From assembly GCF_001485215.1 (NCBI RefSeq), contig NZ_BBWW01000001.1:5270001-5334000 (forward strand): DNA of 64,000 nucleotides, read 5' to 3'. Shown here one piece after another: positions 1-64,000 of the stretch. The notes below the pieces were generated by a model that saw only the letters and a program-made list of their open reading frames with translations, did no database searches and was not told where the DNA came from. A program made the position numbers and the translations under genes. This DNA comes from Leptolyngbya sp. NIES-2104. Lineage in GTDB: Bacteria; Cyanobacteriota; Cyanobacteriia; Leptolyngbyales; Leptolyngbyaceae. Every line of letters starts with the position of its first letter. The first letter of the stretch is position 1.

Positions 1-1146
1 GGCATGATGGCGCATCCTTCCCCGATGTTGCTCAGTTTGAAACTCGCGATCGCAGTTCTCGTCATCGCTTGCCCTTGTGCCCTCGGACTCGCAACCCCGA
101 CTGCAATTCTCGTCGGTTCAGGAGTTGGAGCCGAACGCGGGCTGTTAATTCGAGGCGGCGACGTTCTAGAGCAAGTACATTATCTCGATACGATCGTCTT
201 TGACAAAACCGGAACGCTAACCACCGGAAAGCCCGTCGTTACAGATGTAATCGGAAACGATAACATTCTCCAAATCGCTGCCACAGTCGAAAGCGGAACA
301 AAACACCCGCTTGCCGCCGCAATTCTACAAGCCGCCAAAGATCTACCGCTTCTCCCTGCCCAAGACTTCTACACCGAGGCAGGATACGGCGTTTCAGCTA
401 AAGTTGAACTCGATTCGGTTCAGCAGCAAGTTCTCCTTGGAACGGCTCAATGGTTGGAGATGAATCAAATCGCGATTCCCGAAACGCTGCGATCGCAATC
501 TGATCAACTCGCTTCTGAAGGAAAAACGATCGTCTACATCGCGTCTCAAACCTCGATCGGTTTAATCGCCGTTTCAGATGCGCTCAGACCCGATGCGAAA
601 AAAACGATCGGAGCACTGAAAAATCTCAACCTCCGAGTCTTAATGCTGAGCGGCGATCGACAAATTACCGCTCAAGCGATCGCGAAAGATCTCGGTCTAT
701 CCGATGTTCTAGCCGAAATCCCCCCAGACGGAAAAGCGAACACGATCGCCCAACTCCAAGCCGAAGGGCATCACGTCGGAATGGTCGGAGACGGAATCAA
801 TGACGCGCCTGCCCTCGCTCAAGCCGATGTCGGAATCGCTCTAAAATCTGGAACCGATGTCGCGATCGAAACGGCGGGAATCGTCCTAATGCGCGATCGA
901 CTCAGTGACGTGGTTGAATCAATTCGCCTCAGTCGCGCCACTTTCGCCAAAATCCAGCAAAATCTATTCTGGGCATTCGCCTACAACCTGCTTGGAATCC
1001 CGATCGCAGCAGGCATACTACTCCCGGCATTTGGAATTCTACTGAGTCCTGCCGCAGCAGGCGCATTCATGGCATTTAGCTCAGTCAGTGTCGTGACAAA
1101 CTCTCTATTGTTACGACGCTTTTCAAAATCGTCACACGCACAATAA
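1..1146 (+). CDS. Copper-translocating P1B-type ATPase, C-terminal part (5' end outside window)
   Basis: The reading frame is open from base 1, so the metal-binding N-terminus and first membrane helices are missing. Visible are the CPC ion-path motif ([11 protein letters not shown]), the phosphorylation site DKTGTLT, the hinge motif GDGINDAP and two closing membrane helices. These carry AYN (helix 7) and MxxSS (helix 8, MAFSSVSVV), which together with CPC are the Cu(I)-specific P1B-1 signature. It would export or traffic copper across the plasma or thylakoid membrane (CopA, CtaA or PacS type); which paralogue cannot be told without the N-terminus. No copper regulator is visible downstream. 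Confidence 0.93.
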
Positions 1147-1256
1147 TCGGTTAGATTAGGTGAGGTTTAAATCGATCTCCGATCGGTTTGATTGACTACA
1201 ATAAACCTTCAAGAGTCACGAGTATCAAATAATGTCGGTACTCATACTGTGTTCCT

Positions 1257-1270
1257 CCGGGCAAGCCCGG
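1257..1270. other. Short GC-rich hairpin
   Basis: CCGGG and CCCGG are separated by four bases in the gap between the ATPase and FHA genes. No T-run follows, so it is not a convincing terminator. The rest of the 179-base gap shows nothing else recognisable. Confidence 0.3.
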
Positions 1271-1325
1271 TCTATCTTGTCTAGGTCAGTCAATTCTTTG
1301 TCGTTCACCCACCCCTTAAATTCGA

Positions 1326-1760
1326 GTGTCAATGCCCTCAGAACCGCATCAAAACCACCTCATCATTATCGAAGACGATAAAGGTCGCCGGGAGTTTGTG
1401 TTAGATGCCCCGGTTTATTCGATCGGACGCGATCCCAAATGTGATATTCGTCTAGTCTCCCAATTCGTCTCTCGTCGTCACGCCACCCTGCTCCAATTGC
1501 CTAACGAAGACGGTACACACTACTACCGCATCGTAGACGGCAACCTCAAAGGCAAACCGAGCGCGAATGGTCTACTGATCAACGGTCGCAAATTGCAACA
1601 GTGCGACCTCCGCAACCAAGACGAAATTGTATTTGGTCCACAAGTCCGAGCAATCTACTATCTACTGAAGCGCGATGCGGTGCTAACGGTTCCCCCTGAC
1701 GAATTCGACATTACGTTAATCAGTCCGAACATGGTGGGCGATCCAGAAGACGACGATTAA
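1326..1760 (+). CDS. FHA-domain protein
   Basis: 144 residues, nearly all one forkhead-associated domain. The core GRDPKCDIRL, the SRRH phosphothreonine-contact segment and a later NG(L)LING turn are all present. FHA domains bind phosphothreonine peptides and usually act as adaptors in Ser/Thr kinase signalling or secretion. The C-terminus is acidic and disordered-looking (GDPEDDD). The start used is GTG at 1326; an in-frame ATG at 1332 is equally possible. No kinase gene is adjacent, so the partner is unknown. Confidence 0.85.
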   Translation: MSMPSEPHQNHLIIIEDDKGRREFVLDAPVYSIGRDPKCDIRLVSQFVSRRHATLLQLPNEDGTHYYRIVDGNLKGKPSANGLLINGRKLQQCDLRNQDEIVFGPQVRAIYYLLKRDAVLTVPPDEFDITLISPNMVGDPEDDD

Positions 1761-1828
1761 GCGAACAGCGATCGTATTCAAGGAGAGAACTGCTGCGATC
1801 GCGAGATTCTTCTGATGAACTGCGATCG

Positions 1829-2191
1829 TTATTCCCCTCGACGCTTTAAGGCTGCAACGATTTCCTCAATTTCTGCTGCTGCAATCGCATCTTGATCTGA
1901 TTTTGAATAGATTGTCAGTAAAACAATCTTGGCTGAGGAAACAACTTGATAAATCAGACGGTATCCTCCGCTTTTCCCTCTTTGAGCATCGCTGTTTCTG
2001 GCTCGAACCTTGAAGACTGTCACAGTGAGTTCAGCCAGTAAATCACCAGGCTGCTCTCCAGCTTGTAGTTGCTTAATAATCGGTTGAATGTCGTTTAGAA
2101 TCTGACGATATCGTTTGAACAAGGGACGCAACTTTCGCTCAAACTCGCCAGAAAACTCAACCTCAACGATCGAGGATTCTTCATTCTCCAC
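1829..2191 (-). CDS. RelE/ParE-superfamily toxin-like protein
   Basis: 120 residues. Features typical of RelE/ParE mRNA-interferase or gyrase-toxin folds are an N-terminal FERKLRPLFKRYRQI helix, a basic central strand (FKVRARNSDAQRGKSGGYRLIYQ) and a hydrophobic strand ending LTIYSKSDQDAI. The GGYRLIY segment matches the conserved GKRGGYRVIY-type strand of the superfamily. It overlaps the upstream antitoxin-like gene by 11 bases, the usual translationally coupled arrangement. Whether it is active cannot be judged. Confidence 0.75.
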   Translation of the reverse strand: MENEESSIVEVEFSGEFERKLRPLFKRYRQILNDIQPIIKQLQAGEQPGDLLAELTVTVFKVRARNSDAQRGKSGGYRLIYQVVSSAKIVLLTIYSKSDQDAIAAAEIEEIVAALKRRGE

Positions 2192-2396
2192 CTAAGCTCT
2201 CCCAAAGTTGAGCAATTGGCTTAGTTTGTCCCGTTCTAACGTCGTGAAGTGCTGACTGAATACTAGCTGCAATTTCTTCAGGAGTTGGATCAGAGTCGTC
2301 AATCAAGTCTGAGAGGACTTGGAGTAGTTCTCGTTTCTCGGAATCGGAGAGGGATTGTGCGATCGCAATGGCATCTTGAAGCTGTGGAGTCATCAC
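2181..2396 (-). CDS. Small antitoxin-like protein paired with the RelE-like toxin
   Basis: 71 residues, acidic and predicted mostly helical (LSDSEKRELLQVLSDLID), with a C-terminal segment ending IAQLWESLGGE. It precedes and overlaps the RelE-like toxin gene on the minus strand, so it is best read as the antitoxin. No ribbon-helix-helix or AbrB motif is obvious, and it is not assigned to a named family. Start is ATGATG at 2396; the second ATG is three bases downstream. Confidence 0.7.
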   Translation of the reverse strand: MMTPQLQDAIAIAQSLSDSEKRELLQVLSDLIDDSDPTPEEIAASIQSALHDVRTGQTKPIAQLWESLGGE

Positions 2397-2470
2397 ACTT
2401 GAATCAGTTAAAGTCTCTTCAATTTTATACCTGCTAAGATTGCACGATTCATCATAATTCAGTGATGCTG

Positions 2471-2716
2471 ATGACGACTCTCTTTAAGCCGTCAACACTT
2501 TTACCGAAGGGATTGCGAGTTCAGCAAGTCAATCATCTGACGCTGTTCAAATTTACAGATGAACTGGGTGAGCGGCTCTAAACTCTGCTTGATAAGAAAA
2601 AAGCGGACACGATCACGATCGAAGAAACTTTAGAGTTAGAAGCGATCGCAGAACTCGATGATATTTTCAGCTACATCAATGCGGTGATGGCTGCACGATC
2701 AAATGAGCATTCCTAG
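2471..2716 (+). pseudogene. Broken small cyanobacterial protein with in-frame TAA
   Basis: Reading from ATG 2471 gives MTTLFKPSTLLPKGLRVQQ and onward for 36 codons. It then meets TAA at 2579-2581 and continues in the same frame for another 44 codons (TLLDKKKADTITIEE...) to TAG 2714-2716. The two halves read as one small helical protein interrupted by a nonsense codon. The end overlaps the start of the HNH remnant. Function unknown. Confidence 0.5.
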
Positions 2717-2904
2717 CTCACTCTATGAACAAGTGCGGCAGCGTGCCCAGTTTCAATGTGAATATTGTCAACTATCCTGAATTACTTAGCTCCGCCCCGT
2801 TGTCGATCGATCACATTCAGCCGCAATCTTTGGGCGGATCTGACGATTTGGATAATCTTGCTCTAGCCTGCCGTTGCTGTAATGAAAGGGGTTTAGAGTG
2901 CTAG
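2703..2904 (+). pseudogene. Frameshifted HNH endonuclease remnant
   Basis: ATG 2703 begins MSIPSSLYEQVRQRAQFQC followed by EYCQLS, then TGA at 2778. One base downstream the frame resumes as ELLSSAPLSIDHIQPQSLGG...NLALACRCCNERG to TAG 2904. Together they rebuild the first CxxC, the DHI catalytic core, GGSDDLDNLALAC and the second CxxC of a short HNH nuclease. The indel near 2778 and the short tail after NERG make it a pseudogene. Confidence 0.75.
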
Positions 2905-2938
2905 ATTGATAGACATATAGCTAAAAAATGGAGGTTTT

Positions 2939-3355
2939 ATGATGGCTTCCAATTGGAATGTTCTGGTTGAAACAACCGAAGACGGCAAAGCGATCGCAAC
3001 AATTCTAGAGTTGCCGACGTTAAGCGCGATCGCGGATACTCAGCAAGACGCGATCGATCTCGCACAGCAACTTCTAGCAGAGCGATTGACACACGCCAAA
3101 ATTGTTCCGATTCAAATTGAGTCTTCTGAAGGTAAATCTGTACATCCTGCCCTAAAATCTGCTGGTATTTTCAAAGCCGCTCCCCAATTTGAAGAGGTGC
3201 AACGGCACATACAGGAATATCGCGATGAGTTGGATGCTCTGGATGAGGGAGAGTCTCCGATTGCAAAATTTGCTGGTATTTTCAAAGATGATCCTGATTT
3301 TGCTGAGATCGTCAACCAGATGAGAGCAGAACGAGAACAGCTTGATGAGGAGTAG
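2939..3355 (+). CDS. Antitoxin-like protein with duplicated C-terminal motif
   Basis: 138 residues, read as the antitoxin for the PIN gene 11 bases downstream. The N-terminal half resembles small HicB/Phd-like folds (WNVLVETTEDGKAIATILEL). The C-terminal half has two tandem copies of a segment of about 30 residues: KSAGIFKAAPQFEEVQRHI and KFAGIFKDDPDFAEIVNQM. A single copy of this kind of motif is the usual toxin-binding tail in cyanobacterial PIN-associated antitoxins; the duplication is unusual. Its toxin is frameshifted, so the antitoxin may be an orphan. Confidence 0.65.
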   Translation: MMASNWNVLVETTEDGKAIATILELPTLSAIADTQQDAIDLAQQLLAERLTHAKIVPIQIESSEGKSVHPALKSAGIFKAAPQFEEVQRHIQEYRDELDALDEGESPIAKFAGIFKDDPDFAEIVNQMRAEREQLDEE

Positions 3356-3366
3356 GTTTCTGATAG

Positions 3367-3800
3367 ATGGCGCTTTGGGTTCTAGATACAGATCACGTTT
3401 CACTCTTTCTCAATGGAGATCGAGCTGTTGCGACAAGACTAATTCGGGAATTGGCAGACTCAGCGATTACGGTCGTGACGATTCAGGAGCTTTTCAACGG
3501 CTGGGTTGGTCGGATCAATGACCCTGCTCAAGCAAACCAGCTTATTTCGCTTTATACAAAGCTCTGGAATACAGCCGAATTTCTCAAGACAATTAGAATT
3601 CTAAATTTTGATGCCGCTGCTGATGCTTGCTATCAAAATTTACTAAGGGATAAATCCTTCAAAAACGCTTGCAGAAAGATTTGCGAATTGCTGCGATCGC
3701 GCTTTCAGTGAACAGCACTATGGTGACTCGAAATTACCGCGATTTCTCGAAAGTTCCGAATCTGAGGATTGAAGATTGGACAGTTCAGGAGAAAAACTGA
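3367..3800 (+). pseudogene. VapC-like PIN-domain toxin, frameshifted
   Basis: The N-terminal frame gives a clear PIN domain (LWVLDTDHVSLFLNG; TIQELFNGWVGR) but ends early at 3711. In the +1 frame the missing C-terminus continues as KKRLQKDLRIAAIALSVNS, then MVTRNYRDFSKVPNLRIEDW to TGA 3798-3800. This is the expected PIN end with DLRIAAIAL and the VTRNxRDF strand. Adding one A to the A5 run at 3661-3665 would join the halves. It is either a true inactivating slip or a sequencing error. The stop overlaps the next start as ATGA. Confidence 0.75.
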
Positions 3801-4009
3801 TGCGGTATGGGATCGTCATCGAAAAAGGACAAACTAGCTACGGCGCTTACATTCCTGATCTTCCGGGTCGTGTGACGATTGGAGACGCGATCGAGGAAGT
3901 CAGAGCATTAATTCAAGAAGCGATCGTGTTTCACATGGAAGGACTCAGAGACGATGGATTGAGAATTCCTGAGCCGCTCTCGATTTCTGAATATGTTGAG
4001 GTGGGTTAG
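3800..4009 (+). CDS. HicB-family antitoxin-like protein
   Basis: 69 residues: MRYGIVIEKGQTSYGAYIPD, LPGRVTIGDAIEEVRALIQE, then AIVFHMEGLRDDG. This is the HicB partial RNase-H-like fold with YxAYIPDLPG and the AIxxHxExLxxDG helix. ATG 3800 is preferred over the upstream in-frame start at 3776 because it forms an ATGA overlap with the restored VapC stop and matches the family N-terminus. No HicA toxin is adjacent. Confidence 0.75.
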   Translation: MRYGIVIEKGQTSYGAYIPDLPGRVTIGDAIEEVRALIQEAIVFHMEGLRDDGLRIPEPLSISEYVEVG

Positions 4010-4099
4010 AGCGATCGCATTTCTTGGGTGCTTGAAGTGTATAAATGCAATCTTGTGGGCAACATAAAGGTGAACAGTCGTACATTCTTAGGTTGCATT

Positions 4100-4564
4100 A
4101 TGAGCTACGTCGAGAAGAACCTTCTTCCTGGAGAGAAGATTATGTTTTCTACAAAGCGCCATTGGATAGTGTTTGCATCTCCAGCACTCTCTCTTTTATT
4201 ATCACTATGGTTGCTGGTAGTTGGTGGAGAAGCCAGATTTTTTCTATTTCTTCTTGTCTTATTTGTCATTACTGCTCCTGCTAGTGCTTTAGCATACATG
4301 GACTATTCCTTCTCAGAATTTGCGGTGACTAATAAACGAGTGATTGCAAAAGTCGGTGTAATTCGACGCAGTTCGCTAGAGTTGCTTCTATCAAAGATTG
4401 AAGGATTCCGTATTGAGCAAGGCATTTTGGGACGCTTTTTAGATTTCGGTACCATCATCACTTCTGGGACTGGAAGCACGAAAAATCCTTTTTCGTATGT
4501 TGCGTATCCGTTAAAGCTGAAAAGATGTGTTCACGAACAACTTGACAGATTTGAAAAGAGTTGA
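4100..4564 (+). CDS. Bacterial PH-domain membrane protein (bPH2/DUF304-like)
   Basis: About 154 residues from ATG 4100 (MSYVEKNLLPGEKIMFSTKR). Two adjacent hydrophobic helices follow (FASPALSLLLSLWLLVVGG and FFLFLLVLFVITAPASALAY), then a soluble domain with TNKRVIAKVGVIRR and LLLSKIEGFRIEQGILGRFL. The LLPGEK start, TM hairpin and TxKRVI...R strand are the bPH2 (YdbS/DUF304) layout. Role unknown; such proteins sit in the membrane. An in-frame start at 4028 adds 24 residues that do not resemble the family. Confidence 0.75.
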   Translation: MSYVEKNLLPGEKIMFSTKRHWIVFASPALSLLLSLWLLVVGGEARFFLFLLVLFVITAPASALAYMDYSFSEFAVTNKRVIAKVGVIRRSSLELLLSKIEGFRIEQGILGRFLDFGTIITSGTGSTKNPFSYVAYPLKLKRCVHEQLDRFEKS

Positions 4565-4603
4565 AATCAGGTAATCTTGATGAAGCTCGCTCTAATATCA
4601 AAC

Positions 4604-4634
4604 AAAAAGCGCCCAGGAAATCTTGGGCGCTTTT
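4604..4634. terminator. Bidirectional rho-independent terminator
   Basis: AAAAGCGCCCA and TGGGCGCTTTT form a perfect 11-bp stem around an 8-base loop, with A-run and T-run flanks in both directions. It lies between the convergent PH-domain gene and the end of the atp operon, and would serve both. Confidence 0.88.
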
Positions 4635-4652
4635 AACATTGCAAAGTCGCTT

Positions 4653-5603
4653 TTAGGTCAGTGCATCTGCACCCGCGACCACTTCCAGCAGTTCTTGAGT
4701 AATCGCCGCCTGACGTGCCTTGTTATAAGACAACGTGAGCGAACCGATCAAATTCTTTGCGTTATCACTCGCGTTGTTCATCGCGGTCATCCGAGCCGCC
4801 AACTCACTCGCCGCCGATTCTTGCAGCGCTCTGAGCAATTGGTTATTCAGATACAACGGCAACAGCGCATCGAGAATCTGTACCGGATCTTGCTCGAAGA
4901 TCATATCTTGCGGGAAGCTTTGACCTTCAGGAGCCGTGACCTTCTCGCGTTCGACTTGGAACTGTCCACCACGAGTTGTTAAGCGGAAGATTTCATCATC
5001 TGAAACCTCTAATCCTTGCGGATCAAGCGGTAACAAAGTCTGAACCACCGGACGAGACGCAATCAACGACACAAACTTGGTGTAGATTAGCTCGACTCGA
5101 TCGACACTATCCGACAAAAACTGCGACAACACCACATCCGCGATTTGTGCCGCTTCTGCTGCGGTCGGAATTTGCTCTAAGCCTGCATAGCTTTCCACGA
5201 TCGGATAATCCCGACGCTGAAAATACTGTGCCGCCTTCCGCCCGACCACAACCATTTTGTAGTCGATGCCTTCAGCTTTGAGTTCTTTGGCGCGAATTTC
5301 CGCCCGACGGATGACGTTCGCATTGTAGCCGCCGCACAATCCGCGATCGCCCGAAATCACGAGCAATCCAACGGTATTGACTTCGCGCTTTCTCAAGAGC
5401 GGTAGATCCGCTTCTTCAAATCTCAATCGTGCTTGTAAGCCGTACAGCACTTGCGCTAAACGATCGGCAAACGGACGGGTTGCGGTAACTTGTTCTTGTG
5501 CCCGACGCACTTTTGCTGCTGCCACAAGCCGCATCGCTTCTGTAATTTTTTTGGTATTCTTGACCGACTGAATGCGATCGCGAATTGCTTTTAGGTTTGG
5601 CAT
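4653..5603 (-). CDS. atpG: ATP synthase F1 gamma subunit
   Basis: 316 residues: the central rotor shaft of CF1-type ATP synthase. N-terminal [20 protein letters not shown] and the C-terminal coil [20 protein letters not shown] are the conserved gamma ends. [16 protein letters not shown] is intact. The insertion after about residue 195 ([20 protein letters not shown]...) is the cyanobacterial/chloroplast regulatory insert, here without the chloroplast Cys pair. Last gene of the operon, 218 bases after atpA. In cyanobacterial nomenclature it is also called atpC. Confidence 0.98.
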
Positions 5604-5675
5604 AGTTTGAAACGATTTAGAACTAAACGGAAGTGGGATGAGTTCTTTCGCTTCGTTGCCATCCTTAAATCCGTG

Positions 5676-5740
5676 ATTCAGTCCCCTTTAGTGGACTTCG
5701 CACTGTTAGCCCCGAATTCTATTCCGGGGCGGACTGACAA
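5676..5740. repeat. Structured intergenic element (probable interspersed repeat)
   Basis: In the atpA-gamma gap, CAGTCC and GGACTG bracket two nested hairpins: TCC...TAGTGGA, and GCCCCGAAT with ATTCCGGGGC (5709-5730). Elements pairing a short GTCCAC-type stem with a CCCCG-type stem occur as dispersed repeats in filamentous cyanobacteria, but only one copy was noticed here. It could act as an mRNA stability or processing element. Confidence 0.45.
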
Positions 5741-5782
5741 CGGAGCAAATAATCTCGATCGACGCTCCACAACTTAGATGTC

Positions 5783-5812
5783 GAACTCTGAATCAATCAA
5801 GATCCAGAGTTC
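5783..5812 (-). terminator. Hairpin just after atpA (attenuator or processing site)
   Basis: GAACTCTG and CAGAGTTC form an 8-bp stem with a 14-base loop directly after the atpA stop. No long T-run follows on the minus strand, so partial termination or RNA processing before the gamma gene is more likely than a full stop. Confidence 0.5.
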
Positions 5813-5821
5813 AACCTAACT

Positions 5822-7339
5822 CTAAGCTGCCGCCATCATGGTTTGCTTCGTCTCGGTAATCGCTTCTTTCAGCAGACTTTCCGCTTCGTCGCTCAATACC
5901 TTCTGACCTTGAACGATCTCAACATACTTCGGTTTACCCGTCTTCAGGTAATCGCGCAAGCTCTTCACAAACGTCACCACCTTATCAACCGGGATGTCAT
6001 CGAGATATCCGTTAATACCCGCGTAGATCACAGCAACTTGCTCTGCCACCGACAGCGGCGAGTATTGCGGCTGCTTCAGAATTTCACGCAGACGAACACC
6101 ACGCGCCAACTGATTCTGAGTTGCTTTATCCAGGTCAGATGCGAACTGTGCGAATGCTTCCAATTCAGCAAACTGTGCAAGCTCCAGTTTCACCTTACCC
6201 GCGACTTTCTTCATCGCTTTGGTTTGTGCTGCCGAACCCACACGCGATACCGAAATACCCGCGTTCACAGCCGGACGTAGACCCGCGTTGAACAAGTCAG
6301 ACGACAAGAAGATTTGACCATCGGTAATCGAAATTACGTTAGTTGGAATGTACGCTGAAACGTCACCCGCTTGAGTTTCGATGATCGGCAATGCAGTCAT
6401 GCTACCGCCACCCAGTTCATCGCTGAGTTTTGCAGCACGTTCGAGCAGGCGGGAGTGAACGTAGAATACATCTCCCGGATAAGCTTCACGTCCCGGCGGA
6501 CGACGCAGCAAGAGCGACATCTGACGGTAAGCCTGAGCTTGCTTAGACAAGTCATCGTAGATTACTAGGGTTGCTTTGCCCTTGTACATGAAGTACTCAG
6601 CCAAAGCTGCACCGGTGTAAGGTGCGAAGTATTGCAGGGTTGCCGGATCGTTCGCGTTTGCTGCAACAACGATCGTATATTCCATCGCCCCACGATCTTG
6701 CAGCACTTGAACAATGTTCGCTACGGTCGAAGCTTTCTGACCGACTGCAACATACACGCAGATCACATCTTCGCCTGCTTGGTTCAGAATCGTGTCAACA
6801 GCAACCGAGGTTTTTCCGGTTTGACGGTCACCGATGATTAACTCACGCTGTCCCCGACCGATTGGAATCATGGAATCGATCGCGGTAATTCCGGTTTGCA
6901 TCGGTTCACACACGGACTTCCGCGCAATGATACCGGGAGCCATCGACTCGATCAAACGGGTTTCGCTGGTATTGATATCGCCTTTTCCGTCTAGAGGACG
7001 TGCCAAAGCATCAACCACGCGACCGATCATCGCTTCGCCCACGGGAATTTGAGCAATCCGTCCGGTTGAAGTGACCGAGCTTCCTTCTTGGATGCTGCGA
7101 CCGTCGGACATCAAGACCGCACCGACGTTATCTTCTTCCAGGTTCAACGCCATCCCGACGGAACCATCTTCAAACTGCACCAGTTCACCGGACATGCACT
7201 TTTCCAAGCCATAAATCCGAGCAATACCGTCACCGACTTGCAACACGGTTCCGACATTTGCGACTTTCACGCCTTGATCGTAGGTTTCGATCTGTTGGCG
7301 AATAATATTGCTAATTTCGTCTGGTCTGATTGCTGCCAT
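5822..7339 (-). CDS. atpA: ATP synthase F1 alpha subunit
   Basis: 505 residues, standard length. It has the regulatory non-catalytic nucleotide site GDRQTGKT (Walker A), [19 protein letters not shown], and the Ser/Arg-containing segment [17 protein letters not shown]. It alternates with beta in the F1 hexamer on the cytoplasmic side of thylakoid and plasma membranes. No beta gene (atpD) is present here; in cyanobacteria beta and epsilon usually form a separate atp2 operon. It lies 40 bases after atpH. Confidence 0.98.
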
Positions 7340-7379
7340 TGGAAACCTCTGTTAAAGGAATGAGAAAGGAAAAGGGGGT

Positions 7380-7937
7380 TTAGTTTGAACTGGTCAAACG
7401 TAGCGTAATCCGACGGAGTTGACCGCGCAGACTCGCATCAATCACTTGTGAACCAACTTTGATGATCACACCACCGATCAAGTCTGGATCGATCTTAGTT
7501 TCGATTTCGACAGAGTTCGCATTCGTCATCGCAATGACTTTCTGGCGAACCGCGTTCTTCTGATCGTCGTTGAGTTCAACCGTCGAGGTGACTTCCGCTA
7601 AAACGGTTTGCTTCAGCTTCCGGTACAGTCGTTGATACTGCTGACAGATCCCTTCGAGAAACACCACACGACGACGATCGATAAGCAACATGATGAAATT
7701 CCGCATGAACGGATGCACCGCGTCACCGAACACCTGAGACAAAACCTCTCTTTTGAGATCGCCTTTTGCCAAGGGATTCGCGATAAAGTCCTTCAAGTCT
7801 TGCGAACCGTTCAACGTATCGAGAATGTTGCCGACATCTTCAGCAAAGCGATCGGTAAGATCATTCGACTTGCCCAAAGACATCAACGCCTGAGCATAGG
7901 GATCTAAAACTTCTGACCTTAAAATATTGTCTGCCAT
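7380..7937 (-). CDS. atpH: ATP synthase F1 delta subunit
   Basis: 185 residues. The N-terminal helical bundle includes VLDPYAQALMSLGKSNDLTD and the C-terminal signature is IDPDLIGGVIIKVGSQVIDA. It caps F1 and binds the b/b' stalk to fix the stator. The start lies 4 bases past the atpF stop, so translation is probably coupled. In cyanobacteria the gene is also called atpD. Confidence 0.96.
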   Translation of the reverse strand: MADNILRSEVLDPYAQALMSLGKSNDLTDRFAEDVGNILDTLNGSQDLKDFIANPLAKGDLKREVLSQVFGDAVHPFMRNFIMLLIDRRRVVFLEGICQQYQRLYRKLKQTVLAEVTSTVELNDDQKNAVRQKVIAMTNANSVEIETKIDPDLIGGVIIKVGSQVIDASLRGQLRRITLRLTSSN

Positions 7938-7941
7938 CGCT

Positions 7942-8505
7942 CTATCCCTCGCTCAATAACGCAATACTGCGATCGACTAACCGCTGCTGAGATTCATCAT
8001 TCAAGCGTCCGGGCAATTCACCTTCGGCGCGTTGCAGTGCCATATTTGCCACTCGCTGACGCAATTCGTTGATGATGCGTTCTTGCTCTGATGAGATGTC
8101 TGCCGCTGCGGTTTCACGCATCCGAATGATGTCTTGTTCTGCTTTCGCAAGAATTTCATCACTCGACTTCTTCGCGGCAGCTTCCGCATCAGAGCGAATT
8201 TTTGCAGCTTCTTGTTGCGCTTGAGCGAGTTTCTGCTGTTGTTCAGCCAGTTTCGCGGCGGCGGTCTTTCTCCGAGCTTCTGCTTCTGAAATCGCAGTCT
8301 CGATCGCGGTTCGGCGTTCGGTCAGAGCTTTACCCAAAAAACCACGCCCGAAGTAAACCACGATCGCAATCACGATGCTGAGGTTAATCAGGTTGGTTTC
8401 AAGAATATCGAAATTCAATCCGAAACCGCCCCCCTCTGCTTCTGCCACTGCTTCACCCAGGAGCGGGTGTAGCACTCCGCTGGCTAGTCGCAAATACATT
8501 TCCAT
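7942..8505 (-). CDS. atpF: ATP synthase F0 b subunit
   Basis: 187 residues. The single N-terminal membrane helix (LINLSIVIAIVVYFGRGFLG) is preceded by GGGFGLNFDILETN, typical of cyanobacterial b. A long Ala/Glu/Gln-rich coiled coil forms the peripheral stalk. It pairs with the b' subunit encoded just upstream to make the heterodimeric stator of photosynthetic ATP synthases. Confidence 0.96.
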   Translation of the reverse strand: MEMYLRLASGVLHPLLGEAVAEAEGGGFGLNFDILETNLINLSIVIAIVVYFGRGFLGKALTERRTAIETAISEAEARRKTAAAKLAEQQQKLAQAQQEAAKIRSDAEAAAKKSSDEILAKAEQDIIRMRETAAADISSEQERIINELRQRVANMALQRAEGELPGRLNDESQQRLVDRSIALLSEG

Positions 8506-8592
8506 GACATTCTTCCAAAACTGCGCGTGACTATCCCAAACTGGATGGGGAATAAAAAACGAATCGGGAGCCTTGATTAACCAGCAGCCTCG

Positions 8593-9015
8593 TTAAACTC
8601 CAGCTAATAATTTATCTAGAATTTCACGACTTAATGCTTCCACTTGTTGCTCTAACGTTGTCAGAGCTTCTTGTTTCTGCTGGTCTAACTCCTTCTGAGT
8701 CTGTTCCCGCTGTTGTTGTGCTTCTTGTTGTGCCGCTGCAATTTTCTGTGCTGCGATCTGGTTCGCTTCGGCTTGCGCTTTCGCGATCGCCGCTTGATAA
8801 GCCCGACGCGATTCTGCGAGTTCAGTTTCGTACTGTTTCGCTAACGCTTCCGACTTTGCCAATCGCTCTTTCGCATCAGCTTCAGTGCCCCGAATAAAAT
8901 CGTTACGATCCTCAACCACTTTCGTTAATGGCTTAAAGAACACGGCATTGAGCACAGCGACTAACAGTAAAAATTGCACCGCCATCAACGGCAGCGTTGC
9001 ATCAAAATCAAACAT
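8593..9015 (-). CDS. atpG: ATP synthase F0 b' subunit
   Basis: 140 residues from ATG 9015 ([20 protein letters not shown]), the conserved b' N-terminus with its single membrane helix. An Ala/Gln coiled coil of about 100 residues follows. An in-frame start at 9084 adds 23 hydrophobic residues ([14 protein letters not shown]) unlike the family and leaves only 2 bases to atpE, so the shorter form is preferred. It is called atpG or atpF2 in cyanobacteria and is distinct from the gamma gene also labelled atpG. Confidence 0.94.
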
Positions 9016-9086
9016 GATTAGGAGAAGGATGAAGATGAATAAGAAAGTGAGATCCAGAAAATCGATCCGGATCTCAGGCTTCATAC

Positions 9087-9377
<291 letters not shown>

Positions 9378-10130
9378 CTACGGGGCGTGTTCTTCTTCGC
9401 CATGACCTTCGAGTGCTTCATGGATATAAGCACCCGCGAGCGTTGCAAACACAAGCGCCTGAATCGCACTGGTGAATAACCCCAGCAGCATCACAGGCAG
9501 TGGTACAAACAGCGGCACTAGAAGCACCAATACACCGACCACCAACTCATCCGCCAAGATGTTACCAAAAAGTCGGAAGCTGAGGGAAAGCGGCTTGGTG
9601 AAGTCCTCTAGAATCGCGATGGGCAGGAGAACCGGAGTCGGCTGAACGTACTTTGCGAAGTAGCCCAACCCTTTCTTACTGAAGCCTGCGTAGAAATATG
9701 CCAGTGACACTAAGAGCGCTAAAGCGACCGTGGTATTAATGTCATTTGTCGGGGCAGCGAGTTCGCCTTCTGGGAGCTTAATCAGCTTCCAGGGAACGAG
9801 TGCGCCCGACCAGTTCGACGCAAAGATAAACAGAAACAGTGTTCCAATGAAGGGAACCCAGGGTCGGTATTCTTTTTCGCCAAGCTGGTTTTTGGTCAAT
9901 TCCCGCACATACTCCAGTGCGTACTCCATCAGGTTCTGAATGCCTTTTGGGATGCGTTGCGGGTTACGGGTTGCCAGCACCGAAGCGCTGACCAACAGCC
10001 CGATCACAATCCAAGAGACAATAAAAACCTGCCCATGAATCTTTAAATTGCCGATTTCCCAGTAGAGATGATGACCCACCTCTAGGTTGGCGATCGGTAA
10101 AACGTTGGGAGCGTCGAGGAAATTTAGCAT
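9378..10130 (-). CDS. atpB: ATP synthase F0 a subunit
   Basis: 250 residues, multi-spanning. The key helix [20 protein letters not shown] carries the essential Arg facing the c-ring, and the last helices contain [20 protein letters not shown]. It forms the proton half-channels with the c-ring. The N-terminal [20 protein letters not shown] is typical of cyanobacterial and chloroplast subunit a. Confidence 0.97.
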
Positions 10131-10191
10131 TTCAGTTCAGGCGGCTTTTCCCAGATTCAAGGAGCAATATTTTTCTGCAAATTTCTATTTC

Positions 10192-10602
10192 TTAACTCTG
10201 AGTTTGATCAGGCGTGAATAGAGTTCGCAAAGTGTACACGAGTAGCGTTCCTTTATACGTGAGAAATCCCAGAAAAACAGGAAGTACATGAAGCTGCTTG
10301 GCTTGCGTGGCGACGATAATGACTCCCGCAAAGACGGCTAAATGTGTTTTGCTGATCTGTTGTTTCTCGGTACCGAGGCGTTCTACGTTTCGTGCCAATA
10401 ACTTTAAGTAAACCACACCTGTACACGCTCCAATTAAATAATTCAGAGCAGTGTTGAGCGAATAGAAATACCAGACGGGAAAGAAGATCAATCCGGTGAG
10501 AACAACGGTCGTAATTAACAACTCGTTTTGGAGTCGATAATAGTCGTCCATTGACGCATTCGGTTCTGGTGTTTCTGTACCAGTTTGGATCGTTTCTTCC
10601 AT
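10192..10602 (-). CDS. atpI: ATP synthase subunit I (AtpI, assembly factor)
   Basis: About 136 residues from ATG 10602 (MEETIQTGTETPEPNASMDD). There are four hydrophobic helices, including LLITTVVLTGLIFFPVWYFY and a central ALNYLIGACTGVVYLKLLAR. AtpI is the first gene of cyanobacterial atp1 operons and helps c-ring assembly. A longer in-frame start at 10668 exists but its extra residues are not membrane-like. Poorly conserved in general; position and helix pattern decide the call. Confidence 0.85.
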   Translation of the reverse strand: MEETIQTGTETPEPNASMDDYYRLQNELLITTVVLTGLIFFPVWYFYSLNTALNYLIGACTGVVYLKLLARNVERLGTEKQQISKTHLAVFAGVIIVATQAKQLHVLPVFLGFLTYKGTLLVYTLRTLFTPDQTQS

Positions 10603-10668
10603 AGCAGGCGCGGCTCCAAAGTTAGGTCTACATTGCCATGATAGCGATCGAAGTCGATTGATTTCCAA

Positions 10669-10980
10669 GCGATCCCGACAATGCTGAACCAGGTGTCATC
10701 ATATCATGTGGAGGTAATAATACTTAATGACTTTTGGCAGGGGGATTTTATTGATTGACGATAAAAGGATCTCTAATCTGTCGGTGATCAAAAGTGACCT
10801 AAGTGTGCTGCAAGTGCGATTTAGATCGCTGACTCAAAATCAGAATCTTCTGCGATCCTGTCATTGGAGGCTCTCCTGATAGAAAGCTCTAATCGGCTGA
10901 GGCGATCTGAGTCGATTCAAATGATTGGCATAAAAAACGCCAGAATTAGATATCAGTTCCATCCCTTAACTTCGCAACCT
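10669..10980. other. Divergent intergenic region, atp operon / PchB-like gene
   Basis: About 310 bases. It should hold the atp operon promoter on the minus strand and the promoter of the PchB-like gene on the plus strand. It is AT-rich around 10690-10780 and contains GTGGAGGTAATAATAC. No convincing -35/-10 pair, hairpin or further gene could be assigned. Confidence 0.4.
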
Positions 10981-11283
10981 ATGAAGACACCTAATCAATG
11001 TGAGAGTATGGTAGAGATTCGCGCCGAAATCGATCGCTTAGATCGTCAAGTTGTTGCACTTCTAGGTCAGCGGTTTGCATACGTCAAAGCTGCATCTAAA
11101 TTTAAGACCAGCGAAACCACTGTTAGAGCACCTGAGCGTTTTCAAGCGATGCTACAGCAGCGTCGAGATTGGGCGAAGGAGGAAGGCTTAAATCCTGATG
11201 TAATCGAAAAGATGTACCAGGATTTAGTGAATCACTTTATTGATGAGGAGATGAAGCACTGGAAACAAACTGGAACAAAGTAA
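10981..11283 (+). CDS. PchB-like isochorismate pyruvate-lyase / AroQ-type chorismate mutase
   Basis: 100 residues from ATG 10981 (MKTPNQCESMVEIRAEIDRL). The AroQ three-helix fold is clear: IRxEIDRLDRQVVALLGQR, YVKAASKFK and the ERFQAMLQQR helix. The ending VNHFIDEEMKHWKQ and the MKTPxxC start match PchB isochorismate lyases rather than housekeeping chorismate mutases. PchB makes salicylate from isochorismate. No pchA-like isochorismate synthase is adjacent, so the physiological role is unclear. Confidence 0.8.
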   Translation: MKTPNQCESMVEIRAEIDRLDRQVVALLGQRFAYVKAASKFKTSETTVRAPERFQAMLQQRRDWAKEEGLNPDVIEKMYQDLVNHFIDEEMKHWKQTGTK

Positions 11284-11326
11284 AATAGAAGTGCCCGCTT
11301 TGCTGAGGAAACCGCTTGTGAAATTT

Positions 11327-11485
11327 AGCATAACGCTCGATCGTGATGAAGATGGCGTTTGGATTGTTGAGTGTCCTAGTATTCCTGGATGTGTAAGTCA
11401 AGGTGAGACTAAACAGGAAGCGCTTGACAATATTAAAGATGCGATCGCATCTTGTTTACAAGTTCGAGCAGAGCGCTCCTTCTGA
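11327..11485 (+). CDS. HicB-like antitoxin, truncated
   Basis: From an internal GTG near 11318-11327 the protein reads VKFSITLDRDEDGVWIVECP, then SIPGCVSQGETKQEALDNIK and AIASCLQVRAERSF. This is the HicB core, but it stops right after the CLxVRAE helix, where family members usually continue with GLPLTVEV and one more strand. Upstream in-frame codons reach 11291. Probably a decayed antitoxin; no HicA partner is visible. Confidence 0.6.
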   Translation, partial: SITLDRDEDGVWIVECPSIPGCVSQGETKQEALDNIKDAIASCLQVRAERSF

Positions 11486-11578
11486 TGACTTGGGAGTTGC
11501 TCGATCGAGAGACAAGATTGGCTGTTTTGTCGTTTTTTACTTAAACTTAAAAAGAATCGCTTAGATGAAGACGCTAAA

Positions 11579-12025
11579 GTGCAAGAATCGAACGGGAAGC
11601 CGCTTGTCTTTCTAGATACGAATGTAGTGATTTCTTACCTGCGGGGTGAGTCATCGAGTTCGCGTCTGTTTTCTCATGACATTATTGATAAAGTTCATCT
11701 TGCAATCAATCCGATCGTGCTTCAAGAGATTTTCTTCCTCTCAGAAGTTCGCAATCACCCTGAGACACTGGATGAGATTCAGCAAGAGGTAACGCTATTG
11801 CCGCTAAATCTTGAGAAAGCCGAGGAGTATCTTAAGCAGGCGGCAACGCTTCGTAACCGAATCGCTCATTCAAATGATGTCTTGATTCTAAGTAGTGCTT
11901 CAGATTGCGACTACCTTGTAACCTACGATCAAGCATTAAAGACAACACTTGCTTCATTGTCAAGTGGTAAGCCAGAAGTTGTGACACCTGAACAGCTAAT
12001 CTCTCAACTTACAAGCAAGGTTTGA
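11579..12025 (+). CDS. PIN-domain protein (VapC-like), first of a tandem pair
   Basis: 148 residues from GTG 11579. PIN acidic positions are visible in VFLDTNVVISYLRG, NPIVLQEIFFLSEV and NDVLILSSASDCDYLVTYDQ. PIN proteins of this kind are RNases in toxin-antitoxin pairs. The open frame continues upstream without an ATG, so the true start is uncertain. No antitoxin is clear in the 93 bases upstream. It overlaps the next PIN gene by a few bases. Confidence 0.7.
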   Translation: MQESNGKPLVFLDTNVVISYLRGESSSSRLFSHDIIDKVHLAINPIVLQEIFFLSEVRNHPETLDEIQQEVTLLPLNLEKAEEYLKQAATLRNRIAHSNDVLILSSASDCDYLVTYDQALKTTLASLSSGKPEVVTPEQLISQLTSKV

Positions 12026-12588
12026 GGATTTCCAGAGTGAAGGTTTACATTGATACAGGTGTTTTTATCGATTACCTTAGCTCACAAGCAATTGCTGGCT
12101 CAAGTTTGAGATCTACCGTTCGTCGAGGTCGTACTCCAGAGAAACTGTTTGAGGACGCGGAGAATGTTCTCAAAAAGATTGCTTCCTCACACACAGGAGC
12201 GACATCAAGCCTAACTTACTATGAAGTTGAAGAGGCTTTGTTTAGACAACTTACATCTGTTGCAACTGGCATGGCGAACGCAAGCACAATTCGAGTGCTC
12301 GCAGCCCGATCGATCGTGCCGCAGACGATTACGGCAGTTCGTTTTTTTAGTATTGAAGTGCTTGGTCTGACTGCCACAACAGTAGAGGCACAGCTAAACA
12401 ACGTAGAATTATATGTCAGAGGAATACGGGCGGCTGATGCGCTTCATGTCGCTAGTGCGATCGATTTTGATGCAGACGTTTTAATTTCTGTAGATGAAGA
12501 TGTACTGAAATTAGACGGTGCGATCATCAACAGTAGCGGAGTTCCGATCAAATTCTGCGATACCGATGTTGCATTAACGATCTTATAG
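12022..12588 (+). CDS. PIN-domain protein (VapC-like), second of a tandem pair
   Basis: Up to 188 residues. The start is either TTG 12022, overlapping the previous stop, or GTG 12037 (VKVYIDTGVFIDYL). PIN acidic positions appear in YIDTGVFIDYL, SSLTYYEVEEALFR and RAADALHVASAIDFDADVLI. Two PIN genes in direct tandem without an intervening antitoxin is uncommon. Both sit beside an IS630-type element and a truncated hicB, suggesting a decaying toxin-antitoxin patch. Confidence 0.68.
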   Translation: MRISRVKVYIDTGVFIDYLSSQAIAGSSLRSTVRRGRTPEKLFEDAENVLKKIASSHTGATSSLTYYEVEEALFRQLTSVATGMANASTIRVLAARSIVPQTITAVRFFSIEVLGLTATTVEAQLNNVELYVRGIRAADALHVASAIDFDADVLISVDEDVLKLDGAIINSSGVPIKFCDTDVALTIL

Positions 12589-12636
12589 AACCCATTTGAG
12601 ATCTTTTGTTGTGTTCGCAAGGCTGACAACTTCTCA

Positions 12637-13785
12637 TACCAAATTAAATGGAGAGGAAGGCAAATGACTTAAACTTAAGAAGAGTTGTTCAAGGTCGATA
12701 GGATGGTCGGAATAACCTCGGTTGAAGTCAAAGAAAGCCTGGAAGAGCTGGCAGTTCTCCTGAAGTCTGCCAAAACGCCGAAGGAAAAGGAGCGATTGCA
12801 AGTTCTTTATTGGCTGAAACAGGACAATCCACCCAACATTCTGACGATCGCCAAAGCAATTGGGAAACATCGCAACACGCTCCAAACTTGGTTGATGCAA
12901 TACCGCAGTGGCGGAGTCGAAGCGATGCTGTCGGTGAAAAAATCACCGGGCGGAGTGCGGGTGATTCCGCAGTGGGCAGAAGAGGCGTTAGCCAAGCGAC
13001 TTCAAGAGCCAGAGCATGGCTTTGAGAGTTATGGCGCAGTGCAGCAGTGGTTAGCAGACACCTTGGGTATCGAAGCTGAGTATCATGCGGTCTATCAGAT
13101 GACCCGACATCGATTGAAGTCCAAGCTGAAAGTGGCACGCCCCCAACACTGCAAGCAAGACCCCGCGAAGCGCGAGGCATCTCAGCAAACCTCGCCGACG
13201 ACCTAAACATCATTCGCCAGTATGCTCGGCAAGTCTGCCAAGACCTGCGCCCGATTCGCTACTTTGCCCAAGATGAGAGTCGCTTTGGACTGAAGACGCT
13301 ATTGGGGCGAGTGATGACGGCGTGTGGAGTCAAACCGATTGGCGCGTGGCAATGGTTGTTCAAAGCATTCTGGATTTACGGAGCGGTTGACCCTGCGACG
13401 GGAGAAGCTTTTTTCTTAGAGTTTTCACATGTGGATACGGATTGCTATCAGCTCTTCCTCGACCAATTTTCTCAAGCCTATCCAGAGACATTGAATATTC
13501 TGCAAGTGGATAACGGGCGATTCCACACCAGCAAGGATTTGGTCGTGCCAGAAAACATCATTCTGTTGTTTCAACCGCCCTACTGTCCAGAACTCAATCC
13601 GATTGAGCGGTTGTGGCAACATCTCAAAGCTAACCTCAAGTGGGCATCGTTCAAGACCTTGGAGCAACTGCGAAGCAAGGTGGATCAATTGCTGACTGAG
13701 CTAACGCCTGAAGTTATTGGTTCCATCACAGGCTATGACTTCATCCTAAATGCACTATCTGCCCTGAATACTATTTAATTTGGTA
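12637..13785 (+). mobile_element. IS630-family insertion sequence
   Basis: Terminal inverted repeats ATACCAAATTAAAT (12636-12649) and ATTTAATTTGGTAT (13773-13786) match perfectly over 14 bases and bracket a DDE transposase. A TA dinucleotide lies at each end, as expected from IS630/Tc1 target duplication. Its transposase is split by a frameshift, so the copy may be inactive. Confidence 0.85.
12703..13778 (+). pseudogene. IS630-family transposase, split by a -1 frameshift
   Basis: The first frame (ATG 12703, MVGITSVEVKESLEELAVLL) encodes the helix-turn-helix half and ends at 13206. The second half reads in the -1 frame from about 13180 (NLADDLNIIRQYARQVCQDL) to TAA 13778. It has the DDE triad in QDESRFGL, LQVDNGRFHTS and LNPIERLWQHLK. 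The junction is CAGCAAACC; one extra A would fuse the halves. Programmed frameshifting occurs in this family, but no strong slippery heptamer is seen, so mutation is more likely. Confidence 0.82.
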
Positions 13786-13832
13786 TCAGTTTCATAATCC
13801 AGATAGCTCTTGAACTATGATTTTTCTTCTAA

Positions 13833-14024
13833 ATGTATGAATTTCCCGAAACGGGCTTTCCGTCCGCCTTGTATTTTCAAGAAGAGATCTCAAATGAGTT
13901 CTATAGAGAAAAGACAACTCGTATAATTCACAATCTGAAATTCCTACTGCTTACTTACGCTTTAGCAATTCTTCTCATGCGATTAACTCTGCCACAATTA
14001 AAGCAATCTAGCTTCAAGGCATAA
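13833..14024 (+). CDS. Hypothetical short protein with one membrane helix
   Basis: 63 residues starting MYEFPETGFPSALYFQEEIS, with one hydrophobic stretch (FLLLTYALAILLMRLTL). Not recognised. It lies alone between the IS630 element and a convergent membrane-protein gene, overlapping the latter's end by 11 bases. It may be a chance frame. Confidence 0.25.
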   Translation: MYEFPETGFPSALYFQEEISNEFYREKTTRIIHNLKFLLLTYALAILLMRLTLPQLKQSSFKA

Positions 14025-14424
14025 TATCATCCCATAGAACAATGTATCCAAATACAAGCAGGGGCGCACCGATCAGAGCGAACAGCGACAGCAATAGCCC
14101 AATCAGCGCATAAAAAAATCGTGCTTTAGTTCGTCCAATCAGGTTAACGACAAATCGCACGTTGCGTTGCTCAAAGAACCAGTTCCAATTGTAAAAACTC
14201 GCAAGTATCGAGAGTGGTCCACCAAGCAAACAGCTTGCCTCTAGTCCTGCTAACACGATCGATGCACGCATTGTTGATAGAACCTCACCGCCTAAGCTCA
14301 GGACGTGTATTACCCTCCATAAAGGTATCCAAACCAGCAAGAATGTCAGTATGGTAACAATTGTGAGTGTTCTTCGCTCTCTGAATTCTTGCCGTAGAAG
14401 TCTGAAACTGCGCTTCAAACACAT
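14014..14424 (-). CDS. Hypothetical multi-pass membrane protein
   Basis: 136 residues with a basic N-terminus (MCLKRSFRLLRQEFRERR) and three to four hydrophobic segments: TIVTILTFLLVWIPLWRVI, ASIVLAGLEASCLLGGPLSI and YALIGLLLSLFALIGAPLLV. Not recognised as a named family. It stands alone between the IS630 element and the retropepsin-like pair, with no operon context. Confidence 0.55.
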   Translation of the reverse strand: MCLKRSFRLLRQEFRERRTLTIVTILTFLLVWIPLWRVIHVLSLGGEVLSTMRASIVLAGLEASCLLGGPLSILASFYNWNWFFEQRNVRFVVNLIGRTKARFFYALIGLLLSLFALIGAPLLVFGYIVLWDDIMP

Positions 14425-14591
14425 ATGTATAATCCTTCTGAGTGAGTAGAGGTTGGCGGACTTTCAGACTCAGAGTTCCCTACAAGTTAGAGTGCAGAAC
14501 GTCTAATCAAACAAATGTTATTTGCGTCATAATACGAATGAGCGATTACCCCAATTCGTCACTCCTGAAAGAAAGTTGCCCGATCGAAACT

Positions 14592-14915
14592 TCACCTTCT
14601 TTTCAAACTGACCTCAAATGCCAACTCTACAGGCAAAAACTGCTCAACCGTTGCCGACAAAACCAAGGCTCTCGCTTCAAATCTGGACAAATTCCCGCCT
14701 AACGGGACAGCAAGCGTTTGTCGTTCCCATACGGCTCCCAGTTCTAAGCCCATCTCATACGGCAATACGTTCACACTCGAACCTGAATCCAATAAGCCTG
14801 TCCCTCTCAAAGATTGATTCCGATAGCTCAAGGTGATTGGAAGATAAGGCAGCGTACTCAATGCACCTAGATTTGAATCAACTTCGGTGAAGGCAAATCG
14901 GACTTTATCAACCAT
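14592..14915 (-). CDS. Retropepsin-like aspartyl protease domain protein, C-terminus probably altered
   Basis: 107 residues with one retroviral-type aspartic protease motif, GLLDSGSSVNVLPYEMG (D-S-G). Flanking strands are LPYLPITLSYRNQSLRG and FLPVELAFEV. Single-domain homologues usually end with an (I/L)LGQxNFF-type segment. Here the frame stops at FEVSLKRR, and one base on a SIGQLSFRSDELG-like tail follows, hinting at a frameshift. The start overlaps the upstream small gene by 8 bases, so the two are an operon. Confidence 0.65.
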   Translation of the reverse strand: MVDKVRFAFTEVDSNLGALSTLPYLPITLSYRNQSLRGTGLLDSGSSVNVLPYEMGLELGAVWERQTLAVPLGGNLSRFEARALVLSATVEQFLPVELAFEVSLKRR

Positions 14916-15126
14916 GTGACGCTACTTTTTCCTCTGCTAGTGCTCTAGCTAAGACCGCAGCAGCTTCAAACGAATCATGTAATCCTTGCGGTTCTGTTTT
15001 TTCTTGAGTCTCCAAAGGCTTTAAACCTGCCTCTTTGAGCAGTTCTCCGGTCAACAGATGAAGCAGTAAGAGCTTGTCAGAGTAAGACAAGTCTTTCAAT
15101 TTGGGTAAGAGTTCGGCAAGAGACAT
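14908..15126 (-). CDS. Small helical protein paired with the retropepsin-like gene
   Basis: 72 residues starting MSLAELLPKLKDLSYSDKLL. It is helical and acidic, with a second helix DSFEAAAVLARALAEEK. The N-terminal LxxLSxxDKLxLLxLL pattern recurs in small cyanobacterial proteins encoded just before toxin-like or protease-like genes. The 8-base overlap with the retropepsin-like gene suggests co-translation. Function unknown; an antitoxin-like or regulatory role is conceivable. Confidence 0.6.
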   Translation of the reverse strand: MSLAELLPKLKDLSYSDKLLLLHLLTGELLKEAGLKPLETQEKTEPQGLHDSFEAAAVLARALAEEKVASHG

Positions 15127-15292
15127 TCGTTTTTCTCACGCTGGATTATTCCTATCTTAGAGGTTAGTAACGCTTCTGGTGGAAATGGCTCGATCGAAGT
15201 TCTCAAGAACATACCGCCCCTAGATAGGTGTGTGGCGATCGATCAAGCTGTTAAAAGTAAAGCCCTGCTATTAACAACCGGGAGATTGAACC

Positions 15293-15718
15293 GTGAGTAA
15301 TCCAGATGACAGCGCTATCACTCCTTCAGCGGAAGACCAGCAAGATACCAAGATGCTTCAGATCGATGGCAATCGTCCGATCGACAATAGTGATCTTGAT
15401 GTCCAAAAGGTTTTACAAATTGATGGAAATCGTCCGGTTGTAGCAGACGACATTGAGGTGCGTGGCACGATCGAGGTTGACGGTAGTCGTCCGATCGCAG
15501 CCGATACATTAGATAGTGACAAAAGCTTGGGAATTGATGGCAATCGTCCGATCGATCGGAGCGATTTGAATGTGGAAAGAGTGATGTATGTGGATGGTGA
15601 AAGACCGATCGCAGCGGATGAAGCTGAGGTTCGCAAAACGCTTCCGGTGGATGGCGATCGCCCAATCATGTCGGACAATCGAAAAACCCCAGATATGATT
15701 GAGGATTTCATCGATTAG
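15293..15718 (+). CDS. Acidic tandem-repeat protein (six DGNRPI repeats)
   Basis: 141 residues. After a disordered start, six near-identical units of about 20 residues follow, each with (I/V)DG(N/S/E/D)RP(I/V) and then SDL/ADE and a Val: LQIDGNRPIDNSDLDV, LQIDGNRPVVADDIEV, IEVDGSRPIAADTLDS, LGIDGNRPIDRSDLNV and so on. The end is DMIEDFID. No membrane segment or signal peptide. Not tied to a named family. The repeat spacing suggests a stacked-strand or binding-array structure, but the role is unknown. Confidence 0.75.
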   Translation: MSNPDDSAITPSAEDQQDTKMLQIDGNRPIDNSDLDVQKVLQIDGNRPVVADDIEVRGTIEVDGSRPIAADTLDSDKSLGIDGNRPIDRSDLNVERVMYVDGERPIAADEAEVRKTLPVDGDRPIMSDNRKTPDMIEDFID

Positions 15719-15752
15719 GGATGTGCAGATAAAAATGTCGATCGCTTGACTC

Positions 15753-15968
15753 CATCCTAGAAATCGATTAGTCTCTCAAGTTAAGCAAATCTACAATTTG
15801 CGAGTCCGACCCAAGAACTAAAACCGCCGCTGCCCAAAGTTGTTACCAGCAACAGTGAGCAGCTAACCATCCAAGACTGCGACAACAGTCCGGGAGGCTA
15901 ACGTAGGATGATAGCATCTGAAGTAGCCACCTCGATTTTTAATGGATTGGGGTGGCTTTGGTTTTTGG
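15753..15968 (+). ncRNA. Candidate structured non-coding RNA with terminator
   Basis: No open frame fits this stretch, but it is rich in pairing. CATCCTA (15753-15759) can close with TAGGATG (15904-15910) around internal hairpins GCAAAT/ATTTGC (15785-15801) and GACTG/CAGTC (15875-15890). A strong terminator follows at 15925-15968. This looks like a discrete transcript of about 200 nt. It matches none of tmRNA, RNase P RNA or SRP RNA as far as can be seen. 6S RNA or a mobile-element-linked RNA remain possible. Confidence 0.45.
15925..15968 (+). terminator. Rho-independent terminator of the candidate RNA
   Basis: AGCCACC (15925-15931) pairs with GGTGGCT (15951-15957) and is followed by TTGGTTTTT on the plus strand. 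Confidence 0.75.
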
Positions 15969-15993
15969 GCTTTCTTCACATAAGAAAAAGCCC

Positions 15994-16206
15994 ATGAACA
16001 TGAATCTACAAGACTTCTTACAGCGTTTTGAGTCCGATCGAGACGCGGACAAATTGCAGCACGTTTTGATTGGATCACCCGAAAGGATTCAGGAAGTTAA
16101 ACAAACGCTTCATGCTTTGAGGTATGCCGATATTGGGCTGTGGAGTGCCATTATTCCAATGCCGGGAACGAGTCTATCGATGAGTGTGCTGACGCGGTAT
16201 CGATAG
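15994..16206 (+). CDS. Small conserved-looking hypothetical protein
   Basis: 70 residues: MNMNLQDFLQRFESDRDADK, LQHVLIGSPERIQEVKQTLH, then ALRYADIGLWSAIIPMPGTS. Helical N-terminus followed by a short strand-rich end. Not recognised as a named family. It lies just after the terminator of the candidate RNA and ends 32 bases before the convergent hemL gene. A GGGCTTTCTT/AAGAAAAAGCCC hairpin covers the bases just before the start and could affect translation. Confidence 0.55.
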   Translation: MNMNLQDFLQRFESDRDADKLQHVLIGSPERIQEVKQTLHALRYADIGLWSAIIPMPGTSLSMSVLTRYR

Positions 16207-16238
16207 GGAAATGGGGACTCGATCGAGTCCCCATCTGC

Positions 16239-17537
16239 TTATAAGTTCGACATGACAGAGCGAGCGGCTTCGATCGTGCGATCGACATCTTCATCGGTGT
16301 GAGCCAGCGAAGTAAAGCCAGCTTCAAACTGTGATGGAGCGAGATAAACACCTTGCTCTAACATGCCGCGATGGAACTTGCTGAACTTTGATAGATCCGA
16401 TTTTTTCGCATCTTCGTAGTTATGAACCGGACCTTCAGTGAAGAAGAAACCGAACATTCCGCTAATCGAACCACCACATGACGGATGACCTGTTTCTTTC
16501 GCCACATCGAGTAGACCTTTGATCAAACGTGAGGTAATGCGATCGAGATATTCATAAGTTCCCGGTTGGCGCAGCAATTCGAGCGTTTTAATACCAGCCG
16601 TCATCGCTAAAGGATTACCCGAAAGCGTTCCCGCTTGATACATTGCACCGGAAGGCGCAACCATTTCCATGATTTCGCGACGACCGCCATAAGCCCCAAC
16701 AGGCAGACCGCCACCGATCACTTTACCTAAAGTCGTCAAATCGGGAGTAATGCCAAATTTCTCTTGCACACCACCGTAAGCAATGCGGAATCCGGTCATC
16801 ACTTCATCGAACACTAATAGCGCTCCATGTTCGGTTGTGAGTTCGCGCAAGCCTGCTAAGAAACCAGGATCAGGGGGAATGAACCCGGCGTTTCCGACGA
16901 TCGGTTCGAGCATGACACCTGCAACTTCACCCGGATTCTCTTCGAGTAGCTTTTTCACCGCGTCTAAATCGTTGTACGGTGCATTCAGCGTATTGCTGGT
17001 AGTTGATTTGGGCACACCAGGGGAATCAGGTAAACCCAGTGTTGCAACTCCTGAACCTGCTTTCACCAAGAACATATCCGCGTGTCCGTGGTAGCAGCCT
17101 TCAAACTTGATAATCTTTTCGCGTCCGGTGAAGGCTCTCATCAAGCGCAGCACCGACATACAAGCCTCAGTGCCCGAATTTACGAAGCGCACCATTTCAA
17201 TGCTGGGAACCGCATCGATCACCATTTCAGCTAAAACGTTCTCTAGATAAGACGGCGCACCGAAACTGGTTCCTTTTTCCGCAGCGGCTTGAATGGCTTG
17301 AATCACGTCGGGGTGAGCGTGACCGCAGATTGCCGGACCCCAAGTGCCGATGTAGTCGATATATTTATTTCCATCGACATCCCAAGCATATGCACCTTTG
17401 ACGCGATCGAACACGATCGGTTGTCCACCGACGGACTTAAACGCCCGAACGGGAGAACTGACTCCACCCGGCATCAACTTCTGAGCCGCAGCAAAGATTT
17501 CATCTGATTTAGTGGTTTTCAAAGTACCTGTGATCAA
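16239..17537 (-). CDS. hemL: Glutamate-1-semialdehyde 2,1-aminomutase
   Basis: 432 residues, full length for a PLP-dependent class-III aminotransferase. [20 protein letters not shown] binds PLP phosphate, DEVMTGFR holds the Asp contacting the pyridine nitrogen, and [18 protein letters not shown] carries the Schiff-base Lys (about 272). [11 protein letters not shown] is also intact. It converts glutamate-1-semialdehyde to 5-aminolevulinate, the tetrapyrrole precursor for chlorophyll, haem and bilins, in the cytoplasm. Single-gene unit. Confidence 0.97.
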
Positions 17538-17643
17538 AATTTTCTCCTTAAATCCAATCCTGAAGATATTCCGTAGGGTAGGGGATTTTTTCCCACAACA
17601 GCGTGATACTACACAATTATCCCATTTACTGGAGGCGACTTAG

Positions 17644-17841
17644 ATGTCGTACCAAAGTAATCGCGAATTGCCAGAGAGTGTTCGCGATCGACTATCGGAA
17701 ACTGCCCAGCACTTTTATAGGGTAGCGTTTAACTCTGCGATCCAGTGGTACGGTGAGGAGACAAAAGCCCATCAAATTGCGTGGAGTGCGGTGCGAAATC
17801 AGGCAGTGAGTCTAAATAGCGCGATCGTTGAAGTTCTGTAA
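17644..17841 (+). CDS. ChaB-like small protein
   Basis: 65 residues: MSYQSNRELPESVRDRLSET, AQHFYRVAFNSAIQWYGEET, then AHQIAWSAVRNQ. This is the ChaB-type pattern of LPxSVRxxLxxxAQxxYxxAFNxA and AxxxAWxAV. ChaB is named as a cation-transport regulator in enterobacteria, but its true biochemical role is unclear. No chaA antiporter is adjacent. Confidence 0.8.
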   Translation: MSYQSNRELPESVRDRLSETAQHFYRVAFNSAIQWYGEETKAHQIAWSAVRNQAVSLNSAIVEVL

Positions 17842-17847
17842 AGTTTA

Positions 17848-17885
17848 AGTGCCGTTGAGAGTCCCCCTCGACGGCACTCGATTTA
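17848..17885. terminator. Bidirectional terminator between chaB-like and ycf35
   Basis: AGTGCCGTTGAG (17848-17859) pairs with CTCGACGGCACT (17867-17878), 12 bp with one G-T pair and a 7-base loop. An AT-rich flank lies on each side. It separates two convergent genes. Confidence 0.8.
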
Positions 17886-17886
17886 T

Positions 17887-18264
17887 TTAAACCCAACGTC
17901 CTACAACGACTCGAACCGTTCCATCTTCTAGGACTTCTTCGGCTTCGATCGTATATCCTTGCTCTGCGGCAGTTTTCTGTAACTGTTTGTGAGCGTACTT
18001 TTGCTGAATCTCGTTCACGAATTGGGTTTGATTGATTCGCGCTCCCCAAAAATCAGCAATCAAAACATAATTATCGTCGCCTTCACGCCGAAAACCGAGG
18101 TCGTAACCGTTCGATCGACGAATCACGAATTCTGCCTCAGTTTTATCGCCTTGATAGCCGCGTACGAGTGCATTTTGCTCCACTTTGTAACCGAGTTCGC
18201 GCAGGGTTTCACACAGCACTTCGCCATCTTTGATCTGAACTTTGATTGTTGTAAAGTGTGACAT
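17887..18264 (-). CDS. ycf35: Ycf35-like protein (DUF1257)
   Basis: 125 residues. MSHFTTIKVQIKDGEVLCET, LRELGYKVEQNALVRGYQGD, DLGFRRE and the FVNEIQQKYAHKQL helix are the conserved DUF1257/Ycf35 landmarks found across cyanobacteria and red-algal plastids. Function unknown. It follows ycf46 by 11 bases on the same strand and is therefore probably cotranscribed with this AAA ATPase. Confidence 0.9.
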   Translation of the reverse strand: MSHFTTIKVQIKDGEVLCETLRELGYKVEQNALVRGYQGDKTEAEFVIRRSNGYDLGFRREGDDNYVLIADFWGARINQTQFVNEIQQKYAHKQLQKTAAEQGYTIEAEEVLEDGTVRVVVGRWV

Positions 18265-18275
18265 TTGGATTTCCT

Positions 18276-19859
18276 CTAAAAATCAATTCCACGCTGGCGA
18301 GTAATGGCACGTAACTCTTCGATTAACTGTACATCTTGAGAAGCGGGACGTGCCCCCGAATTTGCCGCCCATTGTTTCAAGCCGTCGATTTGATCGCGTG
18401 CGATCGCGGCAAGTGGGACGGTTTCTTCGATCGCTTGCACAATGTCTTCAGTCGTAAAGTCTCGACGGTTGCCTAAACTTCCTTGACTGAAAGCGCGTTG
18501 CATTCCGTCAATGATGGTTTGTTCAATTTCTGCACCACTGAATTGATGCGTTTGACGAGCGAGTAAAGTGAGATCAAATTCTCGCAAACGGCTCGATCGT
18601 AATCGTTGTAGATGCACTCTAAAGATTTCACGCCGCTCTGGTTCGGTCGGCAAATTCAGGAAAAAGATTTCATCGAAGCGACCTTTACGGAGAAGTTCAG
18701 CGGGCAAGATTTGAACATTATTTGCGGTGGCAACGATGAAGACGGGACTCGTTTTTTCCTGCATCCAGGTGATTAAGCTACCGAAGACACGGCGACTGGT
18801 TCCAGAATCTCCGTCCATGCCTGCATTGATGTTTCCGAAGGCTTTATCGATTTCGTCCATCCAGAGCACGCAGGGTGCGATCGCTTCGACGATTCGGATC
18901 ATTTGACGCACTCGGCTTTCACTTTCTCCGACCAGTCCCCCGAACAATCGACCTGCATCAAGCCGCAATAACGGTAGTCGCCATTCATGCGCGATCGTCT
19001 TTGCTGACAGTGATTTGCCAGTTCCTTGAATTCCCGCGAGTAGAACGCCTTTCGGGTTCGGAATTCCATAGCGCCTCGCCTCTTCGGTGAAGCTATCTTG
19101 GCGCATCTGTACCCATTTCTTCAGGTTATCCAATCCGCCGACGCTTTTAAGTGATTCCTGAGTTGTGAAAAATTCGAGAATTCCGGTTTGGCGAATGGCT
19201 TGGCGTTTAGCTTCGAGAACACTATCGATATCTTGTTCGCTGATGTGTTGTTTTGCTGCGATCGCTTTTGCTAAGACTCGCTGAATTCGCGCCCGACTCA
19301 ATCCCTGACAGGCTTTTACTAATTGTTCTTTACCCAGCTGAGAGAGTTTGAGCTTTTCAGGCACAACAACCTGTGAGATTAAGGTATCAATCTCCTGAGT
19401 ATTGGGTAGCGGGAAATCGATCACGGTCATTTCTTCGATGAATTCTTGCGGCACATCGAGAGAATGACTCGTGAGAATTAATGTTTTTCGACTGCGCTTG
19501 AGGTCACGAGCGAGATTCTTGATCTCACGAACGATCGGAACATTACTTGCTTGTAGTGGAAATTTCAGAACTGGATGAAGGTCGCGCAGAACATAGACCG
19601 CAGATTTATCGTTTGATGCTTTGGCAATTCTTCCGAGAGCCGCGATCGCGCTTCCTTTGTCGGCTCCCGTATCGTCCCAACCTCGCACAATATCCCAGCG
19701 TCTAAGTTCACGAGAAGCGCGATCGCAGACTTCCGCTAAGACTTCCTCGATCGGTTCTTCCTCGACTCCGACAAGGTAAATCAACGGGTATCGAGCGCGT
19801 AGCATCAGATCAAGCTGCTCGACTATTTCTTCGTGAGAGTGGGAGAGATTAGAAGCCAT
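18276..19859 (-). CDS. ycf46: Ycf46-like AAA ATPase
   Basis: 527 residues. The N-terminal half is a diverged, non-canonical ATPase-like domain (RARYPLIYLVGVEEEPIEEV) without a Walker A. The C-terminal half is a canonical AAA module with Walker A GIQGTGKS (276-283), Walker B VLWMDEIDKAF, and sensor/arginine-finger regions in ATANNVQILPAELLRKGRFD. This is the Ycf46 family of cyanobacteria and plastids, reported to affect photosynthesis and CO2 handling in Synechocystis. Divergent from the WD40 gene with a 64-base shared promoter gap. Confidence 0.92.
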   Translation of the reverse strand: MASNLSHSHEEIVEQLDLMLRARYPLIYLVGVEEEPIEEVLAEVCDRASRELRRWDIVRGWDDTGADKGSAIAALGRIAKASNDKSAVYVLRDLHPVLKFPLQASNVPIVREIKNLARDLKRSRKTLILTSHSLDVPQEFIEEMTVIDFPLPNTQEIDTLISQVVVPEKLKLSQLGKEQLVKACQGLSRARIQRVLAKAIAAKQHISEQDIDSVLEAKRQAIRQTGILEFFTTQESLKSVGGLDNLKKWVQMRQDSFTEEARRYGIPNPKGVLLAGIQGTGKSLSAKTIAHEWRLPLLRLDAGRLFGGLVGESESRVRQMIRIVEAIAPCVLWMDEIDKAFGNINAGMDGDSGTSRRVFGSLITWMQEKTSPVFIVATANNVQILPAELLRKGRFDEIFFLNLPTEPERREIFRVHLQRLRSSRLREFDLTLLARQTHQFSGAEIEQTIIDGMQRAFSQGSLGNRRDFTTEDIVQAIEETVPLAAIARDQIDGLKQWAANSGARPASQDVQLIEELRAITRQRGIDF

Positions 19860-19923
19860 GTGCGCTATTGTGGCAGAAACTCCTCGATTCGATCATAGTT
19901 CAAATATACCATAATCAAGGAAT

Positions 19924-20727
19924 ATGTCCGATTCTCCGAATGAATTTGATGCTGTCTTAGGAAATTCTGCCCGTCCGATGATGGGTAGTGTAGTCTTGGG
20001 CGGACTTGAAGGAATTCGGCAACGCTTAAAAAGCGATCGCATTGATCAACGAATTGCTGCACTACAGCAAGTTCAACACGCACCAGCAGGATTAGATTTA
20101 TTAGTTCAGGCGTTGAATGATTCTGCGATCGCAGTTCAAAAAGTTGCTTACAAGTTATTGCAGCCTTATCCTGAATTGCTGCAAAACTATCCCCACTATC
20201 GACTGTTTGAATGTTTAGCAGCATTGAAAGGGCATCACACTGGAATTACTGCGATCGCACTAGCAACTCAGCATTTAAGGTATTTCGATCGCAAAGTTGC
20301 GATTAGTGCGAGTCGAGATGGACTGATTCAAGTTTGGGATATTGCCGCAGAAGAAGCAACGTTTAGCATTCCTGCTTATACATTTGTGTACACGATTTCG
20401 ATCGATACAGAAGCAGATATTTTTACAATTCAAGGGGCTAGACGACAGATTAAATCTTGGAGCTTGAAGAATGGGCAAGAGATTGATCCGACTGAAATCA
20501 AGCTCAGACAGATTGCATCAGTGACGCGGAACAACGATCGCTATTTGATCAGCGGCAGTCAAAACACGATCAAGGTTTGGGATTTGCAAGCAGGGCGAGA
20601 AATCTGCCAATTGAAAGGACATCAAAGTTTAGTTACCGCTGTTGCAGTCAGTGAGGATCAAGCTTTGATTGTGAGTGGAAGTGAAGATCGAACTGTCCGG
20701 ATCTGGGGAATTGCAGATCAGCTTTGA
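19924..20727 (+). CDS. WD40-repeat protein with N-terminal HEAT-like segment
   Basis: 267 residues. The first 80 are helical and HEAT-like (DLLVQALNDSAIAVQKVAYK). WD40 blades follow: LKGHHTGITAIAL...SASRDGLIQVWDI, a weaker middle with ISGSQNTIKVWDLQAG, and LKGHQSLVTAVAV...VSGSEDRTVRIWGI. Four to five blades are visible, too few for a full propeller, so it may dimerise or carry cryptic blades. Scaffold protein of unknown partner. It sits divergently to ycf46. Confidence 0.8.
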   Translation: MSDSPNEFDAVLGNSARPMMGSVVLGGLEGIRQRLKSDRIDQRIAALQQVQHAPAGLDLLVQALNDSAIAVQKVAYKLLQPYPELLQNYPHYRLFECLAALKGHHTGITAIALATQHLRYFDRKVAISASRDGLIQVWDIAAEEATFSIPAYTFVYTISIDTEADIFTIQGARRQIKSWSLKNGQEIDPTEIKLRQIASVTRNNDRYLISGSQNTIKVWDLQAGREICQLKGHQSLVTAVAVSEDQALIVSGSEDRTVRIWGIADQL

Positions 20728-20899
20728 GAAACAGCGATCGCATGAATTTGTGTGTGTCGATCGACAACAATTCCAGGCTTGAATAATTGAATCAGAGCCA
20801 GGTTAAATTCTAATAACAATCTGATGTTTGAACTGTGCGATTGAGACCAATGCTTCCGAATGCGCTACACTTTCTTCTACGAATTAGGGAAATGCGATC

Positions 20900-22090
20900 G
20901 TGGCTCAAGTCGTTCTCGAAAACGTCTACAAATCCTATCAGAAGGGAGATCAAAGCGAAAATTCTGCTGTTTTGCGATCGATTAATCTTTTGATCGAAGA
21001 CGGCGAATTTATGGTTCTGGTTGGACCTTCAGGCTGTGGGAAAAGTACGCTGCTCAGGCTCATTGCTGGACTCGAAGAACTCACGGCTGGAAACATTCGA
21101 GTGAGCGATCGCGTTGTCAATGATCTCCCGCCGAAAGAACGCGACATCGCCATGGTGTTTCAGAACTATGCACTCTATCCGCACATGAGTGTCTACGATA
21201 ATCTTGCATTCGGACTGCGCCGCACTAAGTTAGATGGACAAAATGCGAATTGGTCAGAGAATATAGCAGTCGGAATTACCCGAAATTTGCCATCTGGAAT
21301 GCGGTTTGTTAGCGATCGAGAAAAAGCCGTGCAAGAACGAGTCAAACTGGTGGCTCGAATGCTACAAATCGAGCCATTGTTAAATCGACTACCCAAACAG
21401 CTTTCGGGTGGACAAAAACAGCGCGTCGCGCTCGGTCGAGCCATGGCACGCAATCCACAAGTTTTCCTAATGGATGAACCGTTATCGAACTTAGATGCAA
21501 AACTCAGAGCCGAAACACGGGCGCAGATTGTCAAACTTCAGAGACAACTCGGAACCACAACGATTTATGTGACGCACGATCAAACTGAAGCGATGACTAT
21601 GGGTGATCGCATTGCCGTGATGAACGCGGGACAAATCCAACAACTTGCCACACCGTTAGAACTCTACACCCGTCCTGCAAATCGATTTGTCGCGGAGTTT
21701 ATCGGTTCACCGCCTATGAACTTTCTACCCGTCCAAGTCCGCGCCCCGCTCACCTTACATCACGCCTTATTTCAACTCACACTACCTGAACGCTGGGGAG
21801 CCGCGCTAAACCGCTACAACGGCGAAATGATCACACTGGGAATTCGCCCTGAGCATCTAATGTTCGCTGATTCCACCCCAAAATCTGTTTTGGTTGCTGT
21901 CGATTTAGTCGAGGCTTTGGGACATGAAACCGTTCTGTCTGTACGTTTGGCAGACAATTCCGACACGATGCAAGTCCGGATCGAACCCGATCGCCCTGTA
22001 AAACTTGGTGAAGCTCTGCGGCTTGATTTCCCCACAGACAAAATCTATCTATTCGATAGTAAAACGGGTGCAGCGATCAGCCCTTATTAA
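20900..22090 (+). CDS. Sugar-type ABC transporter ATPase (MsmX/UgpC/MalK family)
   Basis: 396 residues from GTG 20900. It has Walker A GPSGCGKST, Q-loop VFQNYALYPHMSVYDN, signature LSGGQKQRVALGRAMARNPQ, Walker B VFLMDEPLSNLDAK and H-loop VTHDQTEA. The C-terminal TOBE-like regulatory domain (LGIRPEHLMF) marks the MalK/UgpC group. There is an extra segment of about 35 residues between Q-loop and signature (LDGQNANWSENIAVGIT) not usual for the family. No permease genes are nearby; such ATPases can serve several transporters. Confidence 0.93.
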   Translation: MAQVVLENVYKSYQKGDQSENSAVLRSINLLIEDGEFMVLVGPSGCGKSTLLRLIAGLEELTAGNIRVSDRVVNDLPPKERDIAMVFQNYALYPHMSVYDNLAFGLRRTKLDGQNANWSENIAVGITRNLPSGMRFVSDREKAVQERVKLVARMLQIEPLLNRLPKQLSGGQKQRVALGRAMARNPQVFLMDEPLSNLDAKLRAETRAQIVKLQRQLGTTTIYVTHDQTEAMTMGDRIAVMNAGQIQQLATPLELYTRPANRFVAEFIGSPPMNFLPVQVRAPLTLHHALFQLTLPERWGAALNRYNGEMITLGIRPEHLMFADSTPKSVLVAVDLVEALGHETVLSVRLADNSDTMQVRIEPDRPVKLGEALRLDFPTDKIYLFDSKTGAAISPY

Positions 22091-22157
22091 TTGCTCTCAA
22101 TCTAATTTACTTTTTGGGAACTCTATTGATCAACGTGTTTTACATCAGGGTTTCAGG

Positions 22158-24302
22158 ATGATTGGCGAAATTGAGCAGACCGCATTAGAGCTTTGGCAAG
22201 TTCTCGATCGAGTTGCCGCTCCAATTTTTATCAAAGATCGTCAGCATCGAGTCATATTTGCAAACCGCGCACTCTGCCAGCGATCGCACTACAGCCTTCC
22301 AGAATTTCTCGAAAATGTCGATCGCATTCTGTCCGCTGAGATCAGAGACGATGAAGCCATTTTTCTCACCGGAACTCAAGTGACCCAATCCGGCTATCTC
22401 CATGATGCGACGGGGATTGCTCAGGAGATTTCGATCGTCAAAGCGATCACCTATGATGCAGTCGGAACACCTTACATTGTTGCCACGATCGCTGATGTGC
22501 TGACTCAACCCAAAGCAACTCAACTAGAGCAGGAAATCCAAGAGCGAAAAGCCGCAGAAGCCGCCCTAGTGCGATCGCAGCAACGCCTAACCCTGCTCAT
22601 TCAACAATCACCGTTTATGTTCGTGGAGTGGACGGCTCAATACCAGATTCAGACTTGGAATGCCACTGCTGCTAGAGTTTTCGGGTATCGGCGCTCAGAA
22701 GCGGTGGGTCGATCGCTCGATGAAATCTTACCAGAACTCGCACGAGAAGAAGTACTCAATCAAATTGCGCCCTTGTTAACACAATCAGGAGTCACTCAGC
22801 AAGTTCAAACCCATCAAACCCAGAGCGGTCAAACCATTGTCTGTGAGTGGTATCACTATCCTTTACTCGCCCCAAACGGCAGCGTTCTGAGCATTGTTTC
22901 GATGGGAATTGACATCACCGATCGCGTTCAGAGCGAAGCCGAACGCCGACAAGCAGAGATTGCCCGATTAAAATCTGAGAAACGATTGTCTCTACTGATT
23001 CAACATGCTCCTTTAGCGATCATTGAATGGACACCTGAATTGCTCGTCAAAGACTGGAATCCAGCGGCTGAGAGAATGTTCGGGACATCGCGGATCGAAG
23101 CGATCGGGCAATCTTGCGATCGCTGGACTCCAGAAAAGGTTCAACCCGAAATGAACAAAGTTATCACTAAATTAATTGAGTGCAAAGGTGGGACGCATAA
23201 CATCAATGAAAACATTAGAAGCAACGGAGAAATCATTACTTGTGAATGGTACAACAATCAGATTTTAGATTTCGATGGAAACGCGATTGGCATTGTTTCG
23301 ATGGTGATGGATATTACCGATCGCATTCGACTCGAAACCGAACGAGAGCAAACCGCGATCGCGCTGAAACAATCCGAATCTCAACTCCGCCAACAAACTC
23401 AAGAACTCGAAAACGCCTTCAAACAGCTTCAAAAAACTCAGGCGCAACTCATTCAAAACGAAAAAATGTCCAGCTTAGGGCAACTCGTCGCAGGCATCGC
23501 TCACGAAATTAACAATCCAGTGAGTTTTATCTATGGCAATGTTGAACCTGCAAAGCAATACATTGAAGATTTGCTCCATGCAATCCATCTCTACGAAACC
23601 GATCACCCGCTTCCAAGTGAACGAATTGCTGAGCAATTACAAGACTTAGATTTAGAGTTTACTCGACATGACTTATTCAAGCTGCTCGATTCGATGGGAA
23701 CTGGAGCAGAGCGAATTCGGGACATTGTGCAATCGCTGCGAAGCTTTTCGCGCCACGATGAAGCCGATCTCAAAGCCGTTGACTTACACGAAGGAATTGA
23801 CAGCACACTGATGCTATTGCAGCATTTGTTGAAATCGAATCGCGCCTCTGGAAATCCGATTCTTCGCCCCACGATTCAGGTGATCAAACAGTATGACAAG
23901 TTGCCGAAAGTGCAGTGCTATGCCGGATTATTGAATCAAGTCTTGATGAATCTGTTCTCGAATGCGATCGAAGCGATTAACGATCGTTGGCAAGCTGAAG
24001 AAATCGATTTCACACCGACCATTGAGATTCAAACTTCTCTCTTTCAAGAGACAGAAACTGCGGAATGGGTGAGAATTGCGATCGCGGATAACGGTATCGG
24101 TATGACTACGGCAACTCATCGCCGCTTATTTGATCCCTTTTTCACGACAAAACCTGTGGGACAAGGATCAGGACTCGGTTTATCTGTGAGTTATCAAATC
24201 GTGACTGAGCAACATGAAGGGCGATTGAAATGTGAGCGAACCTGCGATCGAGGTGCCACTTTTGTGATTGAAATCCCAGTGAAACAGTTGTTGTGGAGTT
24301 GA
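22158..24302 (+). CDS. Sensor histidine kinase with three PAS domains
   Basis: About 714 residues from ATG 22158 (MIGEIEQTALELWQVLDRVA). Three PAS domains in series start near AAPIFIKDRQHRVIFANRAL, QSPFMFVEWTAQYQIQTWNA and HAPLAIIEWTPELLVKDWNP. A coiled-coil linker leads to the H-box GIAHEINNPVSF (His about 449), then the ATPase domain with N-box LFSNAIEAINDRW, G1 DNGIGM and G2 GSGLGLSV. No membrane helix, so it is cytosolic. The response regulator is not encoded here. An upstream in-frame start at 22005 lies inside the ABC gene. Confidence 0.93.
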   Translation: MIGEIEQTALELWQVLDRVAAPIFIKDRQHRVIFANRALCQRSHYSLPEFLENVDRILSAEIRDDEAIFLTGTQVTQSGYLHDATGIAQEISIVKAITYDAVGTPYIVATIADVLTQPKATQLEQEIQERKAAEAALVRSQQRLTLLIQQSPFMFVEWTAQYQIQTWNATAARVFGYRRSEAVGRSLDEILPELAREEVLNQIAPLLTQSGVTQQVQTHQTQSGQTIVCEWYHYPLLAPNGSVLSIVSMGIDITDRVQSEAERRQAEIARLKSEKRLSLLIQHAPLAIIEWTPELLVKDWNPAAERMFGTSRIEAIGQSCDRWTPEKVQPEMNKVITKLIECKGGTHNINENIRSNGEIITCEWYNNQILDFDGNAIGIVSMVMDITDRIRLETEREQTAIALKQSESQLRQQTQELENAFKQLQKTQAQLIQNEKMSSLGQLVAGIAHEINNPVSFIYGNVEPAKQYIEDLLHAIHLYETDHPLPSERIAEQLQDLDLEFTRHDLFKLLDSMGTGAERIRDIVQSLRSFSRHDEADLKAVDLHEGIDSTLMLLQHLLKSNRASGNPILRPTIQVIKQYDKLPKVQCYAGLLNQVLMNLFSNAIEAINDRWQAEEIDFTPTIEIQTSLFQETETAEWVRIAIADNGIGMTTATHRRLFDPFFTTKPVGQGSGLGLSVSYQIVTEQHEGRLKCERTCDRGATFVIEIPVKQLLWS

Positions 24303-24353
24303 GCGGACTTATCCGGTAAACTGGGCTACGCTGCGATTCAATTGTTTAGATCC

Positions 24354-25643
24354 ATGCGTCAAATCAGATCTTGGAAAACGTTCACGATATTTACAATTTT
24401 GGGAGTTGTTCTCAGTTGGCTTGTCAGTTGTGGAAGTGGAACCCCAACAGGACAAAATGCAGCCGATGATCAGCTTGATTTTTGGACGATGCAACTCAGT
24501 CCGCAATTTGATGACTATTTCAAATCGCTGTTTGCCAAATTTGAGCAAGAAAATCCAGGTGTGAAAATTCGCTGGACTGATGTTCCGTGGGCGGAAATGG
24601 AACGTAAGATTCTTACATCGGTTGCCGCAAAAACGGCTCCAGATGTGGTGAATCTCAATCCTGGATTTGCGTCTCAGTTAGCAGAACGCGGAGCCTGGAT
24701 GAATCTAGATGAGAAGATTCCAGCCGATGTGAAGCAGCAATACTTTCCGGGAATTTGGCAAGCCAGTATACTGAACGGTCAAACCTTTGGTGTGCCTTGG
24801 TACCTCACAACGCGGGTCGCGATCTACAACACAGATTTAATGAAGAAAGCAGGAATCGCGAAACCGCCTACCACTTATGCAGAACTCGCTCAAGCTGCAA
24901 AGCAAATTAAAGACAAAACTGGAAAATATGCCTTTTTTGCAACCGTCGTTCCGAATGATTCCGGCGAAGTGATGGAATCATTCGTTCAGATGGGGGTTCA
25001 GCTTGTCGATTCTCAGGGCAAAGCCGCGTTTAATTCACCTCAAGGCAAAGCCGCGTTTCAATACTGGGTGGATATGTACAAAAATGGCTTGATGCCGAAG
25101 GAAGTTCTGACTGAAGGACACCGACACGCGATCGATCTTTATCAACAAGGCAATACCGCAATCCTGGCATCCGGAGCCGAATTTCTGAAGACCATCTCCA
25201 AGAATGCGCCTTCGATCGCGAAAGCTTCTCAGTCCGCGCCCCAAATCACCGGAGACACAGGCAAAAAGAACGTTGCCGTGATGAATGTGGCAATTCCGAA
25301 AGACACCGATCAGCCGGATGCCGCCGTAAAATTTGCGCTATTCCTGACTAACAATGAGAATCAGCTTGCCTTTGCCAAAGCAGCAAACGTCCTTCCTTCA
25401 ACGATCCAGGCAACGAGGGATACTTATTTTACGACTGCACCCGCGAATGCAACCTCGATCGACAAAGCCAGAATTGTCAGCGCCGGACAGCTTCAACAAG
25501 CAGAAGTCCTAATTCCCGTAATCAAAAATATCAAGTCCTTGCAGCAAACGATCTACGAAAATCTTCAAGCCGCAATGCTCGGACAGAAAACGGTCGATCA
25601 AGCCCTCTCTGACGCTGCCCAAACTTGGAACAGCCAATCTTAA
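24354..25643 (+). CDS. ABC transporter sugar-binding lipoprotein
   Basis: 429 residues from ATG 24354. Signal peptide and lipobox are clear: a basic start, FTIFTILGVVLSWLVSC, with Cys as the lipid anchor and GSGTPTG after it. The mature part is a family-1 solute-binding protein (FDDYFKSLFAKFEQENPGVK, WTDVPWAEMERKILTSVAAK, APDVVNLNPGFASQLAERGA). It would capture a sugar or related solute in the periplasm. It follows a histidine kinase and an ABC ATPase, but no permeases are present in the cluster. Confidence 0.93.
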   Translation: MRQIRSWKTFTIFTILGVVLSWLVSCGSGTPTGQNAADDQLDFWTMQLSPQFDDYFKSLFAKFEQENPGVKIRWTDVPWAEMERKILTSVAAKTAPDVVNLNPGFASQLAERGAWMNLDEKIPADVKQQYFPGIWQASILNGQTFGVPWYLTTRVAIYNTDLMKKAGIAKPPTTYAELAQAAKQIKDKTGKYAFFATVVPNDSGEVMESFVQMGVQLVDSQGKAAFNSPQGKAAFQYWVDMYKNGLMPKEVLTEGHRHAIDLYQQGNTAILASGAEFLKTISKNAPSIAKASQSAPQITGDTGKKNVAVMNVAIPKDTDQPDAAVKFALFLTNNENQLAFAKAANVLPSTIQATRDTYFTTAPANATSIDKARIVSAGQLQQAEVLIPVIKNIKSLQQTIYENLQAAMLGQKTVDQALSDAAQTWNSQS

Positions 25644-25681
25644 AGAAATCCCTCACTCAAAGTCCCCCACTCATGGGGGAT

Positions 25682-25951
25682 TTAGGGGACACAAGCCGCC
25701 AACAATGAAGCGATCGAATCAGAATCCCGGACTCTTAGCCGCTCACAAGAAATCGTATCGGTCAAAGTCGAACGCGCTCCTGCGTGAATTTCCAAATGAG
25801 CCGCTTGGGGCGCTTCAAACATCAGCCGCTCTCCCGGAAAAACGACCCGCTCAAAATACCAGTTTGGAAGATCCACAATGCGAACGATTTGAATGTGGCG
25901 CGTCGCATTCGTATAGCAGCAAAGGGTTGCAGCACTAACTTGAGAATTCAT
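25682..25951 (-). CDS. DUF1830-like cyanobacterial protein
   Basis: 89 residues containing LCCYTNATRHIQIVRIVDLP and NWYFERVVFPGERLMFEAPQ, then HLEIHAGARSTLTDTISCER. The CCYxNAT...NWYFERVVFPG pattern is the core of the cyanobacteria-restricted DUF1830 family. Function unknown. It is convergent with the sugar-binding lipoprotein gene (38-base gap). Confidence 0.85.
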   Translation of the reverse strand: MNSQVSAATLCCYTNATRHIQIVRIVDLPNWYFERVVFPGERLMFEAPQAAHLEIHAGARSTLTDTISCERLRVRDSDSIASLLAACVP

Positions 25952-26366
25952 TTGCTAAACCAAAAAATCAAACTTTGGCGATCGTAACAGCCTTTTTTAA
26001 TTCCGAAGCTCTTCCTTTTAGCAGATTCACAGGGTTCCCAGAGAAACTAATTTTCTGCGCTTTCGCACTCCGAAAAATCGCCTAAAAGCTTGTTCTATCT
26101 TCGATCAGAGCAATTTTAAGCCGGAAATTTTATATAAAGCTTTCATGAAACGGGGCTGAGAAAGCGTAAGGATTGTGTTTGAATCAGAGAGTTGAGGTTG
26201 TCTCCGTGTTCATCACGGTGCAATCTGGTATCAATCAGAAAAAGATGAGTATTCAGACGGTTGACTTTCAAGGAGTTTTTCTCCAGCCAAGGTCAGAACT
26301 GCAATTCTAAATCCTTCTACCAAGACTTAGATTTACAGTTCCAGCCCGCCCGAATTTCACCTTACA
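25952..26366. other. Intergenic region
   Basis: About 415 bases. A short hairpin CCGTG/CACGG lies near 26200-26215. A 21-codon frame MSIQTVDFQGVFLQPRSELQ starts near 26246 but has no clear ribosome site and is unproven. No RNA gene, CRISPR or repeat is recognised. The left part should carry the promoter for the DUF1830 gene. Confidence 0.35.
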
Positions 26367-26849
26367 TCAGGCGATATCACTTGGAATATTGAAATTAGTC
26401 ACTGCATCTGCCTGTTCTCGCCAATATTCCTGAATCATGACTTCGAGTTCCGATCGCTGAACTTCTGTTCCGATCGTTGCATTTCCCGGCGTTTCAAAAA
26501 AAATCGTGCTGTACTCTTTATCCATCGCCAGCATCTGAAACAGGATATGTGTCACCGGAACAGGCAACGCGATCAAATTCGGATCAGCCAAATTATAAGG
26601 ACTAGAAGCCACGTCCTTGAGGCTGGGAAAGGCATAAATGACGTTTTTCTCAGGTTCGTTCTGGGCACGATGACCAAGCGTTAGCATCACCCAATTTTGA
26701 TCGAGCGTCTGCACCACGTAGTATTGAAGATGTCGTAACCGTTGCGCGATCGCGCCTAACACGGGAGCGATCGACTCAATCAACTCAGGAGTAGAGCCGT
26801 CTTGGGGAGCTTCATCGATTAGCGTTTGAAGCTGTTGATCTAAATTCAT
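26367..26849 (-). CDS. Conserved-looking hypothetical protein upstream of hetZ
   Basis: About 160 residues from ATG 26849 (MNLDQQLQTLIDEAPQDGST). A longer in-frame start exists at 26888. The protein has a helical N-terminal half (APVLGAIAQRLRHLQYYVVQ) and a mixed half with WVMLTLGHRAQNEPEKNVIY. No catalytic motif or membrane helix is visible. It is divergent from hetZ with about 94 bases between starts. Function unknown. Confidence 0.7.
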   Translation of the reverse strand: MNLDQQLQTLIDEAPQDGSTPELIESIAPVLGAIAQRLRHLQYYVVQTLDQNWVMLTLGHRAQNEPEKNVIYAFPSLKDVASSPYNLADPNLIALPVPVTHILFQMLAMDKEYSTIFFETPGNATIGTEVQRSELEVMIQEYWREQADAVTNFNIPSDIA

Positions 26850-26942
26850 AAACCGTGCCATCCGCAAATAATCAGGGATTTCTACCACTATTGTGATCTA
26901 GGCATCACAAAAAAGTTCCATCAAACCAATGAGAGTAAGCCA

Positions 26943-28130
26943 TTGATTTGCACGACACTAGAAACTGTGGGGGAAATCTGCCAGAGCGTGGACGCGATTT
27001 TTCAGCTCCTGTTAAACGAACTGAAACAAGCCACCACCGCCTCTGAGCGAAACTGCCGGGAAGTTGCCGATCGACTGACCCAGGAAGTTGTCCGAATCTG
27101 TTCAGAAAGCAAACGGATTCAAGCATCTGGAGAAATTCAAACGTGGGCAACCACACTCGCGAAACACCGATTACAGCAATGTTTGACGTACTATCGCCTC
27201 GGTTCTCGTCGGGGTCGCGCTGAGTTGCACAGCAATTTGAGCGCGGTGATTTACCGTTACATCACGCCACCGCAAACCCAATCAAGTTATCAAGCGCGGT
27301 TAGTTCTAATCGAAGATTTCTTACAAGGCTTCTATATGGAAGCGCTGAATGCGTTTCGTCGGGAGTCGCAGTTGGGAGCGAGTTACACGCCTCGATCGAC
27401 GTTAGAACTTTCGGAATATATGGCGTTCACCGAGCGCTACGGCAAGCGGCGAATTCCTCTTCCCGGACATCGCAATCAGCAACTCATTATTCTCCGAGCG
27501 CAAACCTTCTCACAACAGCAACCGATCGAAACCCTAGTCGATCTAGAGCAAGCTGCTGAAGGTTCGATGTCCGAGGGCGAAAATCCTTGGAACATGGCAT
27601 CGATTCAGCAGGTTCGCGAACAAATGGTCGCTCAAGAACCGGAATTGGCAGAAGACACCCTACGCCAATCGGTGATTAAAGAACTCGTTGCCTACCTCGA
27701 AGAACGCAAGCAAACCGACTGCATCGACTACTTCACGTTGCGGCTTCAAGATTTGCCTGCGAATGAAATCGAAGCGATTTTGGGCTTAACCCCACGCCAG
27801 CGGGATTACTTACAGCAACGATTCAAATACCATTTGATTCGATTCTCGTTCTCGCACCATTGGGAACTCGTCCACCAGTGGCTAGAGGCAGACTTGGAGC
27901 GCAATCTCGGACTCTCGAATCGCCAGTGGCAAACGTTACAACAACGCGCCACGGCAAATCAAGCAAAACTCTTGGATCTCAAGCAACAAAAGTTACCGGA
28001 AAGCACGATCGCACAACGATTAGGTTGCACCGTGAATCAAGTTCAGAAACAATGGTTTAAACTCCTTGAGCAAGCTTGGGAAATTCGTAATGACCAAGAT
28101 TCCGGAGGAACCATCACGGCTGATGAATAG
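26943..28130 (+). CDS. hetZ: HetZ-like regulator
   Basis: 395 residues, close to HetZ of heterocyst formers (about 400). Long stretches follow the family: REVADRLTQEVVRICSESKR, YYRLGSRRGRAELHSNLSAV, IYRYITPPQTQSSYQARLVL, FTERYGKRRIPLPGHRNQQL and ILGLTPRQRDYLQQRFKYHL. A helix-turn-helix-like end (SNRQWQTLQQRATANQAKLL) fits its DNA-binding role early in heterocyst differentiation. The only plausible start here is TTG 26943. PatU follows 12 bases downstream. Family recognised from memory. Confidence 0.85.
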   Translation: MICTTLETVGEICQSVDAIFQLLLNELKQATTASERNCREVADRLTQEVVRICSESKRIQASGEIQTWATTLAKHRLQQCLTYYRLGSRRGRAELHSNLSAVIYRYITPPQTQSSYQARLVLIEDFLQGFYMEALNAFRRESQLGASYTPRSTLELSEYMAFTERYGKRRIPLPGHRNQQLIILRAQTFSQQQPIETLVDLEQAAEGSMSEGENPWNMASIQQVREQMVAQEPELAEDTLRQSVIKELVAYLEERKQTDCIDYFTLRLQDLPANEIEAILGLTPRQRDYLQQRFKYHLIRFSFSHHWELVHQWLEADLERNLGLSNRQWQTLQQRATANQAKLLDLKQQKLPESTIAQRLGCTVNQVQKQWFKLLEQAWEIRNDQDSGGTITADE

Positions 28131-28142
28131 GGTGTTATCACA

Positions 28143-29132
28143 ATGGATCACAACTTAGACAAGAGAACACAAGTTCTATTAAAACTGTTACAAAATCTCG
28201 GTCTTGTCGATCGACCTGATCTCCAGACAGATTTGCTACAGCCGCCCCTAAATCGTGATCCAGTCAGTGACTCCGTTCGTGGGATTAGTTCCTTCCGAAC
28301 GCGCTCCTCACACGAGGATTCATCACACCAACCGGGAGAGATACCTGCTGTGCAAGATCGTTTTCATGCGCTGCTAAAACATCGTCTTCTTCAGGAAGCT
28401 CAGAACAATCCGCCTCTTTTCCCTTGGGAAAAAGAATCTGTGGATTATGATGCTGAGCCGTCCCGAACGGAAGCGCAACCTGCTTTAGTGGCTGCATCTG
28501 TTTGGTTACAACAAATTCGTCACATGAATTTGCCGATTCCCATGCCCGAAGCGGTCATGACCGAACTTCTGGCGCGGTGCCAATCGGTGTTATTCTCCTC
28601 GCTCCGAGAAGGAGCAAAATTGGTTCGGGCAGTCGATACGCTGTTTCCGGGTCAAACTCAACTGCTGAACAATGTTGCGGGTTACGTGATGGTGTCACCG
28701 GCTCGGTCTAAGGTTGCCAAGCTGCAAGACCTCGCGATCGAAATTGGCGAAGAACTGCCCCAGTCCTACGAAGGCGCGATCGAGACGCAACAAATGGCGT
28801 TATCGCTCTTAGCAGCACGGGAAATTCTCAGCACGTTGATGCTGACGGTTTCGACGGATCACCCACAATTAGAGCGCGAATGGCTCACCGAACTGGGAGC
28901 GTTTACGCTGAAGGTTGGGTATGAAACTGAGCGGTTATCGATCGAAGCGATGCTTCCTTGTGGCGGCAGTTTGTCGTTTCAGGGCGACGAGTCTCGATCG
29001 CTCGTCGATCGCAATGATGCGGGTCGATTGAGCTTGGAGATTCGGGAATTCGATGTCGATCGTGTTTACCCGTTAGAGATTCGCTTGGGTGAGCAGGATT
29101 TACTGACGTTTGCGATCGGTGTTCAGAAATAA
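28143..29132 (+). CDS. patU: PatU-like protein downstream of hetZ
   Basis: 329 residues. The N-terminus is short and helical (LDKRTQVLLKLLQNLGLVDR), followed by a disordered linker with LFPWEKE. The conserved C-terminal half carries VWLQQIRHMNLPIPMPEAVM, AVDTLFPGQTQLLNNVAGYV and MVSPARSKVAKLQDLAIEIG. This matches the PatU/PatU3 family encoded next to hetZ. In Anabaena hetZ and patU3 act in opposite ways on heterocyst patterning. Here the genes are an operon with a strong terminator behind. Confidence 0.78.
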   Translation: MDHNLDKRTQVLLKLLQNLGLVDRPDLQTDLLQPPLNRDPVSDSVRGISSFRTRSSHEDSSHQPGEIPAVQDRFHALLKHRLLQEAQNNPPLFPWEKESVDYDAEPSRTEAQPALVAASVWLQQIRHMNLPIPMPEAVMTELLARCQSVLFSSLREGAKLVRAVDTLFPGQTQLLNNVAGYVMVSPARSKVAKLQDLAIEIGEELPQSYEGAIETQQMALSLLAAREILSTLMLTVSTDHPQLEREWLTELGAFTLKVGYETERLSIEAMLPCGGSLSFQGDESRSLVDRNDAGRLSLEIREFDVDRVYPLEIRLGEQDLLTFAIGVQK

Positions 29133-29150
29133 AATTTGAGGCTGTGATTC

Positions 29151-29188
29151 AAGGGTGGAGGCGAATTGCTTCCACCCTTCATTTTTTT
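29151..29188 (+). terminator. Terminator of the hetZ-patU operon
   Basis: AAGGGTGGA (29151-29159) and TCCACCCTT (29171-29179) form a perfect 9-bp stem with an 11-base loop, followed by CATTTTTTT on the plus strand. Confidence 0.88.
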
Positions 29189-29291
29189 GCTTACAAAGCT
29201 TCGATTTTGACGGCTCTGTCGTTGTAGATTAGCTCCCCTCACCTAAGAAACAATGCAGCGTTAGTTGCACGTGAGACAGGATTAATATTCC

Positions 29292-29891
29292 TCAATTTCG
29301 CTCACTTAACTGTTGCTCTAATTGAGCAATACGAGCGTGTAGGGGAGCCACTATCGTCTCTACTTCAGCCGCCGAGTAGCGAATCGGGATGTGCTGCGGA
29401 CAGTTCTCGCTGATTGCTTCTACATGGAAAAGAATTGCACGTTCAACCTCAGCGAGATAACCAGGAACTCGAAGCTGCTCGATTAATTTCGCATCTCCTT
29501 CAACAAATTCGGCTCTGCCCCAAATCTTGATGCGTTTGCGGTGACGGTAATCCATCAGAAATAGAAATGCCTTATCATTGCCGGACAGATTGCCGATCGT
29601 AATGTACTGTACATTGCCCGCGAAATCAGCAAAGCCTAGTGTTTTTTCGTCCAGCACCTTGAGGAATCCTGGTGAACCCCCGCGAAACTGAATGTAAGGG
29701 TAGCCCTTAGAACTGACCGTTCCTAAATAAAACCCATCGAGCTGAGCAATAAATTCCTCAATTTTTGGGGTGATGGTATCGTTAGCAGAACCACTGGCGA
29801 TATATTTCTCATAAGTTTGCCGCGATCCTCGTTGTTCCTGTGCAGCTTTGACTTCAGGTGTGAATGCAATTTCTCCAAACTTGCGTGGCAT
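29292..29891 (-). CDS. Pyridoxamine 5'-phosphate oxidase-like flavin protein
   Basis: 199 residues starting MPRKFGEIAFTPEVKAAQEQ. The split-barrel flavin-binding core is visible in LDGFYLGTVSSKGYPYIQFR and GGSPGFLKVLDEKTLGFADF, with a further FLFLMDYRHRKRIKIWGRAE strand. A C-terminal coiled helix (LHARIAQLEQQLSER) is an addition. Such proteins reduce or bind small electrophiles or F420/FMN substrates; the exact substrate is unknown. It follows the GST gene by 9 bases and is probably controlled by the divergent TetR repressor. Confidence 0.85.
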   Translation of the reverse strand: MPRKFGEIAFTPEVKAAQEQRGSRQTYEKYIASGSANDTITPKIEEFIAQLDGFYLGTVSSKGYPYIQFRGGSPGFLKVLDEKTLGFADFAGNVQYITIGNLSGNDKAFLFLMDYRHRKRIKIWGRAEFVEGDAKLIEQLRVPGYLAEVERAILFHVEAISENCPQHIPIRYSAAEVETIVAPLHARIAQLEQQLSERN

Positions 29892-29900
29892 AATCTTCTC

Positions 29901-30518
29901 CTAAACGGTGCTCGATGCTTCAATTCCATTCATCGCGATGAAACCGGGAAGACGTTTGACGCGATCGAGCCACTCAAGCACGCTGGGATAATTGTCGAGA
30001 CTAATCTTGCCATCGGGACTTAGGGCAATGTAAGGAAACACTGCAACATCAGCGATTGTTGGATGTCCCAGTTCCAGCCATTCCTGCTGTGCTAGATGAT
30101 GATTCAGTTGAGTCAAGATAAACTCAGATTTTTGAGTTGCCAGTTCCAAATTGATGCTTGTGAGATTAAACAGATGATGCAAGCGTGCCGATTCGGGACC
30201 CTGTCGGATTTCCCCTGCTGTTGTTGAGAGCCAGCGCACGACTCGACTCATCGATTCTGCCTCCAATGGTAGCCAAGACTGATCACCATACTGCCGTGCT
30301 AAATACACCAGAATCGCTTGGGCATCTGGCAGCACGATGTCTTCGTCAACCAGAACTGGAACTTGTCCAAATGGATTTAGAGCCAAGAATTCAGGCTGTT
30401 TGTGTGCGCCCTTGAGCAAATCGACTTGAATCCACTCGTAATTTAGGTTCAGCAGCGACAGCATGAGTTTTGCTTTGTAGCTGTTGCCAGAAACGCTGTG
30501 TCCATAAAGTTGAAGCAT
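29901..30518 (-). CDS. Glutathione S-transferase
   Basis: 205 residues. The N-terminal thioredoxin-like half has MLQLYGHSVSGNSYKAKLML, NPFGQVPVLVDEDIVLPDAQ (cis-Pro and the E/D-A/S glutathione contact) and AILVYLARQYG. The C-terminal helical half ends WLDRVKRLPGFIAMNGIE. It would conjugate or reduce electrophiles in the cytoplasm. It leads a two-gene operon divergent from a TetR regulator, which points to an inducible detoxification unit. Confidence 0.92.
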   Translation of the reverse strand: MLQLYGHSVSGNSYKAKLMLSLLNLNYEWIQVDLLKGAHKQPEFLALNPFGQVPVLVDEDIVLPDAQAILVYLARQYGDQSWLPLEAESMSRVVRWLSTTAGEIRQGPESARLHHLFNLTSINLELATQKSEFILTQLNHHLAQQEWLELGHPTIADVAVFPYIALSPDGKISLDNYPSVLEWLDRVKRLPGFIAMNGIEASSTV

Positions 30519-30538
30519 GATTTGTTTTTTCCGAAGTG

Positions 30539-30580
30539 TACCGTTCGTCCGGTCTAACTAACTGTACCGAACGTTTGGTA
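30539..30580. promoter_or_regulatory. Probable TetR operator pair in the GST-tetR intergenic region
   Basis: Two related palindromes lie in the 94-base divergent gap: TACCGTTCGTCCGGT (30539-30553) and TACCGAACGTTTGGTA (30565-30580). The second matches its own reverse complement at 14 of 16 positions. Centre spacing is about 26 bases. This is the normal place and shape for operators of a TetR-family repressor acting on both genes. Confidence 0.65.
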
Positions 30581-30612
30581 TACTGTCAATCAGTCCGTTT
30601 AACTTTCCACTC

Positions 30613-31167
30613 ATGCCTAAAGAAACCCACATTCCTTGCTTATTGCGTCTATTTCGGCAATATGGCTATGATGGTGCAACTCTAGCCAAAATCTCTGAGG
30701 CAACAGGGTTAGGAAAAGCTAGCCTTTACCACCACTTTCCTAGGGGCAAAGATGAAATGGTTGAAGCAGTGCTAGATGCTCTAGAAGGCTGGATGAATCA
30801 AAATATCCTACAAGCGCTAAAAGCTTCAGGTGATCCCCTATCTCGATTCGAGCAAATGTGCGATCGCTTAAGCGAAGTTTATGAAGAAGGAACACAACCT
30901 TGCTTATCAGCAATTTTGCTGTTAGGTTCTGCTCGTGATATATTTCACGATCGCGTCAAAGTACTCTACCGGGCTTGGATTGAAGCGATTGCAGAAGTTT
31001 TAGTGACGGCGGGTTTAGATCACACAGCAGCGACGCAGCGAGGAGAAGATGCTGTCATTACAATTCAAGGTAGTTTAATTCTGTCCCAGGGGCTGAATGA
31101 TTCTGTTTCTTTTCAAAGAGCTATCAAACAGTTGCCACAGCAGTTATGCAGGGATTTAAACCTATAG
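30613..31167 (+). CDS. TetR/AcrR-family transcriptional repressor
   Basis: 184 residues. The N-terminal helix-turn-helix is clear: LRLFRQYGYDGATLAKISEA, TGLGKASLYHHFPRGKDEMV. The C-terminal ligand-binding helical domain includes PCLSAILLLGSARDIFHDRV and ends GLNDSVSFQRAIKQLPQQL, a type found in LmrA/YxaF-like regulators. It probably represses the divergent GST-flavin protein operon and itself through the palindromes between them. Inducer unknown. Confidence 0.88.
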   Translation: MPKETHIPCLLRLFRQYGYDGATLAKISEATGLGKASLYHHFPRGKDEMVEAVLDALEGWMNQNILQALKASGDPLSRFEQMCDRLSEVYEEGTQPCLSAILLLGSARDIFHDRVKVLYRAWIEAIAEVLVTAGLDHTAATQRGEDAVITIQGSLILSQGLNDSVSFQRAIKQLPQQLCRDLNL

Positions 31168-31189
31168 CTCTTTACTGAATTGATCGACT

Positions 31190-31591
31190 CTAATCTCGAT
31201 CGACTTCCCGCAATGCCTCAAGATAGTCGATCGCGGCTTCCATCCGACTTCGATAATTACAAGCAAATTCCTCAAACCATCGCCCCTCACTCGAATTCGG
31301 GTCAAGCATCTTTAACCATTCCTCAGCCCGAACAACTAAAGCTTGGCGGCGCTGTTGCTTGAGTTGTTCAAGGCGTTCTTGTTTTTGTTGGGCTTCTTGG
31401 TTGAGAGAGTCTTGGCGCTCTTGCTTTAATTCATCGAAAAGACGATCGCTAGACGGACTAGGGACAACCTGCGGTGAACCATCGATTTGTTTGAGCAAAT
31501 CATCGATCGACGATCGCGCCGCGTTTGCAGCAGGGCGAGGTTCAGCAGGAGAATTGTTCAGACTGTTGAGTAATTTATCGATCTCATCCAT
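31190..31591 (-). CDS. Hypothetical coiled-coil protein downstream of the VWA gene
   Basis: 133 residues: MDEIDKLLNSLNNSPAEPRP, a Pro/Ala-rich linker, DDLLKQIDGSP, a Gln/Glu/Arg coiled coil (QEAQQKQERLEQLKQQRRQA), then a C-terminal helical cap EEWLKMLDPNSSEGRWFEEF. The cap resembles small cyanobacterial salt/stress-type conserved proteins, but no named family is assigned. It lies 15 bases after the VWA gene on the same strand and probably works with it. Confidence 0.7.
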   Translation of the reverse strand: MDEIDKLLNSLNNSPAEPRPAANAARSSIDDLLKQIDGSPQVVPSPSSDRLFDELKQERQDSLNQEAQQKQERLEQLKQQRRQALVVRAEEWLKMLDPNSSEGRWFEEFACNYRSRMEAAIDYLEALREVDRD

Positions 31592-31606
31592 CGTCCGTCT
31601 TGTAGA

Positions 31607-32224
31607 TTAATCAGCGATCGCGTTCATCAACACTTCGGCAAGACTCAAATCTGCCATGTCATCCATTGTAATCGTGTCGCAGATGTCGAACTTCGCGCCC
31701 ACACCGGAAAGCTGATCATCAAGTGCCGCGAGAAACTGTTTTGCTCCTGGGTCGTTACCGATTTGGAGGAAGGTGATTGCGAGTTCTTCATCGCGTTCCA
31801 TTTGTTGAGTGGAGCGGATGATTGCATCGATCACGGCTCGTCGATCGTCGGGTGCGCCATCGGTTACGACTAGAATCGTTTCGCCTGATTTGGTTTTTCC
31901 AGCGGCTTTCCGTTGGAAATAATTTTGAGTGGCATCCCATAACACCGAGGCGAGATTGGTTGAACCGATCGGATCGTTCTCCATAAAAATCTGTTCGACT
32001 TTGCTAGAAGTCACATCATCGTAACGCTTGAACCGACTTGAAAATAGATAAACCGTGATGCCTTCTGGATCAAATTGTTCACACTTACGAGCGAGGGCAA
32101 GCGTCGATTCTTGTAGGGCTTCCCAACGGCTTCGACCTCCGGGTTGATCCGCCATAGACATACTTCCGCTTTTATCGAGAATAAGGGTATAGTCCCGATT
32201 CTTGAGCGACTCAAAACCTGACAT
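31607..32224 (-). CDS. VWA-domain (von Willebrand factor A) protein
   Basis: 205 residues from ATG 32224; an in-frame TTG at 32230 adds two. The MIDAS metal site is complete: DKSGSMS (DxSxS) near the start, the conserved Thr in GSTNLASVLWDA, and the Asp in TILVVTDGAPDDRRAV. It probably binds partner proteins through a divalent cation in the cytoplasm, as no signal or membrane helix is seen. It forms an operon with the downstream coiled-coil gene. Confidence 0.88.
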   Translation of the reverse strand: MSGFESLKNRDYTLILDKSGSMSMADQPGGRSRWEALQESTLALARKCEQFDPEGITVYLFSSRFKRYDDVTSSKVEQIFMENDPIGSTNLASVLWDATQNYFQRKAAGKTKSGETILVVTDGAPDDRRAVIDAIIRSTQQMERDEELAITFLQIGNDPGAKQFLAALDDQLSGVGAKFDICDTITMDDMADLSLAEVLMNAIAD

Positions 32225-32290
32225 GGGCAACTTCTCCTTTAGAATTCGCCTTCAGTTTTCCCAAAGTATTACTACAGCATGCCAATAGGA

Positions 32291-32313
32291 AAGCCCGGAA
32301 AATTTCCGGGCTT
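32291..32313. terminator. Hairpin after ndhD
   Basis: AAGCCCGGAAA and TTTCCGGGCTT form a perfect 11-bp stem with a single unpaired base between arms, so the actual loop opens to four or more bases. It lies 25 bases past the ndhD stop. The T-tract is weak on both strands. Confidence 0.65.
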
Positions 32314-32337
32314 GTTCAAATCCATCAGGGACTATGC

Positions 32338-33936
32338 CTACTTCAGCATTCCCAGCAATTCAGGTTCAGGAGCGGAAATTTGAGGAGCCGCTAAACCAGG
32401 GAAAGCCACCATTTGTTGAGCGATCACTGGAACCGCGTTTCGAGCATTTTGCGCGACTTGAACGGTTTTCACATCGTAAGTTTGGGTAATCAGTTTAGGA
32501 TAGAGACCGATTGCAACGATCGGGATAATCAAAGCTGCCGTGATGAACAATTCTCTGGGATTTGCATCAAGGAAGACTTCTTTTTCAACCGCTTTACCTT
32601 CTTTGCCGTAGAACATTTCACGCAGCATCGAGAGTAAGTAAATCGGGGTGACAATCAAACCAACCGCAGAGAGTAAGACAATGACGGTTTTGAAAACCGA
32701 AGTGTAAGCGTCGCTCGTGGTGAAACCGAGGAAGATTGCCAATTCACCGACAAAGCCGCTCATTCCAGGAAGTGCCAGCGATGCCATCGAACAAATCGTG
32801 AACAGTGCAAAGGTCGAAGGCATTTTCTTTGCCAAGCCGCCCATGTCATCCATGTTCAGCGTATGAGTACGATCGTAGGTGACACCCGCTAAGAAGAAGA
32901 GCGCTGCTGCAATCAAACCGTGAGACACCATTTGCAGAACCGCACCGCTCATTCCGATTTCGGTGAAGGAAGCGATACCGAGCAACACGAAGCCCATGTG
33001 CGAAATCGACGAGTAAGCCATCCGACGCTTCAGGTTACGTTGAGCAAAAGAAGCTAATGCACCGTAGATGATGTTGACGATTCCGAGGATTGCGAGAACT
33101 GGAGCAAAGTACACATGAGCATGAGGTAGCATTTCCATGTTCATGCGAATCAGCGCGTAACCACCCATTTTTAGCAACACACCTGCCAGAATCATCGAAA
33201 CCGGAGCGGAAGCTTCACCGTGAGCATCAGGTAACCAGGTGTGCAGCGGGAAAATCGGGAGTTTGACACCGTAAGCAATCAGCAGACCTGCATAAACCAG
33301 CAATTCAAAGGACAGTGAGTAGTCTTTCAGTCCTAGCTCCTGCATGTTGAAGGTGAAGTTGTCACCGTAGAATGCCATCGCCAACGCCCCAACCAAGATG
33401 AAGATCGAAGCGAGTGCAGTGTAAAGAATGAACTTTGTTGCGGCATAGAGGCGTTTTGGTCCGCCCCAGATTGCGACCAAGATATAGACCGGAACCAGTT
33501 CGACTTCCCACAGTAGGAAGAACTGAATCATGTCTTGGGCGCAGAAGACTCCGATTTGAGCTGCGTACATGACGAGCATCAAGAAGAAGAATAGACGCGG
33601 TTTGTTCGTGACTTTCCAGCCTGCCAGCATTGAGAGGGTTGTCACCAGAGCGGCGAGAACCACCAGCGGCATCGAAATTCCATCGACTGCAAGCGACCAG
33701 TTAATACCCAGTTGCGGAATCCAAGAATAGCTTTCGGTCAACTGAAAATCTGGGTTCTGGAAGTCGTAGTGTTTCCAAAACGTATAAATCGAGAGAACGA
33801 GATCCGCCAAACCGACTCCTAATCCGTACCAGCGTACCGTTTTCCCTTGTTTATCAGGGATGAGCGGGATTAGAAGGGACGCTGCAAAGGGCAGCAGAAT
33901 TAGCGTCGTTAACCAAGGAAAAGAAGTACTCACCAT
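32338..33936 (-). CDS. ndhD: NAD(P)H-quinone oxidoreductase subunit 4 (NdhD)
   Basis: About 532 residues from ATG 33936 ([20 protein letters not shown]), which fits NdhD N-termini; the frame is open to 34023. Fourteen or so membrane helices carry the Mrp-antiporter-like proton-channel signatures: [17 protein letters not shown] (conserved Glu), the broken helix near [18 protein letters not shown], and [20 protein letters not shown] (Lys/His). It belongs to the NDH-1 complex of respiration and cyclic electron flow. No ndhF is adjacent, so D1 versus D2 type is unresolved. Confidence 0.95.
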
Positions 33937-34542
33937 GACATCAGTGACCAAGTTGTAGAGAGCAAAGGGGGTATCGGTCGGTGTAAAGCACCAGTGACTC
34001 AATCCGCTAAGAAGCCCAATCAAATCAAAAAGAAGACGGTCAAACGGTGGGCGGCGGGAGTCGTGGCGGCGGAAAGTGTCTCTAAAGCGAGGCGGCGGTC
34101 ACAATTCCCACAAGGTACTTGGCGGATCAAGCGTTCGAGCGGAGGACAATCCGATGAGGATTTGTACCTACTGAGATAATCTTACTCCAGTTTTGTTAAG
34201 TAAAGTGAACTTAAACGACGGAATGTAGGGTTTTTGGCATTGGACTATCAGAAGGTGAAACATAGAAATCCCTTATCCACAGGACTTTCTAGTGATGACA
34301 CTGCGAAGATTCTCTATGAACCACCGCGTTTACGGATTAAAGCATCCGCAGCCATCAGAACTTTACAATGGTTTACATTATAGTAAGCCGCTGTGAATCG
34401 TGACAAAAATTTAACAATTGGCTCTACCGCTTGATGGATGAAGGTTTCAGCGGTTTTATTTGGAGGCGTGCGACTTTACGATCGACATTTCCTAACATTT
34501 GACTGAGATAAAAAGTGAGCGATTTCGGACTGATTCGCGGAA
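33937..34542. other. Long leader/intergenic region upstream of ndhD
   Basis: About 600 bases between ndhD and the glycosyltransferase, both on the minus strand. The ndhD-proximal 150 bases are purine- and GC-rich on the plus strand (GTGGGCGGCGGGAGTCG near 34047). A weak hairpin ACCGCT/AGCGGT followed by TTTATTT lies near 34420-34460. No gene or known RNA is recognised; the ndhD promoter should be here. Confidence 0.35.
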
Positions 34543-35475
34543 TTACGATCGCTTCAGCGAAACCATTCCCTGTAACGCTTTGATCAAATAACCAATTTGT
34601 CCATAGCTGTAAACGAGATTTTCAAACCGTTGAGCGGGATCAGCGGCAAGCTTGATCGATTTATACAGTCCTCGGATTAAGCGTTCTCCGCCGCGTCGAA
34701 ATTGTCCGAATCCGGCTTCTCCGGCGATTTGTTCTCGATAGCATTCACTAATTCCTTGCCACCAACCACGATCGAGAAACCACTGGCGTTTTACCCGTTC
34801 CGGTGCGACATGATGCGCGACGTGGGCAGTGGGCAGATAGGCGACTTCCCAATCTGTTTGAAGCGCCAGATTGGTCATATGAAGTTCTTCGTTTGAAAGC
34901 AAATTCTTGCCGACTCGACCGAGATTGGGATCGAATCCGCCGATCTGATCGAGGAAGGATTTACGAATCGAGTAATTTAAGCCGCGTGGGGTCAATCCGG
35001 GACGATCGATTTTCACAACCGTATCTCCCAAATCATAAGCACCTAGATTTCCAGCGAGTCCATCAGAGAGCCATTCGGGGGCTGTGATTCCGTCTGTCCA
35101 AATGAGAGTGACTTTACCGCCTGCGATCGCAAGCCTCGGATTTCCTCGATAGGCGTTGTAAATTGTTTTGAGCCAGTGAGGAGACGCGATCGCATCATCA
35201 TCTAAGTACGCCAAGATTTCACCGTAAGCAAGTTTTGCTCCTGTATTTCGTGCCACCGATAAACCGAGTTCTGACTCGTAAATGTAGCGGAGTCGTTCAT
35301 CTTTGAGGCGGGATTCAACGACTGAGCGAGTTTGATCGGTTGAGGCGTTGTCTACGATGATGATTTCAAAATCGGCGAAGTCTTGGGCGAGGAGACTATC
35401 GATCGCTAAACCGAGATAGCGATCGCGATTGTGGGTGCAGATAATAGCGGAGACAAGCGGTTTCGGCGTGACCAT
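34543..35475 (-). CDS. Family 2 glycosyltransferase
   Basis: 310 residues. GT-A fold: VSAIICTHNRDRYLGLAIDS at the start, FEIIIVDNASTDQTRSVVES, the DxD-type metal motif in EILAYLDDDAIASPHWLKTI, and an acceptor-side WWQGISECYREQ. A C-terminal helical extension (LVYSYGQIGYLIKAL) may lie on the membrane. It would transfer a sugar to a polysaccharide or lipid carrier. Alone in its unit; acceptor unknown. Confidence 0.92.
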   Translation of the reverse strand: MVTPKPLVSAIICTHNRDRYLGLAIDSLLAQDFADFEIIIVDNASTDQTRSVVESRLKDERLRYIYESELGLSVARNTGAKLAYGEILAYLDDDAIASPHWLKTIYNAYRGNPRLAIAGGKVTLIWTDGITAPEWLSDGLAGNLGAYDLGDTVVKIDRPGLTPRGLNYSIRKSFLDQIGGFDPNLGRVGKNLLSNEELHMTNLALQTDWEVAYLPTAHVAHHVAPERVKRQWFLDRGWWQGISECYREQIAGEAGFGQFRRGGERLIRGLYKSIKLAADPAQRFENLVYSYGQIGYLIKALQGMVSLKRS

Positions 35476-35517
35476 AACAGAACTTGAGTAAAATCAAGCT
35501 CAGAGTACCCGAACGCT

Positions 35518-36228
35518 TTAGTCTTTCATCTTGCTATGTAGGCTCACGAGCGATTCAGCCAATCCAGTAAGGCGATTTTCGAGATGCTGTTTGCGATCGA
35601 GCAGTTGGCGAAGTTTGTGATATCTAGCGATCGCGAGACTCAGACTGGGAATCTGATCCGCAGGACAGGGATAAGACCAGCGTTGACCGTCAGCGTTAAT
35701 TCCACAGAGACGGTATCCGGCTTTCGGTGCGCCTTTCGTTCCGGGAATTGGACTCGCGCAAATCTCCTCAATGTAAGACATTAATTGATCAACTTCTGCA
35801 TGACGCAAGGTGGAAAGATCACCGAGGGGCTGACCTGCATCGGATTCGAGCCAACCATCGACAATCGGACCTTCAAGATAAAGATCCTGAATTTGGCGCA
35901 GGGTTTGATTCAATTCGGCTTGCCAGTTGTCCGCGATCGTTTTCATTTCTAGCAGCAAGCTGGAAGCGAGTGCTGGATTTGTTGCGTTGCGGTGACTGGT
36001 GAAACTTGGAGTTTTGAGCTTGGGTAAATTGAGCGGCTTCGGCTCGTTGTCGATTGTGGGAGGAGTGACAATTTCTGGCTCGATCGCTTTGGGGGGCTTC
36101 GTGTGCAGATCAAATGAAACCGAACGCTGAGAAACTTCAGGTTCAGGAGTTGGGGCAGTGGATAGGGTCGGAACTTTCTTATTGAGTTGAAGGAGCGTTT
36201 CTTCAATCCGACGCAGATCTTTCTTCAT
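35518..36228 (-). CDS. Hypothetical cyanobacterial protein
   Basis: 236 residues: a short coiled start (MKKDLRRIEETLLQLNKKVP), a Pro-rich disordered region to about residue 85, then a folded part with YLEGPIVDGWLESDAG, HAEVDQLMSYIEEICASPIP and AGYRLCGINADGQRWSYPCP. It ends in a coiled coil (LRQLLDRKQHLENRL). Not recognised. Divergent from cobU. Confidence 0.65.
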   Translation of the reverse strand: MKKDLRRIEETLLQLNKKVPTLSTAPTPEPEVSQRSVSFDLHTKPPKAIEPEIVTPPTIDNEPKPLNLPKLKTPSFTSHRNATNPALASSLLLEMKTIADNWQAELNQTLRQIQDLYLEGPIVDGWLESDAGQPLGDLSTLRHAEVDQLMSYIEEICASPIPGTKGAPKAGYRLCGINADGQRWSYPCPADQIPSLSLAIARYHKLRQLLDRKQHLENRLTGLAESLVSLHSKMKD

Positions 36229-36300
36229 TGCTGCTTGAATTCCCTTGAATCGAGGTAAACGTTATTGTAGCGGTGAATTCAATTTCGGGATAGGTGCAGG

Positions 36301-36840
36301 ATGGCAACGCTCATTTTAGTGACAGGAGCCGCTCGATCGGGAAAAAGCGAATGGGCGGAACAATTGGCGGCAGAATCGGAAAAATCCGTCATTTATATTG
36401 CTACTGCTCAAGAGAATCCAGATGATCCAGAGTGGCAAGCTCGAATTGAAAAACATCGATCGCGTCGTCCTGACACTTGGAAAACTCGATCGATTCCCGT
36501 CGATCTAAAAGAAACGATCCTCGATTCAACTGATCTCGATTGTTTGCTGGTCGATTCGCTCGGAACTTGGTTAGCAAATCTACTCGAACAATCAGACACG
36601 GAATGGCAAAAGACATTAGAAGAACTTTTAGAAAGCTTTGATCAAACAGAAAGCTTGATTGTTTTTGTTGCAGAAGAAACGGGTTGGGGAGTTGTTCCGG
36701 CATATCCGATCGGGCGATTGTTTCGCGATCGATTGGGCAATCTGACGCGACGGATTGGTGCGATCGCAAATACGGTTTATCTCGTAACCGGGGGACATGC
36801 GATCGATTTGACTCAGCTTGGAACTCGACTGAAGCCATAA
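36301..36840 (+). CDS. cobU: Adenosylcobinamide kinase / adenosylcobinamide-phosphate guanylyltransferase
   Basis: 179 residues, family length. P-loop VTGAARSGKSEWAEQLA; the guanylylated-His region HRSRRPDTWKTRS; Walker-B-like DCLLVDSLGTWLANLL; FVAEETGWGVVPAYPIGRLF; and the C-terminal RRIGAIANTVYLVTGG. Bifunctional enzyme of lower-ligand assembly in cobalamin (pseudocobalamin in cyanobacteria) synthesis or salvage. No cobalamin riboswitch is seen in the 72-base upstream gap and no other cob genes are adjacent. Confidence 0.94.
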   Translation: MATLILVTGAARSGKSEWAEQLAAESEKSVIYIATAQENPDDPEWQARIEKHRSRRPDTWKTRSIPVDLKETILDSTDLDCLLVDSLGTWLANLLEQSDTEWQKTLEELLESFDQTESLIVFVAEETGWGVVPAYPIGRLFRDRLGNLTRRIGAIANTVYLVTGGHAIDLTQLGTRLKP

Positions 36841-37204
36841 TCAACCTACAAATTTGGTTCAGCAAAATGATCCGCTTCTAGCAATCACATCATCTACAGA
36901 TCGCTTCTGGTGGATCAGTGATGATTCTCTTAATCTCTGGCTCAGATCTGTTATGCACAGTCATAGAGGGATCAGATAAAACCTCAGTGAAATTAATAAT
37001 TTATAAATTCTAGTTCTAATTTAAATGTTGACGATCGACTCTCTTTGACCGCTTTGCTCCTCTGCGTCAGTGAATCTTATGAAATCTCTCGACCCTCAAG
37101 ATCAGACCTCAATTGATACTCTTGAAACCCAAAATCCAAAACCGAAGACTTGGTACGGTTTACTATGCGCTGGATGGTAATGTTCTAGATGTGTGTATAT
37201 GCGG
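36841..37204. other. Non-coding stretch between cobU and the IS1 remnant
   Basis: About 360 AT-rich bases. No gene, RNA or repeat is recognised. The right part may belong to the decayed IS1-type element, but no terminal repeat was found. Confidence 0.3.
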
Positions 37205-37547
37205 TCATACTACTCGTCCGAAGTCGTGGCGATTGATGAACAGTCCAATCACTGTGTCGTGCATCTTCTCAGTCTTAGAAAAACAGATCGTCTTTCGGGC
37301 GAGTCGCTTAATCCGAGTGCTTAAGGTCAAATGCTTCGGCTCAATCCGCTGTGGGTTGGCTTTTCCAACCGTGTGTTGCTGCTGATCTAACAATCGTAAG
37401 TAGGCTTTCCAACTATCCGTGTAGAATCGCCCAATCGAAAAGGGAGCTAACAGTAGAGGAAAGTTGTTTGAGTGCAGTATCCTCATGAGTGGCGAGGACG
37501 TAGGCAAGCACCTTTCCAGTTCGCTGGTGGCAATCGGGACAATGCAT
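37205..37547 (-). pseudogene. IS1-family transposase remnant
   Basis: On the minus strand, MHCPDCHQRTGKVLAYVLAT (from 37547) leads into a frameshift. The other frame then gives IGRFYTDSWKAYLRLLDQQQ, HTVGKANPQRIEPKHLTLST and RIKRLARKTICFSKTEKMHD to the stop at 37205. FYTDxWxAY, (V)GK...IE...N/HLTLxTxIKRLxRKTICFSK is the C-terminal DDE region of IS1 InsB-type transposases. The N-terminal part is missing and one frameshift is present, so it is dead. Confidence 0.8.
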
Positions 37548-37760
37548 CGGTTCTAGCACCATCTTTATCGACTGTCTTTAGCTCGTCGCTTTTATTCCCT
37601 CATGTGTCCACACATCTAGAACATTACCGAAAATTCTCGATTTTTGGCAAACGATTGGGTACGCCATACCAGTTTCATACCAATATCTGAATTTCTCCTA
37701 CTGGAAGTGACGTTCTATGATGTTCTTATTGAGAATTGGGTGTCCCTGAGATTCCTAAAG

Positions 37761-37796
37761 TGAAAGGGCTGAAAGCCAATGCCTTCAGCCCTTTCA
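37761..37796 (-). terminator. Terminator behind the partial tRNA-Pro
   Basis: TGAAAGGGCTGAA (37761-37773) and TTCAGCCCTTTCA (37784-37796) form a perfect 13-bp stem with a 10-base loop, 5 bases past the 3' end of the tRNA remnant on the minus strand. This is the normal position for a native tRNA gene terminator. Confidence 0.8.
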
Positions 37797-37801
37797 TTCA
37801 A

Positions 37802-37849
37802 TCGGAGCGGCGGGATTTGAACCCACGACCCCTACTACCCCAAAGTAGT
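37802..37849 (-). tRNA. 3' half of tRNA-Pro(GGG); probable integration (att) remnant
   Basis: On the minus strand the sequence runs from the anticodon arm CTACT-TTGGGGT-AGTAG (anticodon GGG, U33 present). It continues through a 5-base variable loop and a T-arm GTGGG-TTCAAAT-CCCGC to the acceptor strand CGCTCCG and discriminator A. The D-arm and the 5' acceptor strand (expected CGGAGCG) are absent upstream, where the sequence is unrelated. So this is a half gene with native 3' flank, as left by integration at a tRNA 3' end. Confidence 0.8.
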
Positions 37850-37905
37850 AAATTATGTTTTGCATCGCTTGAGTACAGCTTGTTTCTAGTTTTTTATTAG
37901 ACACA

Positions 37906-37925
37906 GCACCAATTCTGCACCAATT
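37906..37925. repeat. Two direct 9-mers GCACCAATT next to the tRNA remnant
   Basis: GCACCAATT occurs at 37906-37914 and 37917-37925, separated by CT. Short direct repeats beside an attachment core can be arm-type integrase sites, but this is only suggestive. The remainder of 37850-38188 holds no recognisable gene; no integrase is visible. Confidence 0.35.
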
Positions 37926-38188
37926 TAATACTCTGATTGCTAGAAATAGTTTCACAGTCAGCACCGCTAAAATTCGTTAGAAAACTTATCCGACTCGAGA
38001 CGAGTTGGTCGATTGGACTAATGGGGCAGGATATAGTCATAAATCTGCTACTGTAATTGTCTTTTTTTGCAAATATTCTGGTGGCTTTTCAGGTGGAAAT
38101 CAGAGAATTGAGATCGCTTCTCCATGCAATCACGCTTCAAAGTGTGTGCCGATCTGTATGATTGTGGTCAACGATTCGCACTGCATTT

Positions 38189-39037
38189 ATGGACTGGCTA
38201 ACTTCTTTCGAGCTTTCTCAACTGGGCGATTGGATGATGGCTCAAACACCGACTCCTTCGCCGACACCTCGATCGAGCGATCTTGAATTGCTCAGAAGCC
38301 AAATCGAATTTCTGAAAACTTCAAACGCTCAACTCAGCGATAGTTTTACCAAGTTTCTGGAATCGATGAAGTTCGCGCTGACTTTTCTGAGCATTCTAGG
38401 GGGCGTGGCGGTTGCGATCGTTGGGTTTCTGGTGGGGCAGAATGCGTTGGAGGCGAAAAAGAATATTCGAGAAGCGAGAGAGAATTTCCGAGAAGAAACC
38501 CGAATTACGACTCAGAGAATTCAGCAGCAATTTGAGTACCAGTTGGCGGCGCAAGTGAGAGATATGGTCGAACGGGAGGTGAATAGTGTTCGGCGAGTTC
38601 TCGATCGAGAACGTATTATCGGTTCTGCGATCGTGGATTACTATTTGCCGTCCAACGATTCTGAACCGATCGAGGAAAAACTGCTTCGAGAACGAGGCTT
38701 TCAGGAAGTTCGATTCTGGAATCGAGGCACTTTGAAAACATTACCAAACTCGCAATTCGCAGATGTTGTCGTTCTGGATTTGATTAATTCTCAAGTATTT
38801 CCTCCACAAGTCACGCAGCAGGAAAAAGAAGCGATCGTTGAGAGCTACATCAAGCAATTGAAGCCATTGTTATCACCCTATTCAGCTTTAGTGTTTTATG
38901 TGAAAGGCGGGCGCATTGACATAATCGACCATTCAGGACTGAAATACTATATTCCGGCAAATGCCACCGTTGCGCTGATTGGTGCGGTTTCAGATTCTGC
39001 TTATGTCGCTTATGGTCAGAAACAACTGAGAAACTGA
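38189..39037 (+). CDS. Membrane-anchored coiled-coil protein with Rossmann-like C-terminal domain
   Basis: About 282 residues from ATG 38189 (MDWLTSFELSQLGDWMMAQT). A Pro/Thr linker precedes one membrane helix (LTFLSILGGVAVAIVGFLVG). A charged coiled coil follows (ALEAKKNIREARENFREETR...). The C-terminal domain of about 130 residues alternates strands and helices (ADVVVLDLINSQVF; YSALVFYVKGGRIDII; ATVALIGAVSDSAYVAYGQK), a Rossmann-like pattern. Not recognised. It is the first gene inside the putative island and the nearest gene to the type III CRISPR module, so a role as a sensor or membrane effector is conceivable but unproven. Confidence 0.7.
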   Translation: MDWLTSFELSQLGDWMMAQTPTPSPTPRSSDLELLRSQIEFLKTSNAQLSDSFTKFLESMKFALTFLSILGGVAVAIVGFLVGQNALEAKKNIREARENFREETRITTQRIQQQFEYQLAAQVRDMVEREVNSVRRVLDRERIIGSAIVDYYLPSNDSEPIEEKLLRERGFQEVRFWNRGTLKTLPNSQFADVVVLDLINSQVFPPQVTQQEKEAIVESYIKQLKPLLSPYSALVFYVKGGRIDIIDHSGLKYYIPANATVALIGAVSDSAYVAYGQKQLRN

Positions 39038-39203
39038 AATCGGCAATAAGTTGGAGAACTGAATGCGATCGCAAAAGAATTCGTTGAGGTTGTAAGTCGA
39101 TCACAATTCTCTAGAGGAAAGCGCGATCGAGCGTTGGAATTGCTGCGATCGCGCTTCATCGAAACCAAGGAATCTATGGTGAGATTAAATATGCCGAGGT
39201 CTG

Positions 39204-39535
39204 GTTTCCAACTAATCCGATCACACTTGACCGGAAACAGTCGCTCCATGACTGCTGAGGAGAAGCAACAAGGCAAAGAATTGTTTCCAACTAATCCGAT
39301 CGCACCCGACCAGAAACACAAACCTTCTGGGGGGAGTTTGTGACAGTTTCAACCAGATACGTGTTTCCAACTAATCCGATCACACCCGATGAGCGGAAGC
39401 TTGAGAATTTCGCTGTAGGAGCGCAATCTTCAAGCAATCCGCTCTGAACTTGAGCGGAAACTTCTTTGACAACAGCGCCCGCACAGATAGGCATCAAATG
39501 CTTGTCATAAATGCGTTATTTCCAACTAATCCGAT
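39204..39535 (-). CRISPR. Degraded CRISPR mini-array, inverted relative to the main array
   Basis: Three 35-nt units at 39204-39238, 39283-39317 and 39363-39397 begin GTTTCCAACTAATCCGATC on the plus strand and the first two end with GGAAAC or AGAAAC. Decayed copies lie near 39431-39461 and 39518-39535. Spacers are 44-45 nt. The first 19-22 bases are the reverse complement of the 3' end of the main-array repeat, but the rest differs. Read on the minus strand the repeats end GGATTAGTTGGAAAC, so transcription would run leftward. Confidence 0.75.
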
Positions 39536-42902
<3,367 letters not shown>

Positions 42903-42933
42903 ACCGAAAAATTTGAGACAAAGGAAACGCTAA

Positions 42934-43746
42934 ATGTACACCAAACGTTATGGCATTATCGAAGCACTCGCGCCGCTGCATGTGGGAGCCAGTGCCGGAG
43001 AAGAAACGGGAAATCTGAACTTGATCTTCCGTGACCAATTCACTCAGACGGGCATCATTCCAGGGAGTTCGATTCGCGGTCGCTTTCGGGCAGACATGCG
43101 CCAGGAGAAACCCGGAGAGGAGCATCATTGGTATGGCAAAGCGATCAAAGAAGGCGACTCCGAAACGACAGAAGCTTTCGTGAAATTTGAATATGCGTCG
43201 ATCGTTTGGTTACCTGTGTTCTGTCCAGGACAGCCTGTAGTCTGGGTGACTTGCCCCTGGCTGCTCAAGCGATATCAGAAGATTGCTTATGATCAAGCTA
43301 TCGCGAAAGCATCATTACCGCTTCCCTACTCTGCACCGAAAGGATTGGGGCGACAGATCGGCAATAATATGACCCGGACTCTCTTTTTCAATCTAGGTTT
43401 TATTGAGCTAGAACACGAAGTTGACCTTTCGCCTTGGGTGCATCCAGGCGTGAACTTAAACGCGAACAATTTGGTCGTTGTTGATGATAACGACATCGCA
43501 ATGATTCATGATATGTCCCTGTTTCGTCAGAGTCGAGTCAAACTATCAGACACCGAGAAAAAAGTTGACGGCGGTGGATTTTTCAACGTCGAAGCGTTAC
43601 CAGAAGGAACGGTCATGGTGTTTCCGATCGCAACTCGCGCTCAAGGATGGCAGCCCTTTCACTCAGACACTTCAGAGCTATATTTTGGTGGGTTGGAGTC
43701 GATCGGGTTTGGTCGTTGCCATGTCACATTGTCGGAGGAGAACTAA
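42934..43746 (+). CDS. cmr4: Cmr4-like Cas7 backbone subunit lacking the usual catalytic Asp
   Basis: 270 residues. Cas7/RAMP features: LAPLHVGASAGEETG near the start, then GIIPGSSIRGRFRADM and the glycine loop LYFGGLESIGFGRCHVTL at the end. In Cmr4/Csm3 the target-RNA-cleaving Asp lies in GVDxPxxRD just before PGSSLKG. Here the matching stretch is GNLNLIFRD (26-34), with Leu at the Asp position. If the by-eye alignment holds, this backbone would bind but not cut target RNA. Confidence 0.85.
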   Translation: MYTKRYGIIEALAPLHVGASAGEETGNLNLIFRDQFTQTGIIPGSSIRGRFRADMRQEKPGEEHHWYGKAIKEGDSETTEAFVKFEYASIVWLPVFCPGQPVVWVTCPWLLKRYQKIAYDQAIAKASLPLPYSAPKGLGRQIGNNMTRTLFFNLGFIELEHEVDLSPWVHPGVNLNANNLVVVDDNDIAMIHDMSLFRQSRVKLSDTEKKVDGGGFFNVEALPEGTVMVFPIATRAQGWQPFHSDTSELYFGGLESIGFGRCHVTLSEEN

Positions 43747-43748
43747 TC

Positions 43749-44171
43749 ATGGGTTGGAAATCTTATGATCTCGATCGCATTGCTCAAAAATTAGTCCTGA
43801 ATGCCAGAGCAAGAGATTCACAATCACTCAATCAGTCCCATAAGATGCGAATGGCAGTCGCTTACGGGCTGGAACGGTTCTGGGGTGAACATTTACGCCT
43901 CAGTGGAAAAGAACAACAGAAATCAGACTACTGGAAAGAAACGTGGGATGAACTCGTTGCCATCATGAAACGAGCAGGCGTAACGATTCCCAATGATCCA
44001 GTCAATGTCAATGATGTGAAACAAGTCCAAGCGATGTCAGAGAAGCTATGGGCATTGAGATTAGAAGATCAACGAATCGCGATCGCGGTTCTGACACAAC
44101 TCTGTGATTGTGTCGTCTGGTGGACACAACGCTACAAAGTCGGGAGATTAGTCGATGACAGTGATTCCTGA
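43749..44171 (+). CDS. cmr5: Cmr5-like small subunit (Cas11)
   Basis: 140 residues from ATG 43749, 2 bases after the cmr4 stop. All-helical, with DLDRIAQKLVLNARARDSQS, HKMRMAVAYGLERFWGEHLR and a Trp-rich last helix DQRIAIAVLTQLCDCVVWWT. Position between Cas7-like genes and helical content identify it as the small subunit that lines the target-RNA groove. Sequence conservation in this family is low, so the call leans on context. Confidence 0.78.
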   Translation: MGWKSYDLDRIAQKLVLNARARDSQSLNQSHKMRMAVAYGLERFWGEHLRLSGKEQQKSDYWKETWDELVAIMKRAGVTIPNDPVNVNDVKQVQAMSEKLWALRLEDQRIAIAVLTQLCDCVVWWTQRYKVGRLVDDSDS

Positions 44172-45843
44172 GCCACACAAGAAAGTCCCGATGCTGTTTC
44201 GGGCACAAGTGAATGGACGCTGCCAACTTCAGCGCATCTTGAAAGATGAAGAACCGGATGCAGTGCAATGGACAGATGAATGGGTCGATAAAGTCTACCC
44301 TGAGCTACCGGAACTAGGGGAGACTGTTCGATCGAGAACTTACAAAATTACTTGGCGATTGATCACCAATTGCGGCATGGATGATAGTGTGATTCGTCCG
44401 GTGATTGGGGCGCGGGGCTGGGTGTACTATCCGGGGAGCAGCATGAAAGGACTGTTTCGCCGCGCTTGCACTCCCGAACAAGCCGCAAAGTACTGTGGCA
44501 ATCTTGAAAAACCTGGAATTCTACGGTTTCAAGGTGGCTATCCGATCGACACCAGTTGGACAGAAAACCTGGTCGATATTGTCCATCCCCAACAAGGCTG
44601 GCAAGTCGAAGACCAAGCGAAAAAATCGGCTGCATTTGCTCAGATATCCCTCTACAAACCAACTCTGCAATTTAGTATTTCTAGCAGCGCTAAAGATGTG
44701 AATTGGGAGGAGGTTTGGCAGATTTGGGAAAGCGCGATCGCAACTGGATTAGGCAGTCGCGTCTGTGCTGGCTACGGTCACGTTGAAACCAGCCGCGAAA
44801 CTTCTGTCGCTCAAGGCTTGAAAGTTCTCTACCGCACTCGCCTCAAAGGACAGGGACAAGCTCCAAAACTGCTCAATGGTAGCGGCGAATTTCGTCCGAA
44901 CATTTTTCGGGCAGCGTTGCGGGGTCATGCACTGAGAATCTTTGGTGGACTGACCGACGATCGTACTGCAAAACGCTTAGTCGAAGAGTTGTTTGGCGGA
45001 GTCAGCGGTCATGGTGTTGTGGGACTGGTTGGCTTGCGCTTTCAGGAATCTCGATTGGCTTTACCGAAGTTCCAAGCTGGATCGGCTTATGAGCAAATCG
45101 CTTATGAGGTCGAAGGAGAACTGAGTTTACTGTTAGCCCGATCGCTAAAAGATCCCACGCATGAGGAAACGCTGAAGAAACTACTGGCGCAATTGGTTCA
45201 GTTTGCGATCGTACTCGGCGGATTTGGGAAGTCTTGGCGACGAGCGGATCATCGCTTGTTTTTTGAGGAGTACTACGAGAACGATCGCTATAAGCCGCTG
45301 ATTGGGTGTCATTGGCAATGGTTGGGGGAAATGGCGTTGCGGCGGGATGTGCAAGTGCGATCGCTCGATCAGCTAGGGGGATTTATTGAGAAGGTGCGAG
45401 ACACGGCTGCGGCTTGGATGCGGTTTCAGCAGGTGAGTCCGAATCCGGCACGGGCGGCGGATTGGCGGGAGGCTTGGCATCCGGAGCGGGTGCAGGTTTG
45501 GGGGCGATTGGCGGCAAGTGGGGAGGAGAGTGAGGCGATTCGCTGGTTTCATGGAGCGTATCAGGAGCGAATTGCTCGTGTGCAGGCGGAAGGATCGATT
45601 TATCGATCGAGTGGGTTGACTGGGAAGGTGGGACAGATTGGGCGATTGTGGCATCGGATGTATCCACGGGTGAAGCTGGTGAAGAAGAAGCAAGATCCGG
45701 AGGGGAAGCCGGAACCGAGGGTAACGGGTGAGTTTTTGGAGTGGTTGACGATTTTTCCGGATGAGTCGCAGGAGTGTGAGCAGTTTTTGCGGTTTTTGCA
45801 GGGTGAACCGTTTGGATTTCGACGACTTTGGGGAGACGAGTGA
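44155..45843 (+). CDS. Fused double-RAMP protein (Cmr6-like + Cmr1-like)
   Basis: 562 residues, about twice one Cas7 unit. The N-terminal half is Cmr6-like: TYKITWRLITNCGMDDSVIR, GWVYYPGSSMKGLFRRACTP and the glycine loop GLGSRVCAGYGHVETS. The C-terminal half is Cmr1-like: FRPNIFRAALRGHALRIFGG, GLVGLRFQESRLALPKFQ and the loop VLGGFGKSWRRADHRLFF. GMDDSVIR (74-81) matches the GVDxPxxR catalytic motif that the Cmr4-like subunit lacks. It overlaps cmr5 by 17 bases. No separate cmr1, cas6, cas1 or cas2 follows. Confidence 0.82.
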   Translation: MTVIPEPHKKVPMLFRAQVNGRCQLQRILKDEEPDAVQWTDEWVDKVYPELPELGETVRSRTYKITWRLITNCGMDDSVIRPVIGARGWVYYPGSSMKGLFRRACTPEQAAKYCGNLEKPGILRFQGGYPIDTSWTENLVDIVHPQQGWQVEDQAKKSAAFAQISLYKPTLQFSISSSAKDVNWEEVWQIWESAIATGLGSRVCAGYGHVETSRETSVAQGLKVLYRTRLKGQGQAPKLLNGSGEFRPNIFRAALRGHALRIFGGLTDDRTAKRLVEELFGGVSGHGVVGLVGLRFQESRLALPKFQAGSAYEQIAYEVEGELSLLLARSLKDPTHEETLKKLLAQLVQFAIVLGGFGKSWRRADHRLFFEEYYENDRYKPLIGCHWQWLGEMALRRDVQVRSLDQLGGFIEKVRDTAAAWMRFQQVSPNPARAADWREAWHPERVQVWGRLAASGEESEAIRWFHGAYQERIARVQAEGSIYRSSGLTGKVGQIGRLWHRMYPRVKLVKKKQDPEGKPEPRVTGEFLEWLTIFPDESQECEQFLRFLQGEPFGFRRLWGDE

Positions 45844-46035
45844 TATTTTTGGCAAAGGTCGGCGATCGGCTGAAACCCTTATTCTTTCGTGGAGGTTCGC
45901 GATTCAGTAACGGTGAGAGTTTCAGCGATTTTGCATTAAATTGTTTTCAATAAGAAGAGGTTTATTGATTTTCAAAGAGAGGTTTGCCAAAATCGGGTGT
46001 AGAATCCAGATAGAGACTGGCTTCTAGAAGCTGGG
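45844..46035 (+). promoter_or_regulatory. Presumed leader of the main CRISPR array
   Basis: 192 bases between the last cas gene and the first repeat. The last 120 bases are AT-rich (TTGCATTAAATTGTTTTCAA, AGAAGAGGTTTATTGATTTT). The repeats nearest here are perfect while those at 48.4-48.7 kb are degenerate, which places the leader on this side. No exact promoter boxes are assigned. Confidence 0.5.
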
Positions 46036-48708
46036 CTTGCACCGATCCTTTGCGATCGGATTAGTTGGAAACACATAAGAGCGTTGAAAACTCGTTCGAT
46101 CGTTTGCTTGCACCGATCCTTTGCGATCGGATTAGTTGGAAACCAACCAATGAAAGTTACAGATTCACTGTTTCTAACTTGCACCGATCCTTTGCGATCG
46201 GATTAGTTGGAAATCAAACGATCAAAGCAGGTATCGAACCCACCTATCTTGCACCGATCCTTTGCGATCGGATTAGTTGGAAATCCCCATGCCCGAAACC
46301 GAAACATCTGCCGATTCGTATTCTTGCACCGATCCTTTGCGATCGGATTAGTTGGAAATAAAAACGTAAACAATGATTGTTGTTTCAAAACAATACCTTG
46401 CACCGATCCTTTGCGATCGGATTAGTTGGAAATTTTAGCCGTGGTTTAGGAAGCATCATATTAGTAGCTTGCACCGATCCTTTGCGATCGGATTAGTTGG
46501 AAATTTCTCGCTCCTCACAAGCGAGTAGCTCATACTTAACTTGCACCGATCCTTTGCGATCGGATTAGTTGGAAATCGTGCGGATTCTTTCTAGGAGACA
46601 TAGCCGCATTTTTCTTGCACCGATCCTTTGCGATCGGATTAGTTGGAAATGTAATAACGTACGAAACCTTTCCAATCATTCGGAAAACTTGCACCGATCC
46701 TTTGCGATCGGATTAGTTGGAAATTCCGCCGAATCGCTTCTTGTTCTTCAGCCGTGCGTTTCTTGCACCGATCCTTTGCGATCGGATTAGTTGGAAATCC
46801 GCTAGATTCGCGATTTTCTTTGTTAAGGGCATCACTTGCACCGATCCTTTGCGATCGGATTAGTTGGAAATGTTCGCACTCATCACAACGGAATTCATAA
46901 TTCTGGCTTGCACCGATCCTTTGCGATCGGATTAGTTGGAAATTTTTCCATATTTTCAGTAATGCGATCGTCTAACGTCCTTGCACCGATCCTTTGCGAT
47001 CGGATTAGTTGGAAATGAACGCTTTACGACTGATTAAAGTAGAGCACTTCTCTTGCACCGATCCTTTGCGATCGGATTAGTTGGAAATGCAGTTGCAATG
47101 CTTGGGAGATTTCGTACAAGAGGCTTGCACCGATCCTTTGCGATCGGATTAGTTGGAAATGCTTTGGCGACAATCTTTCCGTGCATGAGCGATTCCTTGC
47201 ACCGATCCTTTGCGATCGGATTAGTTGGAAATCGCCTTGTAAATCGGGTTGTGATTTTGGGTCACACAACTTGCACCGATCCTTTGCGATCGGATTAGTT
47301 GGAAATGATGAATCGGATCTTCACCCCGACGCATCAACAGCTTGCACCGATCCTTTGCGATCGGATTAGTTGGAAATTACGATCGCGCCTGCTGCTGTAA
47401 CTGGTAAAAAGCTTGCACCGATCCTTTGCGATCGGATTAGTTGGAAATTGTTTCATTCCAATCGATCGATCGATTAGGCGGAATCGCTTGCACCGATCCT
47501 TTGCGATCGGATTAGTTGGAAATTCCTTGCAGCTAAAGCACGGTCTTCCAGGTCTTGAGCACTTGCACCGATCCTTTGCGATCGGATTAGTTGGAAATGC
47601 CTGCAATGTTTTTGAACAGAATGAAATTCCGCCTACTTGCACCGATCCTTTGCGATCGGATTAGTTGGAAACGATCTACACTTTTAATGATTGGACTCCT
47701 TCCTAATCCTTGCACCGATCCTTTGCGATCGGATTAGTTGGAAACGTGTAGGTGTAGGAAATAGTGGAATTGTCGGTAGAACTTGCACCGATCCTTTGCG
47801 ATCGGATTAGTTGGAAACCCACCAATAATGGGGCTTAACTCTGGAGATACATCAAACCTTGCACCGATCCTTTGCGATCGGATTAGTTGGAAACTGAACC
47901 GCTCAAGAAACTCGACAACGACACGGGGGCTTGCACCGATCCTTTGCGGTCGGATTAGTTGGAAACTCATTTTTGCAGTATGCCAACGCATGACAATTCA
48001 GACTTGCACCGATCCTTTGCGATCGGATTAGTTGGAAACTGTCTCGTAGTTCGGGTAGTGCTGTCACCAACGGGCATGACTTGCACCGATCCTTTGCGAT
48101 CGGATTAGTTGGAAACTCCGCATTAGGGTAGCGCCCTCTAATTTGTTCAAGTGATTGTTCTTGCACCGATCCTTTGCGATCGGATTAGTTGGAAACTGAC
48201 TGATAATTAAGATCGAGGTTTCGACTTGTTTGCTTGCACCGATCCTTTGCGATCGGATTAGTTGGAAACCGTTGGATATTCGTCAAATGATTTCCTTGGC
48301 GTTGACTTGCACCGATCCTTTGCGATCGGATTAGTTGGAAACTACCATCGGTCTTTGGTTTGCAGTCGGATCAGTTTTACTTGCACCGATCCTTTGCGAT
48401 CGGATTAGTTGGAAACAAGTGAATTTTGTTGAAATAGTTTGGGTCTGTGTCTTTCTTGCACTGATCCTCTGCGATCGGATTAGTTGGAAACGAGTATCGC
48501 AGACAGGTCGATCGACTTGGGAATGTTCCTTGCACCGATTGATTGCGATCGGATTAGTTGGAAACCAGTAGATGAAACTTGGAGTATGAGTCTCACGCAT
48601 CTCGCACCGATCAATTGCGATCGGATTAGTTGGAAACTGCCCATCGTTTGTCGTTTGTCGATTGAATACAGCAAACTTGCGCCGATTCTTTGCGCTCGGA
48701 TTAGTTGT
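46036..48708 (+). CRISPR. Main CRISPR array, 37 repeats of 37 nt and 36 spacers
   Basis: The repeat begins CTTGCACCGATCCTTTG and ends CGATCGGATTAGTTGGAAA(C/T), with an internal palindrome CCGATC...GATCGG. I counted 37 copies from 46036 to the broken last copy at 48676-48708; spacers are 33-43 nt, mostly 34-38. Repeats 1-2 and 23-36 end in C, repeats 3-22 end in T. Copies 34-37 are increasingly degenerate, marking the trailer end. Direction follows from the GGAAAC-type 3' end and the decay. It directly follows the cmr operon. Confidence 0.97.
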
Positions 48709-48784
48709 TTAATTGCAATAATCAATTTGCTGCGATCGCGTTTTCACGAATGCGATCGCATTTATTTTCAAGCCGCTTGATCAA

Positions 48785-49273
48785 ATGAAGCCGAAAGTCT
48801 ACATCGAAACGTCAATTCCCAGCTTCTACTATGAGGTCAGAATTCAGCCTGATATGATGGCGCGGCGCGATTGGACGCGGGACTGGTGGAACACCGTCAG
48901 TGATAATTATTTCCTCGTCACCAGTCTTGCAGTATTGGATGAACTCAACCGCGGCGACTTTCCGGGAAAAACTGAAGCGATCGATCTTCTCAGCAATTTA
49001 ACCATTGTTCCAATTGAAACCGCGATCGTGGAAATCGTTGAAACATATATTCGGCAACAACTGATGCCCAACGATCCGGTTGGCGATGCCCTACATCTTG
49101 CTCTGGCTTCCTATCACAAGTGCGACTTTCTATTAACTTGGAATTGTCGCCATTTGGCAAACGCAAATAAATTTGGGCACATCAGACGAGTCAACGCTAT
49201 GCTTGGCTTATATGTTCCAACACTGATCACGCCATTAGAGCTAATCGGAGCGCAAAATGACGAAGAAGGATGA
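48785..49273 (+). CDS. PIN-domain toxin-like protein inside the CRISPR region
   Basis: 162 residues: MKPKVYIETSIPSFYYEVRI, then MMARRDWTRDWWNTV, TSLAVLDELNRGDFPGKTEA and DALHLALASYHKCDFLLTWN with RHLANA. This PIN subgroup is common in cyanobacteria, with the small partner gene overlapping its 3' end, as here. Predicted metal-dependent RNase. It sits between the main array and the degraded trailing array. Confidence 0.82.
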   Translation: MKPKVYIETSIPSFYYEVRIQPDMMARRDWTRDWWNTVSDNYFLVTSLAVLDELNRGDFPGKTEAIDLLSNLTIVPIETAIVEIVETYIRQQLMPNDPVGDALHLALASYHKCDFLLTWNCRHLANANKFGHIRRVNAMLGLYVPTLITPLELIGAQNDEEG

Positions 49274-49433
49274 AGCGATTACCCAAATCCGCAAAGTTCG
49301 CCACATGATTTCTGAAGAACACGGGCATGAGCCGCAAAAGCTAGTTGATTACTACATCGAGCTACAAAAGAGTTATCCTGATTTCAAATCCTTCAAGGAT
49401 CAATCTACAGAGACAGTTCAAAGCTCAGTATGA
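49257..49433 (+). CDS. Small antitoxin-like partner of the PIN protein
   Basis: 58 residues from ATG 49257, overlapping the PIN gene end by 17 bases in another frame. It reads MTKKDEAITQIRKVRHMISE, then EHGHEPQKLVDYYIELQKSY and ends FKDQSTETVQSSV. The helical pattern MxKKDEAI..IRxxRHxIS...HDPxKLVxxYxELQK is typical of partners following this PIN subgroup. Too short for routine gene finding. Confidence 0.7.
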   Translation: MTKKDEAITQIRKVRHMISEEHGHEPQKLVDYYIELQKSYPDFKSFKDQSTETVQSSV

Positions 49434-49452
49434 GTTAGACGATCGCGGTCAG

Positions 49453-50000
49453 ATTCAGTTGATTGATTGCGATCTAATTAGTTGGAAACTGTAAGTCCTC
49501 TTCTTTCGCAATCTTTAGAAAATGCTTGCACCGACCCTTTGTAGATCGGATTAGTTGGAAACAGCTAGATGTCCAAGACCTGATGTACGTTTGCATCATC
49601 TTGCACTGATCCTTTGCGGTCGGATTAGTTGGAAACATCCAGGGTTCAAGCAAGCGGTTTACATTCTGCTTGCACCGGTCGTTTGCGATTGGATTAGCTG
49701 GAAACTTCCCGTCCACTGTAATCGTTTTGCCAAAGCAGCAAGCTCTTGCACCGGTCGTTTGCGATCGGATTAGTTGGAAACTCCCAGAATTCGGGTTGCC
49801 TCCATTGTGTGGTTTCGTCGATCCTTGTACCGATCCTTTGCGATCGGATTAGTTGAAAACCTCGAATTAATGATGACTTGATCGACGATTTGCTGCTTCC
49901 GATCGCAAGCGATCGGATTAGTTGAAAACTTGATTCCAGCGTTTTGAACCTGATGGTCTTGCCCGAACTTTCACCGATTGATTGCGATCGCAGTTGTCAG
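49453..50000 (+). CRISPR. Degraded trailing CRISPR array
   Basis: Seven or eight decayed copies of the main-array repeat: ending at 49489 (start decayed), then 49525-49562, 49600-49636, 49669-49705, 49745-49781, 49824-49860, about 49893-49929, and a last trace near 49969-50000. They keep CGGATTAGTTGGAAAC-like ends but vary inside (CCGGTCGTTTGCG, CCGACCCTTTGTAG). Same orientation as the main array; spacers of 32-43 nt. Probably the old trailer of the main array, cut off by the PIN pair. Confidence 0.85.
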
Positions 50001-50049
50001 AGATTCAAAAATGACGAATGCGATCGTTTTTTACTTGTCAACAAAAACT

Positions 50050-53000
50050 TCAATCTTCCTCAAAGCTTTGTTGAGAAAAGCGTAGAACACGGCAGTTTTC
50101 TGAAACGGTGCGAATGACGTTATCTGGAATGCCGTCTGGCGCGTTCACCTGAATTTCGAGCGTGATTTGGACATCGGCATTGAGACTGCTGAGATGCTGG
50201 ATCACTTCATTCGCAATTTGCGAGGTGTCGCGTGTGAGCCGAATCGGGTCGATCGATACAGCACCATAAAAACGCTGTACCTGTTTTTTCGGAGCAGCGA
50301 TCGATGGCAAACTGCTTTCACTAACTCGGAGAGATTGATTTGCTTGAGTCTTGTGATTTGGGTCTTGTCCGACTTCAGCGGAATTGTTTGTATCAACGAT
50401 CGCATTTCGAGCCGCTTCATCTGCATTCAACTGACGGAGTGCGACTTCAGGCTTAACAATGAAGTTTTGGGAACTCAATGAAACTGTAAAGGATTCTCTC
50501 GTTCCTGCTTTTAAGCCCAAATAGCGCTGTTTCGTGTCATCCCAACCCGTTGCATAAGCAAAATTTTCCTCCCAAAGCATTGCTGCTGCACCATCTTGAA
50601 TCGATTGAATCAGGATTTGCTCGTTTTTGAGTCTGGGGAGATAGAGGTAGTTCGATAAGTATGTCCAGAGTTTCTTAAGATCGAGGTGATCGACATCGCG
50701 CCATAGATAATGATCGAGTGCCTCTAATCGCAGAAAGTTCGCCGCGCAATTCGTCAGCAGATGACCTTCATGCAATGCTTTGCGGCTGGCACGCAGAATC
50801 GGAGAATCTTGCCCCTGGAGACGAACCTCTGTCCAGATTAATTGGTCTTTGGGATTAGTTGCGCTGGGATCGTGACCGGGAACGAGCAGCCATTGGTAAG
50901 CTTCTTTTAGCTGATAGTCAACGGTTTCAGTTGTTTGGGTGCGTTTAGCGATCGCTTGGTTACTCTGAAAAACATCTAAGTTGAGAACCGTTTTGTCTTG
51001 AACGATCGAGTCCCAAGCCAAATACTGACCGACACTTTGTTCTAGAATGGCAACCTTGGTTTTGTCAGGCACGAGGAACAACAGCAAATTTTTACAGTAG
51101 CGGGGACTCGCTCCCTTGTGACTGAGAATTGCCTCAACTTGCTGACGGGCTGCACTATCTGAGGTTTTAGCAATGTGAGAATGTTGGGAACTCAGAACAA
51201 CAAGGCGAACTCCCATTGTTTCTTCGTCAGGAATGTCAGCCGTTGAATCAGGAGCAATGTGAACGCCCGCAAATTCGCCCCGCTGCTTATCACTTTTTAG
51301 ACGATTGATGATTTCTTCCCAGATTCGGTCTTTGTCTTCTTGGATCTGGGTGGCGCGATCTTGAGCGGTGCGCGTGACATTGGGCTGAGTGGAGATCCAG
51401 TACCGATTGTTGCTATCGACGTAGAGATAGGTGGCTTGGTCGGTGAGGCGGCGGAGAGCATCCCCGAAGGTTGCGACGGTTTCGCCGGGTTGAACACAAC
51501 CGAGTTTGATTCGGCGATCTTCAATGCCTCGATTTGCGGCTTGGAGCGTGGGAGCCGAGCCGAGATAGATGGTTCGAGTGACGCGGCGACAGGCAGAGTA
51601 GCGTCCTAAGTTTGGGTTTTGATTGTCGATCGAAACAGGTAGCGAGTTTGCACCATCCACATCTTTTTCGATCACTGGAACCCAAGGATCGTCTAGATAG
51701 CGGGTGAGTTCGGTCTGCACTTGAGTATCATCCATTGAGATACTGGCAGGCATGATCAGAAGGTTCTTGTCTCCTCTGTCCCAAAGAGAATGAATCACTT
51801 TTGCCATCAAGCGTAAAACGCCACGGGTGCGCTGAAATTTGTCGAGGGTTGACCAGTCGGAGTAGAGTCGATCGAAGACTTCAGGATGAATCGGATACGC
51901 TTCTTCAAGGCGACGCTTGTAGCTAGCTTCGCGGCATTCGGAGGGAAATTCTTGTGCCTGATTTTGATAGAGATCGAAGAAAGCACGAACGACCGCATCG
52001 CGCGCAATGTAGGCATCGGGGTTGATCGGTTGAAAGAGGCGGCGACGCACAATTTCAAAGCTTTCTTCGGCGCTGGCGGGTCGCCACGGGGATTCGACTC
52101 GCCCGATCGCATTTTTGAGCCGATCGAGTGCCTGTTTTCCGCGATCGCCACCAATTTCGATATCAGAAGCCGGAATGCTGACGACGAGGAGAGTACGATC
52201 GGCGTTTTTGGCAGATTCGCTTAGGGTTTGGGCAAAAGTGACGTGAGTATCGAAGTTTCCGGCGGGAAGGTCGTTTTCTTCGTGAAGCTGACGGGCATAA
52301 GCAACCCACTCATCGATTAGAACTAGACACGGAGCATAACGGTTAAAGAGTGAGGTGAGCACATCGCCGGGGTTTGTGGCAGTTTCGTCGGATTGGCGAA
52401 TCATTTCGTAAGCGGCTCTGGCTTCTTGGGTTCCGCCTGCTGATTTGCCGAGTTGCCAAGCGATTTCGCCCCAGAGGGTGTGAACGATCGTGCCATCGGG
52501 TTTTTCGTGGGGTTGTCCTGGAGAAATCTTGTTACCGACCAGCACAACGGTATTGACAGTTTGAGGAGGTTCAGAAACGCCGACTTCTGCAAAAATTGGC
52601 TCTAATCCAGGTAAGTCTTTGGCATCGACTCCAGAACAAAGGTGATAGAGGGAGAGCATGGCATGAGTTTTGCCGCCTCCGAAGTTGGTTTGAAGTTCGA
52701 TGACGGGGTCGCCACCTTTGCCACTGAGTCGGGTTAAGGCATTTCCGAGTAGATGTTTGAGTCCATCGGTTAGATAGGTGCGGCGGAAGAATTCGTTGGG
52801 TAGGCGGTATTCATCGGAGCCTTTGTCCAGAAAAACTTGCCAGAGATCTGCTGCAAATTCGGCTTGTTGATAGCGACCGGAAGCGACATCTTGATGAGGC
52901 GTGACGATTTCGCGCCAGGGCTTGAGTCCGCTAACAGGTGTGCCTTCGAGGGAAGTGGCAGCGGCGCGGCGGGTTTCTCGACGGGCTTGTTCTTCGTAGC

Positions 53001-53424
53001 GCAGGCGGCGAAGTTCTTGGCGTTGCTTCTCAATGATTTCGGCTTCGGGGGCGGAAATTTCATTCAGGAGACGGACGATCGTATCTAATGCCCGCTCGGT
53101 GTCTTCAGTCGAAAAATTGCTGTGTGCCCAAGTATTCCGAACTTCAAGGAGTTCGTTGATGTAGGCGCGATGGTGTTTGCTGAAGATACTGCCGAAAACG
53201 TCTTTCCATAGTCGATCGATGAGTTTCAACTGAAGTGAAACGTCTTCTTGGAGCATTTGCTCTGGGGTGGATTTGGACGATCGATTGGCGCTGAGGGTGG
53301 GGGTGATTTGGGTGAGCCAAGCGGAACGATAGCGATTTTTGAGTTCTCGATCGATGAAAGGATAGAGACCGTCTCGCAGGAGATCAAGGGCGCGACCGAC
53401 TCGTTCTTTGTTGGTGATTGCCAT
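50050..53424 (-). CDS. DUF499 ATPase with N-terminal Swt1/HEPN-type domain
   Basis: 1124 residues. Residues 1-125 form a helical HEPN-like domain of the Swt1 type, with RNTWAH (R96 to H101) matching the RX4H RNase motif. The DUF499 ATPase part has Walker A QTNFGGGKTHAM (GGGKT 249-253) and Walker B CLVLIDEWVAY (about 366-376). The C-terminal part is long and ends VRTVSENCRVLRFSQQSFEE. It begins 3 bases after the DUF1156 methyltransferase stop, so the two are co-translated. DUF499-DUF1156 pairs occur in DISARM-related antiphage arrays. Predicted motor of a defence complex. Confidence 0.85.
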   Translation of the reverse strand: MAITNKERVGRALDLLRDGLYPFIDRELKNRYRSAWLTQITPTLSANRSSKSTPEQMLQEDVSLQLKLIDRLWKDVFGSIFSKHHRAYINELLEVRNTWAHSNFSTEDTERALDTIVRLLNEISAPEAEIIEKQRQELRRLRYEEQARRETRRAAATSLEGTPVSGLKPWREIVTPHQDVASGRYQQAEFAADLWQVFLDKGSDEYRLPNEFFRRTYLTDGLKHLLGNALTRLSGKGGDPVIELQTNFGGGKTHAMLSLYHLCSGVDAKDLPGLEPIFAEVGVSEPPQTVNTVVLVGNKISPGQPHEKPDGTIVHTLWGEIAWQLGKSAGGTQEARAAYEMIRQSDETATNPGDVLTSLFNRYAPCLVLIDEWVAYARQLHEENDLPAGNFDTHVTFAQTLSESAKNADRTLLVVSIPASDIEIGGDRGKQALDRLKNAIGRVESPWRPASAEESFEIVRRRLFQPINPDAYIARDAVVRAFFDLYQNQAQEFPSECREASYKRRLEEAYPIHPEVFDRLYSDWSTLDKFQRTRGVLRLMAKVIHSLWDRGDKNLLIMPASISMDDTQVQTELTRYLDDPWVPVIEKDVDGANSLPVSIDNQNPNLGRYSACRRVTRTIYLGSAPTLQAANRGIEDRRIKLGCVQPGETVATFGDALRRLTDQATYLYVDSNNRYWISTQPNVTRTAQDRATQIQEDKDRIWEEIINRLKSDKQRGEFAGVHIAPDSTADIPDEETMGVRLVVLSSQHSHIAKTSDSAARQQVEAILSHKGASPRYCKNLLLFLVPDKTKVAILEQSVGQYLAWDSIVQDKTVLNLDVFQSNQAIAKRTQTTETVDYQLKEAYQWLLVPGHDPSATNPKDQLIWTEVRLQGQDSPILRASRKALHEGHLLTNCAANFLRLEALDHYLWRDVDHLDLKKLWTYLSNYLYLPRLKNEQILIQSIQDGAAAMLWEENFAYATGWDDTKQRYLGLKAGTRESFTVSLSSQNFIVKPEVALRQLNADEAARNAIVDTNNSAEVGQDPNHKTQANQSLRVSESSLPSIAAPKKQVQRFYGAVSIDPIRLTRDTSQIANEVIQHLSSLNADVQITLEIQVNAPDGIPDNVIRTVSENCRVLRFSQQSFEED

Positions 53425-53427
53425 GAC

Positions 53428-56223
53428 TTATATGGGGAGGAGTTCGATTTGCTGGGTGGAGGCGGATTGAGCGGCGAGACGGGTGATTTCTGCCCAGGAG
53501 ATCACAAGGCTGTTGTAGGCGATCGCTTCTTGGGTCCAGGATTTGCGATCGCAGATGTTGTAGAGGCGGTAGGCGAGATCGCGGTAGATTTCAGCGCGAT
53601 CGGGGTCGAGTTGGTTGAGCAGGAATGCGGCTTGATGTTCTCCGCGTTCTTGCAGGGTTTTGATCAGGTGTTGGGTGGCTTCCCAGTCGGGGATGCGGGT
53701 GTCGCCTATGGGGTTCCATTGGGCGGGGAGATCGTCGCGGTGCAGAAGGCGGACTTTGCCGTATTTGGCGGTGAGAATGCCTGCGGTGACTAAGCCTTGA
53801 ATGCTGGTGACTTTGGCTTTGGAGAGGGTTTCGGCATCGCCAAAGTTACCGTCCTCGAATTGGTGTTGCTCGAACCAGGTGAGTGCCCAACGGGTGTCGG
53901 CATCGAGTTCGCCTTCCTGTTCGGTGAGGTATTCGTCGAGGGTTTGGTTGATCAGTTGTAGGGCGGTGCGGACGCGCATGGGGGAGCCGTCGGATTCGAG
54001 GACTTGTTTGTAGCGGGAGAAGACTGCCATGCCGGGTCCGATGCTGGCTTGGGCGAGATCGACGGGGGCGATGTTGCCTTGCTGCATGGCGCGGAGGGCG
54101 GCGGGGAGTTCGCGTTTGAGGGCGGTGAGGAAGTCGCGGCGGGTGGTTTTGGCGGCGTTGGTGGGGAGAGGGCGACAGACGAGAGCGATTGAAGAAGCAA
54201 GAGCATTCTTGCCCTGTCCCACTATTCGATTGTCTCTTTCTGTTCTCATAGGCCACGTTCCAGTTACACTAAAGCCTGATTGAATCAGACTTTCCAGCAT
54301 AGTCTCCCATCCTGTAGATGCAGCAATCCTCAGCGCATTTGCACTATCCTTTTTCACTTCAGTTTGTTTAAAGGCATAGAAGACAGTGAATGGATAGTCA
54401 GGATGAGAGGCTTCGTAAGTTCTTCTAAATGCTTCGTGCAGTCCATCCTCAAAAAACTGGCGAGCTTTTTCTTTATCGCCTCCAAATCGATACGGTGCAG
54501 CAACTAATTCTTGTTCTTTTGGAGTTGCTATCGTGCTGAAGAGGGTAGGATAAATATCCTCAAGTGAACGACGCAGCCAAACATAAAAGAAGTCAGACAA
54601 TTCTGCGTAACTAATGTTGTCATAGTATGGAGGGTCAGTTGTAAATACAAGTGCTGGCACAGAAGTATCTCTAACATACTTTGTTGCGTCCTGCTGGTGA
54701 GCGTAACCAGGCAGTCCTTTTCCAAGATTATTGATTGCACGAACTACAGTCTTAATCGTAGTTATATAGTCACCAGCAGCGTTGTTAAAAGTGTTAGATT
54801 CAGCGTAATCCCACACCATTGGAATAGCTTGTTTTGTAAAAGCGTGAATTGCCTGATCTGTACTCGGTGACCATGTTGCTAATGCACATAAACTATCACT
54901 TAGTTTGCTTAGAGCAAGTCCTAAATAAGTTGTGACTGCATCTGCATAAACTGCCGAATCAGTTGAATTCTTCTCTGAGCTTGCTTCTCTAGCTTGATTG
55001 ATGTCATGACATATCTGTTTGTGTGCTTCTTTAACTAAATCACTGAGAGTAGTAAGGGCGACAAGTTGACGAGGAGTAAAAAGATCTGCGGGAGTATACA
55101 ATCCAAAGTTACGGCACCATAAATCGCGAGGATTTGGAGCAAATTCTATTGCTAGATCTGTAGTATCAACCTTTGGAATCTCAGGACAAGGAGCAAAGTA
55201 AGCAGGTAGATACAATCTACCTCTCTTGGCTTGAACTACTACGGCTGTTGGTACAATGCCTAGAAACTTGGCTTTCGCTTGCTCAGATACATAATCTCTT
55301 GTTGTTACCGTCTCACAGAAGGCGCATTCAAAAATTCCTGATGTTCCGCGTTTGAATCCTTTTTTTGGATCTTCGTATCGTTGAGGTGGCTTATTGCTGA
55401 TACTGAATTTAACTTCTTGTCCTGAGACTTCAGGTACTAAGTAAGCTTCTTTCCCCTTCTTTGAAGATAGAACAAACGAAGATAAAAGCGGCATCTGACA
55501 TCCACAAGTCGGATTCGGACACTTCACCGTTCTCGCCCACAACCAAGCAATAACCGTCGCCTCACCCTCACCCAATTCCTTTGGCAATTTCACCTTCGGA
55601 TACAGATGCCCAATCCGCTTTTCTGCCTCATCCCGAATCCATTTCCCGTAGTAGCGCACATCTTCCGCCAACCCTTGCGCCCCAAACCATTGATTCGCCT
55701 TCAGTTGCTTCTGTGCCTCCGGATTCACAGGCGGCAGATCCTTAAACTTCGGCGGAATCTCAATCAACGCCTTCGTAATCAGCACCGCCACCGGATTGAT
55801 ATCACTCGCATGAGCTTCCAACCCCAACCGCTGCACCTCCAACGGAATCGATCCCCCACCACAAAACGGGTCAAGCACCGGAGGCGGATTCCCATTCGTC
55901 GATTTCAGAATCTCTGCTTGCGCCTCTGCTAACAATGCCTGATTATTCACATTCTCCCAAGCCACCAGTTTTTCGATCAATTCCAGCAGTCGCTTTCTCT
56001 CTGTTGCCTGTGCTTCTTCAGTTGGAAACTCTTCGGGTCGTGCAGAAGGATCATCGACCAAAGATGCAAATAATACAGCCCGACAAGATGCAAGCGGTCT
56101 CCGCGCCCACCAAAGATGCAGTGTCGAAGGATGCCCGTGACGAATCGACTTTTCACGCGCTGACTGTTTGTTAATCTCTTCTAGAGGGAGGGAGACTTCA
56201 ATGAGTTTCTTACGATCGGGCAT
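53428..56223 (-). CDS. DUF1156-domain DNA (adenine) methyltransferase
   Basis: 931 residues. N-terminal DUF1156: LIEVSLPLEEINKQSAREKS, IRHGHPSTLHLWWARRPLAS. SAM-binding motif I VLDPFCGGGSIPLE (118-124) and catalytic motif IV TDPPYYDNISYAEL (DPPY from 530) predict N6-adenine or N4-cytosine methylation. Two Cys pairs (CPNPTCGC and CAFCETV) suggest a zinc ribbon between them. It would mark host DNA. First gene of the unit with the DUF499 ATPase; divergent from the DUF4351 gene. Confidence 0.9.
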   Translation of the reverse strand: MPDRKKLIEVSLPLEEINKQSAREKSIRHGHPSTLHLWWARRPLASCRAVLFASLVDDPSARPEEFPTEEAQATERKRLLELIEKLVAWENVNNQALLAEAQAEILKSTNGNPPPVLDPFCGGGSIPLEVQRLGLEAHASDINPVAVLITKALIEIPPKFKDLPPVNPEAQKQLKANQWFGAQGLAEDVRYYGKWIRDEAEKRIGHLYPKVKLPKELGEGEATVIAWLWARTVKCPNPTCGCQMPLLSSFVLSSKKGKEAYLVPEVSGQEVKFSISNKPPQRYEDPKKGFKRGTSGIFECAFCETVTTRDYVSEQAKAKFLGIVPTAVVVQAKRGRLYLPAYFAPCPEIPKVDTTDLAIEFAPNPRDLWCRNFGLYTPADLFTPRQLVALTTLSDLVKEAHKQICHDINQAREASSEKNSTDSAVYADAVTTYLGLALSKLSDSLCALATWSPSTDQAIHAFTKQAIPMVWDYAESNTFNNAAGDYITTIKTVVRAINNLGKGLPGYAHQQDATKYVRDTSVPALVFTTDPPYYDNISYAELSDFFYVWLRRSLEDIYPTLFSTIATPKEQELVAAPYRFGGDKEKARQFFEDGLHEAFRRTYEASHPDYPFTVFYAFKQTEVKKDSANALRIAASTGWETMLESLIQSGFSVTGTWPMRTERDNRIVGQGKNALASSIALVCRPLPTNAAKTTRRDFLTALKRELPAALRAMQQGNIAPVDLAQASIGPGMAVFSRYKQVLESDGSPMRVRTALQLINQTLDEYLTEQEGELDADTRWALTWFEQHQFEDGNFGDAETLSKAKVTSIQGLVTAGILTAKYGKVRLLHRDDLPAQWNPIGDTRIPDWEATQHLIKTLQERGEHQAAFLLNQLDPDRAEIYRDLAYRLYNICDRKSWTQEAIAYNSLVISWAEITRLAAQSASTQQIELLPI

Positions 56224-56561
56224 CGCTTTACACTTCTTAAACTGGGTTGGTACTTATACGTATGTAACGAAGTTTACCCAGACTTAAGGTTTCAGCACGC
56301 ACAAAGCCTTAACAATTCCTACACAAAATCTTGATAGATGAAATGCACTACTTCAGTGATTGCACGGATTTAAAGCAAAGAACGTCTGCTACAAATAGCA
56401 TTCCGCGAAATCATCCTTACGTATACTTAGATTCTCAGCAGAAACTCTTTCGCCGTTTTATAAAACTTGCCTGCGTTCAAAAAGCGTAATTCAGGAACTT
56501 GTTCGACGAGGAACGCGATCACTTTTTCTGTCAATATAGTTCTGTTGAACTGACGCGATCG
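56224..56561. promoter_or_regulatory. Divergent promoter region between methyltransferase and DUF4351 genes
   Basis: About 340 bases, AT-rich, between two diverging genes and so expected to hold both promoters. ATACGTATG (56256-56264) and ACGTATACT (56419-56427) are near-palindromic and share ACGTAT. No confident operator or RNA is assigned. Confidence 0.35.
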
Positions 56562-57506
56562 ATGACTGATTCTCCCCGTGCTGATTTCGATAGCCCTTGG
56601 AAGGAAGCGCTAGACGACTACTTTCAAGAATTTATCGCGTTCTTTTTCCCGCAAATTTACGCTGATATCGATTGGAACAGGGAATACGAATTTCTCGACA
56701 AAGAACTCCAGCAGATCGTCCGTGATGCAGAAATCGGCAAACGTTATGCCGACAAGCTTGTAAAAGTGTGGCGCAAAAGCGGCATTGAAGCCTGGGTCTT
56801 GGCGCACATTGAAATTCAAGCCCAAGAAGAAACAGGCTTTGGTGAGCGGATGTTTATCTACAATTACCGACTCCGCGATCGATACGATCGTCCAGTCGTC
56901 AGCCTAGCCGTCTTAGGCGATGATCGCTTCAATTGGCGACCTTCTCAATATCAGAATGAATTCTGGGGTTGCGCGATTACTTTTGACTTCCCGATCGTCA
57001 AACTCTTGGACTATGAATCGCGGTGGGATGAATTAGTCAGCAGCACAAATCCCTTTGCAACCGTTGTAATGGCTCATCTCAAAGCCAAAGAAACGCGTAA
57101 CAATCCGCTCGATCGCAAACTCTGGAAATTCACGTTGACTCGGCAATTGTATGAAAGAGGCTACGATCGAGAAGACATTCTAAAACTGTATCGATTTATC
57201 GATTGGTTGCTGGCACTCCCAGAAGATTTAGAATTAGAGTTGAAACAAGACCTAGACCGATTACAGGAGCAACAGACCATGCCTCACGTCACAGGGATAG
57301 AAAGACTTGGCAGCGCTAAAGTTATTCTTGTTCAATTAACGCGACTTTTTGGAGAGCTTCCCTCTAATCTTCAGAGTCAAGTTCAATCTCTGTCTGCATC
57401 TCAGCTAGACGAGTTGGCACTTGCTCTTCTGAACTTTACAAGTATTGAAGATGTAACCAACTGGTTACAGGCAAATCCAACACAGCAGCCCCCGTGGAAC
57501 GCTTGA
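56562..57506 (+). CDS. Rpn/PD-(D/E)XK-like protein with C-terminal DUF4351
   Basis: About 314 residues from ATG 56562; the frame is open from 56499. It opens SPWKEALDDYFQEFIAFFFP and continues with ADKLVKVWRKSGIEAWVLAH and IEIQAQEETGFGERMFIYNY. The HIEIQ strand with the upstream Asp and Lys resembles the nuclease core of Rpn/transposase-like proteins. The C-terminus (LFGELPSNLQSQVQSLSASQ, LDELALALLNFTSIEDVTNW) is DUF4351. Its stop is separated from the convergent helicase stop by one base. Common as multicopy genes in cyanobacteria, so it may be an independent insertion. Confidence 0.8.
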   Translation: MTDSPRADFDSPWKEALDDYFQEFIAFFFPQIYADIDWNREYEFLDKELQQIVRDAEIGKRYADKLVKVWRKSGIEAWVLAHIEIQAQEETGFGERMFIYNYRLRDRYDRPVVSLAVLGDDRFNWRPSQYQNEFWGCAITFDFPIVKLLDYESRWDELVSSTNPFATVVMAHLKAKETRNNPLDRKLWKFTLTRQLYERGYDREDILKLYRFIDWLLALPEDLELELKQDLDRLQEQQTMPHVTGIERLGSAKVILVQLTRLFGELPSNLQSQVQSLSASQLDELALALLNFTSIEDVTNWLQANPTQQPPWNA

Positions 57507-57507
57507 G

Positions 57508-60500
57508 TTATTGTGGCGCATTTCCTCGCTCCCACAATTCTCGCCAATCATAGTTCACACTCGTCACGCCAAAATCTGGCTCCTTCTGAAACGGCTGCCA
57601 GACGTATCGCACGATCGACGATTGCTCCACCCGATACTCTCCCTGCGAAGCTGCCACCCGAAACGCATCGCCTTCTCTAAATTCCTCCGATTTCGGAACC
57701 TGCACCAACGCTAAAACGAATTCCTCTGGCTTATTCAACGCAGTCAGAATCTCATTCTTTGTTACCGTAACGGCTTCCGCCCCTTCAATCCGTCCCTTCA
57801 CTTCAATAAATAGCAGTGTTCCATCGGGCAATCTCGATTCGATATCGTAACCGCATTTTTCCGCACTCACATCTTGAGGTTGGTGCCCCAGAGATCGCTC
57901 TGCTGTCATCACTGCTTTCATCGCTTCGAGTTCTACCCGCTTCGTCTCTTTCGCGAACAAACTTGGTGTAGACTGTCGTTTTCCTTGAAGTCGCTGAAGC
58001 AATCCGATCGAAACGACGATCGCACCTCCAATCACCACAGGCGGTAACGGTGAAAGTCGCCGTTCTTGCTCCAAATCTGCCAATCGTTTTTTCAGTCTAG
58101 ATTCCAGTTCATCGGCTCTCGTTCTTGCTTTGGCTGAATTGATCTTGGCGTTTACTTTTCCGGCAGCTTCTTGCTGAGATAGCACGATCGCTCTTTGATC
58201 CCAATAGTTAATCTCTTTGGTCAATCGTTCTTTTACAGCAACGATCGTTTTATCAATCAGTTCTTCTTTGCGCTGCCGAACTTCCTGAAGATGCTGCGGA
58301 ACCAAATGTGCGATCGCATAACTCGTCGCCTGAGATTCCAGATCCTTTTTCAGCCATGATTCTGCTAACACAGATGCGATCGCTGCCTTTTCTGCATCAA
58401 ACAGCGATCGATAGTTCAAGTAAGGCGCATATCCAGCATTCTGAGCCTTTCCCTCTGCATCAATTTCAACATACTGCATCCGTCGTGAAACAATGCGTCG
58501 CTTACCACTCGCGTCAGTGCTGGCATCCTGAATCGAATGCTCCAGATACACCAACGCTCGCACTTGTTCACCCGGATCATTCTCATCGACCAGAACTGCA
58601 CCTTGTTTGAGCAAATCTCGATAACGCTCTTGAATTAAATCGATCGTTGCATCGAGCAATGGATGACCTGGACAAACAAAAGATGCAACGGGCTTTCCTG
58701 GCACAGTAATCAATGTCTTCTCAAAACAAATCCGTTCATAGCTCCGCAAAATCGGTTCTCCCATGCCAAACCCCTCCCGACTGCGGATCACTGCTGGAAC
58801 ATGAGTAATCTCATAGCGTTTTGACTCTCGTTGCTTGACAGTACCACCCAACTGCTTAAACGCCTCTAAGAAGAAAGACGCGATGAAATGAGGTTGTAGC
58901 TTTCGGGCTTCGGCGCGTTCCATCTGATCCCGAATCTGCTGCACACCTGACGCATCCATCAAATCTCGTACTAATGCTCTTTCTTCCAGCAATTCGCGTA
59001 ACCGTTGCTGATCGAGCCGATCTGCCACAACTTGATTCAGTCGATCGCGCACCTCAGAACGATCTCCGTACCGAATCGCCTGAATCAACAGTTCACGCAG
59101 TTCTGTTCCCGCGATCGCTTTGCCCAACACATCAAACACCTTACCGCCGAGTGCTTTTTGTTCGAGTTCGAGTTTTTTCAGTAGCGATCGATAAACTTCC
59201 CCTTCGCGAGTCTCTGCCGCAACTAAATTCCAAAGATGACAAACCTCAGTCTGTCCAATCCGGTGAATCCGTCCAAACCTCTGCTCTAGCCTGTTGGGAT
59301 TCCACGGCAAATCATAGTTCACCATCAAATGCGCTCTTTGCAAGTTGATCCCTTCACCTGCGGCATCCGTCGCCAATAGGACTTGAACATCAACATTCTG
59401 CTTGAACGAAGTCTCAACTCTCTTACGTTCCTCTCGTCCCATTCCGCCATGAATCATCACGACTGACTCCGGACGACCCAGTAACGTAGAGATGCGATCT
59501 GCCAGATAATTCAGCGTATCGCGATGTTCTGTGAAAATGACCAACTTGCGACGATACCCATGTGCATCAAACAGTGTCGCCTCATTTTGCAAGAGTTTTG
59601 AGAGTTCTTCCCATTTTTTATCTGTGCCACTGCGTCTAACTTTCAGCGCTAACTGTTCCAATTCTTCTAGCTGACTAATCTCTGCCTGAAGTTCTGCCAC
59701 AGTTCGAGCCGCCGTCGATTGATCCACAACTTCTTGCTCAGTTGCCTCTCGCTCCTCTCCTGGCGTATCCTCGAAGTCATCCTCCCAGTCTTCAGGCTCG
59801 ATCGTTTTCCCAAATTCGATCGATTCTCCTAATCCCCGCTTGGATGATTCCTCTTCTTGCAACCGTTTTCCAAGTCGTTCTCGCCGCCGCCGAATCGATT
59901 GATAAATCGCTTCTGGGGAAGAAGCTAACCGTCGCTGCAAAATGGTCAGCGCAAAGCCAACCGTTCCTTTACGTCCATCATTTTCGAGTGCATCGGCTCG
60001 ATTGAACTCGACTCGCACATACTCGGTCACTCGTCGATACAGCATCGCCTCTGAATCAGACAGCGGATACCCAACCGTGTGAGCAATCCGCTCTGGAAAC
60101 AGCGGCTTTCCATCAAACTTGAGCAAATCTTCCTTAACCAATCGCCGCATCAAATCTGATGTGTCGCAAACATGAACGCCATCGCGGAACTTGCCTTCAA
60201 AGCGATCGCTATCCAACAGCGCCATAAACAACTGAAAATCTTCCTCTTTCCCGTTATGTGGCGTTGCGGTCATCAATAAGAAATGCCGAGTCACGGTAGA
60301 AAGCAGTTTCCCCAATCTGTATCGCCCAGTCGCCTGAATCTCGCCACCAAAGAAAGAAGCAGACATTTTGTGCGCTTCGTCGCAAATAATCAAGTCCCAG
60401 TCCGTTTGCTTCAGCTTTTCCTGTAAGTTCTCATTGCGGCTCAATTGATCCAGCCGAGCAATCACTAATGGCATCTCAGCGAGTGCATTACCTGTACGAG

Positions 60501-61068
60501 CCGACTGAATGCGATCGCTGGTCAGAATCTCAAACGGCAGGTGAAACTTCGTCGCAAGCTCATCCTGCCACTGAATCGCTAGACTTCCCGGACAAACCAC
60601 AAGACAGCGATGCAGATCTCCCCGAATTACCAATTCTCGAATCAACAGCCCTGCCATGATGGTCTTCCCCGCTCCTGGATCATCTGCTAGCAAGAATCGA
60701 AGGGGTTGGCGAGGGATCATTTCACCATAAACGGCAGTGATTTGGTGTGGCAACGGATCAACCAACGACGTATGGACAGCCAACAGCGGATCAAATAAAT
60801 GGGCGAGTCGAATTCGATGCGCTTCAGACACAAGGCGCAGTAAAGCTCCGTCTCCATCGAAGCTCCACGACTGCCCTTCCGTAACGACTTCCAAATCAGA
60901 TGCCTGACTTCGGAAAACCAACTCAGTACCTAGATTTCCATCGGCATCTTTGTAAACCAGCTCTACCGCGTCCGTTCCATGCCAAGTTACATCTACGATC
61001 GTCACATTCCGATTTGACAGAATGCCTTTCACGGTTTTGCCACGAGTCAAGTCTTCGAGTTGGGACAT
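57508..61068 (-). CDS. SNF2-family helicase with C-terminal DUF3883-like nuclease domain (DrmD-like)
   Basis: 1186 residues. Helicase motifs: LLADDPGAGKTIMAGLLIRE (Walker A), ICDEAHKMSAS (DEAH 230-233), LLMTATPHNGKEEDF, ATDAAGEGINLQRAHLMVNY and RLEQRFGRIHRIGQ. A charged insertion lies near 400-450. The C-terminal domain has YDIESRLPDGTLLFIEVKGR with Asp and E-V-K (about 1075 and 1089-1091), a DUF3883/PD-(D/E)XK-like core. This layout resembles DrmD of DISARM. It lies between the relaxase and the methyltransferase, all minus strand. Confidence 0.88.
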   Translation of the reverse strand: MSQLEDLTRGKTVKGILSNRNVTIVDVTWHGTDAVELVYKDADGNLGTELVFRSQASDLEVVTEGQSWSFDGDGALLRLVSEAHRIRLAHLFDPLLAVHTSLVDPLPHQITAVYGEMIPRQPLRFLLADDPGAGKTIMAGLLIRELVIRGDLHRCLVVCPGSLAIQWQDELATKFHLPFEILTSDRIQSARTGNALAEMPLVIARLDQLSRNENLQEKLKQTDWDLIICDEAHKMSASFFGGEIQATGRYRLGKLLSTVTRHFLLMTATPHNGKEEDFQLFMALLDSDRFEGKFRDGVHVCDTSDLMRRLVKEDLLKFDGKPLFPERIAHTVGYPLSDSEAMLYRRVTEYVRVEFNRADALENDGRKGTVGFALTILQRRLASSPEAIYQSIRRRRERLGKRLQEEESSKRGLGESIEFGKTIEPEDWEDDFEDTPGEEREATEQEVVDQSTAARTVAELQAEISQLEELEQLALKVRRSGTDKKWEELSKLLQNEATLFDAHGYRRKLVIFTEHRDTLNYLADRISTLLGRPESVVMIHGGMGREERKRVETSFKQNVDVQVLLATDAAGEGINLQRAHLMVNYDLPWNPNRLEQRFGRIHRIGQTEVCHLWNLVAAETREGEVYRSLLKKLELEQKALGGKVFDVLGKAIAGTELRELLIQAIRYGDRSEVRDRLNQVVADRLDQQRLRELLEERALVRDLMDASGVQQIRDQMERAEARKLQPHFIASFFLEAFKQLGGTVKQRESKRYEITHVPAVIRSREGFGMGEPILRSYERICFEKTLITVPGKPVASFVCPGHPLLDATIDLIQERYRDLLKQGAVLVDENDPGEQVRALVYLEHSIQDASTDASGKRRIVSRRMQYVEIDAEGKAQNAGYAPYLNYRSLFDAEKAAIASVLAESWLKKDLESQATSYAIAHLVPQHLQEVRQRKEELIDKTIVAVKERLTKEINYWDQRAIVLSQQEAAGKVNAKINSAKARTRADELESRLKKRLADLEQERRLSPLPPVVIGGAIVVSIGLLQRLQGKRQSTPSLFAKETKRVELEAMKAVMTAERSLGHQPQDVSAEKCGYDIESRLPDGTLLFIEVKGRIEGAEAVTVTKNEILTALNKPEEFVLALVQVPKSEEFREGDAFRVAASQGEYRVEQSSIVRYVWQPFQKEPDFGVTSVNYDWRELWERGNAPQ

Positions 61069-61197
61069 GAATTTACTCTGATTTCTAATGCCAGATTTTT
61101 CAGAATCCAGCCCACCAAAATTTCAATGACCATTATGAACCGTATTTCATCAGCGGATGAAAGCTTCTTTTACGAGCAATTTCTGTGTTTGAAAACT
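61069..61197. other. Short gap between helicase and relaxase genes
   Basis: 129 bases; no terminator hairpin is evident, so readthrough from the relaxase into the helicase gene is possible. Confidence 0.3.
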
Positions 61198-64000
61198 TTA
61201 AAGCTGAATATCAGGTGGTGTGGCTGCCTTGCTTTTCTTTGATTGTATCTGTTTCTGGATTGACCAGTCTCTCCAAACCCCGCGCCAGCTTTCAACATGA
61301 TTGGGAGCGATCATCGTTCTATGAGGTACGTTTTCCTTCATCGCTTGCTTTACTTCGTCCGTGCAACTGGTAGACACTCGAACTTGCGGAATATCTTTCA
61401 GCAGATCGATCGGTAATTGATCAACCCGCATGGCAGCGATATAGAGCGTAGGAATATTTTTACTGCCTGTTGTATTTATTCCGTGAACTGCCAGTACTTC
61501 TAGCGGGTCGTCAAGTATGATTGCTCGCTCAAGAGGCTCTCGTGTTGCCATCCAAAAACTGCTGGCTGCGTGATATTTAGCATTTGGCTCAGTTGGGTCT
61601 AAGTAGCCTTCTTTAGAGAGCGTCAACCCGTGATAGTTCTTGTCGTCTAATGTGCGCTCAACGAACACCGCTTGTTTTTTCTGATTGCTGTAAATCCAGC
61701 CCTGCTGATTCAGTTCTTGCAATAACCAATCTGGAATCTTGTATTCAGTCACAAGATTTTGCCGCACCGTTTCCCAGCCGTGATCGTTCCGTTCCGGCAA
61801 CCACTCTTGTCCCGACGGTTCCAACTCGATCACAGTATTTTCTAAAATCGAGTTAGACAGCCCATCCTGTTCTGGAGAAGATTGCTGCGATCGAGAAAGT
61901 GTTTCAAGCGGTGTACTTTCAATCTTTGTCTGTTCTGGCAGTTTCGTTATCTCTCGCTTAGATAAGTGATTAACTGCGCGGTGATGAATTGTTTCAATCC
62001 GTCTGATGTGTCCTTCAAATTCCCGCAGGAGGTCTTCAAATCTGTCGAGGTCGTTTCGATGTTGCTGGAGGCAGCCGTCAATCTTCTCAAAATTTTGGCT
62101 AAGGTCTTCGCTACATCGCTCGATCGCTCGTCTTGCGATAGTTTCTGCAATTCCTTGAGCAGTTCGCTCAACGTCGATTCCTGCAAATCGAGTCGCTTCG
62201 ATAGGGAATCGACCTTCTGATTGACTGGCTGCAAAGCTTTCTGCAATGCGCTCTCCAATAGCTGTCCCAATTCGTTCTCCAACACTTTGCTCAACGCATT
62301 CTTCAGTGTGGCTTCGTCGAGTTGCACGATCACTTGCGGCGGTTCGAGGATATCTTTCAACGGCGGTCGCTTTTTCCCAAGTTTGGTTGCGGGCATAAGT
62401 GTTGTCTTGTAGGTGAGTGAGGGTGATGACAGGTGTTGGGTGCTGATCTGGCGTAAATTGCTTGCCAGTTCTTAGATTCGTTGTAGTGATTCCAAAAGCA
62501 GGAAGGGTCTGGAATAGATTGCCTTGCGGCTCTCTTTCGTCTCCGATGAATAGCACCCTAGCTTGCGAAACTTCAGCGCTCTGCATAAGACGATAAAAAT
62601 TGTGCGCCGTCAACGATTCCGCTTCCCTAATGAGCCAAATTTCGTTTGATCGTTCTTCGGTCTGATTGAAATCTGATCGAGGGCTAAATTCCTGCACGGT
62701 GTAACCTTGACTTTCGGCAATTTGTCGATACAGGGTCAGTGCATAAGTTGGCTCATCTTTTTCCACTCCCTGCCACGCAATAAATTGGTCAGTTGATGTG
62801 GCTGCCATTCCTAATCCCTGTCGGCGTTCTTGCGTGAGAAATTCTGTGTCCAGTTCTGCCACGTTTTCCGAGGACGCGATCGCATTCCCAGATCCCTGTC
62901 CTTGCTGCACCGTTTGAAGAATCTCCCGCTTGCGTTTGACTGCGGTTTCGGTGGTGTAAAGATTGAGCGACAGATTGATGGCGACGAGTCGATTCATTTC
63001 ATCGATCGCGTTTTGCAGTTGCTCCCAGGATTGCTGTCCGACAGAATCTTCCAGTGCAGGCTGCTCAATCGCTTCTCGGCAAAACTCAAATTCCTGATGT
63101 TCAGCAATCTCAAGCCCCACAACAGCAGCGGTAGCTGCCTTTTCTCTTCCAATTTCCGATACACTTTGGGCTTGATCAGATTCAGGAGTCGGGGGCAATT
63201 CCAATTTTTGTTCAGCGATCGCCCGTTCCCATCCCTCGATCAGCGCATCTAAAGGAATTTCTCTTTTATGCTGACGAGTGTGGAGCGTGGCTTGCTCGTA
63301 CAGTTTGGCATCCTTTGACCGCTCAGATTGTTCTGCGTAACTCTCAATTTGCTGGCGACGAGAGCTGAAGAGATCACAAAGAGGTTTGCTATATCCCCTC
63401 AACTCAAACTGCCCATTCTTCCTCGGCTCGATTTCGTAGCCCATTTGTCGAAGTTCGTAAGCAATCTGATTCTGGTAAATTTGCCCCACAAATTTCTTAT
63501 ATGTGGTCATCTCCTCATTACTCAACGCCCGCCAGCTTCCGTCTTCGAGTTGTGTGGTGTTCAGGACGAATGCGTGGGTGTGGAGCTGCGGATCGCAGTT
63601 CCGACTCGTTGAATGGGGAAACAAAGCAGCCGTAATATTTCTAGTGAGAATTCGTTCTTGGCGTTGCTGTTGTCGATTCCAGACTCTAGCTTGGGGATAG
63701 CGATCTTCCATCGCAGTAAGTGCCACCGTAACCGCATGGTTGTGAGCTGAGATAACTCTTCTATCTTGTTGCAGGAGTGCCGCGATCGAGACGCTTTTGG
63801 GAGCCGAGAAACAGAAGTCTGTTCCCGCCCGATGCTTTTCTAAATTAATCGGTTTCGCGTGCAGCGAGTTCCCTGCCAAATCTACGCCAAGCACCAACTG
63901 ATTGAACACTTCAGGCACAACCTCTCCTTTCAAATTCAGTGTTGCTGCACCTTTGCCGAACCAGCAGGATTGCAATTCAGAGGGATCGTTGCTGTTGAAT
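61198..64000 (-). CDS. MobF-type conjugative relaxase (TraA/TrwC-like), N-terminus beyond window, helicase domain degenerate
   Basis: The frame is open to the window edge; about 935 residues are visible, beginning ...NSNDPSELQSCWFGKGA. Relaxase core: GTDFCFSAPKSVSIAALLQQ and the metal-binding HxHxH-type DPQLHTHAFVL. The downstream TraI-like helicase region is recognisable (ESQGYTVQEFSPRSDFNQ, RVLFIGDEREPQGNLF) but has WQGVEKDEPT in place of Walker A and IREAES in place of the usual Walker B VDEAS. The C-terminus has a Toprim-like AIILDDPLEVLAVHGIN...IPTLYIAAMR. It would nick and carry single-stranded DNA during conjugation. Confidence 0.88.
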   Translation of the reverse strand, partial: FNSNDPSELQSCWFGKGAATLNLKGEVVPEVFNQLVLGVDLAGNSLHAKPINLEKHRAGTDFCFSAPKSVSIAALLQQDRRVISAHNHAVTVALTAMEDRYPQARVWNRQQQRQERILTRNITAALFPHSTSRNCDPQLHTHAFVLNTTQLEDGSWRALSNEEMTTYKKFVGQIYQNQIAYELRQMGYEIEPRKNGQFELRGYSKPLCDLFSSRRQQIESYAEQSERSKDAKLYEQATLHTRQHKREIPLDALIEGWERAIAEQKLELPPTPESDQAQSVSEIGREKAATAAVVGLEIAEHQEFEFCREAIEQPALEDSVGQQSWEQLQNAIDEMNRLVAINLSLNLYTTETAVKRKREILQTVQQGQGSGNAIASSENVAELDTEFLTQERRQGLGMAATSTDQFIAWQGVEKDEPTYALTLYRQIAESQGYTVQEFSPRSDFNQTEERSNEIWLIREAESLTAHNFYRLMQSAEVSQARVLFIGDEREPQGNLFQTLPAFGITTTNLRTGKQFTPDQHPTPVITLTHLQDNTYARNQTWEKATAVERYPRTAASDRATRRSHTEECVEQSVGERIGTAIGERIAESFAASQSEGRFPIEATRFAGIDVERTAQGIAETIARRAIERCSEDLSQNFEKIDGCLQQHRNDLDRFEDLLREFEGHIRRIETIHHRAVNHLSKREITKLPEQTKIESTPLETLSRSQQSSPEQDGLSNSILENTVIELEPSGQEWLPERNDHGWETVRQNLVTEYKIPDWLLQELNQQGWIYSNQKKQAVFVERTLDDKNYHGLTLSKEGYLDPTEPNAKYHAASSFWMATREPLERAIILDDPLEVLAVHGINTTGSKNIPTLYIAAMRVDQLPIDLLKDIPQVRVSTSCTDEVKQAMKENVPHRTMIAPNHVESWRGVWRDWSIQKQIQSKKSKAATPPDIQL
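61947..62396 (-). CDS. Candidate nested gene: coiled-coil protein inside the relaxase frame
   Basis: 149 residues in a different frame of the same strand, fully inside the relaxase gene. It starts MPATKLGKKRPPLKDILEPP and continues VIVQLDEATLKNALSKVLEN. Heptad-like helices follow (VDSLSKRLDLQESTLSELLK; LKTSCGNLKDTSDGLKQFIT). Composition (Leu, Lys, Glu, Ser; few Cys/Trp) is that of a real helical protein, unlike most shadow frames here. Nested mobilisation genes exist, for example mobB within mobA of RSF1010. Translation is unproven. Confidence 0.45.
   Translation of the reverse strand: MPATKLGKKRPPLKDILEPPQVIVQLDEATLKNALSKVLENELGQLLESALQKALQPVNQKVDSLSKRLDLQESTLSELLKELQKLSQDERSSDVAKTLAKILRRLTAASSNIETTSTDLKTSCGNLKDTSDGLKQFITAQLITYLSER

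Follow-up and report, generated by a model that had tools for sequence, protein, structure and literature searches.

Target RNA bound by type III-B complexes is typically cut in a ladder of 6-nt steps, although this is not a formal criterion of the type, and type III signalling is usually switched off by cutting of the target. Several described systems share traits with the locus reported here. The Cmr complex of Thermus thermophilus (TtCmr) has the same Cas10-Cmr3-Cmr4-Cmr5-Cmr6-Cmr1 set and, like our locus, an HD-less Cas10 with a GGDD motif (PMC8376896). A Cmr1-6 fusion is shared with the cyanobacterial III-B system of Microcystis FACHB-524, which was compared by its description (PMC11855584), and the III-Bv system of Synechocystis (pSYSA) also combines a Cmr6-Cmr1 fusion with a Cmr4 without the Asp (GNLLGIARE). 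A likeness of another kind is offered by type III-Dv of Synechocystis, in which a few non-repeated Cas7 sites with a single Asp each make one cut each. Finally, the catalytic Asp of the backbone Cas7 is not conserved in III-G, III-H and VII (PMC12669027).

The window, by which we mean the whole stretch of 64,000 nucleotides analysed (Leptolyngbya sp. NIES-2104, contig NZ_BBWW01000001.1, positions 5,270,001 to 5,334,000), contains a type III-B operon. Cas10/Cmr2, Cmr3, Cmr4 and Cmr5 share this one operon according to Pfam, NCBIfam and PADLOC, with NCBIfam equivalog matches of the operon proteins that fall below their cut-offs. Cmr6 and Cmr1 are present as the halves of one protein, as judged from its fold and from the PADLOC Cmr6 profile PDLC01212, and a CRISPR array adjoins the operon. 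The features are the following, in window coordinates:

38162..39037, + strand: Mem_02-type membrane protein with 2TM and a globular domain (PADLOC PDLC01156, E 2e-93)
39203..39544, − strand: short array upstream of cas10, four degenerate copies of the main-array repeat, inverted
40148..41848, + strand: Cas10/Cmr2, 566 aa (Pfam Cmr2_N 11-64 and palm2 299-424; PADLOC Cas10b, E 5e-189)
41841..42902, + strand: Cmr3, Cas5-like (PF09700, 2.9e-8; PADLOC Cmr3), with a predicted start codon
42934..43746, + strand: Cmr4 backbone with Asn29 for the catalytic Asp (TIGR02580, 5.7e-23; 82.2 bits, slightly below the cut-off of 87)
43018-43020, + strand: codon of Cmr4 Asn29, in place of the catalytic Asp
43749..44171, + strand: Cmr5, Cas11-like (PADLOC PDLC01476 Cmr5, E 1e-66), with a predicted start, as the PADLOC match begins at residue 35 of a longer ORF
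44155..45843, + strand: Cmr6-Cmr1 fusion, 562 aa (ORF; both halves by fold; PADLOC PDLC01212)
44374..44397, + strand: motif G74-M-D76-D77-S-V-I-R81 in the Cmr6 unit (alignments and profiles)
44380-44382 and 44395-44397, + strand: codons of D76 and R81 in the Cmr6 unit of the fusion
44821..45834, + strand: Cmr1 unit of the fusion, residues 223-560 (VIA-align Z 21.1 to 9l7c_A)
46036..48416, + strand: main CRISPR array, period mostly 70-80 nt, with a 32-nt repeat core

The GGDD motif of Cas10 was read from its sequence, and the Pfam scan found no HD domain in this 566-aa protein. The HD-less Cas10 was considered as a special feature of the locus and set aside, given that nine other III-B Cas10s have just 494-624 aa; for one of the nine, TtCmr, the absence of HD is described. 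The main array contains 32 exact copies of the repeat core, with degenerate copies beyond, and these are all the exact copies in the genome. The Mem_02-type protein upstream of cas10 is a possible candidate for a signalling effector; relatives of it adjoin related systems in the loci L032 and L086. On the other side of the array, at 50050-56223 on the − strand, a HEPN_Swt1/DUF499 protein (1124 aa) lies beside a DUF1156 protein (931 aa) with a weak D12 methyltransferase match, and this pair is perhaps another defence locus.

The 562-aa protein had been described in the initial annotation as a Cmr6-Cmr1 fusion made of two RAMP units with separate glycine loops, and the fold matches of both halves show that this name is correct. 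The protein had no Pfam match at E 0.1 and, in NCBIfam, a sub-threshold Cmr6 match only. The PADLOC Cmr6 model PDLC01212 spans its residues 9-559 (E 7e-215), and the protein family is therefore already catalogued. In an AlphaFold2 model built with 35 relatives in the alignment (pLDDT 81.9, pTM 0.85), residues 223-560 matched Cmr1 by VIA-align (9l7c_A, Z 21.1, rmsd 3.5, 273 aligned; 4l6u_B, Z 20.2, rmsd 3.2, 245 aligned) and residues 2-211 matched Cmr6 (3x1l_H, Z 11.7, rmsd 4.2, 194 aligned; 9x25_I, Z 11.4, rmsd 4.5, 196 aligned), while Csm3 chains were found at about Z 10 over residues 56-217. By these matches the fusion is made up of two units, Cmr6 (about residues 2-212) and Cmr1 (223-560). 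Each unit has its glycine loop, GLGSRVCAGYG at 198-208 and GGFGKSWRR from 355, both read from the sequence.

Cmr4, the repeated backbone subunit, lacks the catalytic residue, as had been claimed from the sequence. Where the canonical Cmr4 and the Csm3 of T. thermophilus have Asp (GAIDLPIARE and GDLDNPVVRN), the Cmr4 of the window (GNLNLIFRD) has Asn29, so that a residue typical of III-B, though no formal criterion of it, is replaced here. Asn was found in 33/33 aligned relatives, in an alignment that omits L033 (partial), L044, L055 and L059, and in all 36 group-A Cmr4s when near-duplicates were included. It fell on the catalytic column of three custom HMMs wherever it was covered, that is, in 9/33 rows with the Csm3 HMM (24 not covered) and in 33/33 with both the combined Csm3+Cmr4 HMM and the Cmr4-only HMM. 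The site itself (residues 19-36) has a pLDDT under 50 in the AlphaFold model of Cmr4. In P. furiosus, Cmr4 D26N abolished target cleavage in vitro (PMC7192623), and by analogy we infer that a backbone of the window's type would no longer cut target RNA. It is improbable, in our opinion, that Asn29 supports slow cutting by the backbone, with a weak ladder remaining and D76 being incidental. Such slow cutting would agree with the invariance of N29 (33/33), since a dead site might drift as it does in group B2 (L, M or V), and with that of the nearby H16, R33 and D34 among the relatives aligned, but the in vitro result of D26N speaks against it, as does the dependence on Asp of each of the three III-Dv sites (D26, D33 and D246), whose catalytic roles were shown by mutation (PMC11026444).

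Loss of the catalytic Asp of Cmr4 may be general in cyanobacterial III-B, according to the sequences of a survey that rests on L097-L124, L075-L093 and L095. Among the best 30 Cmr4 loci by score, the motif was readable in 28 and Asp was kept only in L097 and L098.

The loss of target cleavage has a cost in S. islandicus and P. furiosus with an active Cas10. RNase-dead Cmr4 led to dormancy or death in S. islandicus (PMC9368842), and the D26N strain of P. furiosus was obtained only with both Cas10 DNase and Csx1 inactive (PMC7192623). Because the loss of the Cmr4 site was toxic or unobtainable in these organisms, a GGDD-positive clade without it should need another off-switch.

A candidate for this role is in the Cmr6 unit of the fusion. 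The sequence GMDDSVIR does stand shortly before PGSSMKG in the first unit, as had been noted, within N72-C-G74-M-D76-D77-S-V-I-R81-P and then P93-G-S-S-M-K-G99. The spacing of five residues from D76 to R81 is that of the catalytic Asp and Arg in Csm3 (D-N-P-V-V-R) and in canonical Cmr4 (D-L-P-I-A-R), and the loop of group A reads G-[Q/M/V]-D76-x4-R81. Both D76 and R81 are conserved in 34/35 aligned group-A relatives and were kept or lost as a pair across the 35 rows; this alignment omits L032, L044, L055, L056, L059, L061 and L068, which are truncated, near-duplicate or fragmentary. Among the Asp residues of the fusion, D76 is the second-most conserved (rank 54/562) after D141 (rank 27). The initial annotation had singled out both D76 and D77, of which the first was upheld; the D77 column is variable (D 21, E 10, S 2 and A 2 in 35 relatives) and D77 was consequently rejected as the important residue. 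Should either Asp be active, D76 is the one to be expected. In the larger group-A set, near-duplicates included, D was kept in 38/40 fusions with the loop covered. One of the two exceptions, L032, is 80% identical to the fusion and was discarded as a counterexample, since foreign sequence at the edge of the contig interrupts the gene. The other, L060 (L060:3105-5036; GQFDGIIFP), has Phe in place of both D76 and R81 in an operon that is otherwise retained, Cmr4 Asn included; the loss of both residues is what would be expected if the two act together. In L034, two different fusions stand in tandem (5833-7440 and 7499-9175), with loops GQD-SIARP and GQDDGIIRP, perhaps as alternative end caps.

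Matches to the fusion were found in 56/386 genomes of the phylum, and close ones (E of at most 1.2e-64, fragments among them) in 37. Their loci divide into group A, which has a short Cas10, and group B, which has a longer one. In Cas10 frames of 400 aa or more, GGDD was present in all 34 group-A proteins examined (474-609 aa) and in all 20 of group B (754-1055 aa). A gene family matching Csx1 (CARF-HEPN in the one member scanned, as representatives of clusters were used for accessory genes) lies beside 22/38 group-A loci. In a Cmr4 tree obtained by a quick method and with the motif columns included, a branch with a support of 94 separates group A from all other sequences. The tree gives no order for the loss of the Cmr4 Asp and the gain of D76-x4-R81, because the joins of A, B and canonical sequences rest on long branches. 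The genome under study also carries, at C1:1207263-1207418, a remnant of a group-A fusion with three stops and 65% identity over residues 118-173.

Whether D76 lies on the catalytic column depended on the profile used. With the Csm3 HMM, built from 10 sequences (9 of 12 Csm3 matches plus T. thermophilus Csm3) with no Cmr4 included, D76 fell on that column in 29/35 rows and 6 were not covered. On the same column this profile placed the canonical Cmr4 Asp in 9/9 controls and III-Dv D26 and D33, with D246 lying outside this control, in which the best domain per protein was read. In agreement with this, hhalign to the Csm3 set paired D76 with the catalytic Asp (probability 65, E 6e-5). The combined Csm3+Cmr4 HMM, which like the Cmr4-only HMM contains the canonical Cmr4 controls, placed D76 on the column in 9/35 rows (26 not covered); the Cmr4-only HMM placed R81 there, and not D76, in the 2/35 rows covered; and the canonical Cmr6 HMM covered 0/35 fusion rows. 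Since the Csm3 HMM is composed mostly of same-phylum Csm3, two of the HMMs include their own controls and all 35 fusions belong to a single family, the profile counts are not independent trials. Other registers were given by hhalign to canonical Cmr4 (GMD opposite its glycine motif GTGQ, R81 opposite the Asp), to group-B2 fusions (D76 opposite Gln and D77 opposite Glu), to the combined Csm3+Cmr4 set (catalytic Asp opposite a gap) and to canonical Cmr6 (yet another register for the loop). Given these conflicting registers, the Asp may sit a few residues off the catalytic position.

D76 precedes the helix proline P93 by 17 residues in 33/35 rows and by 16 in the other two, inside the range of proven sites; in those of III-Dv the spacing to the helix is 14 for D26, 14 for D33 and 17 for D246, which equals that of D76. 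The group-A loop, N-x-G-Q-D-x-x-I-R-P, also resembles that of same-phylum Csm3 (GGLDKPVIRDP). VIA-align yields residue ranges and no loop superposition, and in the monomer model the loop holding the motif (71-80) has a mean pLDDT of 57, so that the direction of D76 cannot be placed in space. The claim that the motif has the position and form of the Csm3/Cmr4 active site is borne out for its form; for its position, the Csm3 and combined HMMs (29 and 9 of 35 rows) and hhalign to Csm3 agree with it, and the Cmr4-only HMM and four other hhalign comparisons give other registers.

Acidic residues in this loop are also found in other Cmr6 units. Canonical Cmr6 has a Glu 15 residues before the helix, exactly the spacing of the Cmr4 Asp, in 8/9 sequences (one was not matched), and this Glu fell on the catalytic column in 1/9 with the Csm3 HMM, 6/9 with the combined one and 4/9 with the Cmr4-only one, the rest being not covered. 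We know of no canonical Cmr6 that cuts RNA. For TtCmr-46, which contains four Cmr4, the published scheme shows four cut sites (PMC8376896), so that an acidic residue in this loop does not imply cutting. In group-B2 fusions, including that of Synechocystis III-Bv, Glu or Asp is at or next to the aligned place in 11/11, with Asp in L083 and L086. Asp-x4-Arg does not occur in the loops inspected, which come from 8 canonical Cmr6 and 11 group-B2 fusions. On the sequences compared, an acidic loop residue is usual for Cmr6 units, and group A is distinguished by the Asp followed by x4-Arg. Group-B1 fusions have HPD in 9/9, laid over D76 by MAFFT; in these fusions (L072-L074, L076-L081) an insertion whose length varies lies between HPD and a PG[SA] or PAS helix. 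The Cmr4 of B1 has no Asp in the column according to MAFFT, but the next residue is E or D, and HPD together with this shifted acidic residue is possibly a second rearrangement of the site. In B2, all 11 Cmr4s read GN[LV][LMV]GIARE and have no Asp in the column, which makes them III-B relatives that lack a backbone site.

In view of these residues it is a real possibility, although we put it short of an even chance, that the whole complex is cleavage-dead, detecting RNA and signalling through Cas10 only. D76 would then descend from the non-catalytic acidic residue of Cmr6 and serve the fold of the loop or contacts with RNA or a neighbouring subunit. The Glu of canonical Cmr6 (8/9), the Glu or Asp of B2 fusions and the B2 Cmr4s without Asp (11/11 each) are all consistent with this, as is L060, which retains its operon with neither D76 nor R81. 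Against it, cleavage loss was toxic or unobtainable in S. islandicus and P. furiosus with active Cas10, the group-A loop is closer to Csm3 (GG-x-D-x4-R) than to canonical Cmr6 (E-x4-L), and the pair D76/R81 was kept or lost together in the 35 rows.

The reading that we prefer is that the end subunit makes a single cut. In this mechanism, the fusion would hold the crRNA 3' end, the target RNA would be bound along the crRNA and Cas10 would be switched on. With the Asn29 backbone unable to cut, D76 of the Cmr6 unit would be the one remaining Asp-type site, and a bound RNA would receive no more than one cut, close to the crRNA 3' end and some 6 nt past the position of the last Cmr4. With a cut so far out, the transcript would be severed and the Cas10-facing stretch would stay paired, for which reason the second-messenger output would outlast that of canonical Cmr complexes. 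We place this proposal, of a dead backbone, a single cut by D76 near the crRNA 3' end and a longer signal, a little below an even chance. Sequence and fold are the basis for the subunit set and the residue swap; the assembly, the cut, the number of cuts and the longer signal are inferred.

That D76 acts on an RNA other than the target, for instance by cutting or trimming the 3' end of the crRNA, is very improbable. This function would fit with the Cmr6/Cmr1 end holding the crRNA 3' end (PMC8376896, PMC5965380) and with cas6 not being seen in the operon, but in the published cases considered the homologous Asp acts on the target strand, and 3' trimming is thought to be due to a host nuclease (PMC8376896). 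The only PF10040 match of the genome is next to cas1 and a different repeat type, 819 kb into the 5.7-Mb contig, and PF01881 had no match in the genome. The only cas1 and cas6 matches are thus far from the III-B array (L171, 812-830 kb), in a locus that reads like type I-D by its ORFs.

The initial annotation had proposed that RNA cleavage may have moved from the repeated backbone to a single end subunit, with one cut replacing a ladder. The loss in the backbone, the conservation of an Asp in the cap throughout the clade, the Csm3 profile and the spacing of D76 support it in part, while the Glu or Asp of Cmr6 elsewhere and the other registers weaken it. As a general statement, that this III-B clade moved target-RNA cutting from Cmr4 to the Cmr6-Cmr1 cap and so has a one-cut, long-acting natural signalling complex can be put forward only tentatively and well short of an even chance. 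In any case, the clade keeps its cyclase site intact alongside a Cmr4 change unobtainable in an otherwise active Pyrococcus, and with its "dead" backbone residue and cyclase motif it is a natural test of whether cutting is needed at all or can be reduced to one cut at the end. If D76 cuts, the complex would offer an RNA tool that cuts once, and it would be a plain example of an active site that has passed from one paralogous subunit to another.

In comparison with known systems, TtCmr has separate Cmr6 and Cmr1, which in the window are one protein; the window's Cmr4 has Asn for Asp, and its Cmr6 loop is Asp-x4-Arg versus Glu-x4-Leu in TtCmr. Synechocystis III-Bv differs in its full-length Cas10 of 979 aa, against 566 aa in the window, and in its fusion of 649 aa with the loop GHRGPESILLPAF, which has Glu and no x4-Arg. 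Its crRNAs are reportedly processed by RNase E, to go by the title of the 2018 paper of Behler. Type III-Dv shares the 17-residue spacing of D246 but has three active sites, other subunits and fusions, and no Cmr6 or Cmr1. In III-G and III-H the Cas10 palm is inactive and in VII the nuclease Cas14 cuts, whereas the window keeps GGDD (PMC12669027). Cmr1-Cmr6 fusions (PMC11855584), HD-less Cas10 (PMC8376896) and Cas7 Asp loss in III-G, III-H and VII (PMC12669027) were already known. No account of an Asp swap from Cmr4 to Cmr6 was found in searches of an open-access library. What appears to be new, from the sequences, is the residue swap across a whole clade, a variant of type III-B with close matches in 37 of the 386 genomes.
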